Origin: Streptomyces sp. NBC_01498
GTDB lineage: Bacteria; Actinomycetota; Actinomycetes; Streptomycetales; Streptomycetaceae
DNA: 64,000 bases
Direction of reading: 5' to 3'
NCBI RefSeq assembly: GCF_036327775.1
Contig: NZ_CP109598.1
Span: 1,860,001-1,924,000 of the forward strand
Shown: one piece after another, positions 1 through 64,000 of the stretch
How positions within the stretch are numbered: position 1 is the first letter of the stretch
Layout: every line of letters starts with the position of its first letter
Position numbers and translations under genes: made by a program
Notes under the pieces: generated by a model
The model's database searches: none
What the model saw: only the letters and a program-made list of their open reading frames with translations
What the model was told of the DNA's origin: nothing

Positions 1-192
1 CTCACCAGCGGCCTGGACTGGACGGTCGTACGGTCCGGGGCGCTGCACCACGGACCGTCGCGCGGCAACCGCCCGCGCTCCTTCGTCCCGCGCCGGGGTC
101 TCGCGCCCCGCACCACCTACGCGGACCTGGCGGACCTGGTCCTCGGCGCGCTGGACGACCCGTCGACGTACGGCCGCGACCTGTACCCGTGA
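1..192 (+). CDS. NAD(P)-binding (NmrA/SDR-like) protein, C-terminal end
   Basis: Only the last 63 codons are inside the window; the reading frame is open from base 1 to a TGA at 190-192. The visible part begins LTSGLDWTVVRSGALHHGP, which matches the segment of atypical SDR/NmrA-like NAD(P)-binding proteins where 'SGLDWTIVRPG' follows the Rossmann core. The end, with TTYADLADLVLGALDDP, resembles the helix in which such proteins test which downstream residues to update. The substrate cannot be told. It converges with the TPR gene, with an 18-bp gap. Family call is from pattern memory only. Confidence 0.72.
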   Translation, partial: LTSGLDWTVVRSGALHHGPSRGNRPRSFVPRRGLAPRTTYADLADLVLGALDDPSTYGRDLYP

Positions 193-210
193 GGGGCCCT
201 CGGGGTCCTC

Positions 211-723
211 TCAGGGCCCGTCGGCCACGACCTCGCGCAGATCCTTCGCGTAGTGGCCGATGGCCCTGCGGTAGCTCCGTACGTACGGGTCGTCGCTGGT
301 CGTCGCCAGCAGCTCCAGCAGGAGCCGCATCGCCTCGTCGTGGCACCCGGTGTTGAACAGCGCCATCGCGAGGAACGTCCGCAGCGCCCCGTCGTCGGGG
401 AACTCCGCCACCCCGGCGCGCAGGGTCTCCACGGCCTCCTCGTAGCGGCCGAGGACCCGGAAGGTGCTGCCGAGACCGACGTGTGCGCCCCGCCGGTCCT
501 CGTCGGGGAGGTCCGTGCCCGCCAGCGCGCGTACGTAGTACGGGACGGCCTCCGCCTCCCGGCCCAGCGTGTCGTGGGTCCAGGCGGTCTGATAGGCGAC
601 CTCCGAGTCGTCCGGGCAGCGGTCCGCGAGGGCGACCAGCAGTTCGCGAGCCCGCTCCGCCTCGCCCCGTGTGCGCAGGCCGACGGCCTCGGCCAGCACC
701 TCGTCCCTGTTCTGTGCGCTCAT
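211..723 (-). CDS. Tetratricopeptide repeat protein
   Basis: A 170-aa soluble protein made of TPR-like helical pairs. Visible repeat signatures are at about residues 11-45 (GLRTRGEAERARELLVALA), 41-75 (AYQTAWTHDTLGREAEAVPY), 83-115 (GLGSTFRVLGRYEEAVETL) and 118-150 (FLAMALFNTGCHDEAMRLL), each with the small/large pattern typical of TPR. It has no signal peptide or membrane segment, so a cytoplasmic protein-interaction role is likely. The start MSAQNRDEVLAEAVGLRTRG fits Streptomyces tetratricopeptide proteins of about 170 aa. No operon partner is evident; the next minus-strand gene (USP) starts upstream and ends 73 bp before this start. Confidence 0.88.
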   Translation of the reverse strand: MSAQNRDEVLAEAVGLRTRGEAERARELLVALADRCPDDSEVAYQTAWTHDTLGREAEAVPYYVRALAGTDLPDEDRRGAHVGLGSTFRVLGRYEEAVETLRAGVAEFPDDGALRTFLAMALFNTGCHDEAMRLLLELLATTSDDPYVRSYRRAIGHYAKDLREVVADGP

Positions 724-796
724 CCGGGCATTGTCCCAGCGGCCGGCACCGCCCGGGGGGCGCGGCTTCCGCGACGCCGGCCCACCGCCGCCGGGC

Positions 797-1261
797 TCAG
801 TCCCGGTACGGCCACACCAGCAGAACGGGGCAGGGCGCGTGGTCGACCACGAAGCGGGACTCCGGGCCCAGGCTGTGCGGGCCCGGGTGGTCGGGGTCGC
901 CGTCGCGGGCGCAGATCAGGAGGTCCGCGTCGGCCGCCGCGCGGACGACCTCCTCCTGCGGGCGCCCGTGCCGGTCGAGCAGTTCACAGGGGCGGCCGAG
1001 CCGGTGCGCCGCCTTCTCCAGGAGGTCGGCGCCCGCCGCGCCGGACAGGGCCTCCAGGCGGCTGCCGGGGTCGCGTTCGGGTCCGTGGCCACGGCCGAGC
1101 AGCCCCGCGTAGGCGCGGTGCGCCTCGGCGGCGATGCGGTCGTCGCCGACGTGCAGCAGGACGACATGGTCGTCGGGGGCCCGTCGGCGCGCCGCGTCGA
1201 CGCAGGCGGGCCAGGTGGCGGGGGTGATCCAGACGAGGGCCGTGGTCTTCACGTCAGTCAC
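797..1261 (-). CDS. Universal stress protein family protein
   Basis: A 154-aa protein if translation starts at the GTG at 1261 (VTDVKTTALVWITPATW). That GTG overlaps the TGA of the upstream permease gene (GTGA), which is why I prefer it to the longer open frame reaching 1387. The C-terminal part (AAADADLLICARDG ... GPESRFVVDHAPCPVLLVW) carries the USP nucleotide-binding signature: a glycine-rich loop followed by S-x-x-x-x-V-x-x-x-A-x-C-P-V. USPs bind ATP or act as stress-response switches. Here it is probably cotranscribed with the permease. The glycine-rich loop is not canonical, so ATP binding is uncertain. Confidence 0.78.
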   Translation of the reverse strand: MTDVKTTALVWITPATWPACVDAARRRAPDDHVVLLHVGDDRIAAEAHRAYAGLLGRGHGPERDPGSRLEALSGAAGADLLEKAAHRLGRPCELLDRHGRPQEEVVRAAADADLLICARDGDPDHPGPHSLGPESRFVVDHAPCPVLLVWPYRD

Positions 1262-2508
1262 CACTGGAGCGTGCCCCAGAGGGCGACGGTCGAAGCGATC
1301 AGTGTCGCGGGCACGGTGAGCAGCCCGAGCCGGGTGAACTGCCCCAGCGACGGCGCGGAGTCGTGTTCGTGCAGGACACGGCGCCACAGCAGCGTGGCGA
1401 GCGAACCGACGTACGTGAGGTTGGGCCCCAGATTCACTCCGATGAGCGCGGCGAGCACGGGGCCGTGGCCCATCGGCGCCACGACCGGCAGCAGGGCGAG
1501 GATGGCGGGCAGGTTGTTGATCAGGTTGGCCAGGAGGGCGGCGACGGCGGCGATCACGAGCAGGGTCGTGAGGGAGTCACCGGCCGGGAGGATCCGGTCG
1601 ATGCCGGTGTCGAGACCGTTGTCCACGACGGCCTTGACGACGATGCCCAGCGCCAGCACGAAGAGGCAGAAAAGCGGCGAGGCGGCGCGGACGAGCGCGG
1701 GCAGGGTGGTGCGGCGTCCGCGCAGCGCCCGTACGGCGAGGACGGCCGTACCGGCGAAGGCCGCCCAGAGCGGTTCGATGCCGAGCAGGGACGTGACCGC
1801 GAACGCGACGAGGGTCAGGCCGAGGACGACGAGCGTGAACGTCGGTACGGTGCGCGGCGGCGCGTCCTCTTTGGGAGGGTGCGCCCCGGCGGCGAGGTCG
1901 GTCGCGAAGAAGCGGCGCAGCACCACGTACTCGACGGCGATCGCCGCCAGCCACGGGAGCGCCATCAGCAGGGCGAACCGGGTGAAGGAGAGGCCGCTGG
2001 CGGTGAAGGCCAGGAGGTTGGTGAGGTTGGAGACCGGCAGCAGGAGCGACGCGGAGTTCGCGAGATGGGTACAGGCGTAGACGTGCGGGCGCGGGTGGGC
2101 GCCGACGCGGCTCGCGGTCACGAAGACGACGGGCGTCAGCAGGACGACCGTGGCGTCGAGGCTGAGGACGGCGGTGGTGACGGCGGCGACGCCGAACACG
2201 CCGCCGAGCAGCCGGCGCGGGCTCCCGCCGCAGAACCGGGCGACGAGATCCCCGGCCGCTTCGAACAGCCCGTCGTCGTCGCAGAGCTGGGCCAGCACCA
2301 GGATCGCGGCGAGAAACCCGACGACCGGCAGCAGGCTGTGCGTCTGCTCCCACGCGTCGGCGGGCGAGACGGCGCCGAGGACGACCACGAGCCCGGCGGC
2401 GGGCAGCGCGGCGACGGCTTCGGGCAGACCTCGCGGCCGTACGACGGCGAAGGCGAGCACGCCGAGAAGCAGCCCGACGGACACGATCTCGGCGACGAGG
2501 CTGTTCAC
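1258..2508 (-). CDS. ArsB/NhaD/SLC13-type permease
   Basis: A 416-aa integral membrane protein with about 11-12 hydrophobic segments spread over the whole length. Key family cues are the segment LANSASLLLPVSNLTNLLAF (residues ~157-176), matching the conserved 'ANxAS...GNxTN' loop of the CitMHS/ArsB/NhaD ion-transporter superfamily, and a second-half counterpart NLINNLPAILALLPV (~320-334) plus GVNLGPNLTYVGSLA. Such permeases export arsenite or exchange Na+/H+ or carboxylates. The substrate cannot be decided and there is no ars regulator nearby. The gene starts with GTG and its stop overlaps the start of the universal stress gene, implying translational coupling. Confidence 0.86.
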   Translation of the reverse strand: MNSLVAEIVSVGLLLGVLAFAVVRPRGLPEAVAALPAAGLVVVLGAVSPADAWEQTHSLLPVVGFLAAILVLAQLCDDDGLFEAAGDLVARFCGGSPRRLLGGVFGVAAVTTAVLSLDATVVLLTPVVFVTASRVGAHPRPHVYACTHLANSASLLLPVSNLTNLLAFTASGLSFTRFALLMALPWLAAIAVEYVVLRRFFATDLAAGAHPPKEDAPPRTVPTFTLVVLGLTLVAFAVTSLLGIEPLWAAFAGTAVLAVRALRGRRTTLPALVRAASPLFCLFVLALGIVVKAVVDNGLDTGIDRILPAGDSLTTLLVIAAVAALLANLINNLPAILALLPVVAPMGHGPVLAALIGVNLGPNLTYVGSLATLLWRRVLHEHDSAPSLGQFTRLGLLTVPATLIASTVALWGTLQW

Positions 2509-2823
2509 GGGCGGCGCCGGGTGCCTTTCTCGTGGTGCGGGTGGTGGGCCGGGGTGCCGGTAGGGCGGGCGGTCAGGGGCGGGGGCACGTGCGGGTGGAA
2601 CGGGCGCGCACCTGCGGGCGGGTCACGTGCCGCAGACCGGTGTACTGCGGACCGGTGGGCGGAGGGACGTCGGCACACACCCCGCGCACCGCGCGGCACC
2701 CGCCCAACGTACGGCCCGAGCGGTCCGGGGCCGGGAGCACCCGACGCGTCGCGGCGTGGCTCGCACGGTGGTCAGGGTCCTGCCGGGGGACGCAGGGCAG
2801 GGCCGGGAGCGCGCCCGACGCAT

Positions 2824-3200
2824 CGTACGGGGCCCGCCCGGCGCACCGAATCGTGCCGCTGTGGGGACACAGCCCCAGGCCCCGCCCTGCGTCACACGGC
2901 GAGGCTGGGAACGCTCCTGACACGCCGTACGGCCCGCCCGGCGCCCCGGAGCGTTCCGAGACACAGCCGCAGGCCCTGCCCTGACACACACGGCGGGACC
3001 GAGAAAGCGCGACACACCGTACGGCCCGCCCAGGGCCCCGAATCGTGCCACTGCCGGGGCACAACCCCAAGCCCCGCCCTGCGACACACGGCGAGGCTGG
3101 GAACGCACCTGACACGCCGTACAGCCCGCCCGGCGCACCGGAGCGTTCCGACACAAAGCCCCAGATCCTGCCCTGACACCCACGGCGGGGCCGGTGGTGC
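2824..3200. repeat. Alternating A-B-A-B imperfect direct repeats
   Basis: Four successive units each begin with CGTAC(G/A)G(G)CCCGCCC, at 2824, 2926, 3018 and 3118 (spacings 102, 92, 100 bp). Units 1 and 3 share the A-type interior (GAATCGTGCC ... GGCTGGGAACG). Units 2 and 4 share the B-type interior (GGAGCGTTCCG ... CCTGCCCTGACAC). The higher-order period is therefore about 194 bp. The sequence is non-coding. Function is unknown; it resembles an expanded intergenic palindromic-type repeat rather than CRISPR, because the units are adjacent and have no variable spacers. Confidence 0.75.
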
Positions 3201-3204
3201 GGAA

Positions 3205-3224
3205 GCGCGCCCCGTAAGGCGCGC
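3205..3224 (-). terminator. Hairpin downstream of gatB
   Basis: GCGCGCC at 3205-3211 pairs with GGCGCGC at 3218-3224 around a six-base loop, about 30 bp after the gatB stop. It has no T-tract, which is common for Streptomyces terminators. A second GC-rich inverted repeat (CCGGTCCACCGG) follows closer to the stop. Confidence 0.5.
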
Positions 3225-3252
3225 CCCCGCCGGTCCACCGGCCCCGGCCGTC

Positions 3253-4764
3253 TCAGCCCTCGGCGCCCAGCCGTTCCAGGATCAGCTCGCGGACCCGGGC
3301 CGCGTCCGCCTGCCCCCGGGTGGCCTTCATGACCGCGCCCACGAGCGCGCCGGCCGCCGCGACCTTGCCCGCGCGGATCTTGTCGGCGATCGCCGGGTTG
3401 GCGGCGATCGCCTCGTCCACCGCCGTACCGAGCGCGCCCTCGTCGGAGACGACCTTCAGTCCGCGCTTGTCCACGACGGTGTCCGGGTCGCCCTCACCCG
3501 CGAGGACGCCCTCCAGGACCTGCCGGGCCAGCTTGTCGTTGAGGTCGCCCGCCGTGACCAGTTCCGCCACCCGGGCGACCTGCGCCGGGACGATGGGGAG
3601 CGCCGCGAGGTCCGTGGACGTCTCGTTGGCGTGGCGCGCCAGCTCACCCATCCACCACTTGCGGGCCTGGTCGGCGGGGGCGCCCGCCTCGATCGTGGCG
3701 GTGATCAGGTCGACCGCGCCAGCGTTGAGCATCGACTGCATGTCGTGTTCCGACACGCCCCACTCCTCGCGCAGCCGGTTGCGGCGCACCCGGGGCAGTT
3801 CGGGCAGCGTGCCGCGCAGCTCCTCCACCCAGGCGCGGGCGGGCGCGATCGGGACGAGGTCGGGCTCGGGGAAGTACCGGTAGTCCTCGGCCTCCTCCTT
3901 CACCCGGCCGGACGTGGTGGAACCGTCCTCCTCGTGGAAGTGCCGGGTCTCCTGGATGATCGTGCCGCCGCCGTCGAGGACCGCCGCGTGCCGCTGGATC
4001 TCGTAACGGGCCGCCCGCTCCACGCTCCGCAGCGAGTTGACGTTCTTCGTCTCCGAACGGGTGCCGAACTTCTCCCGGCCGTGCGGGCGCAGCGACAGGT
4101 TGACGTCGCAGCGCATCTGGCCCTGCTCCATCCGGGCCTCGGAGACGCCCAGTGCCTTGATCAGCTCGCGCAGCTCCGCCACGTACGCCTTCGCGACCTC
4201 CGGCGCGCGTGCTCCGGCTCCCTCGATCGGCTTGGTGACGATCTCGATGAGCGGGATGCCGGCGCGGTTGTAGTCGAGGAGGGAGTGCGAGGCGCCCTGA
4301 ATACGGCCGGTGGCGCCGCCGACGTGCAGCGACTTCCCGGTGTCCTCCTCCATGTGGGCGCGTTCGATCTCCACCCGGAAGATCTCGCCGTCGTCCAGCT
4401 GGACGTCCAGATACCCGTTGAAGGCGATCGGCTCGTCGTACTGGGAGGTCTGGAAGTTCTTCGGCATGTCCGGGTAGAAGTAGTTCTTCCGGGCGAACCG
4501 GCACCACTCCGCGATTTCGCAGTTCAGCGCGAGGCCGATCTTGACGGCGGACTCCACACCGATGGCGTTGACGACCGGAAGCGCTCCCGGCATGCCGAGA
4601 CAGGTCGGGCAGGTCTGCGAGTTGGGGTCGGCGCCCAGCTCGGTCGAGCAGCCGCAGAACATCTTCGTCCGGGTGCCGAGTTCGACATGGACCTCCAGGC
4701 CCATGACGGGGTCGTACGTCGCGAGGGCGTCCTCGTAGGACACCAGAGTCGTTGTGGCGGTCAC
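3253..4764 (-). CDS. gatB: Asp/Glu-tRNA amidotransferase subunit B
   Basis: GatB (503 aa) with GatC and GatA converts misacylated Glu-tRNA(Gln) and Asp-tRNA(Asn) to Gln-tRNA(Gln)/Asn-tRNA(Asn). GatB recognises the tRNA and activates the carboxylate. Diagnostic stretches are [15 protein letters not shown] near the N-terminus, the Zn-type cysteines in [10 protein letters not shown] and [26 protein letters not shown], and the C-terminal YqeY-like tail with [21 protein letters not shown] chose the GTG at 4764 ([19 protein letters not shown]) because it matches the usual Streptomyces start and overlaps the TGA of the preceding DUF4276 gene (GTGA). The longer frame to 4809 would run into that gene. 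An AAGGAG lies about 11 bases upstream, inside the DUF4276 gene. gatB is thus coupled to the inserted cassette, not directly to gatA. Confidence 0.97.
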
Positions 4765-5354
4765 AGAAAACGCAACTCCTTCAAGGCAGCTGTCAGTTCG
4801 GCGCACCACATCTGGTACGCGGGAAGGGTTCGGAGGCGGTCCAGATCAATTCGTTCGCCGAGGAACTCGGCCAGTTCCCGGCTGTCGCCGCCCGGCAGGA
4901 CCTGGGCGAGGAGTGCTTTGGGGTCCGCGGTCCTCTCGATGTCACGCGCGTCGGCGGGGACGCACGCCGGTGTCACTCCGGGCAGCGAGCGGAGCAGGTG
5001 ACCGTCGGCGAGCAGCCATGCCTCCGTCTCCCGCACCGGGACCACCGGGACGATGCGGCAGTGGGACGGCAGCACGACGTCCTGGCGGATCTTCTCGATC
5101 TTGTTTCGCTCCCGGTGGTCGTTGTGGATCAGCAGCAGGTCGCAGTCCCCGGCGAGGTCGGCGGCCTCGGCGCAGATCTGCTCGTGCGCGGTACGGGCGG
5201 TGCTGTACCGGCTCCGCAGGGGGGTGTCGCTCACGTCAAAGGGGTCGTCGTGCCGCGCGGTCAGCTGCTTGAGCTGGCGTACGGCGACGGTGCTCAGGAA
5301 TATCTCGTCCTCGGGGCCCTCCGCCAGAATCCCGACCGTCAGGTACCGGCTCAC
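4761..5354 (-). CDS. DUF4276 family (Toprim-like) protein of an ATPase cassette
   Basis: A 197-aa protein with the DUF4276 pattern: [19 protein letters not shown] at the N-terminus (conserved Glu of 'EGxTE/D'), [15 protein letters not shown] near residue 75 (position of the Toprim DxD strand, here HND), and [15 protein letters not shown] around 105-120, the most typical DUF4276 signature. DUF4276 proteins are predicted Toprim-fold nucleases/effectors that pair with AAA_15/AAA_21-type ATPases in phage-defence modules (AbiL/PARIS-like logic). It overlaps the upstream ATPase by ATGA and the downstream gatB start by GTGA. The defence role is an inference from family and pairing; the acidic DxD motif is incomplete here, so activity may be altered. 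Confidence 0.85.
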
Positions 5355-6532
5355 CGGCCGCCTGCCTGGGCGGTCTCCAGATACTGGCGCGCTTCCCGCT
5401 CGGGGACGTACGTGCCGCGCTCCCCCGATTCGGCCAGGGGGCGGATCCGGCTGTGCCGCGAGGGGGCCTCACCGCCGCCGACCCTGGTGACGGTGTCGGT
5501 GAACAGCACGTCGCCGGGGTGCTCCGGGTAGACGGCGGCCAGGACGACCGGGGAGTGCGTGGTGACGATGATCTGCTGGAGCGTCTCCGGGCCGGTGCAG
5601 CGGCGGAGCCGTCGTGCCAGCTCTTTGACCTGGCCGGGGTGCAGACCGTTCTCGACGTCCTCGATCATCAGCGTGGAGCAGCGATTGAACGTGCCCTCCC
5701 GGAGGCCGCGGTCGTGGGCCGCCACGAGCACCGACAGGACGTGCAGGGTCCCGTCGGAGGCCAGCCGGGCGGGGATGGGCGGCGCGTCCCGGTAAGTCAG
5801 GTCGAGCTCCCAGGTTCCCCTCTCCACGTCGGGGGTCGCACGCAGATCGGTCAGTCCCGGCAGTACGGCGACGGCGTCGGCCTTCAGCAGCAGCGCCTCC
5901 CGGCTGTCGGCTGCCCCTTCGCCGAGCAGACGCCCCAGTACGGCGGCGAGGTTGTGCGCGTCACGGGCAAGGGGCCCGTCGTCGTGGAGATCGGCGTCCA
6001 GCCGTGCCCCACCGGCGTTCGGTGCCAGCCCGTACCACCGGGTGCCAAAACCGGAAACCTTCCCGCCGTTCCGTCGGATCTGGCTCTCCTGCGCCTCGCT
6101 CAGTCCCCAGCGGGCGGGGGCGTCGGGCAGCGGTGTGACGGTTCCTCGCGCGGTGGGAAGCGTCGACGCGTCGTCGCGGGAAATGTGAAGGTCGAGTCTG
6201 AGGTGCCGCAGGCCGCGATCAGGGTCGGTCTGGAGGAAACAGACCGCGATACCGAACCGATTGGCGGCACCGCCCTCCCCGTACCGGTGGAAGAGGTCCA
6301 CGACCCGGCCCCCTCTGCTGCCACCCGGACGGACGTCGGCGGTCAGGTGGGCCTTCCCCTCGGGCGACCATGTGGCGGTGGAATCACGTAGCACCTGCGC
6401 CGCCAGATCCACCGCCTCCAGCAGATTCGTCTTCCCCGAGCCGTTCTGCCCCACCAGCACCGTGAACGGGGACAGGTCGACGGCGCAGTCCCGGAAGGAT
6501 CTGAATCCCTCCAGCTCGATCCGGGTGATCAT
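5351..6532 (-). CDS. AAA family ATPase (AAA_21, RecF/OLD-like)
   Basis: A 393-aa SMC/ABC-like ATPase. Walker A is GQNGSGKTN at about residues 28-36; the N-terminal strand ITRIELEGFRSFRDCAVDL is typical of RecF/OLD-type enzymes. The signature-like segment LASDGTLHVLSVLVA is near 252-266, Walker B STLMIEDVENGLHP at about 286-299, and the H-switch TTHSP near 324. The compact layout matches single-domain AAA_21 ATPases that partner with Toprim/DUF4276 effectors. I prefer the ATG at 6532, which has AAGGGGG about nine bases upstream; a GTG at 6541 is also in frame. It is the first gene of the cassette, separated from the upstream 80-aa gene by an 82-97-bp gap that contains a hairpin. It probably uses ATP to sense DNA or phage structures and license the partner. 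Confidence 0.9.
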   Translation of the reverse strand: MITRIELEGFRSFRDCAVDLSPFTVLVGQNGSGKTNLLEAVDLAAQVLRDSTATWSPEGKAHLTADVRPGGSRGGRVVDLFHRYGEGGAANRFGIAVCFLQTDPDRGLRHLRLDLHISRDDASTLPTARGTVTPLPDAPARWGLSEAQESQIRRNGGKVSGFGTRWYGLAPNAGGARLDADLHDDGPLARDAHNLAAVLGRLLGEGAADSREALLLKADAVAVLPGLTDLRATPDVERGTWELDLTYRDAPPIPARLASDGTLHVLSVLVAAHDRGLREGTFNRCSTLMIEDVENGLHPGQVKELARRLRRCTGPETLQQIIVTTHSPVVLAAVYPEHPGDVLFTDTVTRVGGGEAPSRHSRIRPLAESGERGTYVPEREARQYLETAQAGGR

Positions 6533-6576
6533 TCGTGTCACCCCCTTCCCAGTCCCGTGTCAGTCGTGTGGGCGAC

Positions 6577-6612
6577 CGCGCCGGGGCCTCCGGTCCGAAG
6601 GCCCCGGTCGCG
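6577..6612 (-). terminator. Hairpin separating gatC-gatA-80aa from the ATPase cassette
   Basis: CCGGGGCCT (6581-6589) pairs with AGGCCCCGG (6599-6607), extended by CGCG/CGCG on both sides with one extra base. It stands 12-47 bases after the stop of the 80-aa gene and before the ATPase start. If it terminates transcription, the cassette and gatB need their own promoter. Confidence 0.6.
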
Positions 6613-6623
6613 CGTTGGGCCGG

Positions 6624-6862
6624 TCAGCCCAGCAGGACGTCGTCGTCGCCCAGTCGCTTCAGCTCGCGGTAGAGCAGGGCGATGCCGGTGACGATGGCGG
6701 CGGCGGAAACGGCGGCGTCGATCAGCCGCAGGGTGTCGTTGTCCTGACGGGCCAGCCTGGCCTGCTTGACAACGCTGACCGCGCCGAACGCGGTCGTGCC
6801 GATCGACAGGTACATGCCGGACTTGGACTTCTTGAAGCCCTTGGCCTTCTTGGTCATTGCGC

Positions 6863-6866
<4 letters not shown>
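6624..6866 (-). CDS. Small membrane-associated hypothetical protein in gat operon
   Basis: An 80-aa protein (74 aa if the internal ATG at 6857 is used). The GTG at 6866 overlaps the TGA of gatA (GTGA), pointing to translational coupling. The N-terminus is very basic ([20 protein letters not shown]), then come two moderately hydrophobic helices ([12 protein letters not shown] and [19 protein letters not shown]) and an acidic tail [12 protein letters not shown]. It may sit on or in the membrane with two segments. A small protein at this position is, as far as I recall, normal in Streptomyces gat loci. Function unknown. Confidence 0.8.
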
Positions 6867-8368
<1,502 letters not shown>

Positions 8369-8373
8369 GGCTG

Positions 8374-8670
8374 TTAGTCCTCCCCCAGGATCTGCGGCAC
8401 CTTGAAACGCTGCTGTTCCTGGGCCGGGGCTCCGGAGAGCGCCTGCTCGGGGGTGAGCGACGGGCGTACCTCGTCCGCGCGCATGACGTTGGTCAGCGGC
8501 AGCGGGTGGGAGGTCGGCGGTACGTCTTGGTCGGCGACCTCGGATACGCGGGCGACCGCGCCGATGATGTCGTCGAGCTGACCGGCGAAGTGATCGAGTT
8601 CTTCGCCCTTCAGTTCCAGACGCGCCAGCCGTGCGAGGTGGGCGACCTCCTCGCGCGTGATGCCAGGCAT
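8374..8670 (-). CDS. gatC: Asp/Glu-tRNA amidotransferase subunit C
   Basis: A 98-aa GatC, the belt-like stabilising subunit of GatCAB. The start [20 protein letters not shown] at 8670 is the conserved beginning, and the tail [19 protein letters not shown] ... [11 protein letters not shown] is typical. AGAGGA lies seven bases upstream of the ATG. It is the first gene of the gatC-gatA-80aa unit, so a promoter must lie in the 314-bp region upstream (8671-8984). Confidence 0.97.
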
Positions 8671-8984
8671 GCAGCGATCCTCTGGGTGAGTGTCGGGACT
8701 TTGGCCCAATCCTATGGGTCCCGGCACCGTGCCCACGAAACGGTTTACCGAAGCACGCCCGGACCCGCGGTCCCGGCACCGCCCCGGCGGGCGTACGTGA
8801 CGCCGCCCCGTCCCGGCCAACTCACCGTACGGGCACGGAACATCGGGCCTGCGGGCATGGACGTCGGGGCGTACGGACGCGGGGCCCGCCGCTCACGGAC
8901 GGAGCCGTCCGGGGCGTACCCGGCGCGGACCCCACGGCGTACGAGCGGGGCGCCACGGCGGCTTCGCGGACGCGTACGCCGCGG
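8671..8984. other. Intergenic region upstream of gatC
   Basis: 314 bp between the gatC start and the stop of the GGDEF-EAL gene, both on the minus strand. It should hold the gatC promoter and the terminator of the upstream gene. The stretch nearest gatC is the least GC-rich (around 8690-8755, with TTTGGCCCAATCCTATGG). The rest is rich in CGTACG words. I see no RNA gene or clear hairpin terminator. Confidence 0.45.
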
Positions 8985-11111
8985 CTACTTCACCACGCGG
9001 CTCGACGTCCCCGAGGTGTCGCTGCGCGGCGGCTCCAGGGCCGGCACGGTCGGCGGGCGGCGCCAGCCCGTCTCGCCGCGGGCCAGCAGCCAGGACGTCG
9101 CCTCGTGCGACGGCATCGCGGCGGCCACCAGCCAGCCCTGGACCGCGTCGCAGCCCAGGTCGCGCAGGCGCTCCCAGGTCTCGTCGTCCTCGACGCCCTC
9201 GGCGACGACCACCAGGCCCAGCGAGTGCGCCAGGTCGATGGTGCAGCGGACGATCTCCGCGTCCTCGTTGTCGATGGCGAGCCGGGCCACGAAGGAACGG
9301 TCGATCTTCAGTTCGCTCACCGGGAGGCGGCGCAGATGGACCAGTGACGAGTAGCCCGTGCCGAAGTCGTCGAGGGACATCTTGACGCCGTGCGCGGTCA
9401 GTCCCGCCATGGTGTCGGCGGCCCGCTGCGGGTCCTCCAGCAGTACGTGTTCGGTTATCTCCAGTTGGAGCGCGCCGGCCGGGACCCCGTGCCGGGCCAG
9501 CCGTGCGGCGACCGCCCCGGCGAAGCCCGGGGCGTGGACGTCACGTGGCGAGACGTTGACGGCCACCGGTACGTACAGGCCCTGGGCGCGCCAGCGGGCG
9601 ACCTGCGCGAGGGCCGACTCCAGGACGTACTCCGTCAGATGCGGCATCAGGCCCGAGGACTCGGCGATCGCGATGAACTCGTCCGGGGGAACTCTCCCCC
9701 GGTCCGGATGCACCCACCGTACGAGCGCCTCCAGGCCGACGACCTGCCCGTCGAACCGGACCTTCGGCTGGTAGTGCAGTTCCACGTCGCCCGCGTCGAG
9801 CGCGCGCCGCAGATCGCCCAGCAGGCCGAGCCGGTCGGGGGTGTTGGAGTCGCGCTTCGACTCGTACACCTCCACGCCCGTACGGTCCCGCTTGGCCTGG
9901 TACATCGCCACGTCGGCGCGCTGGAGCAGCCCTTCCGCGTCCACCGCGTGCTCGGGGTGGACGGCGACGCCCGCGCTCGCCTCCAGGACGAGCGTGAGTC
10001 CGTCCAGGTCGAGCGGTGAGGACAGTTCGGCCGCGAGATGGCGGGCCACGCGCTGGGCGCTGGTGGTGGAGTCGACCAGGGGCAGCAGGACGGCGAACTC
10101 GTCACCTCCGAGCCGCGCGGCCTCCGCCCCGCGCGGCAGGGCCTGCTTGAGCCGCTCCGCTATCTGCAACAGCAGTCTGTCGCCCGCGAGATGACCGAGT
10201 GTGTCGTTGACGGAGCGGAACCGGTCGAGGTCGATCAGGACCAGTGCGGAGCGCTCTCCGAGTGTCTTGGCCTCCTCCAGCGCGGCCCAGGTGCGCTCCA
10301 GGAGCCACTGCCGGTTGGGCAGCCCGGTCAGCGGGTCGCGCAACTGCTCCTCGGCCCGCGCCCTGGCGATCCAGAGCGTGGAGTCGAGCGCGACGAGCGG
10401 GACCGCGAACAGCGGCAGCACCACCGGCCGGGCCACGGCGACCACGCAGATCAGCGGGGTGATGCCGAGGAGCGCGACGGCGAGCAGGCACTGCCGCAGC
10501 AGGGCCGTGCGGGCCACGGTCGGCAGCCCGCCGGCGCCCGGGGTCCGCGCGTACCAGAGCAGCAGCCGGGTCACCACCAGATATGCCGCTGCCGCCAGCA
10601 CGATCTCGGGGACGGTGCCGATCCCCCAGTGGAGGGGCAGCCAGGGCTCCGCGACCGTCGGTACGTGGCCGAAGGCGCGCAGGACCAGGGCCGCCGCCCC
10701 GATGCCGAGGATGTCCACGGCGCCGTGCAGCGCGCCTTGGCGCCAGCGGTGTCTGCGGGCGACTCCGACCAGCACCACGACGGCGAGGCTGACCAGCCCG
10801 GCGGCCACCCAGCCGTACAGGAGCAGCACCGCGAGGGTCAGGGCGGCGCCGGAGCCCGTGCCGCCCCACCAGCGGTCGCGGCCGAGCGCGACGAGATGCC
10901 CGACGACGATGCCGGTGAGGACGGCGAGCGACCAGCCCGTGGTGCCGTCCGGGAAGAGCGCCTGCCCGTCCCGGAGGTGCTGGGCGATGCCGAGTGCCAG
11001 TACGGCGGCGGCGACCGCCACCACGGCGAGAGGCACACGGGCCGACGTGCCTCCAAGTCCCGCGAATCCGCGCGGGCGTGAGACCGGGGCGGCGCTCTCG
11101 GTCGGTTTCAT
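8985..11111 (-). CDS. rmdB: Membrane-anchored GGDEF-EAL protein (RmdB-like)
   Basis: A 708-aa protein predicted to turn over cyclic di-GMP. About 8-9 hydrophobic segments fill the first ~290 residues, then a GGDEF domain with intact RLGGDEFAVLL and an EAL domain with GLEALVRW, ITEHVLLE, DDFGTGYSSL and LKIDRSFV. Both catalytic signatures look complete. The RxxD inhibitory site upstream of GGDEF is not recognisable (PRGAEAARLGGDEF). In Streptomyces the composite GGDEF-EAL gene next to ligA is rmdB, a c-di-GMP phosphodiesterase controlling development; I use that name by domain layout and neighbour. ATG at 11111 has AGAGGGA six bases upstream; further upstream in-frame ATGs lack a good site. Confidence 0.88.
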   Translation of the reverse strand: MKPTESAAPVSRPRGFAGLGGTSARVPLAVVAVAAAVLALGIAQHLRDGQALFPDGTTGWSLAVLTGIVVGHLVALGRDRWWGGTGSGAALTLAVLLLYGWVAAGLVSLAVVVLVGVARRHRWRQGALHGAVDILGIGAAALVLRAFGHVPTVAEPWLPLHWGIGTVPEIVLAAAAYLVVTRLLLWYARTPGAGGLPTVARTALLRQCLLAVALLGITPLICVVAVARPVVLPLFAVPLVALDSTLWIARARAEEQLRDPLTGLPNRQWLLERTWAALEEAKTLGERSALVLIDLDRFRSVNDTLGHLAGDRLLLQIAERLKQALPRGAEAARLGGDEFAVLLPLVDSTTSAQRVARHLAAELSSPLDLDGLTLVLEASAGVAVHPEHAVDAEGLLQRADVAMYQAKRDRTGVEVYESKRDSNTPDRLGLLGDLRRALDAGDVELHYQPKVRFDGQVVGLEALVRWVHPDRGRVPPDEFIAIAESSGLMPHLTEYVLESALAQVARWRAQGLYVPVAVNVSPRDVHAPGFAGAVAARLARHGVPAGALQLEITEHVLLEDPQRAADTMAGLTAHGVKMSLDDFGTGYSSLVHLRRLPVSELKIDRSFVARLAIDNEDAEIVRCTIDLAHSLGLVVVAEGVEDDETWERLRDLGCDAVQGWLVAAAMPSHEATSWLLARGETGWRRPPTVPALEPPRSDTSGTSSRVVK

Positions 11112-11362
11112 TCCCGTCCCTCTCACAGCCGGCAGTGCCGTTATCACGCGATGGCACGTTGTCATGCCACCACGACTGATCTCCCACACGCAGCCGTGCA
11201 CGACAGGCGTACCCCCCAACAGTAGGCCGCGAACGGGGTGAGCGGGCAGCGCTCTCCCGCTGTTGCCCGAATGCAACCCGCCCTTCCGGATCCATCTGGT
11301 ATGCGCCGAACGGGTGAGCTACGACTGCTCGTTGTGCCCGTTCGGTCACTCTTCCCCGTTCT

Positions 11363-13677
<2,315 letters not shown>

Positions 13678-14820
13678 TCACTCAGGGTTGTCCGCGAGGG
13701 ATCGCGCCGCCCTGACACAGTGCGCCATGGCGGCACGGGCGTAGGCGGGCGAAGCACCCGCCAGTCCGCACGCCGGAGTGATCACCACGGACTCCGCGAG
13801 AATCCCCGGATCCAGCCCCAGCCTGCGCCACAGCGTTCTGATGCCCATGACGCTACCTCCCGGGTCGGACAACGGGCCGTCGGTGCCCGGCACCACCCCG
13901 GCGAAGAGCCGCACGCCCGCCTCCACCGCTTCCCCGATCGGGTCGTCGTCACGCTCGGTGAGCAGAGAGAAGTCGAACGACACGGCCGCCGCCTCCGCCC
14001 GGCGCAGCAGCGCGAACGGCACGTCCGGGGCGCAGGAGTGGACGACGGCGGGCCCGTCGTTCACCCGGATGACCTGGCGCAGCGCGTCCTCCACGACCTG
14101 CCGGTCGACGGCGCGGTGGGTGCGGTAGCCGCTGGCCGTCCTGATGTGTCCGCGCAGGACGGCGGTGAGGGACGGCTCGTCGAGTTGCAGCACGGGCCGG
14201 GCGCCCGGCACCCGGCGCCGTAGGTCCGCGAGGTGCGCGGTCACCCCTTCGACCAGGGAGCCGGTCAGGTCGCGGCAGGCTCCGGGGTCGCTGAGCGCCG
14301 ACTCCCCGTTGCGCAGTTCCAGGGCCGCGGCGAGCGTCCAGGGGCCGGTGACCTGGATCTTCAGGGGGCCTTCGTATCCCTGGGCGAACTCTTCGAGCGC
14401 GTCGAGGTCCTCGCCGAGCAGGGAGCGGGCGCGGCGGGTGTCGCGGCCGGGGCGGTCGCCGATGCGCCAGCCGCTGGGTTCGACACGGGCGAAGACCTCG
14501 ACGAGGAGTCCGGCGGTGCGGCCGATCATGTCGGCGCCGGGGCCGCGCGCGGGCAGTTCGGCGAGGTGCGGGAAGTCCTCGAAGGTGCCGGTGACGCTCT
14601 TGGCGGTCTCGCGCGCCTCGTCGCCGGGCAGGGAGCCGACGCCGGTGGCCGCGCCCCACGGCGGGGCCGCCGGGACGCCGGAGGCCGGCGCCTCGCTCCG
14701 GTTCCGCTCGCGGTCCCGGCTCCCGTTGCCGTCCCGGTCTCCTTCCCCGTTGCCGCCCCGGTCCCGGTCGCCGTGCGCGCCCCTGGGGTCCGGTCCGTTC
14801 CCGTTCTCCGTCACGTTCAC
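13678..14820 (-). CDS. Cobalamin-independent methionine synthase-like protein
   Basis: A 380-aa protein homologous to the C-terminal (catalytic) half of MetE/UROD-like methyltransferases, not full MetE. It shows GVGSLPGDEARETAK near residue 60, IQVTGPWTLAAALEL, LQLDEPSLTAVLRG, a zinc-ligand-type VHSCAPDVPFALL, and the end VVITPACGLAGASPAYA, where the second cysteine of the MetE zinc site lies. The N-terminal ~45 residues are a low-complexity Asp/Arg/Gly/Asn-rich segment, probably a species-specific extension; a start within GVPAAPPWGAATGVGS would be more typical. The GTG at 14820 overlaps the TGA of the upstream SDR gene. It is likely a methionine or homologous methyl transfer enzyme using a corrinoid protein or methyl donor not visible here. 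Confidence 0.88.
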   Translation of the reverse strand: MNVTENGNGPDPRGAHGDRDRGGNGEGDRDGNGSRDRERNRSEAPASGVPAAPPWGAATGVGSLPGDEARETAKSVTGTFEDFPHLAELPARGPGADMIGRTAGLLVEVFARVEPSGWRIGDRPGRDTRRARSLLGEDLDALEEFAQGYEGPLKIQVTGPWTLAAALELRNGESALSDPGACRDLTGSLVEGVTAHLADLRRRVPGARPVLQLDEPSLTAVLRGHIRTASGYRTHRAVDRQVVEDALRQVIRVNDGPAVVHSCAPDVPFALLRRAEAAAVSFDFSLLTERDDDPIGEAVEAGVRLFAGVVPGTDGPLSDPGGSVMGIRTLWRRLGLDPGILAESVVITPACGLAGASPAYARAAMAHCVRAARSLADNPE

Positions 14821-15506
14821 CGTCCCGGCCGCACCGTCAGGTCGTTGATCTCCGCGTCGCGCGGCAGGTCCAGGGCGGTGAGGACGGTGGTGGCGATCGA
14901 CTCCGGGTCGATCCAGCGGGACGCGTCGTACTCCTTGCCCTCCTGACCGTGCACCCGGACCTGCATCGGGGTGGCGGTGCGGCCCGGGTAGACGGACGTG
15001 ACGCGCACGCCGTTCGGCCGCTCCTCCTCACGGAGGGCGTCGGCGAGCGCCTTGAGGCCGTGCTTGGAGGCGCCGTACGCGCCCCAGGTGGCGTGCGCGT
15101 TCAGTCCGGCGCCCGAGTTGAGGAACACCACCTGGCCCCGTGAGGCGCGCAGTTGGGGCAGGAAGAGGCGGGTCAGCTCGGCGGGGGCGACGAGATTCAC
15201 GTTCAGCTGACCGGTCCACGCCTTGGGGGTCAGTTCGCCGACGGGGCCGAGGTCCACGACGCCCGCGATGTGCAGGAGCGAGTCCAGCCGGTCCGGGAGC
15301 GTCTGGTGGGAGAGCGCCCAGGAGAGCCGGTCGGGGGTGGCGAGATCGCCGACGAGCGTACGGGCGCCGGGGAGGGCGGCGGCGAGTTCCTTGGCGCGGC
15401 CGGCGTCGCGGGCGAAGAGCAGCAGGTCGTCGCCGCGCTCGTGGAGCCGGCGCGCGACGGCGGCGCCGATGCCGGAGCCCGCGCCGGTGATCAGATGGGT
15501 AGCCAT
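14817..15506 (-). CDS. SDR family oxidoreductase
   Basis: A 229-aa classical short-chain dehydrogenase. NAD(P)-binding motif is TGAGSGIGAAVARRL at about residues 7-21, the nucleotide-stabilising NVNLVAPAELT around 106, the catalytic Ser in VVFLNSGAGLNAH, and the catalytic YGASKHG (Tyr-x-x-x-Lys) around 143-149. The end shows SVYPGRTATPMQ. The substrate is unknown. It is coupled by a GTGA overlap to the methionine synthase-like gene, so the two are probably one transcript, although no shared pathway is obvious. Confidence 0.93.
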   Translation of the reverse strand: MATHLITGAGSGIGAAVARRLHERGDDLLLFARDAGRAKELAAALPGARTLVGDLATPDRLSWALSHQTLPDRLDSLLHIAGVVDLGPVGELTPKAWTGQLNVNLVAPAELTRLFLPQLRASRGQVVFLNSGAGLNAHATWGAYGASKHGLKALADALREEERPNGVRVTSVYPGRTATPMQVRVHGQEGKEYDASRWIDPESIATTVLTALDLPRDAEINDLTVRPGR

Positions 15507-15621
15507 GGGGTCATGTTCGCATCACCCCACGGGCCGGTCGTACGGAGCGGCCGGGGCGCCACCTGGGCGCTCCCGCGGCGGTCACAGGAGGCGGCGGATG
15601 GGGCGGTAGGGCGCCGCCCAG

Positions 15622-15639
15622 GGGCACGCGCGCGCGTGC
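15622..15639 (-). terminator. 18-bp perfect palindrome after LOG gene
   Basis: GGGCACGCGCGCGTGCCC, a perfect inverted repeat with no separate loop, lies nine bases past the stop of the LOG-family gene. It is a possible terminator for that gene, though so compact a palindrome could also be a protein site. Confidence 0.45.
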
Positions 15640-15647
15640 CCGCCGGG

Positions 15648-16187
15648 TCAGCTCATTCCGGCGGACTCCTCCAGATAGGCGAGGGCACCGACCGCGTCCT
15701 CCGCGAAGAACACCAGGTCGGTGAGGGGCAGCGGGAGGAAGCCCTCGCGGTCCATCCGGAGGAACTGCTCCTTCAGACCGTCGTAGAAGCCCGCCGTGTT
15801 GAGCAGCACCACCGGCTTGTCGTGCAGGCCGTGCTTCTTCAGTTCCAGGATCTCGGTCGCCTCGTCCAGCGTGCCGGTGCCGCCGACCATGATGACGACG
15901 GCCTCGGACTTGGCGAGCAGCAGCGCCTTGCGTTCGGCGAGGTCCGCGGCGATCACCATCTCGTCCGCCCGTGCCCGCATCGAGGCGCCCAGGAAGCCGA
16001 CGGAGACGCCCACGAGCCGCCCTCCGGCCTCCTCGACCCCGTCGGCGACGACCTTCATCAGCCCGACGTCCGAACCGCCCCAGACGAGCGTGTGACCGCC
16101 CTTGCCGAGGAGTTCGGCGAACTCTCGGGCGGGGCGGGTGTAGCGCTCGTCCAGTTCGGCGGCGGAGAGGAAGACACAGATGTTCAT
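15648..16187 (-). CDS. LOG family protein (TIGR00730 Rossmann fold)
   Basis: A 179-aa cytokinin riboside 5'-monophosphate phosphoribohydrolase (LOG)-type protein. Visible are the N-terminal strand MNICVFLSAAELDERY, the nucleotide loop LVWGGSDVGLMKVVADG, and the LOG signature region IMVGGTGTLDEATEI, equivalent to PGGxGTxxE with the catalytic Glu retained and Pro replaced by Val. Proteins of this family split nucleoside monophosphates; only some make cytokinins. I start at the ATG at 16187; the open frame continues to 17075 but that part is antisense to other genes. Confidence 0.9.
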   Translation of the reverse strand: MNICVFLSAAELDERYTRPAREFAELLGKGGHTLVWGGSDVGLMKVVADGVEEAGGRLVGVSVGFLGASMRARADEMVIAADLAERKALLLAKSEAVVIMVGGTGTLDEATEILELKKHGLHDKPVVLLNTAGFYDGLKEQFLRMDREGFLPLPLTDLVFFAEDAVGALAYLEESAGMS

Positions 16188-16304
16188 GACACCACGGTAT
16201 CCGGGTGACCTCTCCGGGAAGAGAGCGTGTCCGGCCGTTGCTGACAGTAGTAAGGAGGTCCGCACCGACGGGCCCCCGCCCGCCGACCGAAGGAGCCGAT
16301 CGTC

Positions 16305-16634
16305 ATGGCCAAGGGCCACACCATCACCGTCGACCAGGGCACGGAGCACGTGCGTGTCGTACGGGACGGGCAGGTCGTCGCGGAGAGCCGCCGGCCGCTG
16401 CTGCTGCGCGAGACCGGGCTGCCGGTGCGCTACTACCTGCCGCCGGAGGACGTCCGTACGGAGCTGCTGAGCCCGTCGGACACGACGACCCACTGCCCGT
16501 TCAAGGGCGACGCCTCGTACTGGTCGCTGCCGGACGCGCAGGACCTGGTCTGGGCCTACCCCCAGCCGAAGGACGAGGTCGCGGCGATCAAGGACCACTT
16601 CTGCTTCTACGAGACGGAGGTCGTCCCGGGCTGA
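16305..16634 (+). CDS. DUF427 domain protein
   Basis: A 109-aa protein covering a single DUF427 domain: VRVVRDGQVVAESRRPLLL, LPVRYYLPPEDVRTELL, THCPFKGDASYWSL, and the end KDHFCFYETEVVPG. DUF427 is a small beta-rich domain of unknown biochemical role, common in actinobacteria. A good AAGGAG is placed before the ATG. It is transcribed divergently from the LOG gene; a 117-bp space separates them. No operon partner is certain, and the downstream hydrolase starts 103 bp later. Confidence 0.93.
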   Translation: MAKGHTITVDQGTEHVRVVRDGQVVAESRRPLLLRETGLPVRYYLPPEDVRTELLSPSDTTTHCPFKGDASYWSLPDAQDLVWAYPQPKDEVAAIKDHFCFYETEVVPG

Positions 16635-16737
16635 ACGACGCCCGCCGGGACAGCGGCGGCGGCGCCTTCCTGAAGAAGTTCCTCCCGGTCCGCGCCGCGA
16701 GCGATGAGTTCCGGTGGGGCCTCCGGTCTGTACCCGT

Positions 16738-17532
16738 ATGAACTCAGTGGGAAGTGCGACGTCGGGTGACGGCACCCTCATCGCGTACCGGCGGACGGGC
16801 GGCGACGGGCCCCCGGTGATCATGGTGGGCGGCGCGTTCAGCACGGCGGAGACGGAGGCGCCGCTGGCGTCGCTCCTCGCACCGCGCTTCAGCGTCGTGA
16901 CGTACGACCGGCGCGGGCGCGGGGGCAGCGGCGACAGGGCGCCGTACGCGGTGGAGCACGAGATCGCGGATCTCGCCGCCCTCCTTGAGGAGGTGGGCGG
17001 CAGCGCGTGTGTGTACGGAACGTCCTCGGGAGCCGCGCTGGCACTGGAGGCGGCGGCGACGGGGCTGCCGATCACCCAACTCGCCGTGTACGAGCCTCCG
17101 TACGAGGCCGGTGCGGCGGTCTCGACGGCGCGGGCGGGCTATCCGGCGCGGCTCGGCGATCTGCTGGCGCGCGGGCTGCGGGACGAGGCGGTCGAACTGT
17201 CCCTGGCCATGGTCGGGACAACGCCCGACGAGGTGGCCAGGATGCGTGGGGCGGCGATGTGGCAGGGCCTGACGGCACTGGCGCACACCCTGGTCTACGA
17301 CCACGCGGTGGTGGGCCCCGGGCCGGTGCCGGTGGAACGGCTCGCGCGGATCACGGCGCGGGCGATGGTCGTGGAGGGGGGCGCGAGTCCGCCGCCGACC
17401 CGGGCGGCGGCGCGGGCGGTGGCGGACGCGCTGCCGCGCGGGCGGCAGCGCACCCTGACGGGGCAGGTGCACACCGTGGCCCCGCACGTACTGGCGCCGG
17501 TCCTCGCGGAGTTCTTCGCCGAAGCGGCGTGA
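16738..17532 (+). CDS. Alpha/beta hydrolase
   Basis: A 264-aa alpha/beta-hydrolase-fold protein. It shows the oxyanion-loop region VIMVGGAFSTAETEAPL, the strand FSVVTYDRRGRGGSGD (cap of strand 4), the nucleophile elbow VYGTSSGAALALE (G-x-S-x-G, near residue 92), and a C-terminal histidine in GQVHTVAPHVLAP. The catalytic acid is not obvious. Substrate is unknown; relatives are annotated as hydrolases or haloperoxidase-like enzymes. ATG at 16738 gives MNSVGSATSGDGTLIAYRR; no strong ribosome-binding site is seen. It converges with the GH35 gene. Confidence 0.88.
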   Translation: MNSVGSATSGDGTLIAYRRTGGDGPPVIMVGGAFSTAETEAPLASLLAPRFSVVTYDRRGRGGSGDRAPYAVEHEIADLAALLEEVGGSACVYGTSSGAALALEAAATGLPITQLAVYEPPYEAGAAVSTARAGYPARLGDLLARGLRDEAVELSLAMVGTTPDEVARMRGAAMWQGLTALAHTLVYDHAVVGPGPVPVERLARITARAMVVEGGASPPPTRAAARAVADALPRGRQRTLTGQVHTVAPHVLAPVLAEFFAEAA

Positions 17533-17562
17533 GAACGGTGGACGCGAGGGCGGGGCGGCGGG

Positions 17563-17592
17563 GACGGCGGCCACGCGGGGGTGACCGCCGTC
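17563..17592. terminator. Bidirectional hairpin between hydrolase and GH35 genes
   Basis: GACGGCGG (17563-17570) pairs with CCGCCGTC (17585-17592), extended inward by CCAC/GGTG with a small bulge. It lies in the 68-bp gap between two converging genes, the expected place for a shared terminator. Confidence 0.55.
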
Positions 17593-17600
17593 GCGGTGCG

Positions 17601-20141
17601 TCAGGCGCGGCGCACGGTGAACTCCGTCCGCCGTACCCGCAGTACGGTCCGGCCGCCCTCGGTCGAGACACGGGCGCCGTCGCACCGCGCCCTCCCCTCC
17701 ACCGCGACGACCGACTCCGCGCCCGGACCGCCGAGCGCCCGGAACGTCGCCGTCCCGTCGGCGACGCCGGTGAGTTCCGCCGTGGCGTAGGCGAGGCGCA
17801 GACCGCCCGCGTTCAGCCCGAGCGGCAGGATCGCCGCCGTACTGCCGGGAAGGCGCAGCTTCTCGCCGCCGAAGAGGGGCTTGCCGTGCTCCGTGACGGT
17901 GAAGTCCTGGTCGTAACCGGAGGAGACGTTGAAGGCGTGCAGCAGCCGTCCGCGCTCGCCGTCCGCCGTTGTCAGCAGGAAGACGCCGGGGCCGGTCGCG
18001 CTGTGCCGGAGGGCGGGGGCGGCGTCCAGGGCCCGGAAGGCGCGGTTCCAGAAGGTCAGGTCGCACTGGTAGTCGGTGGTGATGACCACGGCGCGGCCCC
18101 GCCCGAGGGGGATGTCGAAGCCGCAGCCCTTGCCGGTGGTCAGTTCGCGCAGCACCGTCGTCCCCCGGGCCGCCTCGCACAACTGGGCGCGTGAGAGCCG
18201 TACTTCGGGAAGCGGCGCCGCCCAGCCGTGGGCGGTGACCGACAGCCAGAAGCGGTTCGCGTCGGTGAGCGTGGAGCCGGCGGTGAGGCCCAGGGCGTCC
18301 GCGAGCACCGTGCAGCGCTTGTCGGCCATGTCCTTGACCGGCAGCCGCCCGGACAGCAGCAGTCTGCCGCCGGCCTCGACGTAACGGACGAGACGCCGCT
18401 GGAGTTCGGCCCCCAGATGCTCGCCGGTGGCCAGTGCGAGGACCGGTACGGCCTCCGGGTCCAGGTCGCCCGCCTGGAGGTTGACGGCCCGGTAGCGGAA
18501 ACCGCCGAGCAGCATCGCGCGCGCCAGCGAGCCGCGCGGCCCCGCGCCGCGCGTGTTCACCGCCTCGTCCAGCACGCGCTGGACGGATTCGAGCTCCGGC
18601 GGGTGGTATTCGGTCAGATAGTGATCGGGGACGAAACCGAGCGCCACGTCGTCGTACGTCGTCCGCATCGGCGCGAGGACGTCGGCCAGGCCGCCCATCG
18701 CGCGTACTGTCCGCCGCGTCGGCGCGTAGCTGACCCCCGGGCGGCCCTCCGGATCGACGGGGGCGGCGAAGCCGTGCCGCTCGCCCGTGATGCCGATCCG
18801 GTCGTTCCCGTCGCCCGTCGGCCTGTCGAGCTTGGGGTTGAACCCGCCCGCGAACAGGTAGTAGTTGATCATTTTCGCGCCCTGCGCGACACAGAGACGG
18901 GTCTTGAGGTCGACGCCCGAGGGGCTGGTCTGGCTGTCCAGGTTCTGCCCGTAGTCGGCGTGCCCGGCGTCGAACTCCTGCGCCGTGACCGGCTGGTCCT
19001 TGTCGTTGACCGCGTCCATGAAGGCGTTGACGAGATACAGGTCGGTGACGTTCCGCAGCGTCAGATCGCCGAGGTAGAAGTCCGCACCGGAGATCATCCC
19101 CTCGACACCCCCGTAGGTCTCCATCAGTTGGCTGATACCGATGGGGAAGGGCTCGGCGCGGCTGTCGGAGGTGCCGTGGATGTTGATCACGAACGGGACG
19201 CCGGTGACCCCGTACTCCTCGGCGGCGGACCGCAGTTCGGCGACGTAACGGGCGAAACGGCCCCGCATGAAGCGGCCCAGGTCGTGCATCAGGGCCGCGC
19301 CGTACGCGTCCTTCGGGTTGCGGATCGCCTTGCGGCGCCCGGCCAGGTCCTCGCCCGCGAAGGGGTAGCGGTCGCCGAGCCCGTTGCCGTACTCCTCGCG
19401 CAGCCAGCCGTCGAAGTCGGCCGTCACATGGTCGGTGAGGTCGGGCGAGTTGCTGACCCAGGCCAGCATGCCGATCTCGTTGTCGAGCTGTACGGAGACG
19501 ACGGGGCCCCCGGCGCCGTGCAGCCGCTTCGCGAGGACCGGCATGACCGCCGCGTACCAGCGGCGCGCCTCTTTGAGGAAGGCGGGCGCGAGGTAGTCGA
19601 CGGTGGGCGTGGTGGCGGGCGCGTCGTTCCAGCCGGTGGAGATGATCTCGGGGTGGTCCTTCCGCACCCGCTCGGGGACACCCTCGCCCTTCAGTTCGGC
19701 CATGGTGAAGGGGCCGGGGCGGGCGACGAAGAGGAAGCCGTTGCGGTGGCAGAGGTCGATGAAGGCACCGAGGTCGCGCTCGGGGCGGCTGCGGCCGGTG
19801 ACGTCGATGGTGCCGTCGGGCAGTTCGTGCCACATCCACGGGATGTAGGAGGCGATGGTGTTGAGCCCGGCGGCCTTGGCCTTGTCGAGCCTGGACTGCC
19901 AGTCGGCCTTCTTCAGGCGGAAGTAGTGGATCTCCCCGGCGAGTACGAGCGCGGGCTTGCCGGCGACGAGAAGCTGCTTGTTCCGGTACGACACCGGGCC
20001 GGCCGGGGCGGTACCGGCGGGCGCCGCCGGGGCGGCTGTCGCGGCGTGGGCGTCGAGGGCGGACAGGCCCGCGCCGGCGAGCGTGCCGAGGGCGGCTCCG
20101 CCCAGGACGGTGCGGCGGCGGGGGGCGGGAACAGGCGTCAT
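17601..20141 (-). CDS. GH35 beta-galactosidase, Tat-exported
   Basis: An 846-aa glycoside hydrolase family 35 protein. A Tat-type signal is at the N-terminus (APRRRTVLGGAALGTLAGAG, then an Ala-rich cleavage region). The catalytic TIM barrel begins with VLAGEIHYFRLKKADWQSRL and SYIPWMWHELPDG. The general acid/base Glu lies in VSVQLDNEIGMLAWV and the nucleophile Glu probably in PVTAQEFDAG. A galactose-trimming or beta-galactosidase activity on plant polysaccharides is expected outside the cell. ATG at 20141 has AAGGA about eight bases upstream. A perfect palindrome about 64 bp upstream is a likely operator. No sugar transporter or regulator is adjacent. Confidence 0.93.
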   Translation of the reverse strand: MTPVPAPRRRTVLGGAALGTLAGAGLSALDAHAATAAPAAPAGTAPAGPVSYRNKQLLVAGKPALVLAGEIHYFRLKKADWQSRLDKAKAAGLNTIASYIPWMWHELPDGTIDVTGRSRPERDLGAFIDLCHRNGFLFVARPGPFTMAELKGEGVPERVRKDHPEIISTGWNDAPATTPTVDYLAPAFLKEARRWYAAVMPVLAKRLHGAGGPVVSVQLDNEIGMLAWVSNSPDLTDHVTADFDGWLREEYGNGLGDRYPFAGEDLAGRRKAIRNPKDAYGAALMHDLGRFMRGRFARYVAELRSAAEEYGVTGVPFVINIHGTSDSRAEPFPIGISQLMETYGGVEGMISGADFYLGDLTLRNVTDLYLVNAFMDAVNDKDQPVTAQEFDAGHADYGQNLDSQTSPSGVDLKTRLCVAQGAKMINYYLFAGGFNPKLDRPTGDGNDRIGITGERHGFAAPVDPEGRPGVSYAPTRRTVRAMGGLADVLAPMRTTYDDVALGFVPDHYLTEYHPPELESVQRVLDEAVNTRGAGPRGSLARAMLLGGFRYRAVNLQAGDLDPEAVPVLALATGEHLGAELQRRLVRYVEAGGRLLLSGRLPVKDMADKRCTVLADALGLTAGSTLTDANRFWLSVTAHGWAAPLPEVRLSRAQLCEAARGTTVLRELTTGKGCGFDIPLGRGRAVVITTDYQCDLTFWNRAFRALDAAPALRHSATGPGVFLLTTADGERGRLLHAFNVSSGYDQDFTVTEHGKPLFGGEKLRLPGSTAAILPLGLNAGGLRLAYATAELTGVADGTATFRALGGPGAESVVAVEGRARCDGARVSTEGGRTVLRVRRTEFTVRRA

Positions 20142-20204
20142 GGCGTCGTACTTCCTTGGGGGAGAGCAGGAGCGGACGGCAGGCGGCGGCATGTATGCGC
20201 TGCC

Positions 20205-20218
20205 TGTATGCGCATACA
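20205..20218 (-). promoter_or_regulatory. Perfect palindromic operator upstream of GH35 gene
   Basis: TGTATGCGCATACA reads the same on both strands, and a half site ATGTATGCGC occurs 14 bp nearer the gene (20191-20200). Two-fold symmetric sites of this size are typical for GntR- or LacI-type repressors. The position 64-77 bp before the GH35 start suits repression by a sugar-responsive regulator encoded elsewhere. Confidence 0.6.
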
Positions 20219-20369
20219 TGACCTTGGGACAGGCGCCGTGGGAGTCACAAGGGTCCGTCTGGTCACGCTTGTATAACGGGTGACGGAAAATCGCGGTAGT
20301 GCGCGACCGCTGTGGCCGACCGGCCGGGCCGTTCCTCGGCCGGATCCGCGGGGCGCGTGCGAGTCGGCC

Positions 20370-20520
20370 GATCGGGGCGGATCGGCCGGTTCAGCCGGTT
20401 CAACCGTTCAGCCCGTCGACCAAGCAGCCCGGCCAGTCGGTCAGTCGGTCAGTCGGTCAGTCGGTCAGCGACTCAACTCGACCGGCTCGACCGGAGCCAC
20501 GGGCTCAACCGGTCAAGGCT
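20370..20520. repeat. CGGTCAGT tandem repeat and CGGTT-rich tail of mnmA
   Basis: The octamer CAGTCGGT is repeated four times without interruption at 20434-20465, followed by a partial unit. It sits in a wider stretch of related words (CCGGTTCA, ACCGGCTCGACCGG) running from about 20370 to the mnmA end. The region 20219-20504 holds no other gene; it separates the divergent-to-tail pair GH35 (start at 20141) and mnmA (stop at 20505). The 8-bp unit is prone to slippage. Confidence 0.7.
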
Positions 20521-21635
20521 TCCGTTCGCCTGCGCGTCGTCGCGATCGTCGCCGAGCCGACCACGCGGGTGCCGTCGTACAGCACGATCGCCTGGCCGGG
20601 CGCCACGCCCCGTACCGGCTCCGTGAAGTCGACGTGCAGCGTCCCGTCGACCAGTTCGGCGGTCACGGGTGTCTCGTCGCCGTGGGCGCGCAGCTGGGCC
20701 GTGTACGCGGCGGCCCCCGCCGGAGCCGCACCGCCGCACCAGCGGGGCCTGATGGCCGTCAGGGCGGTCACGTCGAGGGCGGCGGCGGGGCCGACCGTCA
20801 CGGTGTTGTCGACGGGCGAGATGTCCAGCACGTAGCGCGGCTTGCCGTCCGGCGCCGGGTGGCCGATCCGCAGGCCCTTGCGCTGCCCGATGGTGAAGCC
20901 GTGCGCCCCGTCGTGCGTGCCGACCCGGGCACCGGACTCGTCCAGGATGTCCCCCTCGGCGCTGCCGAGCCGGGCCGCGAGGAAGCCCTGGGTGTCGCCG
21001 TCCGCGATGAAGCAGATGTCGTGGCTGTCGGGCTTCTTCGCGACGGCCAGACCGCGCCGCTCCGCCTCCGCGCGGATCTCGTCCTTCGTGGTGAGGGTGT
21101 CGCCCAGGGGGAACATCGCATGCGCCAACTGGCGCTCGTCCAGCACCCCGAGGACATACGACTGGTCCTTGGCCATGTCGCTCGCCCGGTGCAGTTCACG
21201 GGTCCCGTCGGCGGTGGTGACGACCGTCGCGTAGTGGCCCGTGCAGACGGCGTCGAAGCCCAGCGCGAGGGCCTTGTCGAGCAGCGCCGCGAACTTGATC
21301 TTCTCGTTGCACCGCAGACACGGGTTGGGGGTGCGCCCGGCCTCGTACTCGGCGACGAAGTTCTCGACGACATCCTCACGGAAGCGCTCGGCGAGGTCCC
21401 ATACGTAGAAGGGGATGCCGATGACGTCGGCGGCCCGGCGCGCGTCGCGCGAGTCCTCGATGGTGCAGCAGCCCCGCGCGCCCGTGCGGAACGACTGCGG
21501 GTTCGCGGAGAGCGCCAGGTGGACGCCGGTGACGTCGTGACCGGCTTCGGCGGCGCGGGCGGCGGCGACGGCGGAGTCCACACCGCCGGACATGGCGGCG
21601 AGGACGCGGAGGGGGCGCTGGGGTGTCTGAGTCAT
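20505..21635 (-). CDS. mnmA: tRNA 2-thiouridylase MnmA
   Basis: A 376-aa enzyme that places sulfur on the wobble uridine (s2U34) of tRNA-Glu, -Gln and -Lys. Seen are the PP-loop [10 protein letters not shown] near residue 16, the first catalytic cysteine in [12 protein letters not shown], the second in [11 protein letters not shown], and [19 protein letters not shown] of the central domain. The ATG at 21635 gives [20 protein letters not shown]; the open frame upstream is not coding. The cysteine desulfurase 1.6 kb away may feed sulfur to it, a pairing known in many bacteria. Confidence 0.97.
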
Positions 21636-21695
21636 AGCCCTACCAGCGTACGGGTGCCGGGGAACCAGAGTCGCGCGAGTATGCGTTGTCGGTCC

Positions 21696-22460
21696 ATGGG
21701 CAAGAGAAGGCGGGGCTCCGTGAGCGGTGGACCCACAGGTGCGGGCAGTGGTGCGGGCGGCGGCGGGGGTACGGCTCCGGGCGGCGAGGGGCCGCGGATC
21801 GGGCGGCGGGCGCTGCTGATCGGCGGCGCCGCCGCGGTGGTGGGCGGCGGGACGCTGGCGGTCGTCGCGGGCCAGGACGAGGCCACGCGGATGTGGTACC
21901 GGGTGCCGGGGGTGGAGAAGCCGCGCACACCGGGTGAGCTGGACCACGCGGGCGCCGAGTGGGTGGCGGCGTCGTCGGCGAACTGGCGCCGCGCGGACCG
22001 GCCCGACGACTACACCGTGGACCGGGTGATCATCCATGTCGTGCAGGGCAGCTACAGCACGGCACTGAAGGTCTTCAAGGACCCGGCGCACCGGGCCGCC
22101 ACGCACTACGTGGTGCGCAAGGACGGGCATGTGGCGCAGATGATCCGCGAGCTGGACGTGGCGTACCAGGCGGGGAACCGCTCGTACAACGAACGCGGTG
22201 TCGGTATCGAGCACGAGGGCTTCGTGGACCGGCCGGAGGACTTCACGGACAAGATGTACGAGTCGTCGGCGCGGCTGACGGCGGGGATCTGCGAGCGGTA
22301 CGCGATACCCGTCGACCGCAAGCACATCATCGGGCACGTGGAGGTGCCGGGCACCGACCACACGGATCCCGGACCGCACTGGGACTGGGACCGGTACATG
22401 ACGCTGGTGAAGCGGGCGCGGGCGAATCCGGACAGCACCCCGGCGCCGTCCGGCAGTTGA
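21696..22460 (+). CDS. N-acetylmuramoyl-L-alanine amidase (Amidase_2)
   Basis: A 254-aa secreted amidase that cleaves the MurNAc-L-Ala bond of peptidoglycan. It has a Gly-rich N-terminus, a twin-arginine-like [17 protein letters not shown] signal (about residues 36-55), then an Amidase_2 fold: [17 protein letters not shown] (zinc His), [33 protein letters not shown], and [20 protein letters not shown], which supplies the second zinc His and the catalytic His/Lys-type site. ATG at 21696 (MGKRRRG) is used; an in-frame ATG at 21681 is also possible and neither has a clear ribosome-binding site. It is divergent from mnmA. Confidence 0.9.
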
Positions 22461-22613
22461 GGCTCCCTCCTTAGGAGGGCACGGGGTCCGGCCGGTCGAC
22501 GGAACCGGCCCTTCGGCCTGTCGGCCGGGCGGTCGATGAGTTCCGGGGCGTACGGGGGTCACACTCCCCGGGAGCGTCGGCGGACCGACGCGCCCGGACC
22601 CAAGGAGACGCGC

Positions 22614-23171
22614 ATGGCACAGCTCATCTACTCGATGATCACCTCGCTCGACGGCTACGCCGAGGCGGCGGAGGGCGGTCTCGGGACCGGGGCCGAGGAC
22701 CCGGAGGTGCACACCTTCATCAGCGACCTCTTCCGCCCCGTCGGCACCTACCTCTACGGCCGGCGGATCTACGAGACGATGGTCTATTGGGAGACCGCGC
22801 ACACCCTGCCCGACCGGCCGCCGCACATCCTCCAGTTCGCCCGCGACTGGCAGGCGGCGGAAAAGATCGTGTACTCCACGACCCTGGAGTCGGTGTCCAG
22901 CGAGAGGACCAGGATCGAGCGGCGCTTCGACCCGGACGCGGTGCGCAGGCTCAAGGCCGAGTCGGACCACGACATCACCGTCAACGGCCCGAACCTCGCG
23001 GCCCAGGCGATCGCGGCGGGCCTGGTGGACGAGTACCACCTGTTCCTCACCACGAGCGTGGTCGGCGGCGGCAAGCGGTTCTTCCCCGACGGCGTGCGCC
23101 TCGATCTCGACCTGGTCGAGGAACGCGCCTTCGACAGCGGACTGATCTACGCGCGCTACCGGACCCGCTGA
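22614..23171 (+). CDS. RibD C-terminal/DHFR-like family protein
   Basis: A 185-aa protein of the dihydrofolate reductase-like RibD_C family. Visible are [63 protein letters not shown] and the strand [12 protein letters not shown]. Such proteins are NADPH-dependent reductases of unknown substrate. AAGGAG is seven bases upstream of the ATG. The stop is followed by a 40-bp convergent gap to the cysteine desulfurase gene. Confidence 0.93.
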
Positions 23172-23211
23172 ACCACGGCCCGCGTCAGGCCCGGCGCGAG
23201 GGTCCGACGCG

Positions 23212-24375
23212 TCAGCTGAGCCCGGCCGTGCGGGCGCGCCGGACCGCCGGGCCGATCGCCGAGGCGACCGCCTTGACGTCGGCCTCGGTGGAGGTGTGGC
23301 CGAGGGAGAACCGCAGGGTGCCGCGCGCCAGTTCGGGATCGGTGCCGGTGGCCAGCAGGACGTGACTGGGCTGGGCGACCCCCGCCGTACAGGCCGACCC
23401 GGTCGAGCACTCGATCCCCTGCGCGTCCAGCAGCAGGAGCAGGGAGTCGCCCTCGCAGCCGGGGAAGCTGAAGTGGGCGTTGGCGGGGAGGCGGTGGACG
23501 GGGTCACCGCCGAGGACGGCGTCCGGGACGGCCCTCTGTACGGAGGCGATCAACTCGTCCCGCAGGGCGCCGATGTCGCGGGCGAACCGGTCGCGCCGTT
23601 CGGCGGCGAGCCGCCCCGCGACGGCGAACGCGGCGATCGCCGGGACGTCGAGGGTCCCGGAGCGTACGTGGCGCTCCTGGCCGCCGCCGTGCAGGACGGG
23701 GACGGGGGTGTACTCGCGGCCGAGGAGCAGTGCGCCGACCCCGTACGGGCCGCCGATCTTGTGCCCGGAGACGGTCATCGCGGCGAGTCCGGACGCGGCG
23801 AAGTCCACCTCCGTCTGGCCGAACGCCTGGACGGCGTCCGAGTGCAGCGGAATGCCGAACTCCGCCGCGACCTCGGCGAGTTCGGGTACCGGGAGGAGGG
23901 TGCCGATCTCGTTGTTCGCCCACATCACGGTGGCCAGCGCCACGTCGTCGGGGTCGCGCTCGACGGCCTCGCGCAGGGCGTCCGGCGAGACCCTGCCGTA
24001 ACGGTCCACGGGCAGGTACTCGACGTTCGCGCCCTCGTGTTCGCCGAGCCAGTCGACGGCGTCGAGGACCGCGTGGTGCTCCACGGGGCTGGCGAGCACC
24101 CGGGTCCTGGCGGGGTCGGCGTCGCGGCGGGACCAGTAGAGGCCCTTCACGGCGAGGTTGTCGGCCTCCGTGCCGCCCGACGTGAAGACGATCTCGCTGG
24201 GCCGGGCGCCGAGGGCCTCGGCGAGTTCTTCGCGCGCCTCCTCGACGGTACGCCGGGCCCGCCGCCCGGCGGCGTGCAGCGAGGACGCGTTGCCGGTCTC
24301 GGCGAACCGGGCGGTCATCGCCTCGATCGCCTCGGGCAGCATCGGGGTGGTCGCGGCGTGATCGAGATAGGCCAT
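23212..24375 (-). CDS. Cysteine desulfurase (NifS/IscS family)
   Basis: A 387-aa PLP enzyme converting cysteine to alanine with sulfur held as persulfide. Signatures are the start [16 protein letters not shown], the PLP pocket with [27 protein letters not shown], the PLP lysine in [16 protein letters not shown], and the catalytic cysteine loop [16 protein letters not shown]. The short loop around that cysteine is IscS/NifS-like rather than SufS-like. It probably donates sulfur for tRNA thiolation by MnmA nearby. ATG at 24375 chosen; an ATG at 24384 is less typical. Confidence 0.96.
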
Positions 24376-25368
24376 GGTGCGCACGATTCTACGAGCCGGG
24401 CCGACGGCGGATCACGGAGGGCGGGGCGTGGAGGGGCGCGGCAGGGCGCGGGGGCGGGCGGGCACTGGGGGACCACACCCGGGCGGGCCCGTCCCGGGCG
24501 GACTCCCGTTCCTGGTCGCGGCCCTCGCGGACCCCACGGACCACCTGGCGGACGACGGAGTCCCGGGCCGGGAGCGACGGGCGGCATTACCGCGAGGCGG
24601 CGGCCTGCGGACGGCCCGGCGCGAGGGCCGACAGGCACCCGAGCCCGCCCCGGGCGGGCCCCTCCCACGACGGACTCCCGTTCCTGGTCGCGGCCCCCGC
24701 GGACCACGGAGCCGGGGGTGACGGACTGCACGACCACGCACCGGGCGCGGCGGGCGCGGCGGGCGGGACGGGCGGGACGGGATCATCGACGGCGCCGGGG
24801 CGGACGACTGTCCGCGCGGCTCCGCTCCGGGTCCGGGTCGGGTTCGGGCCGACCGCCAGGCCACGCACGCCGCCGGCGCGAAAGCGGCCCGGCGCGAGAG
24901 CGGCCCGGCGCGAGAGCGGCCCGGCGCGAGCGCGTGGCCCTCGCCGTGCGGTGCGCGGCTGCGGCACGCGGCCTGGAACGAGCCGCCGCGTCGACCGGGA
25001 GCCGGGGGCGACGGACTGCACGACCGCGCACCGGGCGCGGCGGGCGGGACGGGCGCGGCGGGCGGGACGGGCGGGCCGGGCGCGGCGGGCGCGGCGGGAT
25101 CATCGACGGCGCCGGAGCGGACGACTGTCCGCGCGGCTCCGCTCCGGGTCCGGGTCGGGTTCGGGCCGACCGCCAGGCCACGCACGCGGCCGGCGCGAGA
25201 GCGGCCCGGCGCGAGAGCGTGGCCCTCGCCGTGCGGTGCGCGGCTGCGGCACGCGGCCTGGAACGGGCCGCCCCCGCCGACCGCTCCGCGAGTGGACCAA
25301 CATTGCGCGGCGAGGAGCAGAAGGCCCGGTGTCCCCCGCCCGGGTCCCCCCGCCCGTCCCCGTACGCC
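24376..25368. repeat. Non-coding region with ~290-bp and ~172-bp direct repeats
   Basis: Nearly 1 kb with no believable gene; all frames are arginine/glycine/proline-rich shadows. Two large copies start at 24708 and 24998 (spacing 290 bp), both beginning GGAGCCGGGGG(T/C)GACGGACTG, sharing the GGGATCATCGACGGCGCCGG segment and the CGTGGCCCTCGCCGTGCGGT segment. The second ends near 25275. Within both, GCGCGAGAGCGGCCCG is repeated (three consecutive units in the first copy, fewer in the second). An additional pair, GGACTCCCGTTCCTGGTCGC, lies at 24500 and 24672 (spacing 172). The role is unknown; the promoter of the cysteine desulfurase must be at its left edge. Confidence 0.8.
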
Positions 25369-26235
25369 CTACCGCGCGCCCGGGGCCCCAGCCCCGCGAG
25401 GGGCCCTGGCGAGTTGCCGGGACTGGGCGACCAGGCGGTCCGCGCTGTCCCAGACGTCCGCGTCCTCCTCCAGATGGCCGCCCGCGAGGTTGCGGGTGGT
25501 GACGAAGACCCGCAGCGGTCCGGGCGCGGGGCGGGCCCGGATGTGGGTGGTCAGCTCGACCGTCGGGGTCCAGCCCATCAGCCCGAGGTCGAAGGCGGTC
25601 GGCGGGAAGGCGTCCACCGTCAGCAGCAGCGAGAGCGGGTCCGGCTCGCGGTGGTCGGCCAGCGAGAACCAGCCGCGTACCTCGCCCCGGCCGGACGGGG
25701 CGCCGAACGCCCAGCCCGCCGTCTCCGGGTCCAGTCGCACCACCACGCGGTGCGCGAAGCCCGACTCGCCCGGGAAGGCCGCCGGCCCGTCCTCCGTACC
25801 GAGGCACTGGTCCGGCGGCGGCAGCGTGGGCGGCTTCACCGACGTACGGACGTCGTCCGTGAGGGAGTCCAGCGCGCCGTAGGCCGCGAGGACCCGGACA
25901 CGTTCGACCTCCGTGCCGTCCGGCTCGTACTGGTAGAGCGACGCCTGGCCGGTGGCGAGGGTACGTCCGGTGCGTACCGCCTCCGTACGGACGACCGCCG
26001 GGCCGGGCTTCGACGGGGTCAGATAGTGGGCGGTGACCGTGAAGGGGTCGGGGTGCGGCAGCGCGTCGCGCAGGGCGCGGGCCACGATCGCCAGCAGATA
26101 GCCGCCGTTGACGGCGGAGAGGATCGCCCAGCCCGGGGAGAGGTCGGCGTCGTAGACGCCCGGTTCGCGAAGGGTGACGGAGGTGTCGCGGTCGAACTCG
26201 CTGTCCGCGGAGGATGCCTGCGCTGCCTGTGCCAT
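25369..26235 (-). CDS. Acyl-CoA thioesterase family (hotdog) protein
   Basis: A 288-aa protein of the TesB-like/DUF4442-type hotdog thioesterases. It has an N-terminal hotdog unit (DADLSPGWAILSAVNGGYLLAIVARAL, VTAHYLTPSKPGPAVV, GRTLATGQASLYQ) and a second, weaker repeat (LLLTVDAFPPTAFDLG, VELTTHIRARPAPGPLRV), the double-hotdog arrangement typical of acyl-CoA thioesterases. Expected role: hydrolysis of acyl-CoA to free acid and CoA; the chain length is unknown. Start at the ATG at 26235 (MAQAAQASSADSEFDRDTSV). A TAAGC-GGTA-GCTTA inverted repeat upstream suggests a TetR-type regulator. Confidence 0.85.
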   Translation of the reverse strand: MAQAAQASSADSEFDRDTSVTLREPGVYDADLSPGWAILSAVNGGYLLAIVARALRDALPHPDPFTVTAHYLTPSKPGPAVVRTEAVRTGRTLATGQASLYQYEPDGTEVERVRVLAAYGALDSLTDDVRTSVKPPTLPPPDQCLGTEDGPAAFPGESGFAHRVVVRLDPETAGWAFGAPSGRGEVRGWFSLADHREPDPLSLLLTVDAFPPTAFDLGLMGWTPTVELTTHIRARPAPGPLRVFVTTRNLAGGHLEEDADVWDSADRLVAQSRQLARAPRGAGAPGAR

Positions 26236-26262
26236 GAACAGAACGGTACAACAAGGCATTAC

Positions 26263-26276
26263 TAAGCGGTAGCTTA
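26263..26276 (-). promoter_or_regulatory. Inverted repeat TAAGCGGTAGCTTA upstream of thioesterase
   Basis: TAAGC and GCTTA are exact inverted arms separated by GGTA, 28-41 bp upstream of the thioesterase ATG, in the most AT-rich part of the gap. Sites of this shape are common for TetR/AcrR-type fatty-acid or acyl-CoA regulators, but the regulator is not in the window. It overlaps the expected promoter. Confidence 0.5.
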
Positions 26277-26344
26277 AGTTTTCGACCACCCGCCTCGCTC
26301 CCGACCGCCCACGCCCCGCCCACCGCGCCTCGACGCCCGCCCGC

Positions 26345-27019
26345 TCACGGTCGCGATTCCGTCGGCTCCTCCGTCGCCGTGGAGCGCCGGTTGTACGCGC
26401 GCGGGGCCCGCCAGTGGAAGCGCATCGCCAGCAGCCGCAGCACGAAGGCCATGAGGGCCGCGAGCCCGCTCGTGACGCCGTTCAGAGCGTCGAACCGGAT
26501 GCAGATCACCACGGTCGTGGCGCCGACGATCGCGGGCACCGCGTACAGGTCGCGGTCCCAGCGCAGCAGCGACGGCACTTCGTTGGCGAGGATGTCGCGC
26601 ACCACACCGCCGCCCGCCGCCGTGGCCAGGCCGAGCACGGCGGACGCGGTGAGGCCGAGCCCGTACTCGTACGCCTTCACCGTGCCGGTCACGCAGAACA
26701 GGCCCAGCCCCGCCGCGTCGAAGACGTTCACCGCGCCCTGGATGCGTTCGACGTGCGGATGCAGGAAGAAGACCAGCACCGTGGCGACCAGCGGCATCGT
26801 GAAGTAGCCGAGGTCCGTGACGGCCGCGGGCGGTACGGCTCCGATGATCAGGTCCCGGAGCAGGCCGCCGCCCAGTCCGGTGGCCTCGGCGAGGACCGCC
26901 ATGCCGAAGACGTCGAAGTTCTTGCGGACGGCGAGCAGGGCCCCGGATATCGCGAAGACGAAGATGCCGGCGAGGTCGAGCGAGTGCTGGACCGAGGGCG
27001 TGAACAGTTCCTGGAGCAC
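26345..27019 (-). CDS. TRIC-type cation channel / UPF0126 protein
   Basis: A 224-aa membrane protein with about six to seven segments arranged as two related halves. Each half shows a basic-aromatic turn: FAISGALLAVRKNFDVFGMA in the first (residues ~18-40) and the repeat counterpart GTVKAYEYGLGLTASAVLGL in the second. Also visible are ATGLGGGLLRDLIIG and AAGGGVVRDILANEVP, the glycine-rich GGGxxRD repeats that line the pore of TRIC (trimeric intracellular cation) channels. Expected function is K+-permeable channel. The GTG at 27019 starts VLQELFTPSVQHSLDL. The C-terminal tail is polar. Confidence 0.9.
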   Translation of the reverse strand: MLQELFTPSVQHSLDLAGIFVFAISGALLAVRKNFDVFGMAVLAEATGLGGGLLRDLIIGAVPPAAVTDLGYFTMPLVATVLVFFLHPHVERIQGAVNVFDAAGLGLFCVTGTVKAYEYGLGLTASAVLGLATAAGGGVVRDILANEVPSLLRWDRDLYAVPAIVGATTVVICIRFDALNGVTSGLAALMAFVLRLLAMRFHWRAPRAYNRRSTATEEPTESRP

Positions 27020-27171
27020 GCGACAGTTCTACCGCGCACCCCCGGGCCCCGTGCCGGCCCGCCCCCGTGGGCCTGCTCACACGGCTCCGTGGCCACCCGG
27101 TCCCGACCGGTCGACTCACGCCCCCGTGACGCCAGGTGCCTCACCGGGCCCCCGGCGTCACCCCCCGCGTC

Positions 27172-28239
27172 TCACACCAGTTCCGTCAGGGCCTCCGGCT
27201 CCGTCTCCGTCACCGCCTCGATGCCCGTCGCCCTCGTCCGTTCCACCGTCCCGGCCTCGATCTCGGCCGCGAAGTGGCAGGCGACCCGGTGGCCGTCCGT
27301 CAGCACCGTCAGTTCCGGGCGTTCCGTCGCGCAGCGGGTCTCCTGCTTCCACGGGCAGCGGGTGTGGAAGCGGCAGCCGGCCGGCGGGGCCGCCGGGGAC
27401 GGCAGGTCGCCGTGGAGCAGGATGCGCTCGCGGCGGTCCTCGACGTCCGGGTCCGGCACCGGGACCGCCGACATGAGGGCCCGGGTGTACGGGTGCTTCG
27501 GCCCCGCGTACAGGGCGTCGCTCGGGGCCTCCTCGACCAGCGAGCCCAGGTACATGACCCCGATGACGTCCGAGATGTGGCGGACCACGGCCAGGTCGTG
27601 GGCGATGACCAGATAGGTCAGGCCCTTGGACTCCTGGAGTTCCTCCAGGAGGTTGATGACCTGCGCCTGGATGGAGACGTCCAGCGCGGAGACCGGCTCG
27701 TCGCAGATGATCACGTCCGGTTCGAGGACCAGTGCCCGCGCGATGCCGATGCGCTGGCGCTGGCCGCCGGAGAACTCGTGCGGGTAGCGGGAGAGCGCGT
27801 TGGCCGGCAGGCCGACCTCCGCGAGGATCTTCTTGATCCGCTCGCGCCGCTCGTCCTGGTCGGCGCCGATGCCGTGCGCCGCCATGCCCTCGGAGAGGAT
27901 CGACTCGATGTTCTGCCGGGGGTTGAGGCTGCCGAGCGGGTCCTGGAAGACCATCTGGAGCCGGTGGCGGATGCTCCGCATCTCCTCGTCGGGCAGCTTC
28001 GCCAGGTCCGTGCCGTCGAAGACGACCGCGCCGTCGGTGATGTCGACGAGGCGCAGGACGGCGCGGCCGAGGGTCGTCTTGCCGCAGCCAGACTCGCCCA
28101 CGAGGCCGTACGTCTGGCCCGCCTCGACCTTCAGCGAGACACCGTCGACGGCGTACACGTGGCCGACCGTACGGTCGAAGAAGACGCCCTTCCTGACGGG
28201 GAAGTGGACCTTGACGCCGTCCAGTTCGAGCAGACTCAT
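27172..28239 (-). CDS. Peptide ABC transporter ATP-binding protein (DppF/OppF type), cluster 1
   Basis: A 355-aa ABC ATPase and one of two ATPases of the first importer. Walker A is GESGCGKTTLGRA near residues 49-60, Q-loop MVFQDPLGSLNPRQ, signature [15 protein letters not shown], Walker [14 protein letters not shown]-switch IAHDLAVVRHIS, and the C-terminal oligopeptide domain with FHTRCPWKQETRCATERPE, whose cysteines are the type that can hold a 4Fe-4S cluster in Opp ATPases. Its ATG overlaps the stop of the DppD-type gene (ATGA). It is the last gene of the operon. The C-terminal ~25 residues are an unconserved Glu/Thr-rich tail. Confidence 0.95.
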   Translation of the reverse strand: MSLLELDGVKVHFPVRKGVFFDRTVGHVYAVDGVSLKVEAGQTYGLVGESGCGKTTLGRAVLRLVDITDGAVVFDGTDLAKLPDEEMRSIRHRLQMVFQDPLGSLNPRQNIESILSEGMAAHGIGADQDERRERIKKILAEVGLPANALSRYPHEFSGGQRQRIGIARALVLEPDVIICDEPVSALDVSIQAQVINLLEELQESKGLTYLVIAHDLAVVRHISDVIGVMYLGSLVEEAPSDALYAGPKHPYTRALMSAVPVPDPDVEDRRERILLHGDLPSPAAPPAGCRFHTRCPWKQETRCATERPELTVLTDGHRVACHFAAEIEAGTVERTRATGIEAVTETEPEALTELV

Positions 28240-29429
28240 GAGGAGACCTCCGCCGTGGGTTCAGCCGGACCGACCGGGCCGTCGATGTCGGTGTCGCCGT
28301 CGGTGTCGGCCGGACCGACCGGGCCGTGGGCACCGGTGTCGGCGTCGTCGTCGGCCGTGTCCAGGTCCGTCGCCGTCGCCGCCGCCGTCGTCGGCGCGTT
28401 CGCCGTCACCGTCGCGTTCGCCGGCAGGACCGGGTTGACGCAGCGCACCTGGTGCCCGGCGGCGCGCGGTTCGGTGAGTTCGGGTGTGCCCGTCAGGCAC
28501 TCCATCGTGTAGAAGTCGCACCGGGGCGCGAACGCGCAGCCGTCGGCCCACGCGATCTTGTCGTTGATGGACCCCCGGATCGGCCGCAGCGGTTCGCCGC
28601 GCGGCGCGTCGAGGCGCGGGATGGAGCCGAGCAGGCCGTGCGCGTACGGATGCGTGGGGTGGGCGAACAGTTCGCGGCGGCCCGCGGTCTCCACCGCACG
28701 CCCCGCGTAGAGGACGTTGACCTGGTCGCACAACCCGGCCACCACGCCCAGGTCGTGAGTGATCATCAGAAGCGCGGTGCCCTCCTGGTCCACCAACTCC
28801 TTGAGGAGTTCGAGGATCTGCGCCTGGATGGTGACGTCGAGGGCCGTCGTCGGCTCGTCCGCGATCAGCAGCCGGGGCGCGCACGCGACCGCCATGGCGA
28901 TGAGTGCGCGCTGCCGCATACCGCCGGACAGTTGGTGCGGGTACTCCTTCAACCGCCGGTCCGGGTCGGGGATTCCGACGCGGTCGAGCAGTGACGCGGC
29001 CTCCTTGCGGGCGGCTTCGCCCTTGAGGCCGCGGTGGCGGGTCAGGATCTCGGTGACCTGGACGCCGATGGGGACGACCGGGTTGAGGGAGGAGAGCGGG
29101 TCCTGGAAGATCATGGCGAGCTGGCTGCCGCGCAGGTCGCGGATCTTCTTCTCGCCGAGGGTCAGCAGGTCCACGCCGTCGAACTCGGCGCGTCCGCCGA
29201 CGCTCACTCCCTTGCGCGGGAGCAGCCCCATCAGGGCGAGCGCGGTGACGGACTTGCCGCAGCCGGACTCGCCGACCAGGCCCACGACCTGGCCCTCGGC
29301 GACGTCGAAGGAGACGCCGTCGACGGCCCTGGTGCCGCGCGGCGCCTGGTCCCGGCCCTTGCCCCGCCGCGGTCCCGTGGTGTGCCCGGCGAAGGTGACC
29401 GACAGTGCGTCAACTGACAGAAGTGACAT
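28236..29429 (-). CDS. Peptide ABC transporter ATP-binding protein (DppD/OppD type), cluster 1
   Basis: A 397-aa ABC ATPase. N-terminal insertion of basic residues (TTGPRRGKGRDQAPRG) precedes [16 protein letters not shown]. Walker A is [14 protein letters not shown]-loop [13 protein letters not shown], signature [14 protein letters not shown], Walker [14 protein letters not shown]-switch [12 protein letters not shown], and the Opp C-terminal region CAFAPRCDFYTMECLTGTPE. The last ~60 residues are a repetitive Asp/Thr/Gly-rich tail (two GPVGPA units), not usual for this family. The ATG overlaps nothing upstream; the gap to the DppC-type permease gene is six bases. Confidence 0.95.
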   Translation of the reverse strand: MSLLSVDALSVTFAGHTTGPRRGKGRDQAPRGTRAVDGVSFDVAEGQVVGLVGESGCGKSVTALALMGLLPRKGVSVGGRAEFDGVDLLTLGEKKIRDLRGSQLAMIFQDPLSSLNPVVPIGVQVTEILTRHRGLKGEAARKEAASLLDRVGIPDPDRRLKEYPHQLSGGMRQRALIAMAVACAPRLLIADEPTTALDVTIQAQILELLKELVDQEGTALLMITHDLGVVAGLCDQVNVLYAGRAVETAGRRELFAHPTHPYAHGLLGSIPRLDAPRGEPLRPIRGSINDKIAWADGCAFAPRCDFYTMECLTGTPELTEPRAAGHQVRCVNPVLPANATVTANAPTTAAATATDLDTADDDADTGAHGPVGPADTDGDTDIDGPVGPAEPTAEVSS

Positions 29430-29435
29430 GGGACT

Positions 29436-30419
29436 TCAGCCTCGCAGCTTGGGGTCGAGAGCTTCCCGCATCGCCTCACCGAGCATCGTGAAGCCGAGGG
29501 CGGTGACGATGATCCCGACCGCCGGATAGACCGACATCATCGGCGCGTTGTCGAAGAAGCGCTGGGCCTGCGACAGCATGACGCCCCACTCGGGGATCGC
29601 CGGGTCCGGGGTGCCGAGGCCGAGGTAGGACAGCGCGGCGGCCTCGATGATCGCGGTGGCGAGGCTGAGCGTCGCCTGGACGATGACCGGGCTGAGCGAG
29701 TTGGGCAGGATCTGGGTGAGGACGATACGGCGCTTGCGGATGCCGACCGCCTTGGCCGCCAGCACATAGTCCGAGCCGCCCTGCGCGAGCATCGAGCCGC
29801 GCAACAGGCGGGCGAACACGGGTACCTGGACCACACCCACCGCGATCATCACGGTGGTCAGCGACTGGCCGAGCACCGCCGCGACGGAGACCGCCAGCAG
29901 CAGCGAGGGCAGCGCGAGCATGATGTCGGTGACCCGCATGATGACGGTGTCGAGCCGCCTGCCGGGCTCGCCGCCGAGCGTCGCCGCAGCGCCGGACAGG
30001 GCGCCGATGAGCGCGCCGGACACCAGGCCGATGAGCATGGACACCACGCCGACGAGCAGCGTCTGGCGGGCGCCGACGAGCATCCGGGAGAACTCGTCGC
30101 GCCCGAGGTGGTCGAGGCCGAACCAGTTCTCGGCCCGCGGGCCGACGAACAGTCCCTGGTTGGAGAAGACCTCGCCGCGCCAGTTCTGCGCGGTGGGGCT
30201 GTGCGGGGCGAGCCACGGGCCGACGATCGCGATGAGCACGAACAGACCGATGACCGCGCCGCCGATGAGCGCCGTCTTGCTGGTGCGCAGCCGCCGGAAC
30301 GCCTCGCGCCACAGACCGGCGCCCGAGGTGGTCTCGGTCCGTTCGGTGAGCTGGGCGAGCCGGTCGATCTTGTCGGCCTTCTTCGTCATGTTCGGAGTCA
30401 CGTTGGGGATGGCGTTCAC
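29436..30419 (-). CDS. Peptide ABC transporter permease (DppC/OppC type), cluster 1
   Basis: A 327-aa permease with an N-terminal cytoplasmic part, a first membrane span (ALIGGAVIGLFVLIAIVGPW), and five further spans in the BPD_transp_1 region. The family EAA-loop signature is visible as YVLAAKAVGIRKRRIVLTQI, and the periplasmic loop has FGLDHLGRDEFSRMLVGAR, the DppC-type hallmark. The end AMREALDPKLRG is conserved. Partners are the DppB permease one base upstream, and the two ATPases downstream. The start is GTG at 30419. Confidence 0.95.
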   Translation of the reverse strand: MNAIPNVTPNMTKKADKIDRLAQLTERTETTSGAGLWREAFRRLRTSKTALIGGAVIGLFVLIAIVGPWLAPHSPTAQNWRGEVFSNQGLFVGPRAENWFGLDHLGRDEFSRMLVGARQTLLVGVVSMLIGLVSGALIGALSGAAATLGGEPGRRLDTVIMRVTDIMLALPSLLLAVSVAAVLGQSLTTVMIAVGVVQVPVFARLLRGSMLAQGGSDYVLAAKAVGIRKRRIVLTQILPNSLSPVIVQATLSLATAIIEAAALSYLGLGTPDPAIPEWGVMLSQAQRFFDNAPMMSVYPAVGIIVTALGFTMLGEAMREALDPKLRG

Positions 30420-30420
30420 G

Positions 30421-31425
<1,005 letters not shown>

Positions 31426-31610
31426 CCCGCGTGCCCCTTTCTTCGGTGCGTCGAGAACAACGGTCAGGAATGGTTGGGAACAGTCGGGAACGGTCGGAGT
31501 GGTCCGAAACGGTCGAGAACAGCGGGACGGCCGTGGGACGTCCACCGGCGCCGTACGCCGGGGACGCACGACGCCGGGCATCGGCGTGGTCGGAACGCCG
31601 GACGTGGACC

Positions 31611-31659
31611 AGGGTCCGCCCGGCCGGGGTTGTGGTGCGCCGCCGGCCGGGCGGACCCT
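31611..31659 (-). terminator. Strong hairpin between substrate-binding protein and DppB, cluster 1
   Basis: AGGGTCCGCCCGGCCGG (31611-31627) pairs perfectly with CCGGCCGGGCGGACCCT (31643-31659), a 17-bp stem with a 15-base loop, beginning 11 bp past the stop of the substrate-binding gene. It is a partial terminator or mRNA-stabilising structure that would keep binding protein in excess over the membrane parts. Confidence 0.75.
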
Positions 31660-31669
31660 GACAGTCGGG

Positions 31670-33343
31670 TTACTTGAACGACACCTCGGCGAAGTTCTCC
31701 TGCGTCAGCGGGGAGACCTTCGGCGGGTTGACGTCGTCGGCGAAGGCGATCGCCGGCGGCGACGAGGAGATCGGCACGCCCGGCAGGTACGCCATGACCG
31801 TCTCGTTGGCCTTCTTGTAGAGCTCCACGCGCTTGGTCGCGTCCGTCTCGGTCGACGCGGCCTTCAGCGCGGCGAAGACGTTCTTGTCCTTGAAGCCCCA
31901 CTGCTTGTCGTACTCGGCGAACCAGGTGCCGATGAAGTTGTAGCCGTCGTTGAAGTCACCGGTCCAGCCCAGCATGTGCAGGGCGCAGCTGCCCGCCTCG
32001 GTGGCGTCCAGGTAGTCCGGCGCCCACTTCATGGGCTTGGGCGTGACGGTGATGCCGGCCTTCTCCAGGTCGGCCTTCATCAGCTCGAACATGTCCTGCG
32101 GAGCGGGCATGTACGGGCGGGTGACCTCGGTCGGGTAGCAGAACTCGATCTTCAGGCCGCTCTCGTCGGCGTCCCCGAGGAGCTGCTTGGCCTTGTTGGT
32201 GTCGAAGGGGTACTTCTGTACGGCGTCCGAGTAGCCGGCGACCGTGTCGGGCATGAACTGGGTGGCCGCGACGCCGCCTTCGGGAAGCTGGGTCTTGACC
32301 AGGTTCTCGCGGTCGATGGCGTGCGCGATGGCCTGCCGGACCTCGGGCTTCTGGAGCGCCTTGTTCTTCTCCTGGCTCATGCCGACGTAGAAGATGTTGA
32401 AGACGTCACGCGTGGGGACCTGGAAGCCCGCGCTCTCCAGGGTCTTCACATCGGCGGGCGCGACCAGGTCGTAGCCGTCGATGTCACCGGCCTGGAGGGC
32501 CTGGCGGCGGCCGTCCTCGGTGTCGAGGGTGCGGAAGACCAGGTTCTTGATCTTCGCCTTGGCGCCCCAGTAGCCGTCGAAGCGCTCCAGGGTGACTTCC
32601 TTGTTGCCCTTGTTCCACTTGGCGATCTTGTACGGTCCGGTGCCCGCGACCGTGCCCGCCACCTGGCTGTACTCGGGGTAGGTGATGGCGTCACCCTTGG
32701 CGGTGGCGTCCTGCTTCGCGTACTCCTGGAGCGCCTTGGGCGAGTGGATCGCCAGCGCCTGGAGGGAGAAGCCGCCGGGCAGGTTCGCGGAGGGCTCGTT
32801 GACCTCGATGACGGCGGTGCTGTCGTCCGTCGCGGTGCAGGACTTGTAGTTCGCCTTCGGCGTCTCGGGGTCCTCGTTCTTCGCGAAGCCGCCCATGATG
32901 GTCTGCCAGTAGTAGGAGACCGCGCTGGACTGGTACGTGCCCTTCCAGTTGAACCAGTGGTCGTAATTGGCGCACACGGCGGCGGCGTTGAACTTCTCGC
33001 CGTCGTGGAAGGTCACGTCCTTGCGGAGGTTGAACGTCCAGACCTTGCCGGACGGGTCGCTGGACCACTTCTCGGCGAGCGCGGGGGCCAGTTCGCTGCC
33101 GCCCGACTCGTGCGCGAGCAGGGCCTCGAACGCCTGGCGGGTGACCCGGAAGGTCTCGCCGTCGCTGGCGAGCGCGGGGTCCAGCGAACCGGGGTCGCCG
33201 GGGCCGCCGAAGACGAAGGTGTCCTTGGCGCCGTCCGCGGCGCCACCCTTCTCGTCGCGCTCGCTGGAGCAGCCGGTGGCGATCAGCGCGACGGCGAGTG
33301 CCGTGACGACCGCTCCAGCGGCTCTGGACTTGAATATTCGCAT
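31670..33343 (-). CDS. Peptide ABC transporter substrate-binding lipoprotein, cluster 1
   Basis: A 557-aa SBP_bac_5 family protein. The N-terminal signal MRIFKSRAAGAVVTALAV ends in a lipobox LIATGC, so the mature protein is anchored through Cys. The mature part shows FGGPGDPGSLDPALASDGETF and LAEKWSSDPSGKVWTFNLRKDVTFHDG, characteristic of peptide/nickel-binding proteins, and AAIAHAIDRENLV-type segments. It captures extracellular oligopeptides for the permeases downstream. It is the first gene of the operon; the 300-bp upstream region (33344-33642) includes the promoter and the terminator of cluster 2. Confidence 0.96.
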   Translation of the reverse strand: MRIFKSRAAGAVVTALAVALIATGCSSERDEKGGAADGAKDTFVFGGPGDPGSLDPALASDGETFRVTRQAFEALLAHESGGSELAPALAEKWSSDPSGKVWTFNLRKDVTFHDGEKFNAAAVCANYDHWFNWKGTYQSSAVSYYWQTIMGGFAKNEDPETPKANYKSCTATDDSTAVIEVNEPSANLPGGFSLQALAIHSPKALQEYAKQDATAKGDAITYPEYSQVAGTVAGTGPYKIAKWNKGNKEVTLERFDGYWGAKAKIKNLVFRTLDTEDGRRQALQAGDIDGYDLVAPADVKTLESAGFQVPTRDVFNIFYVGMSQEKNKALQKPEVRQAIAHAIDRENLVKTQLPEGGVAATQFMPDTVAGYSDAVQKYPFDTNKAKQLLGDADESGLKIEFCYPTEVTRPYMPAPQDMFELMKADLEKAGITVTPKPMKWAPDYLDATEAGSCALHMLGWTGDFNDGYNFIGTWFAEYDKQWGFKDKNVFAALKAASTETDATKRVELYKKANETVMAYLPGVPISSSPPAIAFADDVNPPKVSPLTQENFAEVSFK

Positions 33344-33567
33344 TGGTCCACCCCAGGGATCCGACGAGTCGAGGCTCGGTCTTGACGGCCGAACATTACA
33401 GTCAAGAAAGTGCCAAATGAACAGGTCGCAATGCGGAGTTGCAGACCTGAGATCCGGACGGTCGACAAATGCCCCGAGTTCGGGGCATCGCGCTCCAACC
33501 AGTCAAGTCATCCCAGGTCACACGCAGTTGGGCAGATCAAACGGGAAAACCTCCGTACGACGCGAGA

Positions 33568-33609
33568 AGCCCCCTGTTCCGCATGGTGGACCATGCGGAA
33601 CAGGGGGCT
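33568..33609 (-). terminator. Terminator of the second peptide-transporter operon
   Basis: AGCCCCCTGTTCCGCATGG (33568-33586) pairs perfectly with CCATGCGGAACAGGGGGCT (33591-33609), a 19-bp stem with a TGGA loop, 33 bp past the stop of the last ATPase gene. Confidence 0.88.
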
Positions 33610-33642
33610 CGGGCACCTGCGCCGGGGGTACGGCGCGGCCGG

Positions 33643-34928
<1,286 letters not shown>

Positions 34929-34932
<4 letters not shown>

Positions 34933-36011
34933 AGCTTCGGCGCAATCTCTTCGGTCCAGATCGTGGTCCGCTCCTCCTGCGACATGTGGCAGGCGGAGTG
35001 GTGCCCGGGGCCGACCAGCTTCAGCTCGGGGCGCTCCGTGCGCGTGACGCCGTCCTTGGGCACGTCCGCGTACGGGCAGCGCGGGTTGAAGGCGCAGCCC
35101 TGAGGCACGTTGATGAGCGACGGCGGCTGTCCCTTGACGGGGATGAGCCGCTCGGTCTGCTCACGGTCGATGCGGGGCATCGAGCCGAGCAGGCCCCAGG
35201 TGTAGGGGTGCTGCGGCTCGTAGAACACCCGCTCCGCCGGGCCGCGTTCGATGGCCCGCCCGCCGTACATGACGAGCAGGTCGTCGGCCATCTCGGCGAC
35301 GACCCCCAGGTCATGGGTGATCATGATGACGGCGGAGCCGAACTCCTTCTGGAGATCCCTGATGAGGTCGAGGATCTGGGCCTGGACGGTGACGTCCAGG
35401 GCGGTGGTCGGCTCGTCGGCGATGAGCAGTTCCGGGTTGTTGACCAGGGCCATGGCGATCATGGCGCGCTGGCGCATACCGCCGGAGAACTCGTGCGGGT
35501 AGCTGTCCACCCGCTTCTGCGGCTCGGGGATGCCGACCCGGTCCAGCATCTCGATCGCCCGGGTGCGGGCGGTCTTCTTGGGGACCTTGTGGTGGACGCG
35601 GTACGCCTCCACGATCTGCGAGCCGATGCGGTAGTACGGGTGCATCGCGGAGAGCGGGTCCTGGAAGATCATGGCCATCTTCCGGCCGCGCAGCCGCCGT
35701 ACGTGGTCGGGGTCGGCCCCCACCAGTTCCTCGCCGTCCAGCCAGACCTCGCCGGATATGGCGGCGTTGGCGGAGCGGTGCAGGCCCATCACACCGAGCG
35801 AGGTGACCGACTTGCCGGAGCCGGACTCGCCCACGATGCCGAGGGTCTTGCCGGCGTGGACGTCGAAGCTGACGCCGTCGACGGACTTCACCAGACCGTC
35901 GTCGGTGTCGAAGTGGATACGCAGGTCGCGTACGGAGAGGAACGGCTCCCCCGGCGCGGACGCCGGACCGGGTACCCGTACGGCCGACTGCTCCTTGGAA
36001 ACCTGGCTCAC
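34929..36011 (-). CDS. Peptide ABC transporter ATP-binding protein (DppD/OppD type), cluster 2
   Basis: A 360-aa ABC ATPase. Walker [15 protein letters not shown]-loop [15 protein letters not shown], signature [15 protein letters not shown], Walker [14 protein letters not shown]-switch [13 protein letters not shown]-terminal [16 protein letters not shown]. The start GTG at 36011 ([19 protein letters not shown]) overlaps the TGA of the permease gene (GTGA), and this supports cutting off the longer frame to 36692, which is antisense/out-of-frame sequence of the permease. Confidence 0.95.
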
Positions 36012-37018
36012 GAGTACCTCACCCTGGGGTCGATGGCGGCGTACACCAGGTCCACCAGCAGATTGCAGACGACGATGAAGAAGGCGGCGAAGAGGGTCAC
36101 GCCCATCACGATCGGCAGGTCGGCGTCCTTCACCGAGGCGATGGCGTACTGGCCCATGCCCTGGAAGGAGAAGACCTGTTCGGTGATGACGGCGCCGCCG
36201 AGCAGCAGACCGAAGTCCATGCCGAAGATCGTGACGATGGGCGTCAGCGCGGAGCGCAGTCCGTGCTTGGCGACGACCGTGCTCTCCGGCAGGCCCTTGG
36301 CCCGTGCCGTACGGATGTAGTCCTCCCCCATCACTTCCAGCATCCCGGCCCGGGTGAGCCGGGCGTACAGGGCGGAGTAGAGGAAGGCGAGGCTGCACCA
36401 GGGGAGGATCAGGTTCCAGGCCCAGTCCGCCGGATTCTCCGTGAACGGGACGTAGTTGATGCCGTCCCACAGGGGCCATTGGACGGTGAACACCGCCAGC
36501 GCGAGCATGCCGGTGAAGAAGATCGGCAGCGAGACGCCCGCGAGGGCCGCGGTCATCGCGAGCCGGTCGAAGACCGAGCCCCGCTTGAGCGCGGAGAGGA
36601 CACCGATGGCGACACCGGAGAGCAGCCAGATCACGGCGGCGCCGACGGCGAGGGAGAACGTGATCGGCACGCGCTCCATCAGCTGGGGCCACACCTCGAC
36701 GTGCGTCTTGAAGGAGTAGCCGAAGCAGGGGGCGTGGCAGATCGACGGGTCCGGGCCGAAGGTGAACTCGTCGCCGACGAAGATGCCCTTGATGAAGTCG
36801 AAGTACTGGGTGTAGAGGGGCTGGTCGAGCCCCAGGTTCGCCTTGACGGCGGCGACGGAGTCGGGGTTGGCGTCCTTACCGACGTACTGGACCGCCAGTT
36901 GGTCGATCGTCTGCCCACCGAGCCGTGGGACAAGGAAGAAGATCGCGAAGGTGACTGCGCTGACCACCAGCAACAGCATTACCGCGGCGATCACGCGTCG
37001 GATGATGTACGCAGTCAC
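36008..37018 (-). CDS. Peptide ABC transporter permease (DppB/OppB type), cluster 2
   Basis: A 336-aa permease with the DppB layout: first span YIIRRVIAAVMLLLVVSAVT, a long extracytoplasmic loop (YVGKDANPDSVAAVKANLGL ... DPSICHAPCFGYSFKTHVEV, with two cysteines), five more spans, and the EAA-type segment YIRTARAKGLPESTVVAKHG. The end [14 protein letters not shown] is conserved. GTG start at 37018. Its stop overlaps the ATPase start. Confidence 0.94.
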   Translation of the reverse strand: MTAYIIRRVIAAVMLLLVVSAVTFAIFFLVPRLGGQTIDQLAVQYVGKDANPDSVAAVKANLGLDQPLYTQYFDFIKGIFVGDEFTFGPDPSICHAPCFGYSFKTHVEVWPQLMERVPITFSLAVGAAVIWLLSGVAIGVLSALKRGSVFDRLAMTAALAGVSLPIFFTGMLALAVFTVQWPLWDGINYVPFTENPADWAWNLILPWCSLAFLYSALYARLTRAGMLEVMGEDYIRTARAKGLPESTVVAKHGLRSALTPIVTIFGMDFGLLLGGAVITEQVFSFQGMGQYAIASVKDADLPIVMGVTLFAAFFIVVCNLLVDLVYAAIDPRVRYS

Positions 37019-37032
37019 AGCCGATCGGCGCC

Positions 37033-37068
37033 GGGCCGCCGGCCGGGGGTGACCCGGCCGGCGGACCC
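37033..37068 (-). terminator. Hairpin between substrate-binding protein and DppB, cluster 2
   Basis: GGGCCGCCGGCCGGG pairs with CCCGGCCGGCGGACCC around GTGA with one bulged base. It occupies the 107-bp gap between the substrate-binding gene and the permease, the same position as the hairpin in cluster 1. Confidence 0.65.
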
Positions 37069-37125
37069 GAAGCCTTCACCTGCCTTTCAGGCAATTCGGG
37101 GGTTGAAAGGGGCTCTACCGGTGGA

Positions 37126-38889
37126 TCAGGTGGTGGAGCCGATCAGCAGGTAGTCGTACATGCCGAGGTACGCCTGGGTCACGGTGACGTTCGTCGCGTT
37201 GTCCGGGCGGTACAGCAGGTTCTTGCGGTAGACCAGCGGCACCACGGAGGCGTTCTCCATGACCAGCTTGTCGACCTCGCCCCACGCCTTGGTACGGGCG
37301 GCGGCGTCGGTCTCGGCGATACCGTCCTGGAGGGCCTTGTTGACGCCCGGGTCGTTCAGCTCCATCAGGTTGTTGCCGCCCGAGGGCTTGATGGCGGAGC
37401 CGTTGACGATCTGGTCGAGGAAGCCGAAGCCGGTCGGCCAGTCGGCGCCCCACGCCATCATCATCATGCCGAGCTTGTGCTCGTGGACGTAGCTGGGGAC
37501 ACCGGCGAAGTTGCTGAAGTACTTGCCGGACGGGTACTGCTTGATCTCGGCGTTGATGCCGACCTTCTTCAGCGACGCCTGGATGGCGGTGGCCATCTGG
37601 ACCTCGTCGGGGCGGTCGGAACGGGCCGTCAGGTTGGTCGTGAAGCCGTTCGGCTGACCGCAGTCCGCGAGAGCGGCCTTGGCCTTGGTGACGTCGCCCT
37701 TGTTGCCCTCGGTCTGGTACAGGTCGAACTTCTGGTAACCGTTGACCGTCGGCGGGAGCAGCGTGCTCGCCACGTCACCCTTGGTGTCACCACCGAGCGC
37801 GGCCTGGACCGACGACTTGTCGAGCGCGTACTGGACGGCCTTGCGGCAGTCCGGGTTGTCGAACGGCTTGACCTTCGTCGACAGCGCCATGTAGGAGGTG
37901 GCGCCGGCGTACGAGTTGTCCGTACGCGCCTTCTCCTTCGGGTTCGTCAGGACCTTGGGCTGGGTCTTCGTCTGAAGGCCGGTGCCCGCGGCGTCCACCG
38001 TGATGTTGCCGCTCATCAGGTTCTGGTCGACCGTGGTCGGGTTGACCTTGAACTTGATGGTGATCTTGTCGGCGAGCGCCGGGCGGATCGGGTCGGTGGC
38101 CTTGTCCCAGTGCGGGTTGCGCACGAGGGTCGCGCCGCGGCCCTCCTCGTAGGACTCGAACTTGTACGGGCCCGACGACGCCATCTGCTGGACGTACGCG
38201 GCGCCCTTGTCCTTCGCCTGCGGCACGGGGGCCGTCTGCGAGAAGGAGGCCAGGTAGTCCATGTCCGCGAACGGCTTGTTGAGCTTGAAGACGATGGTCT
38301 GGTCGTCCGGGGTCTCGATGGACTTCAGGCCCTCGGGGGCCTTGTCCTTGTAGGGACCCTTGTACGCCTCGCCGCCCTCCAGGTACGCCTTGAAGTAGGT
38401 CGGACCGTTCGAGAGGGCCTCGGGCGCGAAGTTGCTGCGCTCGATGGCGTACTTGACGTCCTTGGACGTGACCGGGCTGCCGTCGTCGAACTTGACGCCC
38501 GTACGGAGCTTGTACGTCCAGGTCTTGGCGTCCGCGCTCGGCTCGCCCAGCGACTCGGCGAGGTCGGGAACGACCTCCAGGCCCGCCTCGCCGGCGGCCG
38601 GCTTGAAGGTGGTGAGCGTGCGGCCGTACAGCCGGGAGAAGTTCTGCACCCAGCCGTAGTACGTGTTGCCCGGGTCCAGGGAGTCCGGCACGTCCGAGTG
38701 TTCGAAGGTGACGGTGCCCCCCTTCTTGTCCGACGTGTTGACGATCGACGTCAGACCGGCGTCGGCGGCTGCCGAACCACCCTTGCTGTCGTTGTTCTCG
38801 TCCTTGCTGTCCGAGCCGCCGCAAGCCGACGCGCTGAGCGCCAGCACGATGGCTGTCGCCAGGACAGCTGTCGCTTTCTTGGTCTTCAT
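37126..38889 (-). CDS. Peptide ABC transporter substrate-binding lipoprotein, cluster 2
   Basis: A 587-aa SBP_bac_5 protein. Signal MKTKKATAVLATAIVLALSA with lipobox SASAC, then an Asp/Ser/Asn-rich linker (GGSDSKDENNDSKGG) typical of lipoproteins held off the membrane. The mature part includes VPDSLDPGNTYYGWVQNFSR and YKLRTGVKFDDGSPVTSKDV, matching peptide-binding proteins. It is the second gene of its operon, after the DppC-type permease, an order different from cluster 1. A hairpin follows it. Confidence 0.96.
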   Translation of the reverse strand: MKTKKATAVLATAIVLALSASACGGSDSKDENNDSKGGSAAADAGLTSIVNTSDKKGGTVTFEHSDVPDSLDPGNTYYGWVQNFSRLYGRTLTTFKPAAGEAGLEVVPDLAESLGEPSADAKTWTYKLRTGVKFDDGSPVTSKDVKYAIERSNFAPEALSNGPTYFKAYLEGGEAYKGPYKDKAPEGLKSIETPDDQTIVFKLNKPFADMDYLASFSQTAPVPQAKDKGAAYVQQMASSGPYKFESYEEGRGATLVRNPHWDKATDPIRPALADKITIKFKVNPTTVDQNLMSGNITVDAAGTGLQTKTQPKVLTNPKEKARTDNSYAGATSYMALSTKVKPFDNPDCRKAVQYALDKSSVQAALGGDTKGDVASTLLPPTVNGYQKFDLYQTEGNKGDVTKAKAALADCGQPNGFTTNLTARSDRPDEVQMATAIQASLKKVGINAEIKQYPSGKYFSNFAGVPSYVHEHKLGMMMMAWGADWPTGFGFLDQIVNGSAIKPSGGNNLMELNDPGVNKALQDGIAETDAAARTKAWGEVDKLVMENASVVPLVYRKNLLYRPDNATNVTVTQAYLGMYDYLLIGSTT

Positions 38890-38972
38890 CCTGAGGAAAG
38901 CCCCTCTATATCAATGGATACGGCACGGAGCTGAAGGTCGGCCGCTGTGGATGGTGCTGGTGGTACGGGGGG

Positions 38973-39971
38973 TTACTTGCTGCGGGGATCGAGTGCGTCA
39001 CGCAGCCCGTCGCCCAGCAGGTTGAAGGCCAGCACGGTGATGAAGATCGCCATGCCGGGCACGAGCATGTAGTGCAGGTCGACCGTGTAGAGGTCGGCGG
39101 CGGTGGTGAGCATGCCGCCCCAGGACGCCTGCGGCGGGGCGATGCCCACGCCGAGGAAGCTCAGACCGGCCTCGAAGAGGATGTTGGTGGGGATCAGCAG
39201 CGTCGAGTAGACGAGGATCGGCGCCACGAGGTTCGGCAGGAGCTCCCGGAAGAGGATGAAAGGTCCCCTCGCTCCCAGGCTCCGCGACGCGTCGACGAAC
39301 TCGCGCTTGCGCAGGCTCATGGTCTGGGCCCGCACGATCCGGCCCATGTAGGGCCAGTTGAAGAAGCCGATCACGAAGATCAGCACCCCGATCCGCAGGG
39401 GCAGCCCGCTCAGCCCGAACGCGCCGTCCTGGAGTGCCGCGGAGATGGAGATCGCGAAGAGCAGCAGCGGGAAGGCGAGGAAGGTGTCCATCAGCCGGCT
39501 CACGAAGGCGTCGACCCAGCCGCCGTAGAAACCGGCGACGACGCCGAGGACCACGCCGATGACCACGGAGAGAAGCGTCGCTCCGGCGGCGACGAGCAGC
39601 GAGACCCAGGAGCCCTCGATGATCCGGGCGAGCAGGTCACGGCCGAGACCGGGCTCCACGCCGAGGGGGTGGTCCCAGCTCATCCCGCCCCAGGCGCCCT
39701 TGGGGGCGAGGAGCTGCGGATCGACGAGGTCCTGGTGCAGTTCGTTGGGGTCGAGACCGAAGATGTCCTGGATGGGCTTGGCCAGGATCGCCAGCAGGAC
39801 CAGCAGGATGACAACGATGCCGCCCGCCACGGCGACCTTGTCGCGCTTGAAGCGCGTCCAGGCTATTCGGCCGAGTGAGCGGCCTTCGATCTGGCTCTGC
39901 TTGGCGCCCGTGAGCACTGCCTCCGGCTGCACTTCGGCAGCCGACTTGGTGGTCTCGATCGGTGCGGTCAC
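38973..39971 (-). CDS. Peptide ABC transporter permease (DppC/OppC type), cluster 2
   Basis: A 332-aa permease. The cytoplasmic N-terminus with QSQIEGRSLGRIAWTRFKRD leads to a first span VAVAGGIVVILLVLLAILA; the periplasmic loop has HPLGVEPGLGRDLLARIIEG; the EAA loop is REFVDASRSLGARGPFILFR; the end is GDGLRDALDPRSK. GTG at 39971. It is the promoter-proximal gene of the second importer (order C, SBP, B, D, F), with an 83-bp gap to the substrate-binding gene. Confidence 0.95.
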   Translation of the reverse strand: MTAPIETTKSAAEVQPEAVLTGAKQSQIEGRSLGRIAWTRFKRDKVAVAGGIVVILLVLLAILAKPIQDIFGLDPNELHQDLVDPQLLAPKGAWGGMSWDHPLGVEPGLGRDLLARIIEGSWVSLLVAAGATLLSVVIGVVLGVVAGFYGGWVDAFVSRLMDTFLAFPLLLFAISISAALQDGAFGLSGLPLRIGVLIFVIGFFNWPYMGRIVRAQTMSLRKREFVDASRSLGARGPFILFRELLPNLVAPILVYSTLLIPTNILFEAGLSFLGVGIAPPQASWGGMLTTAADLYTVDLHYMLVPGMAIFITVLAFNLLGDGLRDALDPRSK

Positions 39972-40373
39972 AACGTCTTCGACCCCTCCTGGCCGGCGGT
40001 GGCCGGCCCCGTACCAGCCGTGGTCACGGCCTGTCTCGCATCAGTTGGCGCACACATCGGTGCCGGTGTTCGCGGAAGCGTCCGTCAGGGGCTTCCCGTG
40101 GAGCGATGCTGTGCCGCTCGCACAGGGGACCGATGGTCCCCGCTGCCGGGAGTCTTCATTGCGTTAGTGATCACCCGCCAGGGGGTAAAGGGAATGTTTG
40201 CCCAAACGTGATGGAGTCAGACAGCTACCGTTATCCGGACGTTGTCGACTGCTGAGCGGAAGCACGGGGCGGATTTGGCCATGTTTGGCCGTCACTCTCG
40301 GTATCCACCGACCGGTCGGGCCGGCTCGCCCCGGCAGCGGCCTTCTCCGGCGCTCTCCGGCGCGCGGGCGGGG
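39972..40373. other. Intergenic region upstream of transporter cluster 2
   Basis: 402 bp without a gene. It lies upstream of the cluster 2 operon and downstream of the SseB gene, so it should hold the operon promoter. Seen: an AT-richer block near 40160-40260, two short palindromes (GTTTGCCCAAAC at about 40194, CCGACCGGTCGG at 40308-40319), and no convincing coding frame. I cannot assign the promoter boxes. Confidence 0.45.
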
Positions 40374-41168
40374 TCAGTAGGCCGGCGGAGCGGTCGGCGG
40401 GTAGCCGTAACCGGACGCGGGCGACGGGGCCCCGTGGGCCTCCCGGTCGTAGAACGGCCGGGTGTTCGCCCGCAGCCACATCGTGACCGGGTCGTACTCG
40501 TCGGACATCGCGACGGTCGAGACCGGCAGGCCCTCGGGGACCGCGCCGATCGACTGCTGCATCATCGCGCGGACGGCGTCGACCGAGCCCGGACTGGTGT
40601 CGTACAGATCCAGACCGATGGCGAGGTACGGCGCGCCCAGCGCGGGATGGACCCAGGCACGGCGCAGCGACCGCACGGCGTGGGTGCGGTGCGCGTTCTG
40701 CGTGAGCAGGGCGTAGAACTGCGGGATCTCGACGGCCGGTTCGGACAGCCGCAGCGGTCCGGCGGGCATCCGGTCGAGGCCGGTGGCGATGCGGCGCAGG
40801 TCGGTCCAGGGGATGCCGACGCCGCCGCCCGCCGCGTGCGGGTTCAGCCAGATCCCCCAGCGTTCGGGGTAGAGGGCGCGGGCGACGTCGAGGCCGGTGA
40901 CGACCTCGTGCGCGCGGTTCCAGCCACTGACGGACAGCTCCTGGGCGGAGGTGACGCAGGGCGCGTAGCCGAGACCGTCGACCTCCATGTTCCCGTACTG
41001 CGCGTCGGGGGAGCCCGGCCGGCCGTGCCAGAGCAGCATCCACACCTGGCCCGACGGGCCGTCGGCGAGTGCCTGGAGCAGTGCCTCGTAGGCGTCGAAG
41101 CGCCCTGGCGTCACCTGGCGCAGCATGTGCTCGACCTGCCCCGTCGCCGCGGTGCCTGACGCGCTCAC
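40374..41168 (-). CDS. SseB-family protein (enhanced serine sensitivity)
   Basis: A 264-aa protein of the SseB family. It has an N-terminal SseB domain (EALLQALADGPSGQVWMLLW, YGNMEVDGLGYAPCVTSAQEL) and a C-terminal SseB_C-like part (AVRSLRRAWVHPALGAPYLA, then GLDLYDTSPGSVDAVRAMM). SseB proteins are annotated 'enhanced serine sensitivity'; the biochemistry is not known to me. Its place directly upstream of serine/glycine metabolism genes is fitting. The Gly/Tyr/Pro-rich C-terminus (SGYGYPPTAPPAY) looks disordered. GTG at 41168 is used. Confidence 0.85.
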   Translation of the reverse strand: MSASGTAATGQVEHMLRQVTPGRFDAYEALLQALADGPSGQVWMLLWHGRPGSPDAQYGNMEVDGLGYAPCVTSAQELSVSGWNRAHEVVTGLDVARALYPERWGIWLNPHAAGGGVGIPWTDLRRIATGLDRMPAGPLRLSEPAVEIPQFYALLTQNAHRTHAVRSLRRAWVHPALGAPYLAIGLDLYDTSPGSVDAVRAMMQQSIGAVPEGLPVSTVAMSDEYDPVTMWLRANTRPFYDREAHGAPSPASGYGYPPTAPPAY

Positions 41169-41297
41169 TCTTGGTCCCGCCCCTCGTCGTCCACCATTCG
41201 GACCGGCCTCCCCGCTTCAGGCCCGTACCGGTCCGGCCATCAAACCAGCTTAGTCCGGCGGGTCATGGCCGGTTCCGGAGCCGGTTTCGACGGCGTG

Positions 41298-42047
41298 TCA
41301 CCCCGGCGGAACGGCCGTCCGCTGGTAGAAGGGCCGCACCCGCTCCAGCATCCAGGTGGCGACCGGGTCCGTCACGGCGTCCAGCAGGACGAGATTGACC
41401 GGCCAGCCCGCCCGGACCCGGCCGAGCGCCCGGCCGAGCGCGTCCATGGGCGCGCCGCTCCCGGCGCCCTCCCAGGAGGAGACCTGGACGCCGACGAAGA
41501 GTACGGGGGGCTCGCCCTCGATGCTGGCGAGAGCGCGGCGGGCGGTGAGAACGACACCGGCCGCCTCGAACTCCTCGGCCGCCGCCGTCAGGAAGTCCAC
41601 GGGGTCCTGCTGCCAGTCGGGCTCGAAGAGCCGTACCCGGCCGCCGTTCGCGGGCCCGTCGAGCGGCGTACGGCCCACCCGGCACAGCTCGGCGACGGCG
41701 GGCGGCGGCAGCGGGGCGCCGACGGCACCGCCGGGGTTCACGGCGATGCCGAGCTGCGGCGGCAGCCCGCGCGCGAACTCGCGGGCCGGGGCGACGGTGA
41801 AGGACATATGGGCCCCGACGCACTGGAGGAACTGCTGCTCGGAGCTGAAGACGGGGACATAGGGGGCGCCCTCGATCTCCAGGGTGGGCAGATCGAGGCT
41901 CCGGCTGTCGGGCCCGCCGCCGTTGGGCAGGGGCACCCAGATCTGGCTGCGCCCGAGCACCTCGACCAGCCGCCCGCCGGCCCCGCCGACCCCGACCGAG
42001 GCGGCGAGCACCTCCTCCAGCTCGTTGCCCGGCCATGCTGTGTTCAC
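41298..42047 (-). CDS. SseB-like protein, second copy
   Basis: A 249-aa protein with the same N-terminal SseB pattern: NELEEVLAASVGVGGAGGRL, SQIWVPLPNGGGPDSRSLDL, APYVPVFSSEQQFLQCVG, and GIAVNPGGAVGAPLPPPAVA. Its C-terminal half resembles its neighbour's (PVLFVGVQVSSWEGAG, VRPFYQRTAVPPG). GTG at 42047 has GGGAGAG five bases upstream and is preferred over the open frame to 42887. A paralogous pair with the downstream SseB gene, probably from duplication, 129 bp apart. Confidence 0.83.
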   Translation of the reverse strand: MNTAWPGNELEEVLAASVGVGGAGGRLVEVLGRSQIWVPLPNGGGPDSRSLDLPTLEIEGAPYVPVFSSEQQFLQCVGAHMSFTVAPAREFARGLPPQLGIAVNPGGAVGAPLPPPAVAELCRVGRTPLDGPANGGRVRLFEPDWQQDPVDFLTAAAEEFEAAGVVLTARRALASIEGEPPVLFVGVQVSSWEGAGSGAPMDALGRALGRVRAGWPVNLVLLDAVTDPVATWMLERVRPFYQRTAVPPG

Positions 42048-42613
42048 TGACTCTCCCGTATCGCGCACACGTTCGCGCAGAACCCTAGCGCCACGGGGGC
42101 GCTGCCGCAGTGGCCGAGGGGGTGCGGGTGCGGGGCGGCCGGTACGGGGCCGACCCGGCCGGCCCGGTCCGGACCCCCGGCGGGGGCCGGTTCGGGGGCT
42201 GCCGCTGCGGGCCGGTGCCGTGATCCGTCCGCCGGCGGCCGACCAGGTCGCCGTCCCGCATGCAGGCGGGACCAGCTGCCGCTGCCGCCCGGACGACGAG
42301 CCGTCCGGGCGGCGTCCGCGCCGCACCCGCCGGACGCGGGGGCACGATCCGCCGGGAGCGCCCGGCGTGCGACGGGGGCGACGCGCCAGCGGCCGACAGG
42401 CGGGACCAGTTGCCGGTGTGCCGTCCGGACGGCGTCCGCATCGCTCCCGCCGGACGCAGCGGCGCAGTCCGCCGGGGCGCCCGGCGCACGACGCCGGCGA
42501 CGCGCCGCCGAGATCCGACCGCGCCGGCCACCGGCGGATCCGTCGTCCGTCACGCGTGCGGGCGGGACGTAGCTGCCGCTGCCGCCGTGGACGACGAAGC
42601 CGCCCCTCGCGCG
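42048..42613. repeat. Non-coding region with degenerate ~134-bp repeats
   Basis: 566 bp without a believable gene. GCGGGACCAG(C/T)TGCCG begins units at 42266 and 42400 (spacing 134). A third, partial unit begins at 42562 (GCGGGACGTAGCTGCCGCTG). Shared interior words include CCGCCGGACGC, CGGGCGGCGTCCGC/CGGACGGCGTCCGC and GGGCGCCCGGCG. It is a degenerate relative of the intergenic repeats found elsewhere in the window in layout, though not in sequence. No function assigned. Confidence 0.6.
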
Positions 42614-43288
42614 TCAGTTCCCCGGGAAGTCGATCCCCGTCAGGGTGCCCGCCGAGGTGCGGTCCAGGAGGATCGCGGAGGTGCAGCCGCGTGGGAGGCG
42701 GTCCGATTCCGCGTGGGTGACCAGGTGGGAGATCGCGCGGCGGTGGCGGGCGAAGGCGTAACCGGAGACTCCCCGGCCCCGTTCGCGCTGGCCCGCGCGG
42801 GCCGTCGTCGGGGGCACGTCCAGCAGCAGCAGGTGCAGCCGTCTGCCGCGCCGCCGTGCCTCGCGCGCCAGCCAGCGCCGTACCCACGCCTGGGTGCCGC
42901 AGTCGTGCACCACCACGCTCGCGCCGGAGCGCAGCGCGCGCCGCAGCCCGGCGTAGTGCGCGAGGCGTACGAGCGGCCGGTAGACGGCGTACGGCAGTCG
43001 CGCCGGCAGCCGCCGCGCCCAGCGGTCGCGGGTGTCCTGCGAGTCGATGCCCCGTCCGGCCGCGGTCCGGCCGATCAGCGTCGACTTCCCGCTGCCCGGC
43101 AGTCCGGAGACGACGACCAGGTCGCCCTCGGCGAACGTCAGGCGCCGGGGCCCCCGCCGCCCCCGTTCACGGAGGTCCCTGATGACCGGCACCACCAGCG
43201 CCGGCGCCCTGCGGGGGACCACCGCCGACTGGGCCGGCACCCCCGCCGTCGTCGCGAACGCGCCTGCACGGGACCGCTGCAACGTCAT
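42614..43288 (-). CDS. P-loop kinase-like ATP-binding protein
   Basis: A 224-aa AAA_33/zeta-like P-loop protein. Walker A is VVSGLPGSGKSTLIGRT (about residues 53-69), after a basic N-terminal stretch RDLRERGRRGPRRLTF. Downstream are HYAGLRRALRSGASVVVHDC (a loading-site strand), LLLLDVPPTTARAGQ, and SGYAFARHRRAISHLV, the Arg-rich lid of nucleotide kinases. Substrate unknown. I start at the ATG at 43288 with GGGGGAGGGG directly upstream; an ATG at 43312 is possible. It is divergent from the glycine riboswitch/gcvT unit. Confidence 0.82.
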   Translation of the reverse strand: MTLQRSRAGAFATTAGVPAQSAVVPRRAPALVVPVIRDLRERGRRGPRRLTFAEGDLVVVSGLPGSGKSTLIGRTAAGRGIDSQDTRDRWARRLPARLPYAVYRPLVRLAHYAGLRRALRSGASVVVHDCGTQAWVRRWLAREARRRGRRLHLLLLDVPPTTARAGQRERGRGVSGYAFARHRRAISHLVTHAESDRLPRGCTSAILLDRTSAGTLTGIDFPGN

Positions 43289-43450
43289 CGCCCCTCCCCC
43301 TGTCGGGTCCATCGCCGTGGCCGATGAACCCTTCCCCTGAAGTGTAAAGAACTGGTAATGCGGTACCAAGCGTTTTCCGGGCGCCCTCCCTCCCCCCGGC
43401 CGCCGTCGCGTGCGATGATGTGCGCGCCAACTCCATACCGGCCGTTCGAA

Positions 43451-43690
43451 TCCGCGCGGGAGAGTCCTGGTCACCGTGGGTGCCGGGCGCCGAAGGAGCA
43501 AGTTCCTCCCTTGAATCTCTCAGGCCCAGTACCGCGCGGACGAGGCAGATCTGAAAAGCGAACCGCCGCCGGGGCGGTTCCACCCAAGGTGCAAGTCATG
43601 ACCTCCGTACCCGTGCGTGTACGTGCGTGCGTGTCCGTCCGGTCGTGATGAACCTCTCAGGTTCCGATGACAGATGGGGAGGATTGTCCT
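43451..43690 (+). ncRNA. Tandem glycine riboswitch upstream of gcvT
   Basis: Two glycine-aptamer signatures lie in the gcvT leader. The first is closed by TCCGCGCGG (43451-43459) pairing with CCGCGCGGA (43532-43540) and contains GGGAGAGTCC, GCGCCGAAGGAGCAA and AATCTCTCAGGC. The second contains CACCCAAGGTGCAAGTC, AACCTCTCAGGTTCCGATG and ACAGATGGGG, the usual downstream half. The pair binds two glycines and turns on the glycine-cleavage genes. No separate terminator is seen before gcvT, so translation or an embedded hairpin may be the output. Confidence 0.93.
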
Positions 43691-43717
43691 CTCTGTCATG
43701 CCCTGGGAGCCACACCT

Positions 43718-44881
43718 ATGAGCAATTCGTCTCACACCCCCGCCCCCGAAGCGGCCGGTCCCGACGCCCCGCGCCTCACCGCGCTCGACGCCGTGCACCG
43801 CTCGCTGGGCGCCACGATGACCGACTTCGCCGGCTGGGACATGCCGCTGCGGTACGCCAGTGAGCGCGAGGAGCACCTCGCCGTCCGTACGAAGGCCGGG
43901 CTGTTCGACCTCTCCCACATGGGCGAGATCACCGTCACCGGCACCCAGGCCGCCGAGGCCCTGGACTACGCGCTGGTCGGCAACATCGGCACCCTCGCCG
44001 TGGGCCGCGCCCGCTACACCATGATCTGCCAGGAGGACGGCGGCATCCTGGACGACCTGATCGTGTACCGGCTGGACGCGAGCGAGTCCCCCGAGTTCCT
44101 GGTCGTCGCGAACGCCTCCAACGCGCAGGTGGTGCTGGACGAGCTGACCGGCCGCGCCGCCGACTTCGACGTGGTGGTGCGGGACGACCGTGACGCGTAC
44201 GCGCTGCTCGCGATCCAGGGCCCCGAGTCGGCCGGTGTCCTCTCCTCGCTCACCGACGCCGATCTGGACGGGCTCAAGTACTACGCCGGGCTGCCCGGTG
44301 TCGTCGCCGGGGTGCCCGCGCTGATCGCCCGTACCGGCTACACGGGTGAGGACGGCTTCGAGCTGTTCGTGGAGCCCCGGTACGCGGAAGGGCTGTGGCA
44401 GGCCCTGATGACCGCGGGGGAGCCCGTCGGGCTCGTGCCGGCCGGGCTGTCGTGCCGCGACACCCTGCGGACGGAGGCCGGGATGCCGCTGTACGGGCAG
44501 GAGCTGACGACCGGTCTCACGCCCTTCGACGCGGGTCTGGGCCGGGTCGTGAAGTTCGAGAAGGAGGGCTACTTCGTGGGCCGTACGGCGCTGGAGGCCG
44601 CCGCCGAGCGCGCCGCGACCGCGCCCCCGCGCACGCTCGTCGGCCTGGTGGCCCGGGGCCGCCGGGTGCCGCGCTCCGGCTACCCGGTCGTGTCCGGCGG
44701 TCAGGTGGTGGGCCATGTCACCTCGGGCACGCCGTCACCGACACTGGGCCTCCCGATCGCCATGGCGTACGTGGAGGCCCCGTACGCGGCGGCGGGCACG
44801 GCCGGTGTCGGGGTGGACATCCGGGGCACGGTCGAGCCGTACGACGTCGTCGCCCTGCCCTTCTACAAGCGCCGGAAGTAA
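43718..44881 (+). CDS. gcvT: Glycine cleavage system T protein
   Basis: GcvT (387 aa), the aminomethyltransferase that passes the glycine C2 unit from lipoyl-GcvH to tetrahydrofolate and releases ammonia. Visible: [89 protein letters not shown], and [22 protein letters not shown] at 43718 ([16 protein letters not shown]) has GGGAG nine bases upstream and follows the glycine riboswitch. It is followed by gcvH after 91 bp and glyA after another 16 bp. gcvP is not in the window. Confidence 0.98.
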
Positions 44882-44972
44882 CCGCCCGGGAGCCGTGGGC
44901 CGCCGTGCCCGCGTCTCACTCCGCAAGACATGTGTTCACCACCACTCCCCCGCGTACAGGAGAATTCACGAC

Positions 44973-45350
44973 ATGAGCAACCCCCAGCAGCTGCGCTACA
45001 GCAAGGAGCACGAGTGGCTGTCGACCGCCGAGGACGGCGTGTCGACGGTCGGCATCACGGAGTTCGCGGCGACCGCCCTCGGCGACGTCGTGTACGCCCA
45101 GCTCCCGGCGGTCGGCGACACGGTGACCGCGGGCGAGACCTGCGGTGAGCTGGAGTCGACCAAGTCGGTCAGCGACCTGTACTCCCCGGTGTCGGGAGAG
45201 GTCACCGAGGCGAACCAGGACGTCGTGGACGACCCCTCGCTGGTGAACAGCGCACCCTTCGAGGGCGGCTGGCTGTTCAAGGTGCGTGTCACGGAGGAGC
45301 CGAAGGACCTGCTCTCCGCCGACGAGTACACCGAATTCTCCGGCAACTGA
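44973..45350 (+). CDS. gcvH: Glycine cleavage system H protein
   Basis: GcvH (125 aa) carries the lipoyl arm between GcvP, GcvT and GcvL. Typical start [18 protein letters not shown], the strand [20 protein letters not shown], and the lipoylated lysine in [19 protein letters not shown], with the expected GE..N tail. ACAGGAG is ten bases upstream of the ATG. Part of the gcvT-gcvH-glyA run. Confidence 0.98.
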
Positions 45351-45366
45351 GACCCCAGGGACTGTG

Positions 45367-46635
45367 ATGTCTTCGAAGTCGCTCCTCAACTCCTCCCTCC
45401 ACGAGCTCGACCCCGACGTCGCCGCCGCCGTCGACGCCGAGCTCCACCGCCAGCAGTCGACGCTCGAAATGATCGCGTCGGAGAACTTCGCCCCGGTCGC
45501 CGTCATGGAGGCGCAGGGTTCCGTCCTGACCAACAAGTACGCCGAGGGCTACCCGGGCCGCCGCTACTACGGCGGCTGTGAGCACGTCGACGTCATCGAG
45601 ACGATCGCGATCGACCGGGTCAAGGCGCTGTTCGGCGCGGAGCACGCCAACGTGCAGCCGCACTCGGGCGCGCAGGCCAACGCGGCGGCGATGTTCGCGC
45701 TGCTGAAGCCGGGCGACCGGATCATGGGCCTGAACCTGGCGCACGGCGGGCATCTGACCCACGGCATGAAGATCAACTTCTCCGGCAAGCTGTACGACGT
45801 GGTCGCCTACCACGTCGACGAGGAGACCGGTCAGGTCGACATGGCCGAGGTGGAGCGGCTGGCCAAGGAGTCGCGGCCGAAGCTCATCGTGGCCGGCTGG
45901 TCGGCGTACCCGCGCCAGCTGGACTTCGCGGCGTTCCGCCGGATCGCCGACGAGGTCGGCGCGTACCTGATGGTCGACATGGCGCACTTCGCCGGTCTGG
46001 TCGCCGCGGGCCTGCACCCCAACCCGGTGCCGCACGCCCATGTCGTGACCACGACCACGCACAAGACGCTGGGCGGCCCGCGCGGCGGCGTGATCCTCTC
46101 CACCCAGGAGCTGGCCAAGAAGATCAACTCCGCGGTCTTCCCCGGCCAGCAGGGCGGTCCGCTGGAGCACGTCATCGCGGCCAAGGCGGTCTCGTTCAAG
46201 GTGGCGGCGGGCGAGGAGTTCAAGGAGCGCCAGCGGCGCACCCTGGACGGCGCCCGTATCCTCGCCGAGCGGCTGGTCCAGGACGACGTGACGGAGGCCG
46301 GCGTCTCCGTCCTGTCCGGCGGCACGGACGTGCACCTGGTCCTGGTCGACCTGCGGAACTCCGAGCTGGACGGCCGGCAGGCCGAGGACCGGCTGCACGA
46401 GATCGGCATCACGGTCAACCGCAACGCCGTCCCGAACGACCCGCGCCCGCCGATGGTCACCTCCGGCCTGCGGATCGGCACCCCGGCGCTGGCCACCCGG
46501 GGCTTCACGACCGAGGACTTCACCGAGGTCGCGGACGTCATCGCGGCGGCCCTGAAGCCGGAGTTCGACCGCGACGCCCTGGCGGCGCGGGTCACCGCGC
46601 TCGCGGCGAAGCACCCGCTGTACCCCGGCCTGTAG
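45367..46635 (+). CDS. glyA: Serine hydroxymethyltransferase
   Basis: GlyA (422 aa), the PLP enzyme interconverting serine and glycine with tetrahydrofolate. Conserved blocks: [74 protein letters not shown], and the PLP lysine in [21 protein letters not shown] at 45367 follows gcvH by 16 bp. With gcvTH upstream and sdaA downstream it forms a serine/glycine module, probably all under glycine control. Confidence 0.98.
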
Positions 46636-46773
46636 TCACCACGACCGCGGCCGTGGGGCACCGCGCGCGCCCGACCGGCGTGTGCGGTGCCCCGCACCGT
46701 TCCTTCCCTACGTACGGTTCTCTGCACCACCCCGGCAGACAACGGCGTCTACCACCCCCGCAAGGAGTCCTCC

Positions 46774-48156
46774 GTGGCCATCTCGGTCTTCGACCTGTTC
46801 TCGATCGGCATCGGGCCTTCGAGCTCCCACACGGTCGGCCCCATGCGCGCGGCGGCACTCTTCGCGCGGCGGCTGAAGAACGAGGGCGTGATCGCCCACA
46901 CCGCCTCCGTACGGGCCGAGCTGTACGGCTCGCTCGGCGCCACCGGCCACGGCCACGGGACGCCCAAGGCGGTGCTGCTGGGCCTGGCGGGCGAGTCGCC
47001 CCGCACCGTCGACATCGAGTCCGCCGACGCCCGGGTGGACGCCATAAGGGCCGAGGGCCGGATCAGTCTGCTCGGGATGCACGAGATCCCGTTCGACTTC
47101 GACGCGGACCTGGTGCTGCACCGGCGCAAGGCGCTGCCGTACCACGCGAACGGCATGACGGTCTCCGCGTACGACGCCGAGGGGCAGGTCCTCCTGGAGA
47201 AGACGTACTACTCCGTCGGCGGCGGCTTCGTCGTGGACGAGGACGCCGTGGGCGAGGACCGGATCAAGCTGGACGACACGGTGCTGACGTACCGCTTCCG
47301 CAGCGGTGACGAACTGCTGCGGCTGGCCCGGGAGACCGGCCTGTCGATCTCCGGGCTGATGCTGGAGAACGAGAAGGCGTGGCGCACCGAGAGCGAGATC
47401 CGGGCCGGGCTGCTGGAGATCTGGGAGGCCATGCGGGCCTGCGTGAACCGGGGCATGACGCGCGAGGGCATCCTGCCCGGCGGCCTCAAGGTCCGCCGCC
47501 GCGCGGCCAATTCGGCCCGTCAGCTGCGCGCCGAGGGGAACTCGGCGGCGCACGCGATGGAGTGGATCACCCTCTACGCGATGGCGGTCAACGAGGAGAA
47601 CGCGGCGGGCGGGCGGGTCGTCACCGCCCCCACCAACGGCGCGGCGGGCATCATCCCGGCCGTGCTGCACTACTACCTGAACTTCGCCGCCGCCGGGCAC
47701 ACGGACGCCGAGAAGGACGACGACATCGTCCGCTTCCTGCTCGCGGCGGGCGCGATCGGCATGCTCTTCAAGGAGAACGCGTCCATCTCGGGCGCCGAGG
47801 TCGGCTGCCAGGGCGAGGTCGGCTCGGCCTGCTCGATGGCGGCGGGCGCGCTCGCGGAGGTGCTGGGCGGCAGCCCCGAGCAGGTCGAGAACGCCGCCGA
47901 GATCGGCATGGAACACAACCTCGGCCTGACCTGCGACCCGGTCGGCGGCCTCGTACAGATCCCGTGCATCGAGCGCAACGGCATGGCGGCGGTCAAGGCG
48001 GTGACGGCGGCGAAGATGGCGCTGCGCGGCGACGGCAGCCACAAGGTGTCCCTGGACAAGGTCATCAAGACGATGAAGGAGACCGGCGCGGACATGTCGG
48101 TCAAGTACAAGGAGACCGCCCGGGGCGGGCTCGCGGTGAACATCATCGAGTGCTAG
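46774..48156 (+). CDS. sdaA: L-serine ammonia-lyase (4Fe-4S)
   Basis: A 460-aa L-serine dehydratase with fused beta and alpha domains. The N-terminal domain has [20 protein letters not shown] with the usual SSSHTxGP; the C-terminal domain has [20 protein letters not shown] and the iron-sulfur cysteines in [15 protein letters not shown] and [19 protein letters not shown]. It makes pyruvate and ammonia from serine. GTG at 46774 has AAGGAG nine bases upstream. The last ~54 bp, encoding [18 protein letters not shown], is repeated at 56.5 and, in part, at 59.5 kb: this gene end is the attachment site of the accessory region, and the gene remains intact. Confidence 0.97.
48099..48154 (+). repeat. 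Copy 1 of sdaA 3'-end repeat (attachment site)
   Basis: 54-56 bp at the end of sdaA, from GGTCAAGTACAAGGAG to CATCATCGAGTG. Positions 48099-48152 match 56475-56528 in 53 of 54 bases. Positions 48110-48154 match 59525-59569 in all 45. It is the left junction of the accessory region. Confidence 0.85.
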
Positions 48157-48226
48157 GCGGATGGGCCCTGACCAGTGCGTTTATATCTTTCAGCGCTGTC
48201 AGGGCCTTCCCTGCTTGCACGGCGGA

Positions 48227-48279
48227 AAGTCCCTGGATCGGCCCTGGGACAGACGCGAAAGTCCCTGAAAAGTCCCTGG
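48227..48279 (+). repeat. AAGTCCCTG direct repeats near the left junction
   Basis: AAAGTCCCTGG at 48227, AAGTCCCTG at 48260 and again at 48271; two copies of the same nonamer reappear at 56381-56400 near the right-hand repeat, in the similar context AAAGTCCCTGA(A/G)AAGTCCCTG. Short repeats inside an element next to the attachment core are typical integrase arm sites. The surrounding 48157-48434 otherwise holds no gene. Confidence 0.55.
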
Positions 48280-48434
48280 GCGAACGATCACCGGGCGGAT
48301 CTGCAGGGTGGTCTCCGGGTCTCCGGCGCCTCGTCCTCCCCGTCCGGGCACGTCAGTCGCCCGGTTCGGGCGAATACAATCTGACGGCCTTAAGGACGGC
48401 AGAGTAGCCGTCGGGCCACTGGGGGGTGCGAGCC

Positions 48435-48800
48435 ATGGCAGAAGCGCGGTCAGAAACTGTGAAGAAGATCCACCCCGACGCGTACGGCGCGTTGATCGAG
48501 GCGCTTACCACGATCAACTGGAACAAGATTCCTTATCAGGAAGATCTACGTCGCCGACTGCGCGAGCACCCTGAGTTGCTAGTGGTCCTCGACTTCACCG
48601 CACCGAAGCGGCAGACCTCGGCTCAGCTCGTCAAAATGCTGATGGATCGCGAAGCGGATTACCGAGAGTTCACCGTTGAGTTGATGACGGACATCTCCAG
48701 ATTGGATACGTTCCCCAATCTCGTCAGGCAGGTGGACGCCGAAAGTCTATTGGCCCTTGCCCGGGAAGCAGCAGGTCGAGATGCCTTCTTGCACGGGTAA
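48435..48800 (+). CDS. Small helical protein, effector-associated-domain-like
   Basis: A 121-aa predicted all-helical soluble protein, start MAEARSETVKKIHPDAYGAL with GGGGGGT upstream. The pattern EALTTINWNKIPYQEDLRRR, VVLDFTAPKRQTSAQLVKML and EFTVELMTDISRLDTFPNL recalls the N-terminal adaptor domain (W-x-x-x-x-x-x-x-DL..., LD(W/F)...KR..., ...FxxL) found in front of NTPases, proteases and nucleases in bacterial conflict proteins. I infer an adaptor whose effector part is missing: after about residue 95 the frame runs antisense through a helicase fragment. No hit search was possible; family assignment is tentative. Confidence 0.55.
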   Translation: MAEARSETVKKIHPDAYGALIEALTTINWNKIPYQEDLRRRLREHPELLVVLDFTAPKRQTSAQLVKMLMDREADYREFTVELMTDISRLDTFPNLVRQVDAESLLALAREAAGRDAFLHG

Positions 48801-49033
48801 CGGCAACGTAGGCGAGACGGGCGTCGTCCGGGGTTCAAACTGGCGTTGATCTCACCGTAGTGGCGGCCGGTCTGTCGAGCGATACCGAGGACCAGACCGT
48901 TAAGGATCTTGCTTCGTGGAGGAGGCCCTGAGGGTCGCTTCGAGACCCGCGAGGGCGTGGCGCCGAACAGCTCCATCTGATTGTCGGCTGACTCTTCCGG
49001 CTTGCCGGGGTTCGCCCGCGACTTCCTGCCCAT
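48724..49033 (-). pseudogene. Helicase C-terminal fragment (UvrD-like motif VI)
   Basis: On the minus strand one frame reads MGRKSRANPGKPEESADN ... ILNGLVLGIARQTGRHYGEI from 49033. At about 48833 the sense continues in another frame as PDDARLAYVAVTRARRHLDL to a TGA at 48724-48726. 'RLAYVAVTRARRHLD' is motif VI of UvrD/Rep helicases. The frame change and the missing ATPase part mark it as debris. The first ~65 residues could be a separate small gene. Confidence 0.5.
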
Positions 49034-49551
49034 CGAGGGCCTTTCTAGATGCAGAAAATCACACGTTAAGGGGACGTGCTATGACTCATGGTTGTTTCAC
49101 ATGGCTCTGGTGTCGGTACTTCCGAATCAGACGGTCTAGACCGTCGTGGCCGAGTAAGCCGCTCGCTCTTGCGAGTCTTGCGGTCAAGGAGACCCGGCTA
49201 CGGGCACGCATTTTGGGGTAGTGACTACACCCCATCATGATGACTCTTGCCCGTTGCTGATGAGATCTCGTGAAGATGCTCCCGCAGGAGTTGGATCGGT
49301 CGCAGCGGGGACTGTGTAAGACCTACAACCCGCCTAGCGCCCTCATGAGACGGCTGTTCGTGATCAGCCGGTGGCCAGTCGGTGGCCGGACGCCTTTGAA
49401 CAACGTAATGCGAGGCGGCACGGGTCAATCAGTTGCACATACTCTGATCAGGTAAAACGTCGCTCTGCACACCACCAGGCACCACACGGCACGAACACTC
49501 ACGGTCTTGTAATCCGTAGGTCTCGAATCCTCTTTCACAGGGGACTGGGCG
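49034..49551. other. Gene-poor stretch of the accessory region
   Basis: About 520 bp with no recognised gene on either strand. Short open frames exist (e.g. 49225-49428 minus, 49270-49455 plus) but none has family-like sequence, a ribosome-binding site and Streptomyces-like codon bias together. Base composition is visibly lower in GC than the flanks. A tRNA-like relic lies at the right end. Confidence 0.45.
49499..49541 (+). other. tRNA-like 3'-half relic (Thr-TGT anticodon-like)
   Basis: ACGGTCTTGTAATCCGTAGG looks like an anticodon stem-loop with anticodon TGT (four of five stem pairs), followed by TCGAATCC (T-loop-like) and TCACAGGGGA (acceptor-like). No 5' half that could pair with ACAGGGG is present upstream, so it is not a functional tRNA. 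It could be a leftover attachment site, since many actinobacterial elements carry tRNA 3' halves. Confidence 0.35.
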
Positions 49552-50338
49552 TCAGATGTGCATCTCCGACGCCGGGAAGTAGCAGTCACCCGTACGGTTG
49601 GCGTGCAGGAGCTTAGCGCTGATCAGGTCGTCCAAGCGAATCCGAGCCTCAAGCACGCAAAAGAGGTCGTGCCCGTCCATGGTGATGAAGGATGTGCCAC
49701 GTTTGAAGAGTTCCTTTCCGCCGTTCGAGAAGCCGTTGATGCTCACGAACAGGCCCAGGGCGTTTTTCCTCCTTCGGCGAACCTTGCCGTCGAAATTTGT
49801 CATGCGCTCCGCCTCGACTGCGCCGCCCAGCCACTTTGCTTCCACGATGTAGTGATCGGTGTTGTAGTAGATCGCGCCGTCGATCTGCTCGCCCATCAGA
49901 TTGTAGGCGAGTGTTGGCTCGAGATCGAAGAGGGTGAAAAGCTGGTGTAGGAAAGTTCCGAGTTCTCGCCCGGCCTACTGGCGGGTTTCCATTTGGCTGA
50001 GCCGTAGGAACTCTTCCATCAGTTCGTGGAGGACGTCGGCAAAGTCACGCTTACGGCGGCCTTCTTCGATGTGCGGCTAATGCGGCGGAGAATTGCTCCC
50101 GCTCCTCGGCCAAGGCGGTGTGAGGGCCCACCCACTTTTTCAAGTTGGCCAGGGCGGTCTTTCGTGGATCGAAACGCACCACGATGGAAAGCCTGCGGTC
50201 TCTCGCGCATCGGCGGCAGCCCCGCCGGCCCGCCCCTTCGCGCCTACTGGGTCCCCTGGGACCGACTCGGCGCACCGCCATCCTGATCTCCTCCAAGAGA
50301 ATGAACCCGAGATTTTCCAGCGGAAACAAGAATTCCAA
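49552..50338 (-). pseudogene. Degenerate Mrr-like restriction endonuclease
   Basis: The last 114 codons (from 49896) are intact and read like the catalytic part of an Mrr-like PD-(D/E)xK protein: EQIDGAIYYNTDHYIVEAKW (E-x-K core), GKVRRRRKNALGLFVSINGF, TSFITMDGHDLFCVLEARI, HANRTGDCYFPASEM. The same sense continues upstream (AGRELGTFLHQLFTLFDLE and ADVLHELMEEFLRLSQMETR) but is broken by a TAG at 49975-49977, and by a TAG at 50077-50079 that is bypassed only by a frame shift into REQFSAALAAH and the 95-aa frame up to 50338. Probably inactive, unless the ATG at 49896 gives a catalytic fragment. Confidence 0.7.
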
Positions 50339-50375
50339 GTCCGATCTCCCCTTTTCTCCGATGCACGCGTACGCA

Positions 50376-50560
50376 ATGACTCAGACATGTCCGAGTTGCA
50401 GAGCAGTACCCGGTACCCCATGCGACGCTCCGCGTAAGAACGCCTCTCTCCGGCGAATGGACGCGTTCCGAGAGAAGTACGGTCTAGATTCGAGATCGCC
50501 GACCGAGCCCAGCGCGCAGCGCAGGAGACCCTGGCCGCCTGGGCCGAGGACCACGGCCTA
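50376..50560 (+). pseudogene. Phage-type zinc-ribbon protein relic
   Basis: MTQTCPSCRAVPGTPCDAPR begins a C-x2-C-x6-C motif common in small actinophage and plasmid proteins. Near 50490 the sense changes frame to EIADRAQRAAQETLAAWAED. The reading frame itself stays open further, but in a non-homologous frame. Not likely functional. Confidence 0.45.
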
Positions 50561-50628
50561 CGGCAGAGCGCGTCTGGGTGTTGTCCTCGCTGGCTCCAGC
50601 GACGTGTCAGCAGACGCCGCCCCACGAC

Positions 50629-50912
50629 ATGTGCACCAATTCGTTCGACCTGGACCATCGTTGGCTGGACCATTCAGTGGCCTGGCTTGTCAACGGCCGA
50701 CCAGCGGCCCTCACCACAGCTCCGTACAGCGTCCACGCTGACGATGAGAAACGTCTCCGGTGGTGGACAGAAGAGGACTCACGACTTCGAAGCGTCCGCG
50801 GAGTAGGTGGTACGGCTTCGGTACAACGCAGATCGTCCTCTGGCGGGCAGACCTCATCGGTACCGTCGTTCCCGCCGATTCGAGCTCGACTCCTTCACCG
50901 ACCAGCCGCTAA
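50629..50912 (+). pseudogene. Frameshifted small phage/plasmid hypothetical gene
   Basis: MCTNSFDLDHRWLDHSVAWL ... ADDEKRLRWWTEEDSRLRSV runs from 50629. At about 50806 the continuation is in another frame, RWYGFGTTQIVLWRADLIGT, ending at TAA 50910-50912. The two halves fit one protein interrupted by a single-base shift. Function unknown; the pattern 'W(Y/F)GxGTTQIVxWR' is one I associate with small mobile-element proteins. Confidence 0.45.
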
Positions 50913-51165
50913 AGTGGGCGACGATTCGCCAGCTCACGGGCCGATGGGATTGCGTATCTCGGGATGGAGGCCGATCCCGGTTTCCTGCGGCGCCTAGCCG
51001 TCGCTCGTACGCCGAGAACCCGCAGTCAGCCTGCGTAGTGACGTTCACCGCCAGGGCTCCTGTCAGGGCTTCAACGCCCCCTGGCAGGTTGCTGCGGTTG
51101 TGCCGCCTGAGGATAGAGTGAGCGCCATACGGGAATCCGGCATCTGATTTCTATGGGGTGGGGAA

Positions 51166-51996
51166 ATGCCGAAGCATCGGCTGTCCAAAAAGGGCCGCTA
51201 CATCGCCTTTTCGGTGAGCGGTATCGTCGTCGTGGCCGGCTCCGGGATCGCGGCGCAGACCTCGATGGCCACCACGGCGTGGCCCGCACAGAAGACTTAC
51301 ACCGGGCGAGCTTTCGACGCTTGCACGGCTCCCTCGCTCACCGCGATGAAGGCGTGGAAGAAGGACGCGCACTACGGCGGCGTCGCCGTCTACATCGGCG
51401 GTAAGAACCGGGGCTGCGCCCAGCCAAATCTCACCAAGCCCTGGGTGAATTCGGTCAACATCCTCGGTTGGCGGATCATCCCTCTGTATGTCGGCGCACA
51501 GCCGCCCTGCCAGAAAAGCCTCAACAAGGAGAGATTCACCGCGGCCACTGCAGCCTCGGTGGGCGCCGCCAATGCCAACGACGCGGTCACCAAGGCGTCG
51601 GCGCTCGGCATGAAGGCTGGCAGCGCGATCTACCTCAACATGGAGTCCTACGACATCGCCGACAAGGCATGTAACGACGCCACCCTCGCCTACGTGCGGT
51701 CGTTCACCAAGACCCTGCGCGCCAAGACCTACCGCGCGGGCCTCTACGGCTTCAGCAGCTCCAGCGCAAAAGCAATCGCCACCGCCAAGGACCGCACGGA
51801 CCTGCCAGGCAACCTGTGGTACGCCCTGTGGAACGGCCAGGAGACCACCACCAAGGACTGGCCCTGGGACCCGAAGCTGTACACCAACCACAGCCGCGGC
51901 CACCAGTACAAGGCCAACAGCAAGGAAACTCGCGGCGGCCACACCATCAACGTCGACCGCAACGCCTGGGACGCACCAGTCGCCATCATCGGCTGA
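51166..51996 (+). CDS. Secreted DUF1906 glycoside-hydrolase-like protein
   Basis: A 276-aa protein with an N-terminal signal (basic SKKGRYIAF, hydrophobic SVSGIVVVAGSGIAA, Ala-x-x cleavage region near residue 35), then a DUF1906 (Rv2525c-like) TIM-barrel domain: GRAFDACTAPSLTAMKAWKK, GGVAVYIGGKNRGCAQ, GWRIIPLYVGAQPPC, AIYLNMESYDIADKAC, YRAGLYGFSSSSAKAI, NLWYALWNG. Four or more cysteines probably form disulfides outside the cell. The domain is related to GH25-like hydrolases, and a cell-envelope role is likely. It is intact, unlike its neighbours, and has a GGGG-type ribosome-binding site before the ATG at 51166. Confidence 0.88.
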   Translation: MPKHRLSKKGRYIAFSVSGIVVVAGSGIAAQTSMATTAWPAQKTYTGRAFDACTAPSLTAMKAWKKDAHYGGVAVYIGGKNRGCAQPNLTKPWVNSVNILGWRIIPLYVGAQPPCQKSLNKERFTAATAASVGAANANDAVTKASALGMKAGSAIYLNMESYDIADKACNDATLAYVRSFTKTLRAKTYRAGLYGFSSSSAKAIATAKDRTDLPGNLWYALWNGQETTTKDWPWDPKLYTNHSRGHQYKANSKETRGGHTINVDRNAWDAPVAIIG

Positions 51997-52308
51997 TCGA
52001 ATTGTCACGGGCCGTCCCGCCGCTCCTCGTTACGACGGGGCCCCAGTTGCTACTTCTCAGCTGGCTTTAGCCGATGAGAGACCAGCCTCCGGCAGTTCGC
52101 ACCGGCCAGCGCAGCCGGGGGTTCGGTAGCCACCGTCGTGTCTGCCGCTGACGCATCCGAGCTCGTCAGCGCTGTTTGCACCGGGACACCAACCACCGAG
52201 TGCGAATGCACGTTGTCCCCCTCCCAACCGCGTCTCTCCTCTCATTCCGGAATACGCGTCGGACCCTTTCGATTCCCTCCCTTGTACAGATCGCGGAAGG
52301 GGACGCTG

Positions 52309-53226
52309 GTGGCTGACCTGATGCTGTTTCGGCAGGATGCCGACGGACGGGATGTCGAGTTGTCCGGCTCGACGGTGGCATTGGAGGTGGAGCTGCAGCG
52401 GCGGGTGGAGGCCGGTCTGGAGCGGATGCTGGTTATCCGGTTTCTGGCGTCGGAGTACGCGACGGGTCCGTGGCATCGAGGGCGGATCGACACGCTGAGG
52501 CTGGACGAGAACGGCGCCCCGGTGGTGATCGAGTTCAAGAAGGGCTCCGACAGCGGGGTGTTGTCGCAGGCGGTCTCGTACCTGTCGTGGCTGGAGTCGG
52601 CGCGGCACGAGTTCGAGGCGCTCGTGCGGAAGGTGCTGGGCGCGGAGGCGGCGGAGTCGGTTGGCTGGCGGCGTCGGCGGATGGTGTGCATCGCGGCCGG
52701 GTTCTCGCATCATGACCGGGTGGCAGTGCAGTGGCTGCCAGAGCGGGTGGACCTGGTGCGTTACCGGGTCTTCGACGGCGCCCTGTTGAGCCTGCTGCTG
52801 GTCGACTCCCTGCCCGGTTCACCGAATGCCGTTCCGGCCCGGCGGAGCCCTGAGCGGCCTACGGCGACACCGGTGGCTGCTGCGCCCCAGCCACGACGAC
52901 GACGGACCCGCCGTTCTCCAGGAACTCCTCCAGCTCAAAGCAGCCTGACGAAGCCGTCACTGGCTCATCCGTTTCCTCGTCCTGTCCTCGGGGTCCCTCC
53001 TTGTCGCACCGCTCGACCGTCGGCTACCTGCTCCAGCAACTCCAGCGGCTCGACGACGCCCTGCCGATCCGCCTCGCCGTCAACCCCGACTTTCCCTTCG
53101 CCCACTACGCCGGAGCCGACGTCGTCGTCCGGGACGGCAAGGCGTACAGCGCCGACGACGGCCAGAAGGGCTACCTCCCCACGGAGGTGGCCACCGTGCT
53201 CGACTGGGCCTGACCCCTTCCGTTAA
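52309..53226 (+). CDS. DUF91/NucS-like nuclease, truncated with read-through tail
   Basis: The first ~165 residues form a PD-(D/E)xK-type nuclease module: LEVELQRRVEAGLERMLVIR, FLASEYATG, GRIDTLRLDENGAPVVIEFK (D...E-x-K), AVSYLSWLESARHEFEALVR, MVCIAAGFSHHDRVAVQWLP, ERVDLVRYRVFDGALLSLL. The family usually carries a further C-terminal DUF5655-type domain. Here the frame drifts after about residue 170 into Pro/Arg/Ser-rich sequence, and the last 75 codons overlap the 70-aa gene in a different frame, so the natural C-terminus is lost. GTG at 52309 with GGAAGGGGA upstream. Total 305 aa; whether it folds is unclear. Confidence 0.65.
   Translation: MADLMLFRQDADGRDVELSGSTVALEVELQRRVEAGLERMLVIRFLASEYATGPWHRGRIDTLRLDENGAPVVIEFKKGSDSGVLSQAVSYLSWLESARHEFEALVRKVLGAEAAESVGWRRRRMVCIAAGFSHHDRVAVQWLPERVDLVRYRVFDGALLSLLLVDSLPGSPNAVPARRSPERPTATPVAAAPQPRRRRTRRSPGTPPAQSSLTKPSLAHPFPRPVLGVPPCRTARPSATCSSNSSGSTTPCRSASPSTPTFPSPTTPEPTSSSGTARRTAPTTARRATSPRRWPPCSTGPDPFR
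53001..53213 (+). CDS. Small mobile-element-type hypothetical protein
   Basis: 70 aa: STVGYLLQQLQRLDDALPIR, LAVNPDFPFAHYAGADVVVR, DGQKGYLPTEVATVLDW. I recognise this as a conserved small-protein pattern of Streptomyces integrative elements, without known function. The start codon appears to be TTG at 53001 with poor ribosome binding; the family start MSHxSTVG fits it, so the codon may be mutated or a junction may have removed the natural leader. It overlaps the tail of the nuclease frame. Confidence 0.65.
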   Translation: MSHRSTVGYLLQQLQRLDDALPIRLAVNPDFPFAHYAGADVVVRDGKAYSADDGQKGYLPTEVATVLDWA

Positions 53227-53302
53227 CTCCCCGGAGGCACCCATCCCTTCACGCCCCCATCCCACGTCCAACTTCCCGCTGCATGACCTGGCCGTACGCC
53301 CC

Positions 53303-53632
53303 ATGCCGGACGGCGTACGCGGCGCCCTGGTGCAGCGCGTCTCGGACCGGCCCGACGGTCCGCTCGACGTCACCTGGCTGCCCGCCGGAACACCGAGACT
53401 CTCCCTCGGCCGTATCCGTCTCCACTGGGCGCCCGCCTCCCTCGTCGGCTGGGACGTCAACGCCTACCTGGGCCTGACCACCACCGAGGTAGATCTCGCT
53501 TCCTGGCCCGCCGCGCCGGACTACTGGCCGCATCTCGTACGCCCGACCCTCCACGAGGTGACCGGCCTATGTGCCGCTCTGACGGTCGCAACCGCCGCGC
53601 TCAAGCTCTCGAACCACCTCGCCAAGCTCTGA
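53303..53632 (+). CDS. Conserved hypothetical protein of the accessory region
   Basis: 109 aa from the ATG at 53303: MPDGVRGALVQRVSDRPDGP, LDVTWLPAGTPRLSLGRIRL, VGWDVNAYLGLTTTEVDLA, and a hydrophobic C-terminal helix CAALTVATAALKLSNHLAKL. The conserved frame appears to extend about 20 codons upstream (NFPLHDLAVRP), to a GGAGG at about 53231, but the only candidate start there would be ATC at 53243, so the true start is uncertain. It follows the 70-aa gene and ends ten bases before a strong terminator. No function known. Confidence 0.65.
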   Translation: MPDGVRGALVQRVSDRPDGPLDVTWLPAGTPRLSLGRIRLHWAPASLVGWDVNAYLGLTTTEVDLASWPAAPDYWPHLVRPTLHEVTGLCAALTVATAALKLSNHLAKL

Positions 53633-53641
53633 GCACGACAG

Positions 53642-53667
53642 AAGGCCGCCCCGGCCGGGGCGGCCTT
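53642..53667 (+). terminator. Strong hairpin after 109-aa gene
   Basis: AAGGCCGCCCCGG (53642-53654) is followed directly by its complement CCGGGGCGGCCTT (53655-53667), then TGTCGT. A perfect 13-bp palindrome, ten bases after the stop. Confidence 0.85.
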
Positions 53668-53752
53668 GTCGTACGCCCACCCGCATGTCGTGTAGGACCA
53701 TCCAGACGAGGCTTCGCCTGCACGCAGCCGGCGACCGCCGGCGCCCCCCCCC

Positions 53753-53985
53753 ATTACCTTTTTGGTGGTCCCGCAACGGGGCTACCGGCCTCCGGGCCCG
53801 GCATGACTTCCCCCCTTGTTAACCATGATCCGGGGGGTGGTGTCACCGAGCCCGGAGGCACTGACTGACCGCTGATTAGGGGCATGACCACCGGCCTGTT
53901 CGCAGGTCGGGAGGCTCTTCGTAATGTGGATGTGGCGATCGGTGCCGTGGGCGAGGCCGGGCAGAAGCACGACCGGAGGATGCAC
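53753..53985 (+). ncRNA. Putative IS110 bridge RNA region (left end)
   Basis: The 230-bp non-coding segment before the transposase start is the place where IS110 elements encode the bridge RNA whose two loops pair with target and donor DNA. GC-rich inverted segments are present. I could not fold it or assign the loops; the call rests on the family and position only. Confidence 0.4.
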
Positions 53986-55188
53986 GTGATCGAGACCGGC
54001 GACATCGACGTCTATCTCGGCCTGGACGTCGGCAAGGGCGAACACCACGCCACCGCCGTCACCCCGGCCGGGAAGAAGGCGTTCGACAGACGCCTGCCCA
54101 ACACCGAGCCCAAGCTCCGCGAGCTGTTCGCGAAACTCCAGGCCAAGCACGGAACGGTGCTGGTCGTGGTCGACCAGCCGGCCTCGATCGGAGCCCTGCC
54201 GCTGGCGGTTGCGAGGGACATGGGCTGCCCCGTCGCCTACCTGCCCGGCCTGACGATGCGGCGGATCGCCGACCTCTACCCCGGCGAGGCCAAGACCGAC
54301 GCGAGGGACGCGTTCATCATCGCCGACGCCGCCCGCGCGATGCCTCACACCCTGCGCTCGGTCGACCTCGAAGACGAGACGATCGCCGAGCTGGAGATGA
54401 TCGTCGGATTCGACGACGACCTGACGGGCGAGGCAACCCGGGTCGCGAACCGGCTCCACGGCCTGCTGACCCAGATCCACCCGTCCCTGGAACGGGTCCT
54501 GGGGCCGCGGTTGCAGCACCCGGCCGTCCTGGCCCTGCTGGAACGGTTCGGGTCACCGGCCCAGATCCGCAAGGCAGGCCGGCGCCGGCTGGTCACGCTG
54601 CTGCGGCCGAAGGCACCGCGCATGGCCGAGCGACTGGCCGAGGACATATTCACCGCGCTGGACGAGCAGACCGTGGTGGTGCCCGGCACCGAGGCGGCCG
54701 CACTGATCGTCCCGAGCCTGGCCGCCTCGCTCACCGCAGTCCTCGACCAGCGCAAGCTCCTGGCCGGGCGGATCGAGGAACTGCTGGAGGCCCACCCTCT
54801 CTCCCAGGTCCTGATCTCGATGCCGGGCGTCGGAATCAGGACCGGAGCAAGGATCCTCATCGAGGTGGGCGACGGCAGCAGTTTTCCTTCCGCCGCCCAC
54901 CTCGCCGCCTACGCCGGGCTCGCCCCGGCGACCCGCAACTCCGGCTCGTCGATCCGAGGCGAACAGCCCTCCCGGAGAGGGAACAAACAGCTCAAACGAG
55001 CCTTCTTCCTCTCCGCGTTCGCCGCCCTCGGCGACCCGGCCTCCCGGGCCTACTACGACAAGAAAATCGCCCAGGGCAAGCACCACACCCAGGCCCTGCT
55101 CTGCCTCGCCCGACGCCGGGCCGATGTCCTCTTCGCCATGCTCCGCGACGGCACCTTCTACGAACCCCAACCCACCCGATCAGCTTGA
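53986..55188 (+). CDS. IS110 family transposase
   Basis: A 400-aa transposase with RuvC-like DEDD domain then Transposase_20. Acidic residues: IDVYLGLDVGKGEHHATAV (first D), VLVVVDQPASIGALPL, and KTDARDAFIIADAAR (paired D). The C-terminal domain shows LISMPGVGIRTGARILIE (HhH-like) and ATRNSGSSIRG ... RRGNKQLKRAFF, which includes the nucleophilic serine of IS110 enzymes. The GTG at 53986 (VIETGDIDVYLGLDVGK) has GGAGG six bases upstream; an ATG at 53980 lies too close to it, and the longer frame from 53884 is within the non-coding left end. Looks intact. Confidence 0.93.
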   Translation: MIETGDIDVYLGLDVGKGEHHATAVTPAGKKAFDRRLPNTEPKLRELFAKLQAKHGTVLVVVDQPASIGALPLAVARDMGCPVAYLPGLTMRRIADLYPGEAKTDARDAFIIADAARAMPHTLRSVDLEDETIAELEMIVGFDDDLTGEATRVANRLHGLLTQIHPSLERVLGPRLQHPAVLALLERFGSPAQIRKAGRRRLVTLLRPKAPRMAERLAEDIFTALDEQTVVVPGTEAAALIVPSLAASLTAVLDQRKLLAGRIEELLEAHPLSQVLISMPGVGIRTGARILIEVGDGSSFPSAAHLAAYAGLAPATRNSGSSIRGEQPSRRGNKQLKRAFFLSAFAALGDPASRAYYDKKIAQGKHHTQALLCLARRRADVLFAMLRDGTFYEPQPTRSA

Positions 55189-55316
55189 CCAAACCCATAG
55201 GGGCACCCCCCCCGCCGACTTCGACGGTCAGCGCCGAACACGATCACGGACGACGGCGGGGTGCGTGTCGCGGGAAGACAGACCGTGCCCCCGGGCTCTC
55301 GTGATCTGGCGACGGT

Positions 55317-55709
55317 TCAAGCACCGAGGTATGTGGTGCCACCGGCGATAAGTACGCCGATGAGCAGCGAAAAGGTCCCCGGCGCGTACTTCGCGGCGCT
55401 CGTGGCGCCCTTCTCGTCCTTCAGGAAGAACATAATGAGGGATCGGCTGGTCATGCCGAAAAGGAGCGGAATCAGCAGTGTCTTGACTTCGTCGAGGTCT
55501 GCAACGGGATGCCTCCCTGTCACCAACTCGCCTATGAGACATCCCAGGACCGATCCCACGAAGACAGTGAGCGGGAGTTCGAACCCCAGGGTCTTTCTCG
55601 CTCGGGGGTCCCGTCTGGTCCGGAGTTTCAGAAAGCAGTAGGTCGCGAGAGTGACCGTCGCGACGACCAGCGACATGACGGCTGCTGCCTTCCATGCATC
55701 GATAAGCAT
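55317..55709 (-). CDS. Small membrane protein, 3-4 TM
   Basis: A 130-aa hydrophobic protein. Segments: AWKAAAVMSLVVATVTLATY (~5-24), LPLTVFVGSVLGCLIGELV (~45-63), TLLIPLLFGMTSRSLIMFFL (~77-96), TFSLLIGVLIAGGTTYLGA (~112-130). Between spans 1 and 2 is a basic loop KLRTRRDPRARK. No family recognised. CGAGGAG lies five bases upstream of the ATG, directly beneath a hairpin. It is transcribed away from the truncated basic gene to its right; the two may be a pair (for instance a toxic or antimicrobial peptide and an immunity protein), which is speculation. Confidence 0.7.
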   Translation of the reverse strand: MLIDAWKAAAVMSLVVATVTLATYCFLKLRTRRDPRARKTLGFELPLTVFVGSVLGCLIGELVTGRHPVADLDEVKTLLIPLLFGMTSRSLIMFFLKDEKGATSAAKYAPGTFSLLIGVLIAGGTTYLGA

Positions 55710-55721
55710 AAGTCTCCTCGG

Positions 55722-55760
55722 AGCCGCCCCGGAGACTCCGTCGGAGTCTCCGGGGCGGCT
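55722..55760 (-). terminator. 18-bp stem hairpin upstream of small membrane gene
   Basis: AGCCGCCCCGGAGACTCC (55722-55739) pairs perfectly with GGAGTCTCCGGGGCGGCT (55743-55760), loop GTC. It stands nine bases beyond the stop of the truncated basic gene and two bases from the ribosome-binding site of the membrane gene on the same strand. Terminator or leader structure. Confidence 0.75.
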
Positions 55761-55768
55761 GGGTGCTG

Positions 55769-56011
55769 CTAGAGGACTGCCCCGCAGTCTTCTTGGACGG
55801 AAGAAATTCCCATGAAAGTGGCTATGGCCCTGCCAAGGACACCCGCCACCTTCTTCCAGTTACGCTTGGGCTTGTTTCGAAAAGCTCTGAGCAACCGGTA
55901 CGTTCGTTTGATTCCAGCCTTCCGGATCACCTTCACGGCTTTCCTGATCTTCAGCGCCCATCCCCATGTGGTAAATCCGATGATGACGCCGAAGATGGCG
56001 TAGCTCCAGGA
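55769..56011 (-). pseudogene. Truncated gene for a basic, membrane-active-looking protein
   Basis: A minus-strand frame of about 80 codons ends at TAG 55769-55771: HSWSYAIFGVIIGFTTWGWA, LKIRKAVKVIRKAGIKRTYR, LLRAFRNKPKRNWKKVAGVL, GRAIATFMGISSVQEDCGAV. An in-frame TAG lies just upstream (about 56012), and no ATG/GTG occurs in the first 20 codons, so the natural start is missing. The break coincides with the integrase relic. One hydrophobic segment plus a long Lys/Arg-rich part; function unknown. Codon use and the hairpin after it argue that it was a real gene. Confidence 0.5.
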
Positions 56012-56310
56012 GTGCTACCGGTTCGCCGTGGACCTGGGACTGGGGCTCGGTCTGCGCCAGGGCGAGGCGTTCGGGCCGACAGAGAGGACTTCGACTTCAA
56101 GAACATGGTCGTGCACATCCGGCGTCAGCTCCGGTGGGACGCGAGGGGCCGTCCCTACTTCTGTCTGCCCAAGGGAGGCAAGACGCGGGAGGTGCCGCTC
56201 TCCCCCAACCTGGCGGCGCGCGCGCTCGCGCACTTCCGCCTTTTCCCTTCGATCGCTTGCACCCTCCCCCTGGCGGAATCCGGAGGTGCCGACCAACGCT
56301 CTGGAAGAGC
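56012..56310 (+). pseudogene. Tyrosine integrase fragment
   Basis: CYRFAVDLGLGLGLRQGEAF matches box I of tyrosine recombinases (GLRxGE with the first catalytic Arg). After a short deletion the sense continues in another frame: EDFDFKNMVVHIRRQLRWDA, RGRPYFCLPKGGKTREVPLS, PNLAARALAHF. A third frame then gives PWRNPEVPTNALEERLHARG. The C-terminal catalytic part (H-x-x-R...Y) is absent. It lies about 165 bp from the right sdaA-end repeat, the standard place for an element's integrase. Confidence 0.78.
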
Positions 56311-56379
56311 GGCTTCATGCCCGGGGCTGGGCAGCGCGGTCTGGCGGCCATGGACTCCTGGTTCACCAACACCGGGCGT

Positions 56380-56400
56380 AAAGTCCCTGAGAAGTCCCTG
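56380..56400 (+). repeat. Arm-type AAGTCCCTG repeats near right junction
   Basis: AAAGTCCCTGAGAAGTCCCT, two direct nonamers, counterparts of those at 48227-48279. Between this and the sdaA-end repeat the frame reads LLAELVTNIALKPQLRSLIS, whose origin I cannot place. Confidence 0.55.
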
Positions 56401-56474
56401 CTGGCCGAGTTGGTCACCAATATCGCCCTGAAACCGCAGCTCAGGAGCCTGATCAGCACGGCGGACACCGTGAA

Positions 56475-56530
56475 GGTCAAGTACAAGGAGACGGCCCGGG
56501 GCGGGCTCGCGGTGAACATCATCGAGTGTT
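56475..56530 (+). repeat. Copy 2 of sdaA 3'-end repeat (attachment site)
   Basis: Identical to the sdaA end over 54 bp except one C/G change at 56493. It still encodes [20 protein letters not shown] followed by TGA, that is, a silent duplicate of the sdaA C-terminus without the rest of the gene. Confidence 0.85.
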
Positions 56531-56891
56531 GAGGGGATCCCGGGTGGACGCCACCGGGGCGGGGGCGGCGCCTCCGGTGATCGACGCCTCCGGCGGGCGG
56601 GCGGAGGATGCCGTCGTCACCGCCGCTCTCCCGCGGCCCACCACCTGCGTAGGCTCCGCCGGACCGGCGGACACCGGCGTCCGTCCGGCGCCCCCTCGTA
56701 CCCACCGCGACGGGTGCGGCTGACAACGGTCGTCATGGCGTGATTGTCCGGCGGCTCTCGGTGAGGCGGTGCCAGGTGAGGGCGTTGCCGTGGGCGTGCC
56801 GGACCATCCGCCGGGGACGCGGGCCGACGGGCTGCCGGAGGCGTTGACCGACGCCGCGCGCCCGGCGGCCGTCGAGGCGACCAGGGCAAGG
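56531..56891. other. Non-coding stretch right of copy 2
   Basis: About 360 bp between copy 2 of the repeat and the stop of the receiver gene. Overlapping frames on both strands are Pro/Arg-rich shadows; none has a good start or family pattern. It should contain the terminator of the receiver gene, though no strong hairpin is obvious. Confidence 0.4.
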
Positions 56892-57329
56892 TCACGAGCG
56901 GGGCAGGCGCGTGGCTGTTTCGAGGAAGAAGTCGTCGATCCCCTGGACGGCCTCGATGAACTCGGTCAGGTTGATGGGCTTGGCCACGTAGGCGTTGGCG
57001 TGCTGACGGTACGCGCCCGCGATGTCGTCCGGGGCGGCCGAGGTGGTGAGGACGACGACCGGAATGCTGCCCAGGTCGGTGTCGTTCTTCAGGGCCGCGA
57101 GAAGCTCTCTGCCGTTCATGCGCGGCATGTTCAGGTCGAGGATGATCAGATCGGGACGCCCGTTGCCGGAGTCACGCAGGTATTCCAGGGCCGCGACGCC
57201 GTCGGAGACCTGGGCGATGTCGCGGGCCATGCCCCGTTCGACGAGGGCGTCCTCGATCAGCATGGCGTCCGCCGGGTCGTCCTCGACCAGAAGCACGCTG
57301 TAGGGCCGGTCGGCGGTGAAGGGATTCAC
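56892..57329 (-). CDS. Single-domain response regulator (Rcp1-type)
   Basis: A 145-aa receiver domain without output domain. YSVLLVEDDPADAMLIEDAL gives the acidic pocket, the phosphorylated Asp lies in DLIILDLNMPRMNGREL, then VVVLTTSAAPDDI (Thr switch) and NAYVAKPINLTEFIEAV (Lys). Such Rcp1-like regulators usually serve phytochrome- or CHASE-type kinases, here the divergent kinase. GTG at 57329 (VNPFTADRPYSVLLVEDD) has AGGAG seven bases upstream, the usual start of this family. The same frame stays open further upstream through an HTH-like segment, described separately, so a longer 280-aa product from 57734 is possible. Confidence 0.9.
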   Translation of the reverse strand: MNPFTADRPYSVLLVEDDPADAMLIEDALVERGMARDIAQVSDGVAALEYLRDSGNGRPDLIILDLNMPRMNGRELLAALKNDTDLGSIPVVVLTTSAAPDDIAGAYRQHANAYVAKPINLTEFIEAVQGIDDFFLETATRLPRS

Positions 57330-57734
57330 GGTGGAACTCCTGTGCTCATCGGTGCGCAGTGGTCGCGAGGCGGGCCGGGCGGTGAAGACAAGTCCGGGCC
57401 AGCGCTGCCGCGCGCCCTGTCGGCTGATTCCCCAAGCGGCCCCGAGTTGGGGGTAGTTGGCGCCCGCGCGGGCCGCTGCGGCGGCCTCCTGCCGGGCGCA
57501 TCGGTTCACGGCCCGGTTGAGATAGGCCAGTGCGCGGAGGTGGGCCAGGGAATCGCCGCCGGCCGGTTCTGCGCGGGAGCCTTCCGGTGCGGCCTCCGGG
57601 TGCCGCCCACGGTCCGCCGCTGCGGGGAGCCGGCCCACCATGCGTCGCACCAGTTCGGTCACGGCCTCCTCCGCCAGCTCGCTCAGTTCGCGTTCTTCGG
57701 CGGAAGTGGTGGCATCGGCAGGCATGACACGCAT
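57330..57734 (-). other. In-frame HTH-like segment upstream of the receiver
   Basis: From ATG 57734 (or 57725) the frame reads MPADATTSAEERELSELAEE, AVTELVRRMVGRLPAAADRG, HLRALAYLNRAVNRCARQEA, GANYPQLGAAWGISRQGARQ, RWPGLVFTAR, and goes on without a stop into the receiver. 'YPQLGAAWGISRQGARQRWPG' is the helix-turn-helix-like end of a known small Streptomyces protein type, which normally is a gene of its own of ~125 aa. Here its stop is missing. Either a natural fusion or a gene translated through; it is divergent from the kinase. Confidence 0.6.
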
Positions 57735-57760
57735 GGTAGTGCTCGTCCGTCCAGCCGATG

Positions 57761-57782
57761 ACAACTGTTGTTGTCGGACAAC
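57761..57782. promoter_or_regulatory. Nested inverted repeats in the kinase/receiver divergent promoter
   Basis: ACAAC-T-GTTGT (57761-57771) overlaps GTTGT-CGG-ACAAC (57770-57782). The pair lies midway between the divergent starts at 57734 and 57841, in an AT-richer patch. It could be the binding site of the HTH-like protein next to it. Confidence 0.5.
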
Positions 57783-57840
57783 GGTACACTCCGTGCGACT
57801 CGGCGTCTCCGTGGCCCGGGAGCAGCGAGGAGTACGCGCC

Positions 57841-59421
57841 GTGGACGACGAGGACCTGGACAGATCCCGCCCCTTCGGGACCCGGACCGGGGGTTTCAGG
57901 AGCTGGACGACCCGCCGGTGGGTGGCGGCCGGAACGACGGTGGCACTGGTGTTGCTGCTGGCGCTCGTCCTGTGCGGCTCGTGGATCTTCGCGCGCTCCA
58001 CCGCCATCAACAACCATCTCGTGGAAAGCTCCTCGCCGGCCCTCATCGCCTCCGTCCGGCTGGAAAGCGCGCTGATCGACCAGGAGACCGGTGTCCGGGG
58101 CTTCGCCATGACCGGGCGCCCCGAGTTCCTGGAGCCGTACCGCACGGGGCAGATCCGCCAGAGGGCCGCCGAACGGCAACTGCGTGAACTGGGCGCCGGG
58201 AACCCCGAGACACTCCGGGATCTCGCCGAGGTGCGGCGGCTCGCCGAGCGCTGGCGGTCCCGGGTCGCCGAGCCCGCCGCGTCGTCCGTGAGCGACCCCG
58301 CGCGGATCCAGGAGCAGGCGGAGGCGGGCAAGGCGCTCTTCGATCCGCTCCGCACCGCGCTGACCGCCCAGCAGAGTCATCTGGAGAACCAGCGTGCCTC
58401 CGCACGCGCGGACCTGCTGGGCGCGCGCGCCCTGCGGAACTGGACCTTCGCGGCGATCGCCCTGGTGATCCTCGCCCTGGCCGGCAGCGTCGTCGTCGCC
58501 CTGCGCCGGGGGATCACCGACCATCTGGACCGGCTCTCCACCGACGTACGCACCGTGGCCGCCGGGGACTTCGACCACCCGGTGGCCGGATCGGGCCCCG
58601 CCGATCTGCGGGCGCTGGCGGCGGACGTGGAGGCCATGCGCGCCCGGCTCGCGGCCGAACTGCTGCACCGTGACGCCGCCACCGCCGAACTCGCCTCACA
58701 GGCGGCGGAGTTGAGCCGATCCAACGCGGAGCTCGAACAGTTCGCGTACGTGGCCTCCCACGACCTCCAGGAACCCCTGCGCAAGGTCGCCAGCTTCTGC
58801 CAGCTGCTGGAACGCCGTTACTCCGCGCAACTCGACGACCGGGCACGGCAGTACATCGACTTCGCGGTCGACGGCGCCAACCGCATGCAGGGGCTGATCA
58901 GCGACCTGCTGGCCTTCTCGCGCGTCGGCAGGCTGCTCACCGACCACAGTGCGGTCGACCTCGAAGACGTATTCGACCGCACGCTCTACGCACTGAGCCA
59001 GAGCATCGAGGAGACGGGCGCGCTCGTCACCCACGACCCGCTGCCCACCGTCGGGGGCGACCGCACCCAGCTCGGCATGCTGTTCCAGAACCTGATCACC
59101 AACGCGGTCAAGTTCCGCGCACCGGAGCGCGTCCCGCGCATTCACCTCCGCGCCCGGCAGACCGACGGCACCTGGGAGTTCGCCGTCGAGGACAACGGCA
59201 TCGGCATCGCGCCCGAGTTCGCCGACCGCATCTTCGTCGTCTTCCAGCGTCTGCACACCCGCGAGCGGTACTCCGGCAACGGCATAGGTCTGGCCCTGTG
59301 CAAGAAGATCGTCGAATACCACGGCGGGACCATCGCCCTCGACCCCGGCCACACCCCCGGGGCACGCTTCGTCTTCACCCTGCCGGGCGACTCCCGGGCC
59401 GTGTCCGCGGAGTCCCCGTGA
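57841..59421 (+). CDS. CHASE3-HAMP sensor histidine kinase
   Basis: A 526-aa membrane kinase. First span AAGTTVALVLLLALVLCGSW (~residues 29-50), a CHASE3-like extracytoplasmic domain (LIASVRLESALIDQETGVRG ... FAMTGRPEFLEPYRTGQ) to about 195, second span NWTFAAIALVILALAGSVVV, HAMP (RGITDHLDRLSTDVRTVAAG), coiled coil, HisKA with the phospho-His in AYVASHDLQEPLRKVASFC, and HATPase_c with NLITNAVKF, VEDNGIGIAP and YSGNGIGLALCKKIV. The layout matches Streptomyces CHASE3 kinases that pair with receiver-only proteins. GTG at 57841 has GGAG eight bases upstream. Confidence 0.93.
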   Translation: MDDEDLDRSRPFGTRTGGFRSWTTRRWVAAGTTVALVLLLALVLCGSWIFARSTAINNHLVESSSPALIASVRLESALIDQETGVRGFAMTGRPEFLEPYRTGQIRQRAAERQLRELGAGNPETLRDLAEVRRLAERWRSRVAEPAASSVSDPARIQEQAEAGKALFDPLRTALTAQQSHLENQRASARADLLGARALRNWTFAAIALVILALAGSVVVALRRGITDHLDRLSTDVRTVAAGDFDHPVAGSGPADLRALAADVEAMRARLAAELLHRDAATAELASQAAELSRSNAELEQFAYVASHDLQEPLRKVASFCQLLERRYSAQLDDRARQYIDFAVDGANRMQGLISDLLAFSRVGRLLTDHSAVDLEDVFDRTLYALSQSIEETGALVTHDPLPTVGGDRTQLGMLFQNLITNAVKFRAPERVPRIHLRARQTDGTWEFAVEDNGIGIAPEFADRIFVVFQRLHTRERYSGNGIGLALCKKIVEYHGGTIALDPGHTPGARFVFTLPGDSRAVSAESP

Positions 59422-59524
59422 CGTCCCAGTGACGTCCCCGCCGCCCGAACCCGTCACCGGAGTCGCCCCGGGATCGCAGCTCGGGAGTGTGACCAGGGCG
59501 GCGGACACCCCAAGGCCACGCAGC

Positions 59525-59569
59525 AGGAGACCGCCCGGGGCGGGCTCGCGGTGAACATCATCGAGTGCT
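59525..59569 (+). repeat. Copy 3 of sdaA 3'-end repeat
   Basis: 45 bp identical to 48110-48154, encoding [14 protein letters not shown] followed by TGA rather than TAG. Placed 103 bp after the kinase stop. It is the right boundary of the two-component module. Confidence 0.85.
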
Positions 59570-59685
59570 GAGGGTGGCGGGGCCGGGTGGGTGCGTCCGG
59601 GTCGCGTGCGGCGGGTAGACGCGGTAGCGACGTACCGGGGGGAGGGACTCCGTCCGCCGCGGCAACGACCTCAGGAGTGAACGAC

Positions 59686-60012
59686 ATGGCCGGCATCTCC
59701 GCACTCGAACTCGAAACCCTCTGGACCGAATTCCACGAGGTGGTGAACATGACCTCGCAGGAGATCGGCGCGGTTCTCCGGACGGACGCGGGCGGTGACG
59801 CGGACTCTCCGTGGACGCGCAGGGGGCTGCGGGTGCTCGCGATCCTTCAGAAGCGGCGCGACGAGCTGACCGAGGACGACGTACGGGTGATGTACGACGT
59901 GGTCGAGAGCGTCGAGGACTTCGCACCCGGGGAGGACGGCGCGCCGGGACCGGAGCAGTTGATGCGGACGGGCCACGACCCGTCGCGGTCGGGGGCCCGG
60001 GGGTCGCTGTGA
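59686..60012 (+). CDS. DUF3140 family protein
   Basis: A 108-aa soluble protein: MAGISALELETLWTEFHEVV, NMTSQEIGAVLRTDAGGDAD, RRDELTEDDVRVMYDVVESV. This matches DUF3140, small actinobacterial proteins with a helix-rich, DNA-bending-like appearance and no known role. AGGAG is ten bases upstream of the ATG. It converges with the 116-aa gene, 16 bp apart. Confidence 0.85.
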   Translation: MAGISALELETLWTEFHEVVNMTSQEIGAVLRTDAGGDADSPWTRRGLRVLAILQKRRDELTEDDVRVMYDVVESVEDFAPGEDGAPGPEQLMRTGHDPSRSGARGSL

Positions 60013-60028
60013 GGCGCCTCGGGCCCGT

Positions 60029-60379
60029 TCAGCGCGGCGCGTGCCACAGGAGGACGCAGCTCGCGCCCAGCAGCGTGGCGAGGCTCAGACAGAGCAGACG
60101 GCGTTTCAGCTGCTCGTAGCGTGCCGAGTACTCCGCACGCAGTTCGGCGGCGCGGGCCACCACCAGTTCCAGGGCGCGGCGGGAGATGTCGATGTGGTCC
60201 TGGGTGTAGAGGCCGACCACCTCCTCGTGCTGCGCCGTGGTCAGCCACGGCATGCGGTCGGCGAAGGCCACGGCACTCTCCTTCGCCTCCCGCACCCGGC
60301 TCTGCGCCAGCAGATAGCCCTCCAGTTGCTGGATTCCGGCCGATGCCTCGCCCGGTGACGGTGAGGTGCCGCCCGTCAT
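60029..60379 (-). CDS. Small protein with C-terminal membrane segment, coupled to ctaD
   Basis: 116 aa; an N-terminal helical region with [20 protein letters not shown] and [20 protein letters not shown], a basic [13 protein letters not shown], and a single membrane helix [20 protein letters not shown] at the end. The ATG overlaps the stop of ctaD (ATGA), so it is translated with it. It may be an accessory or assembly factor for the oxidase subunit, an inference from coupling only. No family recognised. Confidence 0.78.
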
Positions 60380-62145
60380 GACCGGCCCTTGTCGTCCCCC
60401 AGTGGCGGGAGGACGCCCTCGCCGGGCTCCACGATGTCCCTGCGGCCGTCGTTGTGCGCGTCGTCGAGGGCGGAGACCTCCGGGTGGTGCAGGTCGAACG
60501 CCGGGGACTCGGAGCGGATCCGGGGCAGGGTGAGGAAGTTATGCCGGGGCGGCGGGCAGGAAGTCGCCCATTCGAGTGAACGGGCGTAGCCCCACGGGTC
60601 GTCCTCCTTGACGAGCTTGCCGTACTTGGCGGTCTTCCAGACGTTGAAGAAGAACGGCAGCATCGACAGCCCGAGCAGGAAGGAGCTGATGGTGGAGATG
60701 GTGTTGAGCGTGGTGAATCCGTCGGCGGCGAGATAGTCGGCGTAACGGCGGGGCATTCCTTCGGCGCCCAGCCAGTGCTGGACGAGGAACGTGCCGTGGA
60801 AACCGATGAACAGCGTCCAGAAGGTGATCTTCCCGAGCCGTTCGTCCAGCATCTTTCCCGTCATCTTCGGCCACCAGAAATGGAATCCGGCGAACATCGC
60901 GAACACCACCGTGCCGAACACGACGTAGTGGAAGTGCGCGACGACGAAGTACGAGTCCGAGACGTGGAAGTCCATCGGCGGCGACGCCAGGATGATGCCC
61001 GTCAGACCGCCGAAGAGGAAGGTGACGAGGAATCCCACCGACCACAGCATCGGTGTCTCGAAGGAAAGCGAGCCTTTCCACATCGTGCCGATCCAGTTGA
61101 AGAACTTCACCCCGGTCGGCACCGCGATCAGGAACGTCATGAAGGAGAAGAACGGCAGCAGCACACCACCGGTGACGAACATGTGGTGGGCCCAGACCGT
61201 GGCGGAGAGGCCGGCGATGGCGATCGTGGCGCCGACCAGGCCGATGTAGCCGAAGATCGGTTTACGGCTGAACACCGGGATGATCTCGGTGACGATGCCG
61301 AAGAACGGCAGGGCGATGATGTAGACCTCGGGATGCCCGAAGAACCAGAACAGGTGCTGCCACAGCAGCGCGCCGCCGTTGGCCGCGTCGAAGATGTGGG
61401 CGCCGAACTTCCGGTCGGCCTCCAGCGCCAGCAGCGCGCCCGCGAGTACGGGGAAGGCGAGCAGCACCAGAACGGCCGTCAGGAGCACGTTCCAGCAGAA
61501 GATCGGCATCCGGAACATCGTCATGCCGGGGGCGCGCATGCAGACGATGGTGGTGATGAAGTTGACCGAGCCGAGGATCGTGCCGAAGCCGGAGAAGGCC
61601 AGCCCCATGATCCACAGGTCCGCGCCGATACCGGGTGAGCGGACGGCGTCCGACAGCGGCGAATACGCGAACCAGCCGAAGTCGGCGGCGCCCTGCGGGG
61701 TGATGAAACCGGAGACCACGATGATCGAGCCGAACAGGTAGAGCCAGTAGGCGAACATGTTCAGCCGGGGAAAGGCGACATCGGGGGCGCCGATCTGGAG
61801 CGGCATGATCCAGTTGGTGAATCCGGCGAACAGCGGCGTCGCGAACATCAGCAGCATGATCGTGCCATGCATCGTGAACGCCTGGTTGAACTGCTCGTGC
61901 GAGACGATCTGAATTCCGGGACGGGCCAGTTCGGCGCGCATCACCAAGGCCATCACCCCGCCCAGCACGAAGAAGGCGAACGAGGTGACCAGATAGAGCG
62001 TGCCGATGGTCTTGTGGTCGGTGGTGGTCAGCCATCTGATGACGACATTCCCGGGTTCCTTGCGGCGTACCGGAAGCTCGTTCTGATAGGCGTCGTCGCC
62101 GCTTTCCAGCGGGGCGTCGACGTCATATCCGGGCTGTGCTGCCAC
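60376..62145 (-). CDS. ctaD: Cytochrome c oxidase subunit I (second-locus type)
   Basis: A 589-aa heme-copper oxidase subunit I with 12 membrane segments. Heme a ligand in [15 protein letters not shown]; CuB His and cross-linked Tyr in [17 protein letters not shown]; CuB histidines in [11 protein letters not shown]; the heme-ligand pair [11 protein letters not shown]; proton-pathway residues around [20 protein letters not shown]. Its GTG start (62145) gives [20 protein letters not shown]. No subunits II or III and no qcr genes are near, so it is an orphan paralogue, probably complemented by the main operon elsewhere. The C-terminal ~50 residues beyond span 12 are polar and unusual. Confidence 0.96.
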
Positions 62146-62508
62146 ACCAACTCCAGTTCAGTCACCGACCACCGACGCGAACCGCAGGGGCCGGCGGGGC
62201 ATACCCAGAAAAATGCTGATGATTACGCCCGCAATCTAGGCCATGCCGGGGCCCCGGACCGCCGGAGAAGGGGGCCCGGGGCCCGGTTTCACACGTTCGT
62301 GGGGCAGTGCGGTGCCCGGGTCGACCGTGCGGAGATGATGATCTTTTAAGTGGCCGTCAGCGTGTCGGCGTACGCGGCCGACTCCGGCGACGCGGGGGCG
62401 CACCGGGGCCCGGCGGCCGGGCTGCCGCGCCCCGGTTCGCCCGCCGGGCCCCCGGTCACGCGCCGGGCGGGGCTCCCCCGTCACCCGCCCGGCGGGGCTC
62501 TCCGAACA
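62146..62508. other. Intergenic region upstream of ctaD
   Basis: 363 bp without a gene. The ctaD promoter must be in its left part, where an AT-richer block (AAAAATGCTGATGATTACGC around 62208-62230) stands out. Further right are GC-rich inverted words (GGCCCGGGGCCC). Frames on both strands look like shadows. I see no regulator site with two-fold symmetry. Confidence 0.45.
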
Positions 62509-62910
62509 CTAACCCGTGAACCTCGGCAGCCACCGTGCCTGGTAGTCGCCGTGCCCGGCGTGCTCGGCGGCCATCTGCCGGACGACGAAGCCCAGCCCCA
62601 CGGCGCGGCCGGACGGGTAGTCGTGCTCGGGGCGGTCGACGTCCAGGTGCGCGACCTCCGCGTACTCGCCGAGGAGCACCCGGCTCGTCTCGATCCGGCG
62701 CAGCGTCCTGGCCGGGTCCTGGAGGGCGATGTGGCGGTCGTACCCCTGTGTCCGGACGCTGAACGAGATGCCGCCCGTGCGGTCGTGGACCTCGCCGGGC
62801 GCCTCGGGCGGGCACCGCCAGTGCTCGCCGCCGGCCTCCCGGGCGACGTGCTCCTCCTCGTCCAGGCGTGCCCGGACGAAGGCCAGCATGTTCACGTTGT
62901 CTGCGTTCAC
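62509..62910 (-). CDS. DUF6221 family protein
   Basis: A 133-aa protein with the pattern of DUF6221: VNMLAFVRARLDEEEHVARE, a histidine/tryptophan-rich middle (HWRCPPEAPGEVHDRTGG), ARTLRRIETSRVLLGEYAEV, and GLGFVVRQMAAEHAGHGDYQ, RWLPRFTG at the end. These are small soluble Streptomyces proteins of unknown role. GTG at 62910 has GAGGGA upstream; a GTG at 62895 is also possible. Confidence 0.85.
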   Translation of the reverse strand: MNADNVNMLAFVRARLDEEEHVAREAGGEHWRCPPEAPGEVHDRTGGISFSVRTQGYDRHIALQDPARTLRRIETSRVLLGEYAEVAHLDVDRPEHDYPSGRAVGLGFVVRQMAAEHAGHGDYQARWLPRFTG

Positions 62911-63024
62911 GTTCCGGATCCCTCGCCGTACTGCGTGTCGTGCTCGTCCACTGGGTCCCCCCGAGGATGCCGCACCGGGGCACGGATCGGCACGTCCACG
63001 CCCCGGAGCGCCCTGTCGGCGTGC

Positions 63025-63930
63025 TCAGCGGGTGCTGATCCAGTGCGGGTCGGGGACGACCGTGAGGACGGCGGAGAGCAGCAACACGGCGGCCAGGACG
63101 GCCAGTTCGGCACGGGCCGCGCCGTGCGTGTCACCGCCGCCCAGCAGCCGGCGGCGGGCCGCGAGGGCGAGGAGGCTCGCCACGGCGACGAGGGCGAGCT
63201 TGGCGATCAGTACGCGGCCGTACGCCGACGTCAGCACCACGTCGGCGGGCAGCCGGCGCAGCGTGGAGACGGCGCCGGTGGCGGCAAGCACGGCCAGCGT
63301 CCAGACGGCGCCGCGCGCGTAGCGGGTCAGCACGGCGCGGGCGTCCGCCGGGGTGGCCCGCCGCAGCCACACGGTGCGCAGGGCGTGGCAGAGGCCGCCG
63401 GCCCACAGGGACGCGGCCGTCAGATGCACGACGGTGAGCGCCGTGCCCAACTCCGGTGAGTACGGCTCCGGATGGGCGCGTACCGCCTCCGCGACGATCA
63501 CCGCGGCGAGCGCGAGGAGCGCCGGGCGCGGGCGGCGTGCGGCGGCGCACCAGGCGGCGAGCAGGAAGCCGTTGGCCATGACGAGCAGCGGGACGCCGTC
63601 GCGGGTGCCGTACGCCGCCGCGAGGTCGAGGTCGCTGACGGCCGCGAGGACCACGATCTGGCCGGCCGAGGCGGCGGCCCCGGCGAGCGCGGCGGGCAGC
63701 GCCAGGGAGCGGGGCAGGGTTCCGGCAGGGGCCGGGCGGGCGAGCGCGGCACCGGCGAGTTCGCCGAGGTGCAGCGCGAGCGCGGTGAAGACGGCGGCGC
63801 GCAGGAAGGAGGTGATTCCGGCGGCGGGTATGCGCAGTTCACCGGTGCCGCGCGCGGCGAGGTCCACGCCGTACAGCAGGACGAGCAGCGAGCACCCGGC
63901 GCCGAGGACGAGTCCGGCCGTGGCCCTCAC
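63025..63930 (-). CDS. CopD-family membrane protein
   Basis: A 301-aa protein with eight or nine hydrophobic segments over the whole length. The CopD signature is visible as LTVVHLTAASLWAGGLCHAL (residues ~163-182), with the conserved His and Trp/Gly-rich turn, ARAVLTRYARGAVWTLAVLA and TSAYGRVLIAKLALVAVAS. CopD-type proteins move copper or support copper-protein assembly. Its closeness to the orphan oxidase subunit I is suggestive. GTG at 63930. Confidence 0.88.
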   Translation of the reverse strand: MRATAGLVLGAGCSLLVLLYGVDLAARGTGELRIPAAGITSFLRAAVFTALALHLGELAGAALARPAPAGTLPRSLALPAALAGAAASAGQIVVLAAVSDLDLAAAYGTRDGVPLLVMANGFLLAAWCAAARRPRPALLALAAVIVAEAVRAHPEPYSPELGTALTVVHLTAASLWAGGLCHALRTVWLRRATPADARAVLTRYARGAVWTLAVLAATGAVSTLRRLPADVVLTSAYGRVLIAKLALVAVASLLALAARRRLLGGGDTHGAARAELAVLAAVLLLSAVLTVVPDPHWISTR

Positions 63931-63948
63931 CGCAGGTCCGTCCGCCGG

Positions 63949-63981
63949 GGCTCACGGCGCCCGGTGCGGGCGCCGTGAGCC
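63949..63981 (-). terminator. 14-bp stem hairpin upstream of CopD gene
   Basis: GGCTCACGGCGCCC (63949-63962) pairs perfectly with GGGCGCCGTGAGCC (63968-63981), five-base loop. It probably ends a minus-strand gene lying beyond the window and insulates the CopD gene. Confidence 0.7.
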
Positions 63982-64000
63982 GGACGGGGCCGCGCCCGGG

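Follow-up and report, generated by a model that had tools for sequence, protein, structure and literature searches.

The question raised by this locus is why an ATPase gene and a DUF4276 gene lie inside the gatCAB operon of a streptomycete, and what keeps them there. The answer preferred here, given a probability of roughly 0.6, is that the two genes form an immune module resembling OLD and PARIS systems, held in place because it has captured the gatB start, and seated in an exchangeable slot of the gat operon.

Layout of the operon

The window is the whole 64,000-nucleotide stretch of DNA that was analysed. Reading of its open reading frames (ORFs) together with a Pfam scan gives the gene order gatC-gatA-80-aa ORF-[ATPase-DUF4276]-gatB, all on the minus strand. 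The features are:

8374..8670, minus strand: gatC (GatC-like sequence by eye; position upstream of gatA)
6863..8368, minus strand: gatA (Amidase PF01425, 527 bits)
6624..6866, minus strand: 80-aa ORF, a normal operon part with no assigned function (GTGA overlap with gatA)
6542..6623, minus strand: leader of the cassette, containing a GC-rich hairpin and separating the 80-aa ORF from the ATPase gene
5351..6541, minus strand: AAA_21/OLD-type ABC ATPase, 396 aa (Pfam, PADLOC HEC-01A and PDB sequence matches)
6062..6304, minus strand: hypervariable ATPase segment, residues 81-160 (identity in 40-aa blocks)
5351..5354, minus strand: GTGA shared by the ATPase stop and the DUF4276 start (ORF reading)
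4761..5354, minus strand: DUF4276 protein, a putative metal-dependent (Toprim-like) nuclease, 197 aa (Pfam, PADLOC HEC-01B, conserved residues)
4761..4781, minus strand: DUF4276 3' tail (AAGGAG..., Shine-Dalgarno-like), apparently doubling as the gatB start region (sequence; tail scars in loci L159 and L195)
4761..4764, minus strand: GTGA overlap of DUF4276 and gatB (ORF reading)
3253..4764, minus strand: gatB (GatB_N 365 bits, GatB_Yqey 141 bits)

The ORF coordinates and Pfam matches confirm a cassette between the 80-aa ORF and gatB, where the preliminary description had placed it. Both cassette junctions (ATPase/DUF4276 and DUF4276/gatB) are 4-nt GTGA overlaps. The second, at 4761-4764, had been described correctly; the ATGA reported for the first was an error.

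The neighbours are ordinary members of the operon. gatA is detected in 150 of 150 genus genomes, and each of the 29 cassette-free genus loci (L034-L062) has the 80-aa ORF in the gatA-gatB interval. This ORF matches no Pfam family above its cut-off, and would encode 77 aa if started at the internal ATG 6857.

The leader of the window folds at -46.3 kcal/mol (z -2.89). Across six loci, leader folds reach z values of -8.3, -2.9, -2.7 and -2.2 in four and -1.0 and -1.1 in two. No leader-like stretch occurs in ten cassette-free genus loci, and inverted repeats are present at the same position in some cassette-free loci from other genera. These repeats, the weak folds and the leaders of merely 25-33 nt in five cassette loci rule out the hairpin as a general part of the cassette.

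The two proteins and their known relatives

The ATPase scores 97 bits against Pfam AAA_21 (cut-off 27). Its Walker A motif (GQNGSGKT), Walker B region (IEDVENGLHP) and H-switch (THSP) are conserved among relatives, which upholds the initial assignment to AAA_21-type ATPases with these three motifs. As an ABC ATPase with all three, the protein fits the ATPase half of an OLD-type ATPase-Toprim pair. The start used by relatives corresponds to ATG 6532 here, giving a protein of 393 aa. Among PDB sequences the matches are the OLD nuclease 6p74, retron ATPases and PtuA, with AriA lower.

Identity is unevenly spread along this protein. In four close pairs compared in 40-aa blocks, residues 81-160 are only 0.17-0.60 identical, the blocks flanking this segment 0.45-0.80, and residues 1-40 and 201 to the end 0.64-1.0. 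A hypervariable ATPase segment alongside a better conserved putative nuclease is, as far as sequence tells, the pattern of an immune sensor.

The second protein was originally described as DUF4276, and this similarity is borne out. Its own score against PF14103 is 29.7 bits, slightly below the cut-off of 30.2; in alignment A4, which joins 48 relatives to the window protein, PF14103 matches all 49 sequences at E up to 10 (best 2.2e-16), and the database protein P0001, 99% identical to the window protein, carries PF14103. Conserved positions include E12, H77, D79, T110, W113 and D117, and the E-G-x-x-D and H-x-D motifs are presumably Toprim-like. Pfam OLD-like_TOPRIM matches 2 of the 49 A4 sequences weakly (E 0.19 at best) and none of 10 other DUF4276 proteins at E up to 1, and a search of PDB sequences gives no credible match to DUF4276. 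The reading as a putative Toprim-like nuclease comes from the motifs.

Single-gene fusions of ATPase and DUF4276 exist among relatives (P0119, G130 and G663). This suggests that the ABC-type sensor ATPase and the putative nuclease would act as one machine.

Several known systems resemble the pair. An example is HEC-01, a PADLOC candidate, whose two genes are adjacent and co-oriented as here. HEC-01A is the best PADLOC match of the ATPase (190 bits, E 1.6e-56) and HEC-01B that of the DUF4276 protein (141 bits, E 1.1e-41), both without the PADLOC score cut-off applied. The name stands for Hma-embedded candidate, as given in a work on archaeal defence systems (PMC12988326). In contrast, the window pair is flanked by gatA, the 80-aa ORF and gatB rather than Hma, and overlaps gatB; Hma embedding is the origin of the name and not an established requirement.

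PARIS (AriA/AriB, class 4 OLD) likewise has an ATPase and an effector on neighbouring genes, sometimes in one fused gene (PMC10568477), and both arrangements occur among the relatives of this pair. The window effector is DUF4276, however: AriB is absent from the 15 PADLOC families that it matches at E up to 1. The ATPase scores 96.5 bits against the AriA model, which ranks below HEC-01A and PDC-M07A. OLD nucleases and the retron and Septu ATPases share the ATPase type, whereas the effector here is a separate small DUF4276 protein with a putative Toprim fold. The likeness to phage-defence ATPase-effector modules claimed at the outset thus stands on the HEC-01 matches, and the relation to PARIS and Toprim proteins is one of similarity only. 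In the mostly open literature searched, nothing turned up on DUF4276 by name or on HEC-01 as a PADLOC system, and the papers listed for hec-01 by itself concern other matters, judging by title.

A re-used slot between gatA and gatB

The pair is patchily distributed, as the preliminary description had expected. In a survey of gatA-gatB intervals, gatA and gatB lie 225-382 bp apart, with no insert, in 147 of the 148 genus genomes measured, so the pair is far from being present in every Streptomyces. Copies inside the gat operon are rare across the genus sample (2/392), and 80 loci from 79 genomes of other genera have no cassette between gatA and gatB.

Nevertheless, the placement in gatCAB, which is real, is not a one-off. 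All 3 loci from a scan of genome contigs have the pair at the gat position, and other searches add 18 more, window included. Beyond the window, these 21 gat-site loci span further Streptomyces, other genera and two additional families; relatives at this position have ATPases of 28-44% identity. The same gene order recurs in these genera and families, and 15 of 20 loci have an exact 4-nt DUF4276-gatB overlap, which argues that the placement is not due to chance. Going by these loci, modules of this type have repeatedly filled the gatA-gatB slot in at least three families.

A general insertion hotspot is not supported in the loci examined: none of 227 cassette-free intervals (147 genus intervals, judged by length only, and 80 other-genus loci) holds another gene-sized insert. 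Core defence hotspots of chromosomes are described, for instance, in Pseudomonas aeruginosa (PMC10250203). Like them, the gat slot is a fixed chromosomal place refilled with genes that are, in this case, putatively immune. It differs in lying inside an operon, in holding only one module type in the loci examined, and in that the insert carries the apparent start signal of the next gene. By title, mostly open literature offered nothing relevant on gat genes and defence, or on anchoring through coupling, essential genes or hotspots.

Near-identical gat operons can carry unrelated versions of the cassette. Genomes G461 and G440 share 99.2% identity in gatA and 98.6% in gatB, and 28% in the ATPase. 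Likewise, G663 and G852 share 98.6% and 97.8% in the two gat genes, and 30% in DUF4276. These swaps mark the site as an exchangeable slot. On the gatA+gatB tree, monophyly of each of two cassette groups is rejected (p-AU 1e-77 and 0.0025). Swaps and discordant trees together rule out simple vertical inheritance. The exchange of cassette versions at the slot would probably proceed through recombination in the gat genes on either side.

One alternative is a housekeeping role, in which the pair regulates gatB or translation and has no part in defence. The pair is embedded in a translation operon, and an archaeal OLD-family ATPase serves cell-cycle progression, as one report states (PMC12796447). 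Against it stand the lack of an insert in nearly all measured genus genomes, the unrelated versions in near-identical hosts and the hypervariable ATPase segment. This role is very improbable, and the pair is better read as an immune module in an exchangeable slot.

On the cassette tree (28 pairs), the gat label changes 3 times, compared with 7.2 times in shuffles, and none of 500 shuffles is as low. A single clade of all gat copies is rejected on this tree (p-AU 1.7e-5), and the gat placement is found in five of its six main groups. On this tree of uncertain root, the three changes may represent one gain followed by escapes.

Such repeated refilling could reflect a functional tie to tRNA amidation. 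Either the effector would act on tRNA-Gln or tRNA-Glu, or the module would monitor GatCAB; an attack on Gln-tRNA, or its shortage, would trigger or limit the module, and the co-transcribed GatB would balance it. A precedent is the two-gene ATPase-Toprim system PARIS, in which AriB cleaves tRNA-Lys, according to one study (PMC12409363). Yet 12 of 28 loci matched by two DUF4276 profiles lie away from gat genes, even though both profiles were built from gat-embedded sequences, and so do 21 of the class sample's 25 PF14103 loci. The gat site is therefore not required for such a module, and easy recombination through conserved flanks would give the same pattern. The tie is rather unlikely. Mobile elements yielded few relatives: a DUF4276 query found only 3 plasmid records and 1 phage record (27-35% identity), and a viral-contig search, with one pattern scanned, found none.

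The apparent gatB start signal in the DUF4276 tail

In the window, the DUF4276 tail carries AAGGAG, the apparent Shine-Dalgarno sequence of gatB. The rare leucine codon TTG follows AAGGAG in 8 of 8 tails of the KELxFL type, while TTG makes up 27 of 597 leucine codons elsewhere in these genes. Third-position GC is lower in the tail than in the gene body (0.71 vs 0.84) in 14 overlapping loci, and also in 8 non-gat loci (0.80 vs 0.85), and is weak as a sign of start-site selection. Judging from codon usage, the conserved TTG is the better sign.

Coupling to gatB is not uniform: the genes do not overlap in G440 and the three f3 genomes (+62, +29), and AAGGAG is missing from tails that are not of the KELxFL type. 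A scan of 109 cassette-free loci finds scars of the DUF4276 tail at the gatB start in two of them (L159 and L195).

With the apparent Shine-Dalgarno in the last DUF4276 codons and a 4-nt overlap, translation of gatB should depend on the cassette. The source genome has one gatB match at E 1e-100 and no GlnRS above the family cut-off, so losing or silencing the cassette at random would presumably be costly. Its disappearance would be expected through replacement, or through a deletion that spares the tail. The earlier proposal that losing the cassette would reduce gatB, making it hard to lose, is thus plausible in view of the apparent ribosome-binding site inside DUF4276 and the two scars.

A selfish or neutral passenger might look similar, being kept only by the captured gatB start signal and hitch-hiking with gat alleles in homologous recombination. 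Tail scars, overlaps and the discordance of cassette and host trees agree with this, as do donor-like first gatB codons in some carriers, which are suggestive only. In contrast, the Walker and DUF4276 motifs are kept over long divergence, a hypervariable segment framed by conserved blocks points to a selected function, and non-gat copies are kept as well. A mere passenger is improbable.

The proximal identity of the first gatB codons is 0.77 in three carriers, 0.90 in two and 1.00 in G440. The mean in 30 cassette-free loci is 0.94, two of them being at 0.63.

Gene order, overlaps, patchiness, recurrent placement, swaps, fusions, the hypervariable segment and tail scars are read directly from sequence. 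For the preferred anchored immune module, we infer that the variable ATPase segment would sense a phage component. An ATP-driven change would then free or activate DUF4276, which would cut nucleic acid (tRNA or DNA) and stop growth. A bolder version is unlikely. Here gatA-gatB, within an essential operon for tRNA amidation, would be a dedicated slot for interchangeable immune modules, chosen since the effector works on tRNA-Gln/Glu or is gauged by GatCAB, with the gatB-start lock punishing loss.

Immune genes are commonly thought to be quickly lost and regained. In this case, one immune-like module is seemingly held by supplying the translation start of gatB, which is expected to be essential. 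Unrelated versions also take over this one position, which offers a testable model for anchoring immune genes in core operons. It also suggests a simple search rule for further slots: 4-nt overlaps onto core genes, together with tail scars. Finally, it raises the question of whether the module targets the tRNA produced by its host operon.

The cassette and its relatives

In the window, the minus strand carries gatC, gatA, a gene for an 80-aa protein that is a normal member of this operon, an ATPase gene, a DUF4276 gene and gatB, in that order. The preliminary description placed the ATPase and DUF4276 pair within the gat operon, and this is confirmed by the gene order and by a Pfam scan of the operon (Amidase, AAA_21 at 97 bits, GatB); the DUF4276 protein scores 29.7 bits against Pfam DUF4276, with a cut-off of 30.2. 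The Walker A motif, the Walker B region and the H-switch, earlier described as intact, are all present and conserved in the ATPase. The ATPase/DUF4276 overlap, first read as ATGA, is in fact GTGA, as is the overlap of DUF4276 with gatB. The leader that separates the 80-aa gene from the ATPase gene (window 6542-6623) contains a strong GC-rich hairpin. Similar hairpins occur in three other leaders (L063, L086, L092) and weaker ones in L064 and L065; they are possible attenuators.

The top PADLOC models are HEC-01A for the ATPase (190 bits) and HEC-01B for the DUF4276 protein (141 bits). HEC stands for Hma-embedded candidate, and several such candidates, including HEC-06, are reported in PMC12988326 to have antiviral activity; nothing was found there on HEC-01 itself. 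Against PDB sequences, the ATPase profile finds first OLD (6p74), next retron and PtuA ATPases, and AriA lower, and no credible match was found for DUF4276. OLD-family ATPases need not be defence proteins, since an archaeal member is given a cell-cycle role in PMC12796447.

The two proteins also occur as natural fusions, namely the database protein P0119 (594 aa), one outside gat in G130 (591 aa) and one within gat in G663 (565 aa). In this the pair resembles PARIS, whose two components are described in PMC10568477 as separate genes, fused in some cases.

The DUF4276 motifs E-G-x-x-D and H-x-D look Toprim-like, and a Toprim fold of the protein is putative. At the H-x-D site, some other DUF4276 proteins have D-x-D (L108, L112, L116) or H-x-D (L125). 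No paper mentioning DUF4276 was found in the literature searched, nor, judged by titles, one there that links gat genes with a module of this type. The parts are of known kinds; their arrangement is unusual and informative.

An exchangeable slot between gatA and gatB

Searching genome_contigs with the ATPase yielded three loci (Streptomyces sp. 150FB, Tue 6430 and S. physcomitrii; ATPase 58-66% identical to that of the window), and in all three the pair lies between the 80-aa gene and gatB. Further searches gave the following counts.

Genomes with a match in samples that overlap one another
Genus, profile: 9 of 392; 2 gat-embedded
Family, profile: 12 of 200; 10 gat-embedded, window included (outside the window's genus, gat-embedded in 9 of 137)
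Relatives, profile: 5 of 100; all 5 gat-embedded
Order, broader profile: 9 of 147; 5 gat-embedded
Class, PF14103: 23 of 345 (25 loci); 4 gat-embedded

Distinct loci
Gat-embedded (21): window, 150FB, Tue 6430, S. physcomitrii, G224, G909, G426, G440, G448, G454, G461, G509, G524, G540, G561, G567, G570, G578, G596, G663, G852
Elsewhere, among the loci found by profiles A3 and A5 (12): G070, G078, G126, G129, G130, G278, G297, G333, G375, G477, G487, G905

Two narrower profiles (A3 and A5), both made from gat-embedded sequences and thus biased toward such copies, found 28 distinct loci, 16 gat-embedded and the 12 elsewhere. The flanks of these 12 were inspected over about 1.5 kb per side (G126, G375, G905) or in stretches of 12-16 kb (the other nine); in G278 the ATPase match lies about 5 kb from the DUF4276 match.

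The pair is patchy, as a survey of gatA-gatB intervals makes clear. Measured from match coordinates, the distance is 225-382 bp in 147 of the 148 measurable genus genomes (of 150; G118 and G137 were not measurable), and 2099 bp in the window alone. In other genera of the family, 80 loci from 79 genomes (the larger part of the other-genus rows among the matches listed) have gaps of -27 to 530 bp, with no cassette or other gene-sized insert. One empty site, L207 (G469), has 241 nt from the 80-aa gene to gatB in which no remnant of DUF4276 or the ATPase could be recognised.

On a tree of 28 cassettes (20 gat, 8 non-gat), gat-embedded pairs fall in five of the six main groups, and one group of four is entirely non-gat. 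Placing every gat copy in one clade is rejected. The gat/non-gat label requires 3 changes against a mean of 7.2 in shuffles (0 of 500 as low). For 19 of these loci a gatA+gatB tree was also made, and its branching largely agrees with the host groups. The window, 150FB, S. physcomitrii and G561 form a clade with Tue 6430 on the cassette tree; on the gatA+gatB tree these four are rejected as a clade (p-AU 1e-77). Also rejected there is a clade of G224, G909, G426, G509, G540 and G461 (p-AU 0.0025), where G909 was placed with the set by the identity of its pair to that of G224 (75% and 90%); on the cassette tree the set without G909 forms a clade that also takes in G454 and G070, the latter non-gat.

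The most telling sign of an exchangeable slot, at the level of sequence, is that near-identical hosts carry unrelated cassettes. G461 and G440 share 99.2% identity in gatA and 98.6% in gatB, against 28% in the ATPase and 32% in DUF4276. G663 and G852 share 98.6% and 97.8%, against 30% in DUF4276, and one cassette is fused while the other is not. In both comparisons, successive 50-nt steps of the flanks are 0.94-1.0 identical as far as the cassette, the exception being the first 50 nt of gatB at 0.82. This dip suggests that incoming cassettes carry the first gatB codons along; a wider check was no more than suggestive.

Related genes occur at other addresses. In G144, a lone AAA_21 ATPase (L102:7384-8643; 31% identical to that of the window) lies directly 3' of gatB, with an MMPL gene after it; this 16-kb stretch gave no DUF4276 match. 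Three non-gat loci of one clade, L087 (G129), L088 (G333) and L090 (G130), lie close to a gene whose protein start resembles the M24 peptidase identified in G333, the one genome given a Pfam run; a heme oxygenase gene also adjoins in G333. This neighbourhood is possibly a second fixed slot. The window's genome has two further DUF4276 genes above the Pfam cut-off outside gat (G000:C1:4345165-4345743 and G000:C1:5338188-5338736). Distant DUF4276 relatives (27-35%) are found on Streptomyces plasmids (NZ_CP108714.1, NZ_CP107984.1, NZ_CP108701.1) and in the phage record MT836135.1.

A variable segment and a possible immune role

In four close pairs, ATPase residues 81-160 form blocks of 17-60% identity, compared with 45-80% in the flanking blocks and 64-100% in residues 1-40 and from 201 to the end. 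DUF4276 is better conserved than the ATPase in all four. A fast segment in a conserved switch, together with patchiness and the exchange of versions, fits the expected outcome of an arms race, and an immune reading is proposed for these reasons.

The sequences show a layout suited to co-translation, conserved motifs, fusions, the variable ATPase segment and a shared DUF4276/gatB start region. In a possible mechanism, the variable segment would bind a trigger, ATP would drive release or activation, and a putative nuclease would act on tRNA or DNA, leading to growth arrest. The tentative idea of tRNA as the target leans on the gat address and on the analogy with AriB of PARIS, reported in PMC12409363 to cleave tRNA-Lys.

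A proposed lock on the start of gatB

In 15 of 20 loci the DUF4276 stop overlaps the start of gatB by exactly 4 nt, and in the fusion locus by 8 nt; G440 (+62) and three f3 genomes (+29) have no overlap. In eight loci, including the window, the protein ends in a KELxFL tail that places AAGGAG 11 nt ahead of the gatB start, and four of the eight have identical last 24 nt, CTGAAGGAGTTGCACTTCCTGTGA. The remaining overlapping loci have different purine-rich tails. All eight KELxFL tails use TTG for the Leu that follows AAGGAG, though they are related and so not eight independent events; elsewhere in these genes TTG accounts for 27 of 597 Leu codons, and in those of the window for 0 of 72.

A tail of this kind is still present at the start of gatB in two of the 109 cassette-free loci scanned. 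L195 (G441) has decayed sequence with at least 25 residues matching the DUF4276 end (best E 1.2e-9), which points to past cassette loss. L159 (G394) has the 24-nt tail only and, taken alone, may be an old leader shared by chance descent. Across 159 genus genomes, the tail motif with up to two mismatches, a search that detects KELxFL-type scars only, occurs once, in the window's own genome.

Since that genome has a single gatB match and no GlnRS was found above the cut-off, the cell is expected to need gatB. The layout suggests that gatB translation would depend on the cassette. Given the tails, scars and overlaps and the expected need for gatB, cassette loss would be filtered, leaving replacement or a deletion that spares the tail.
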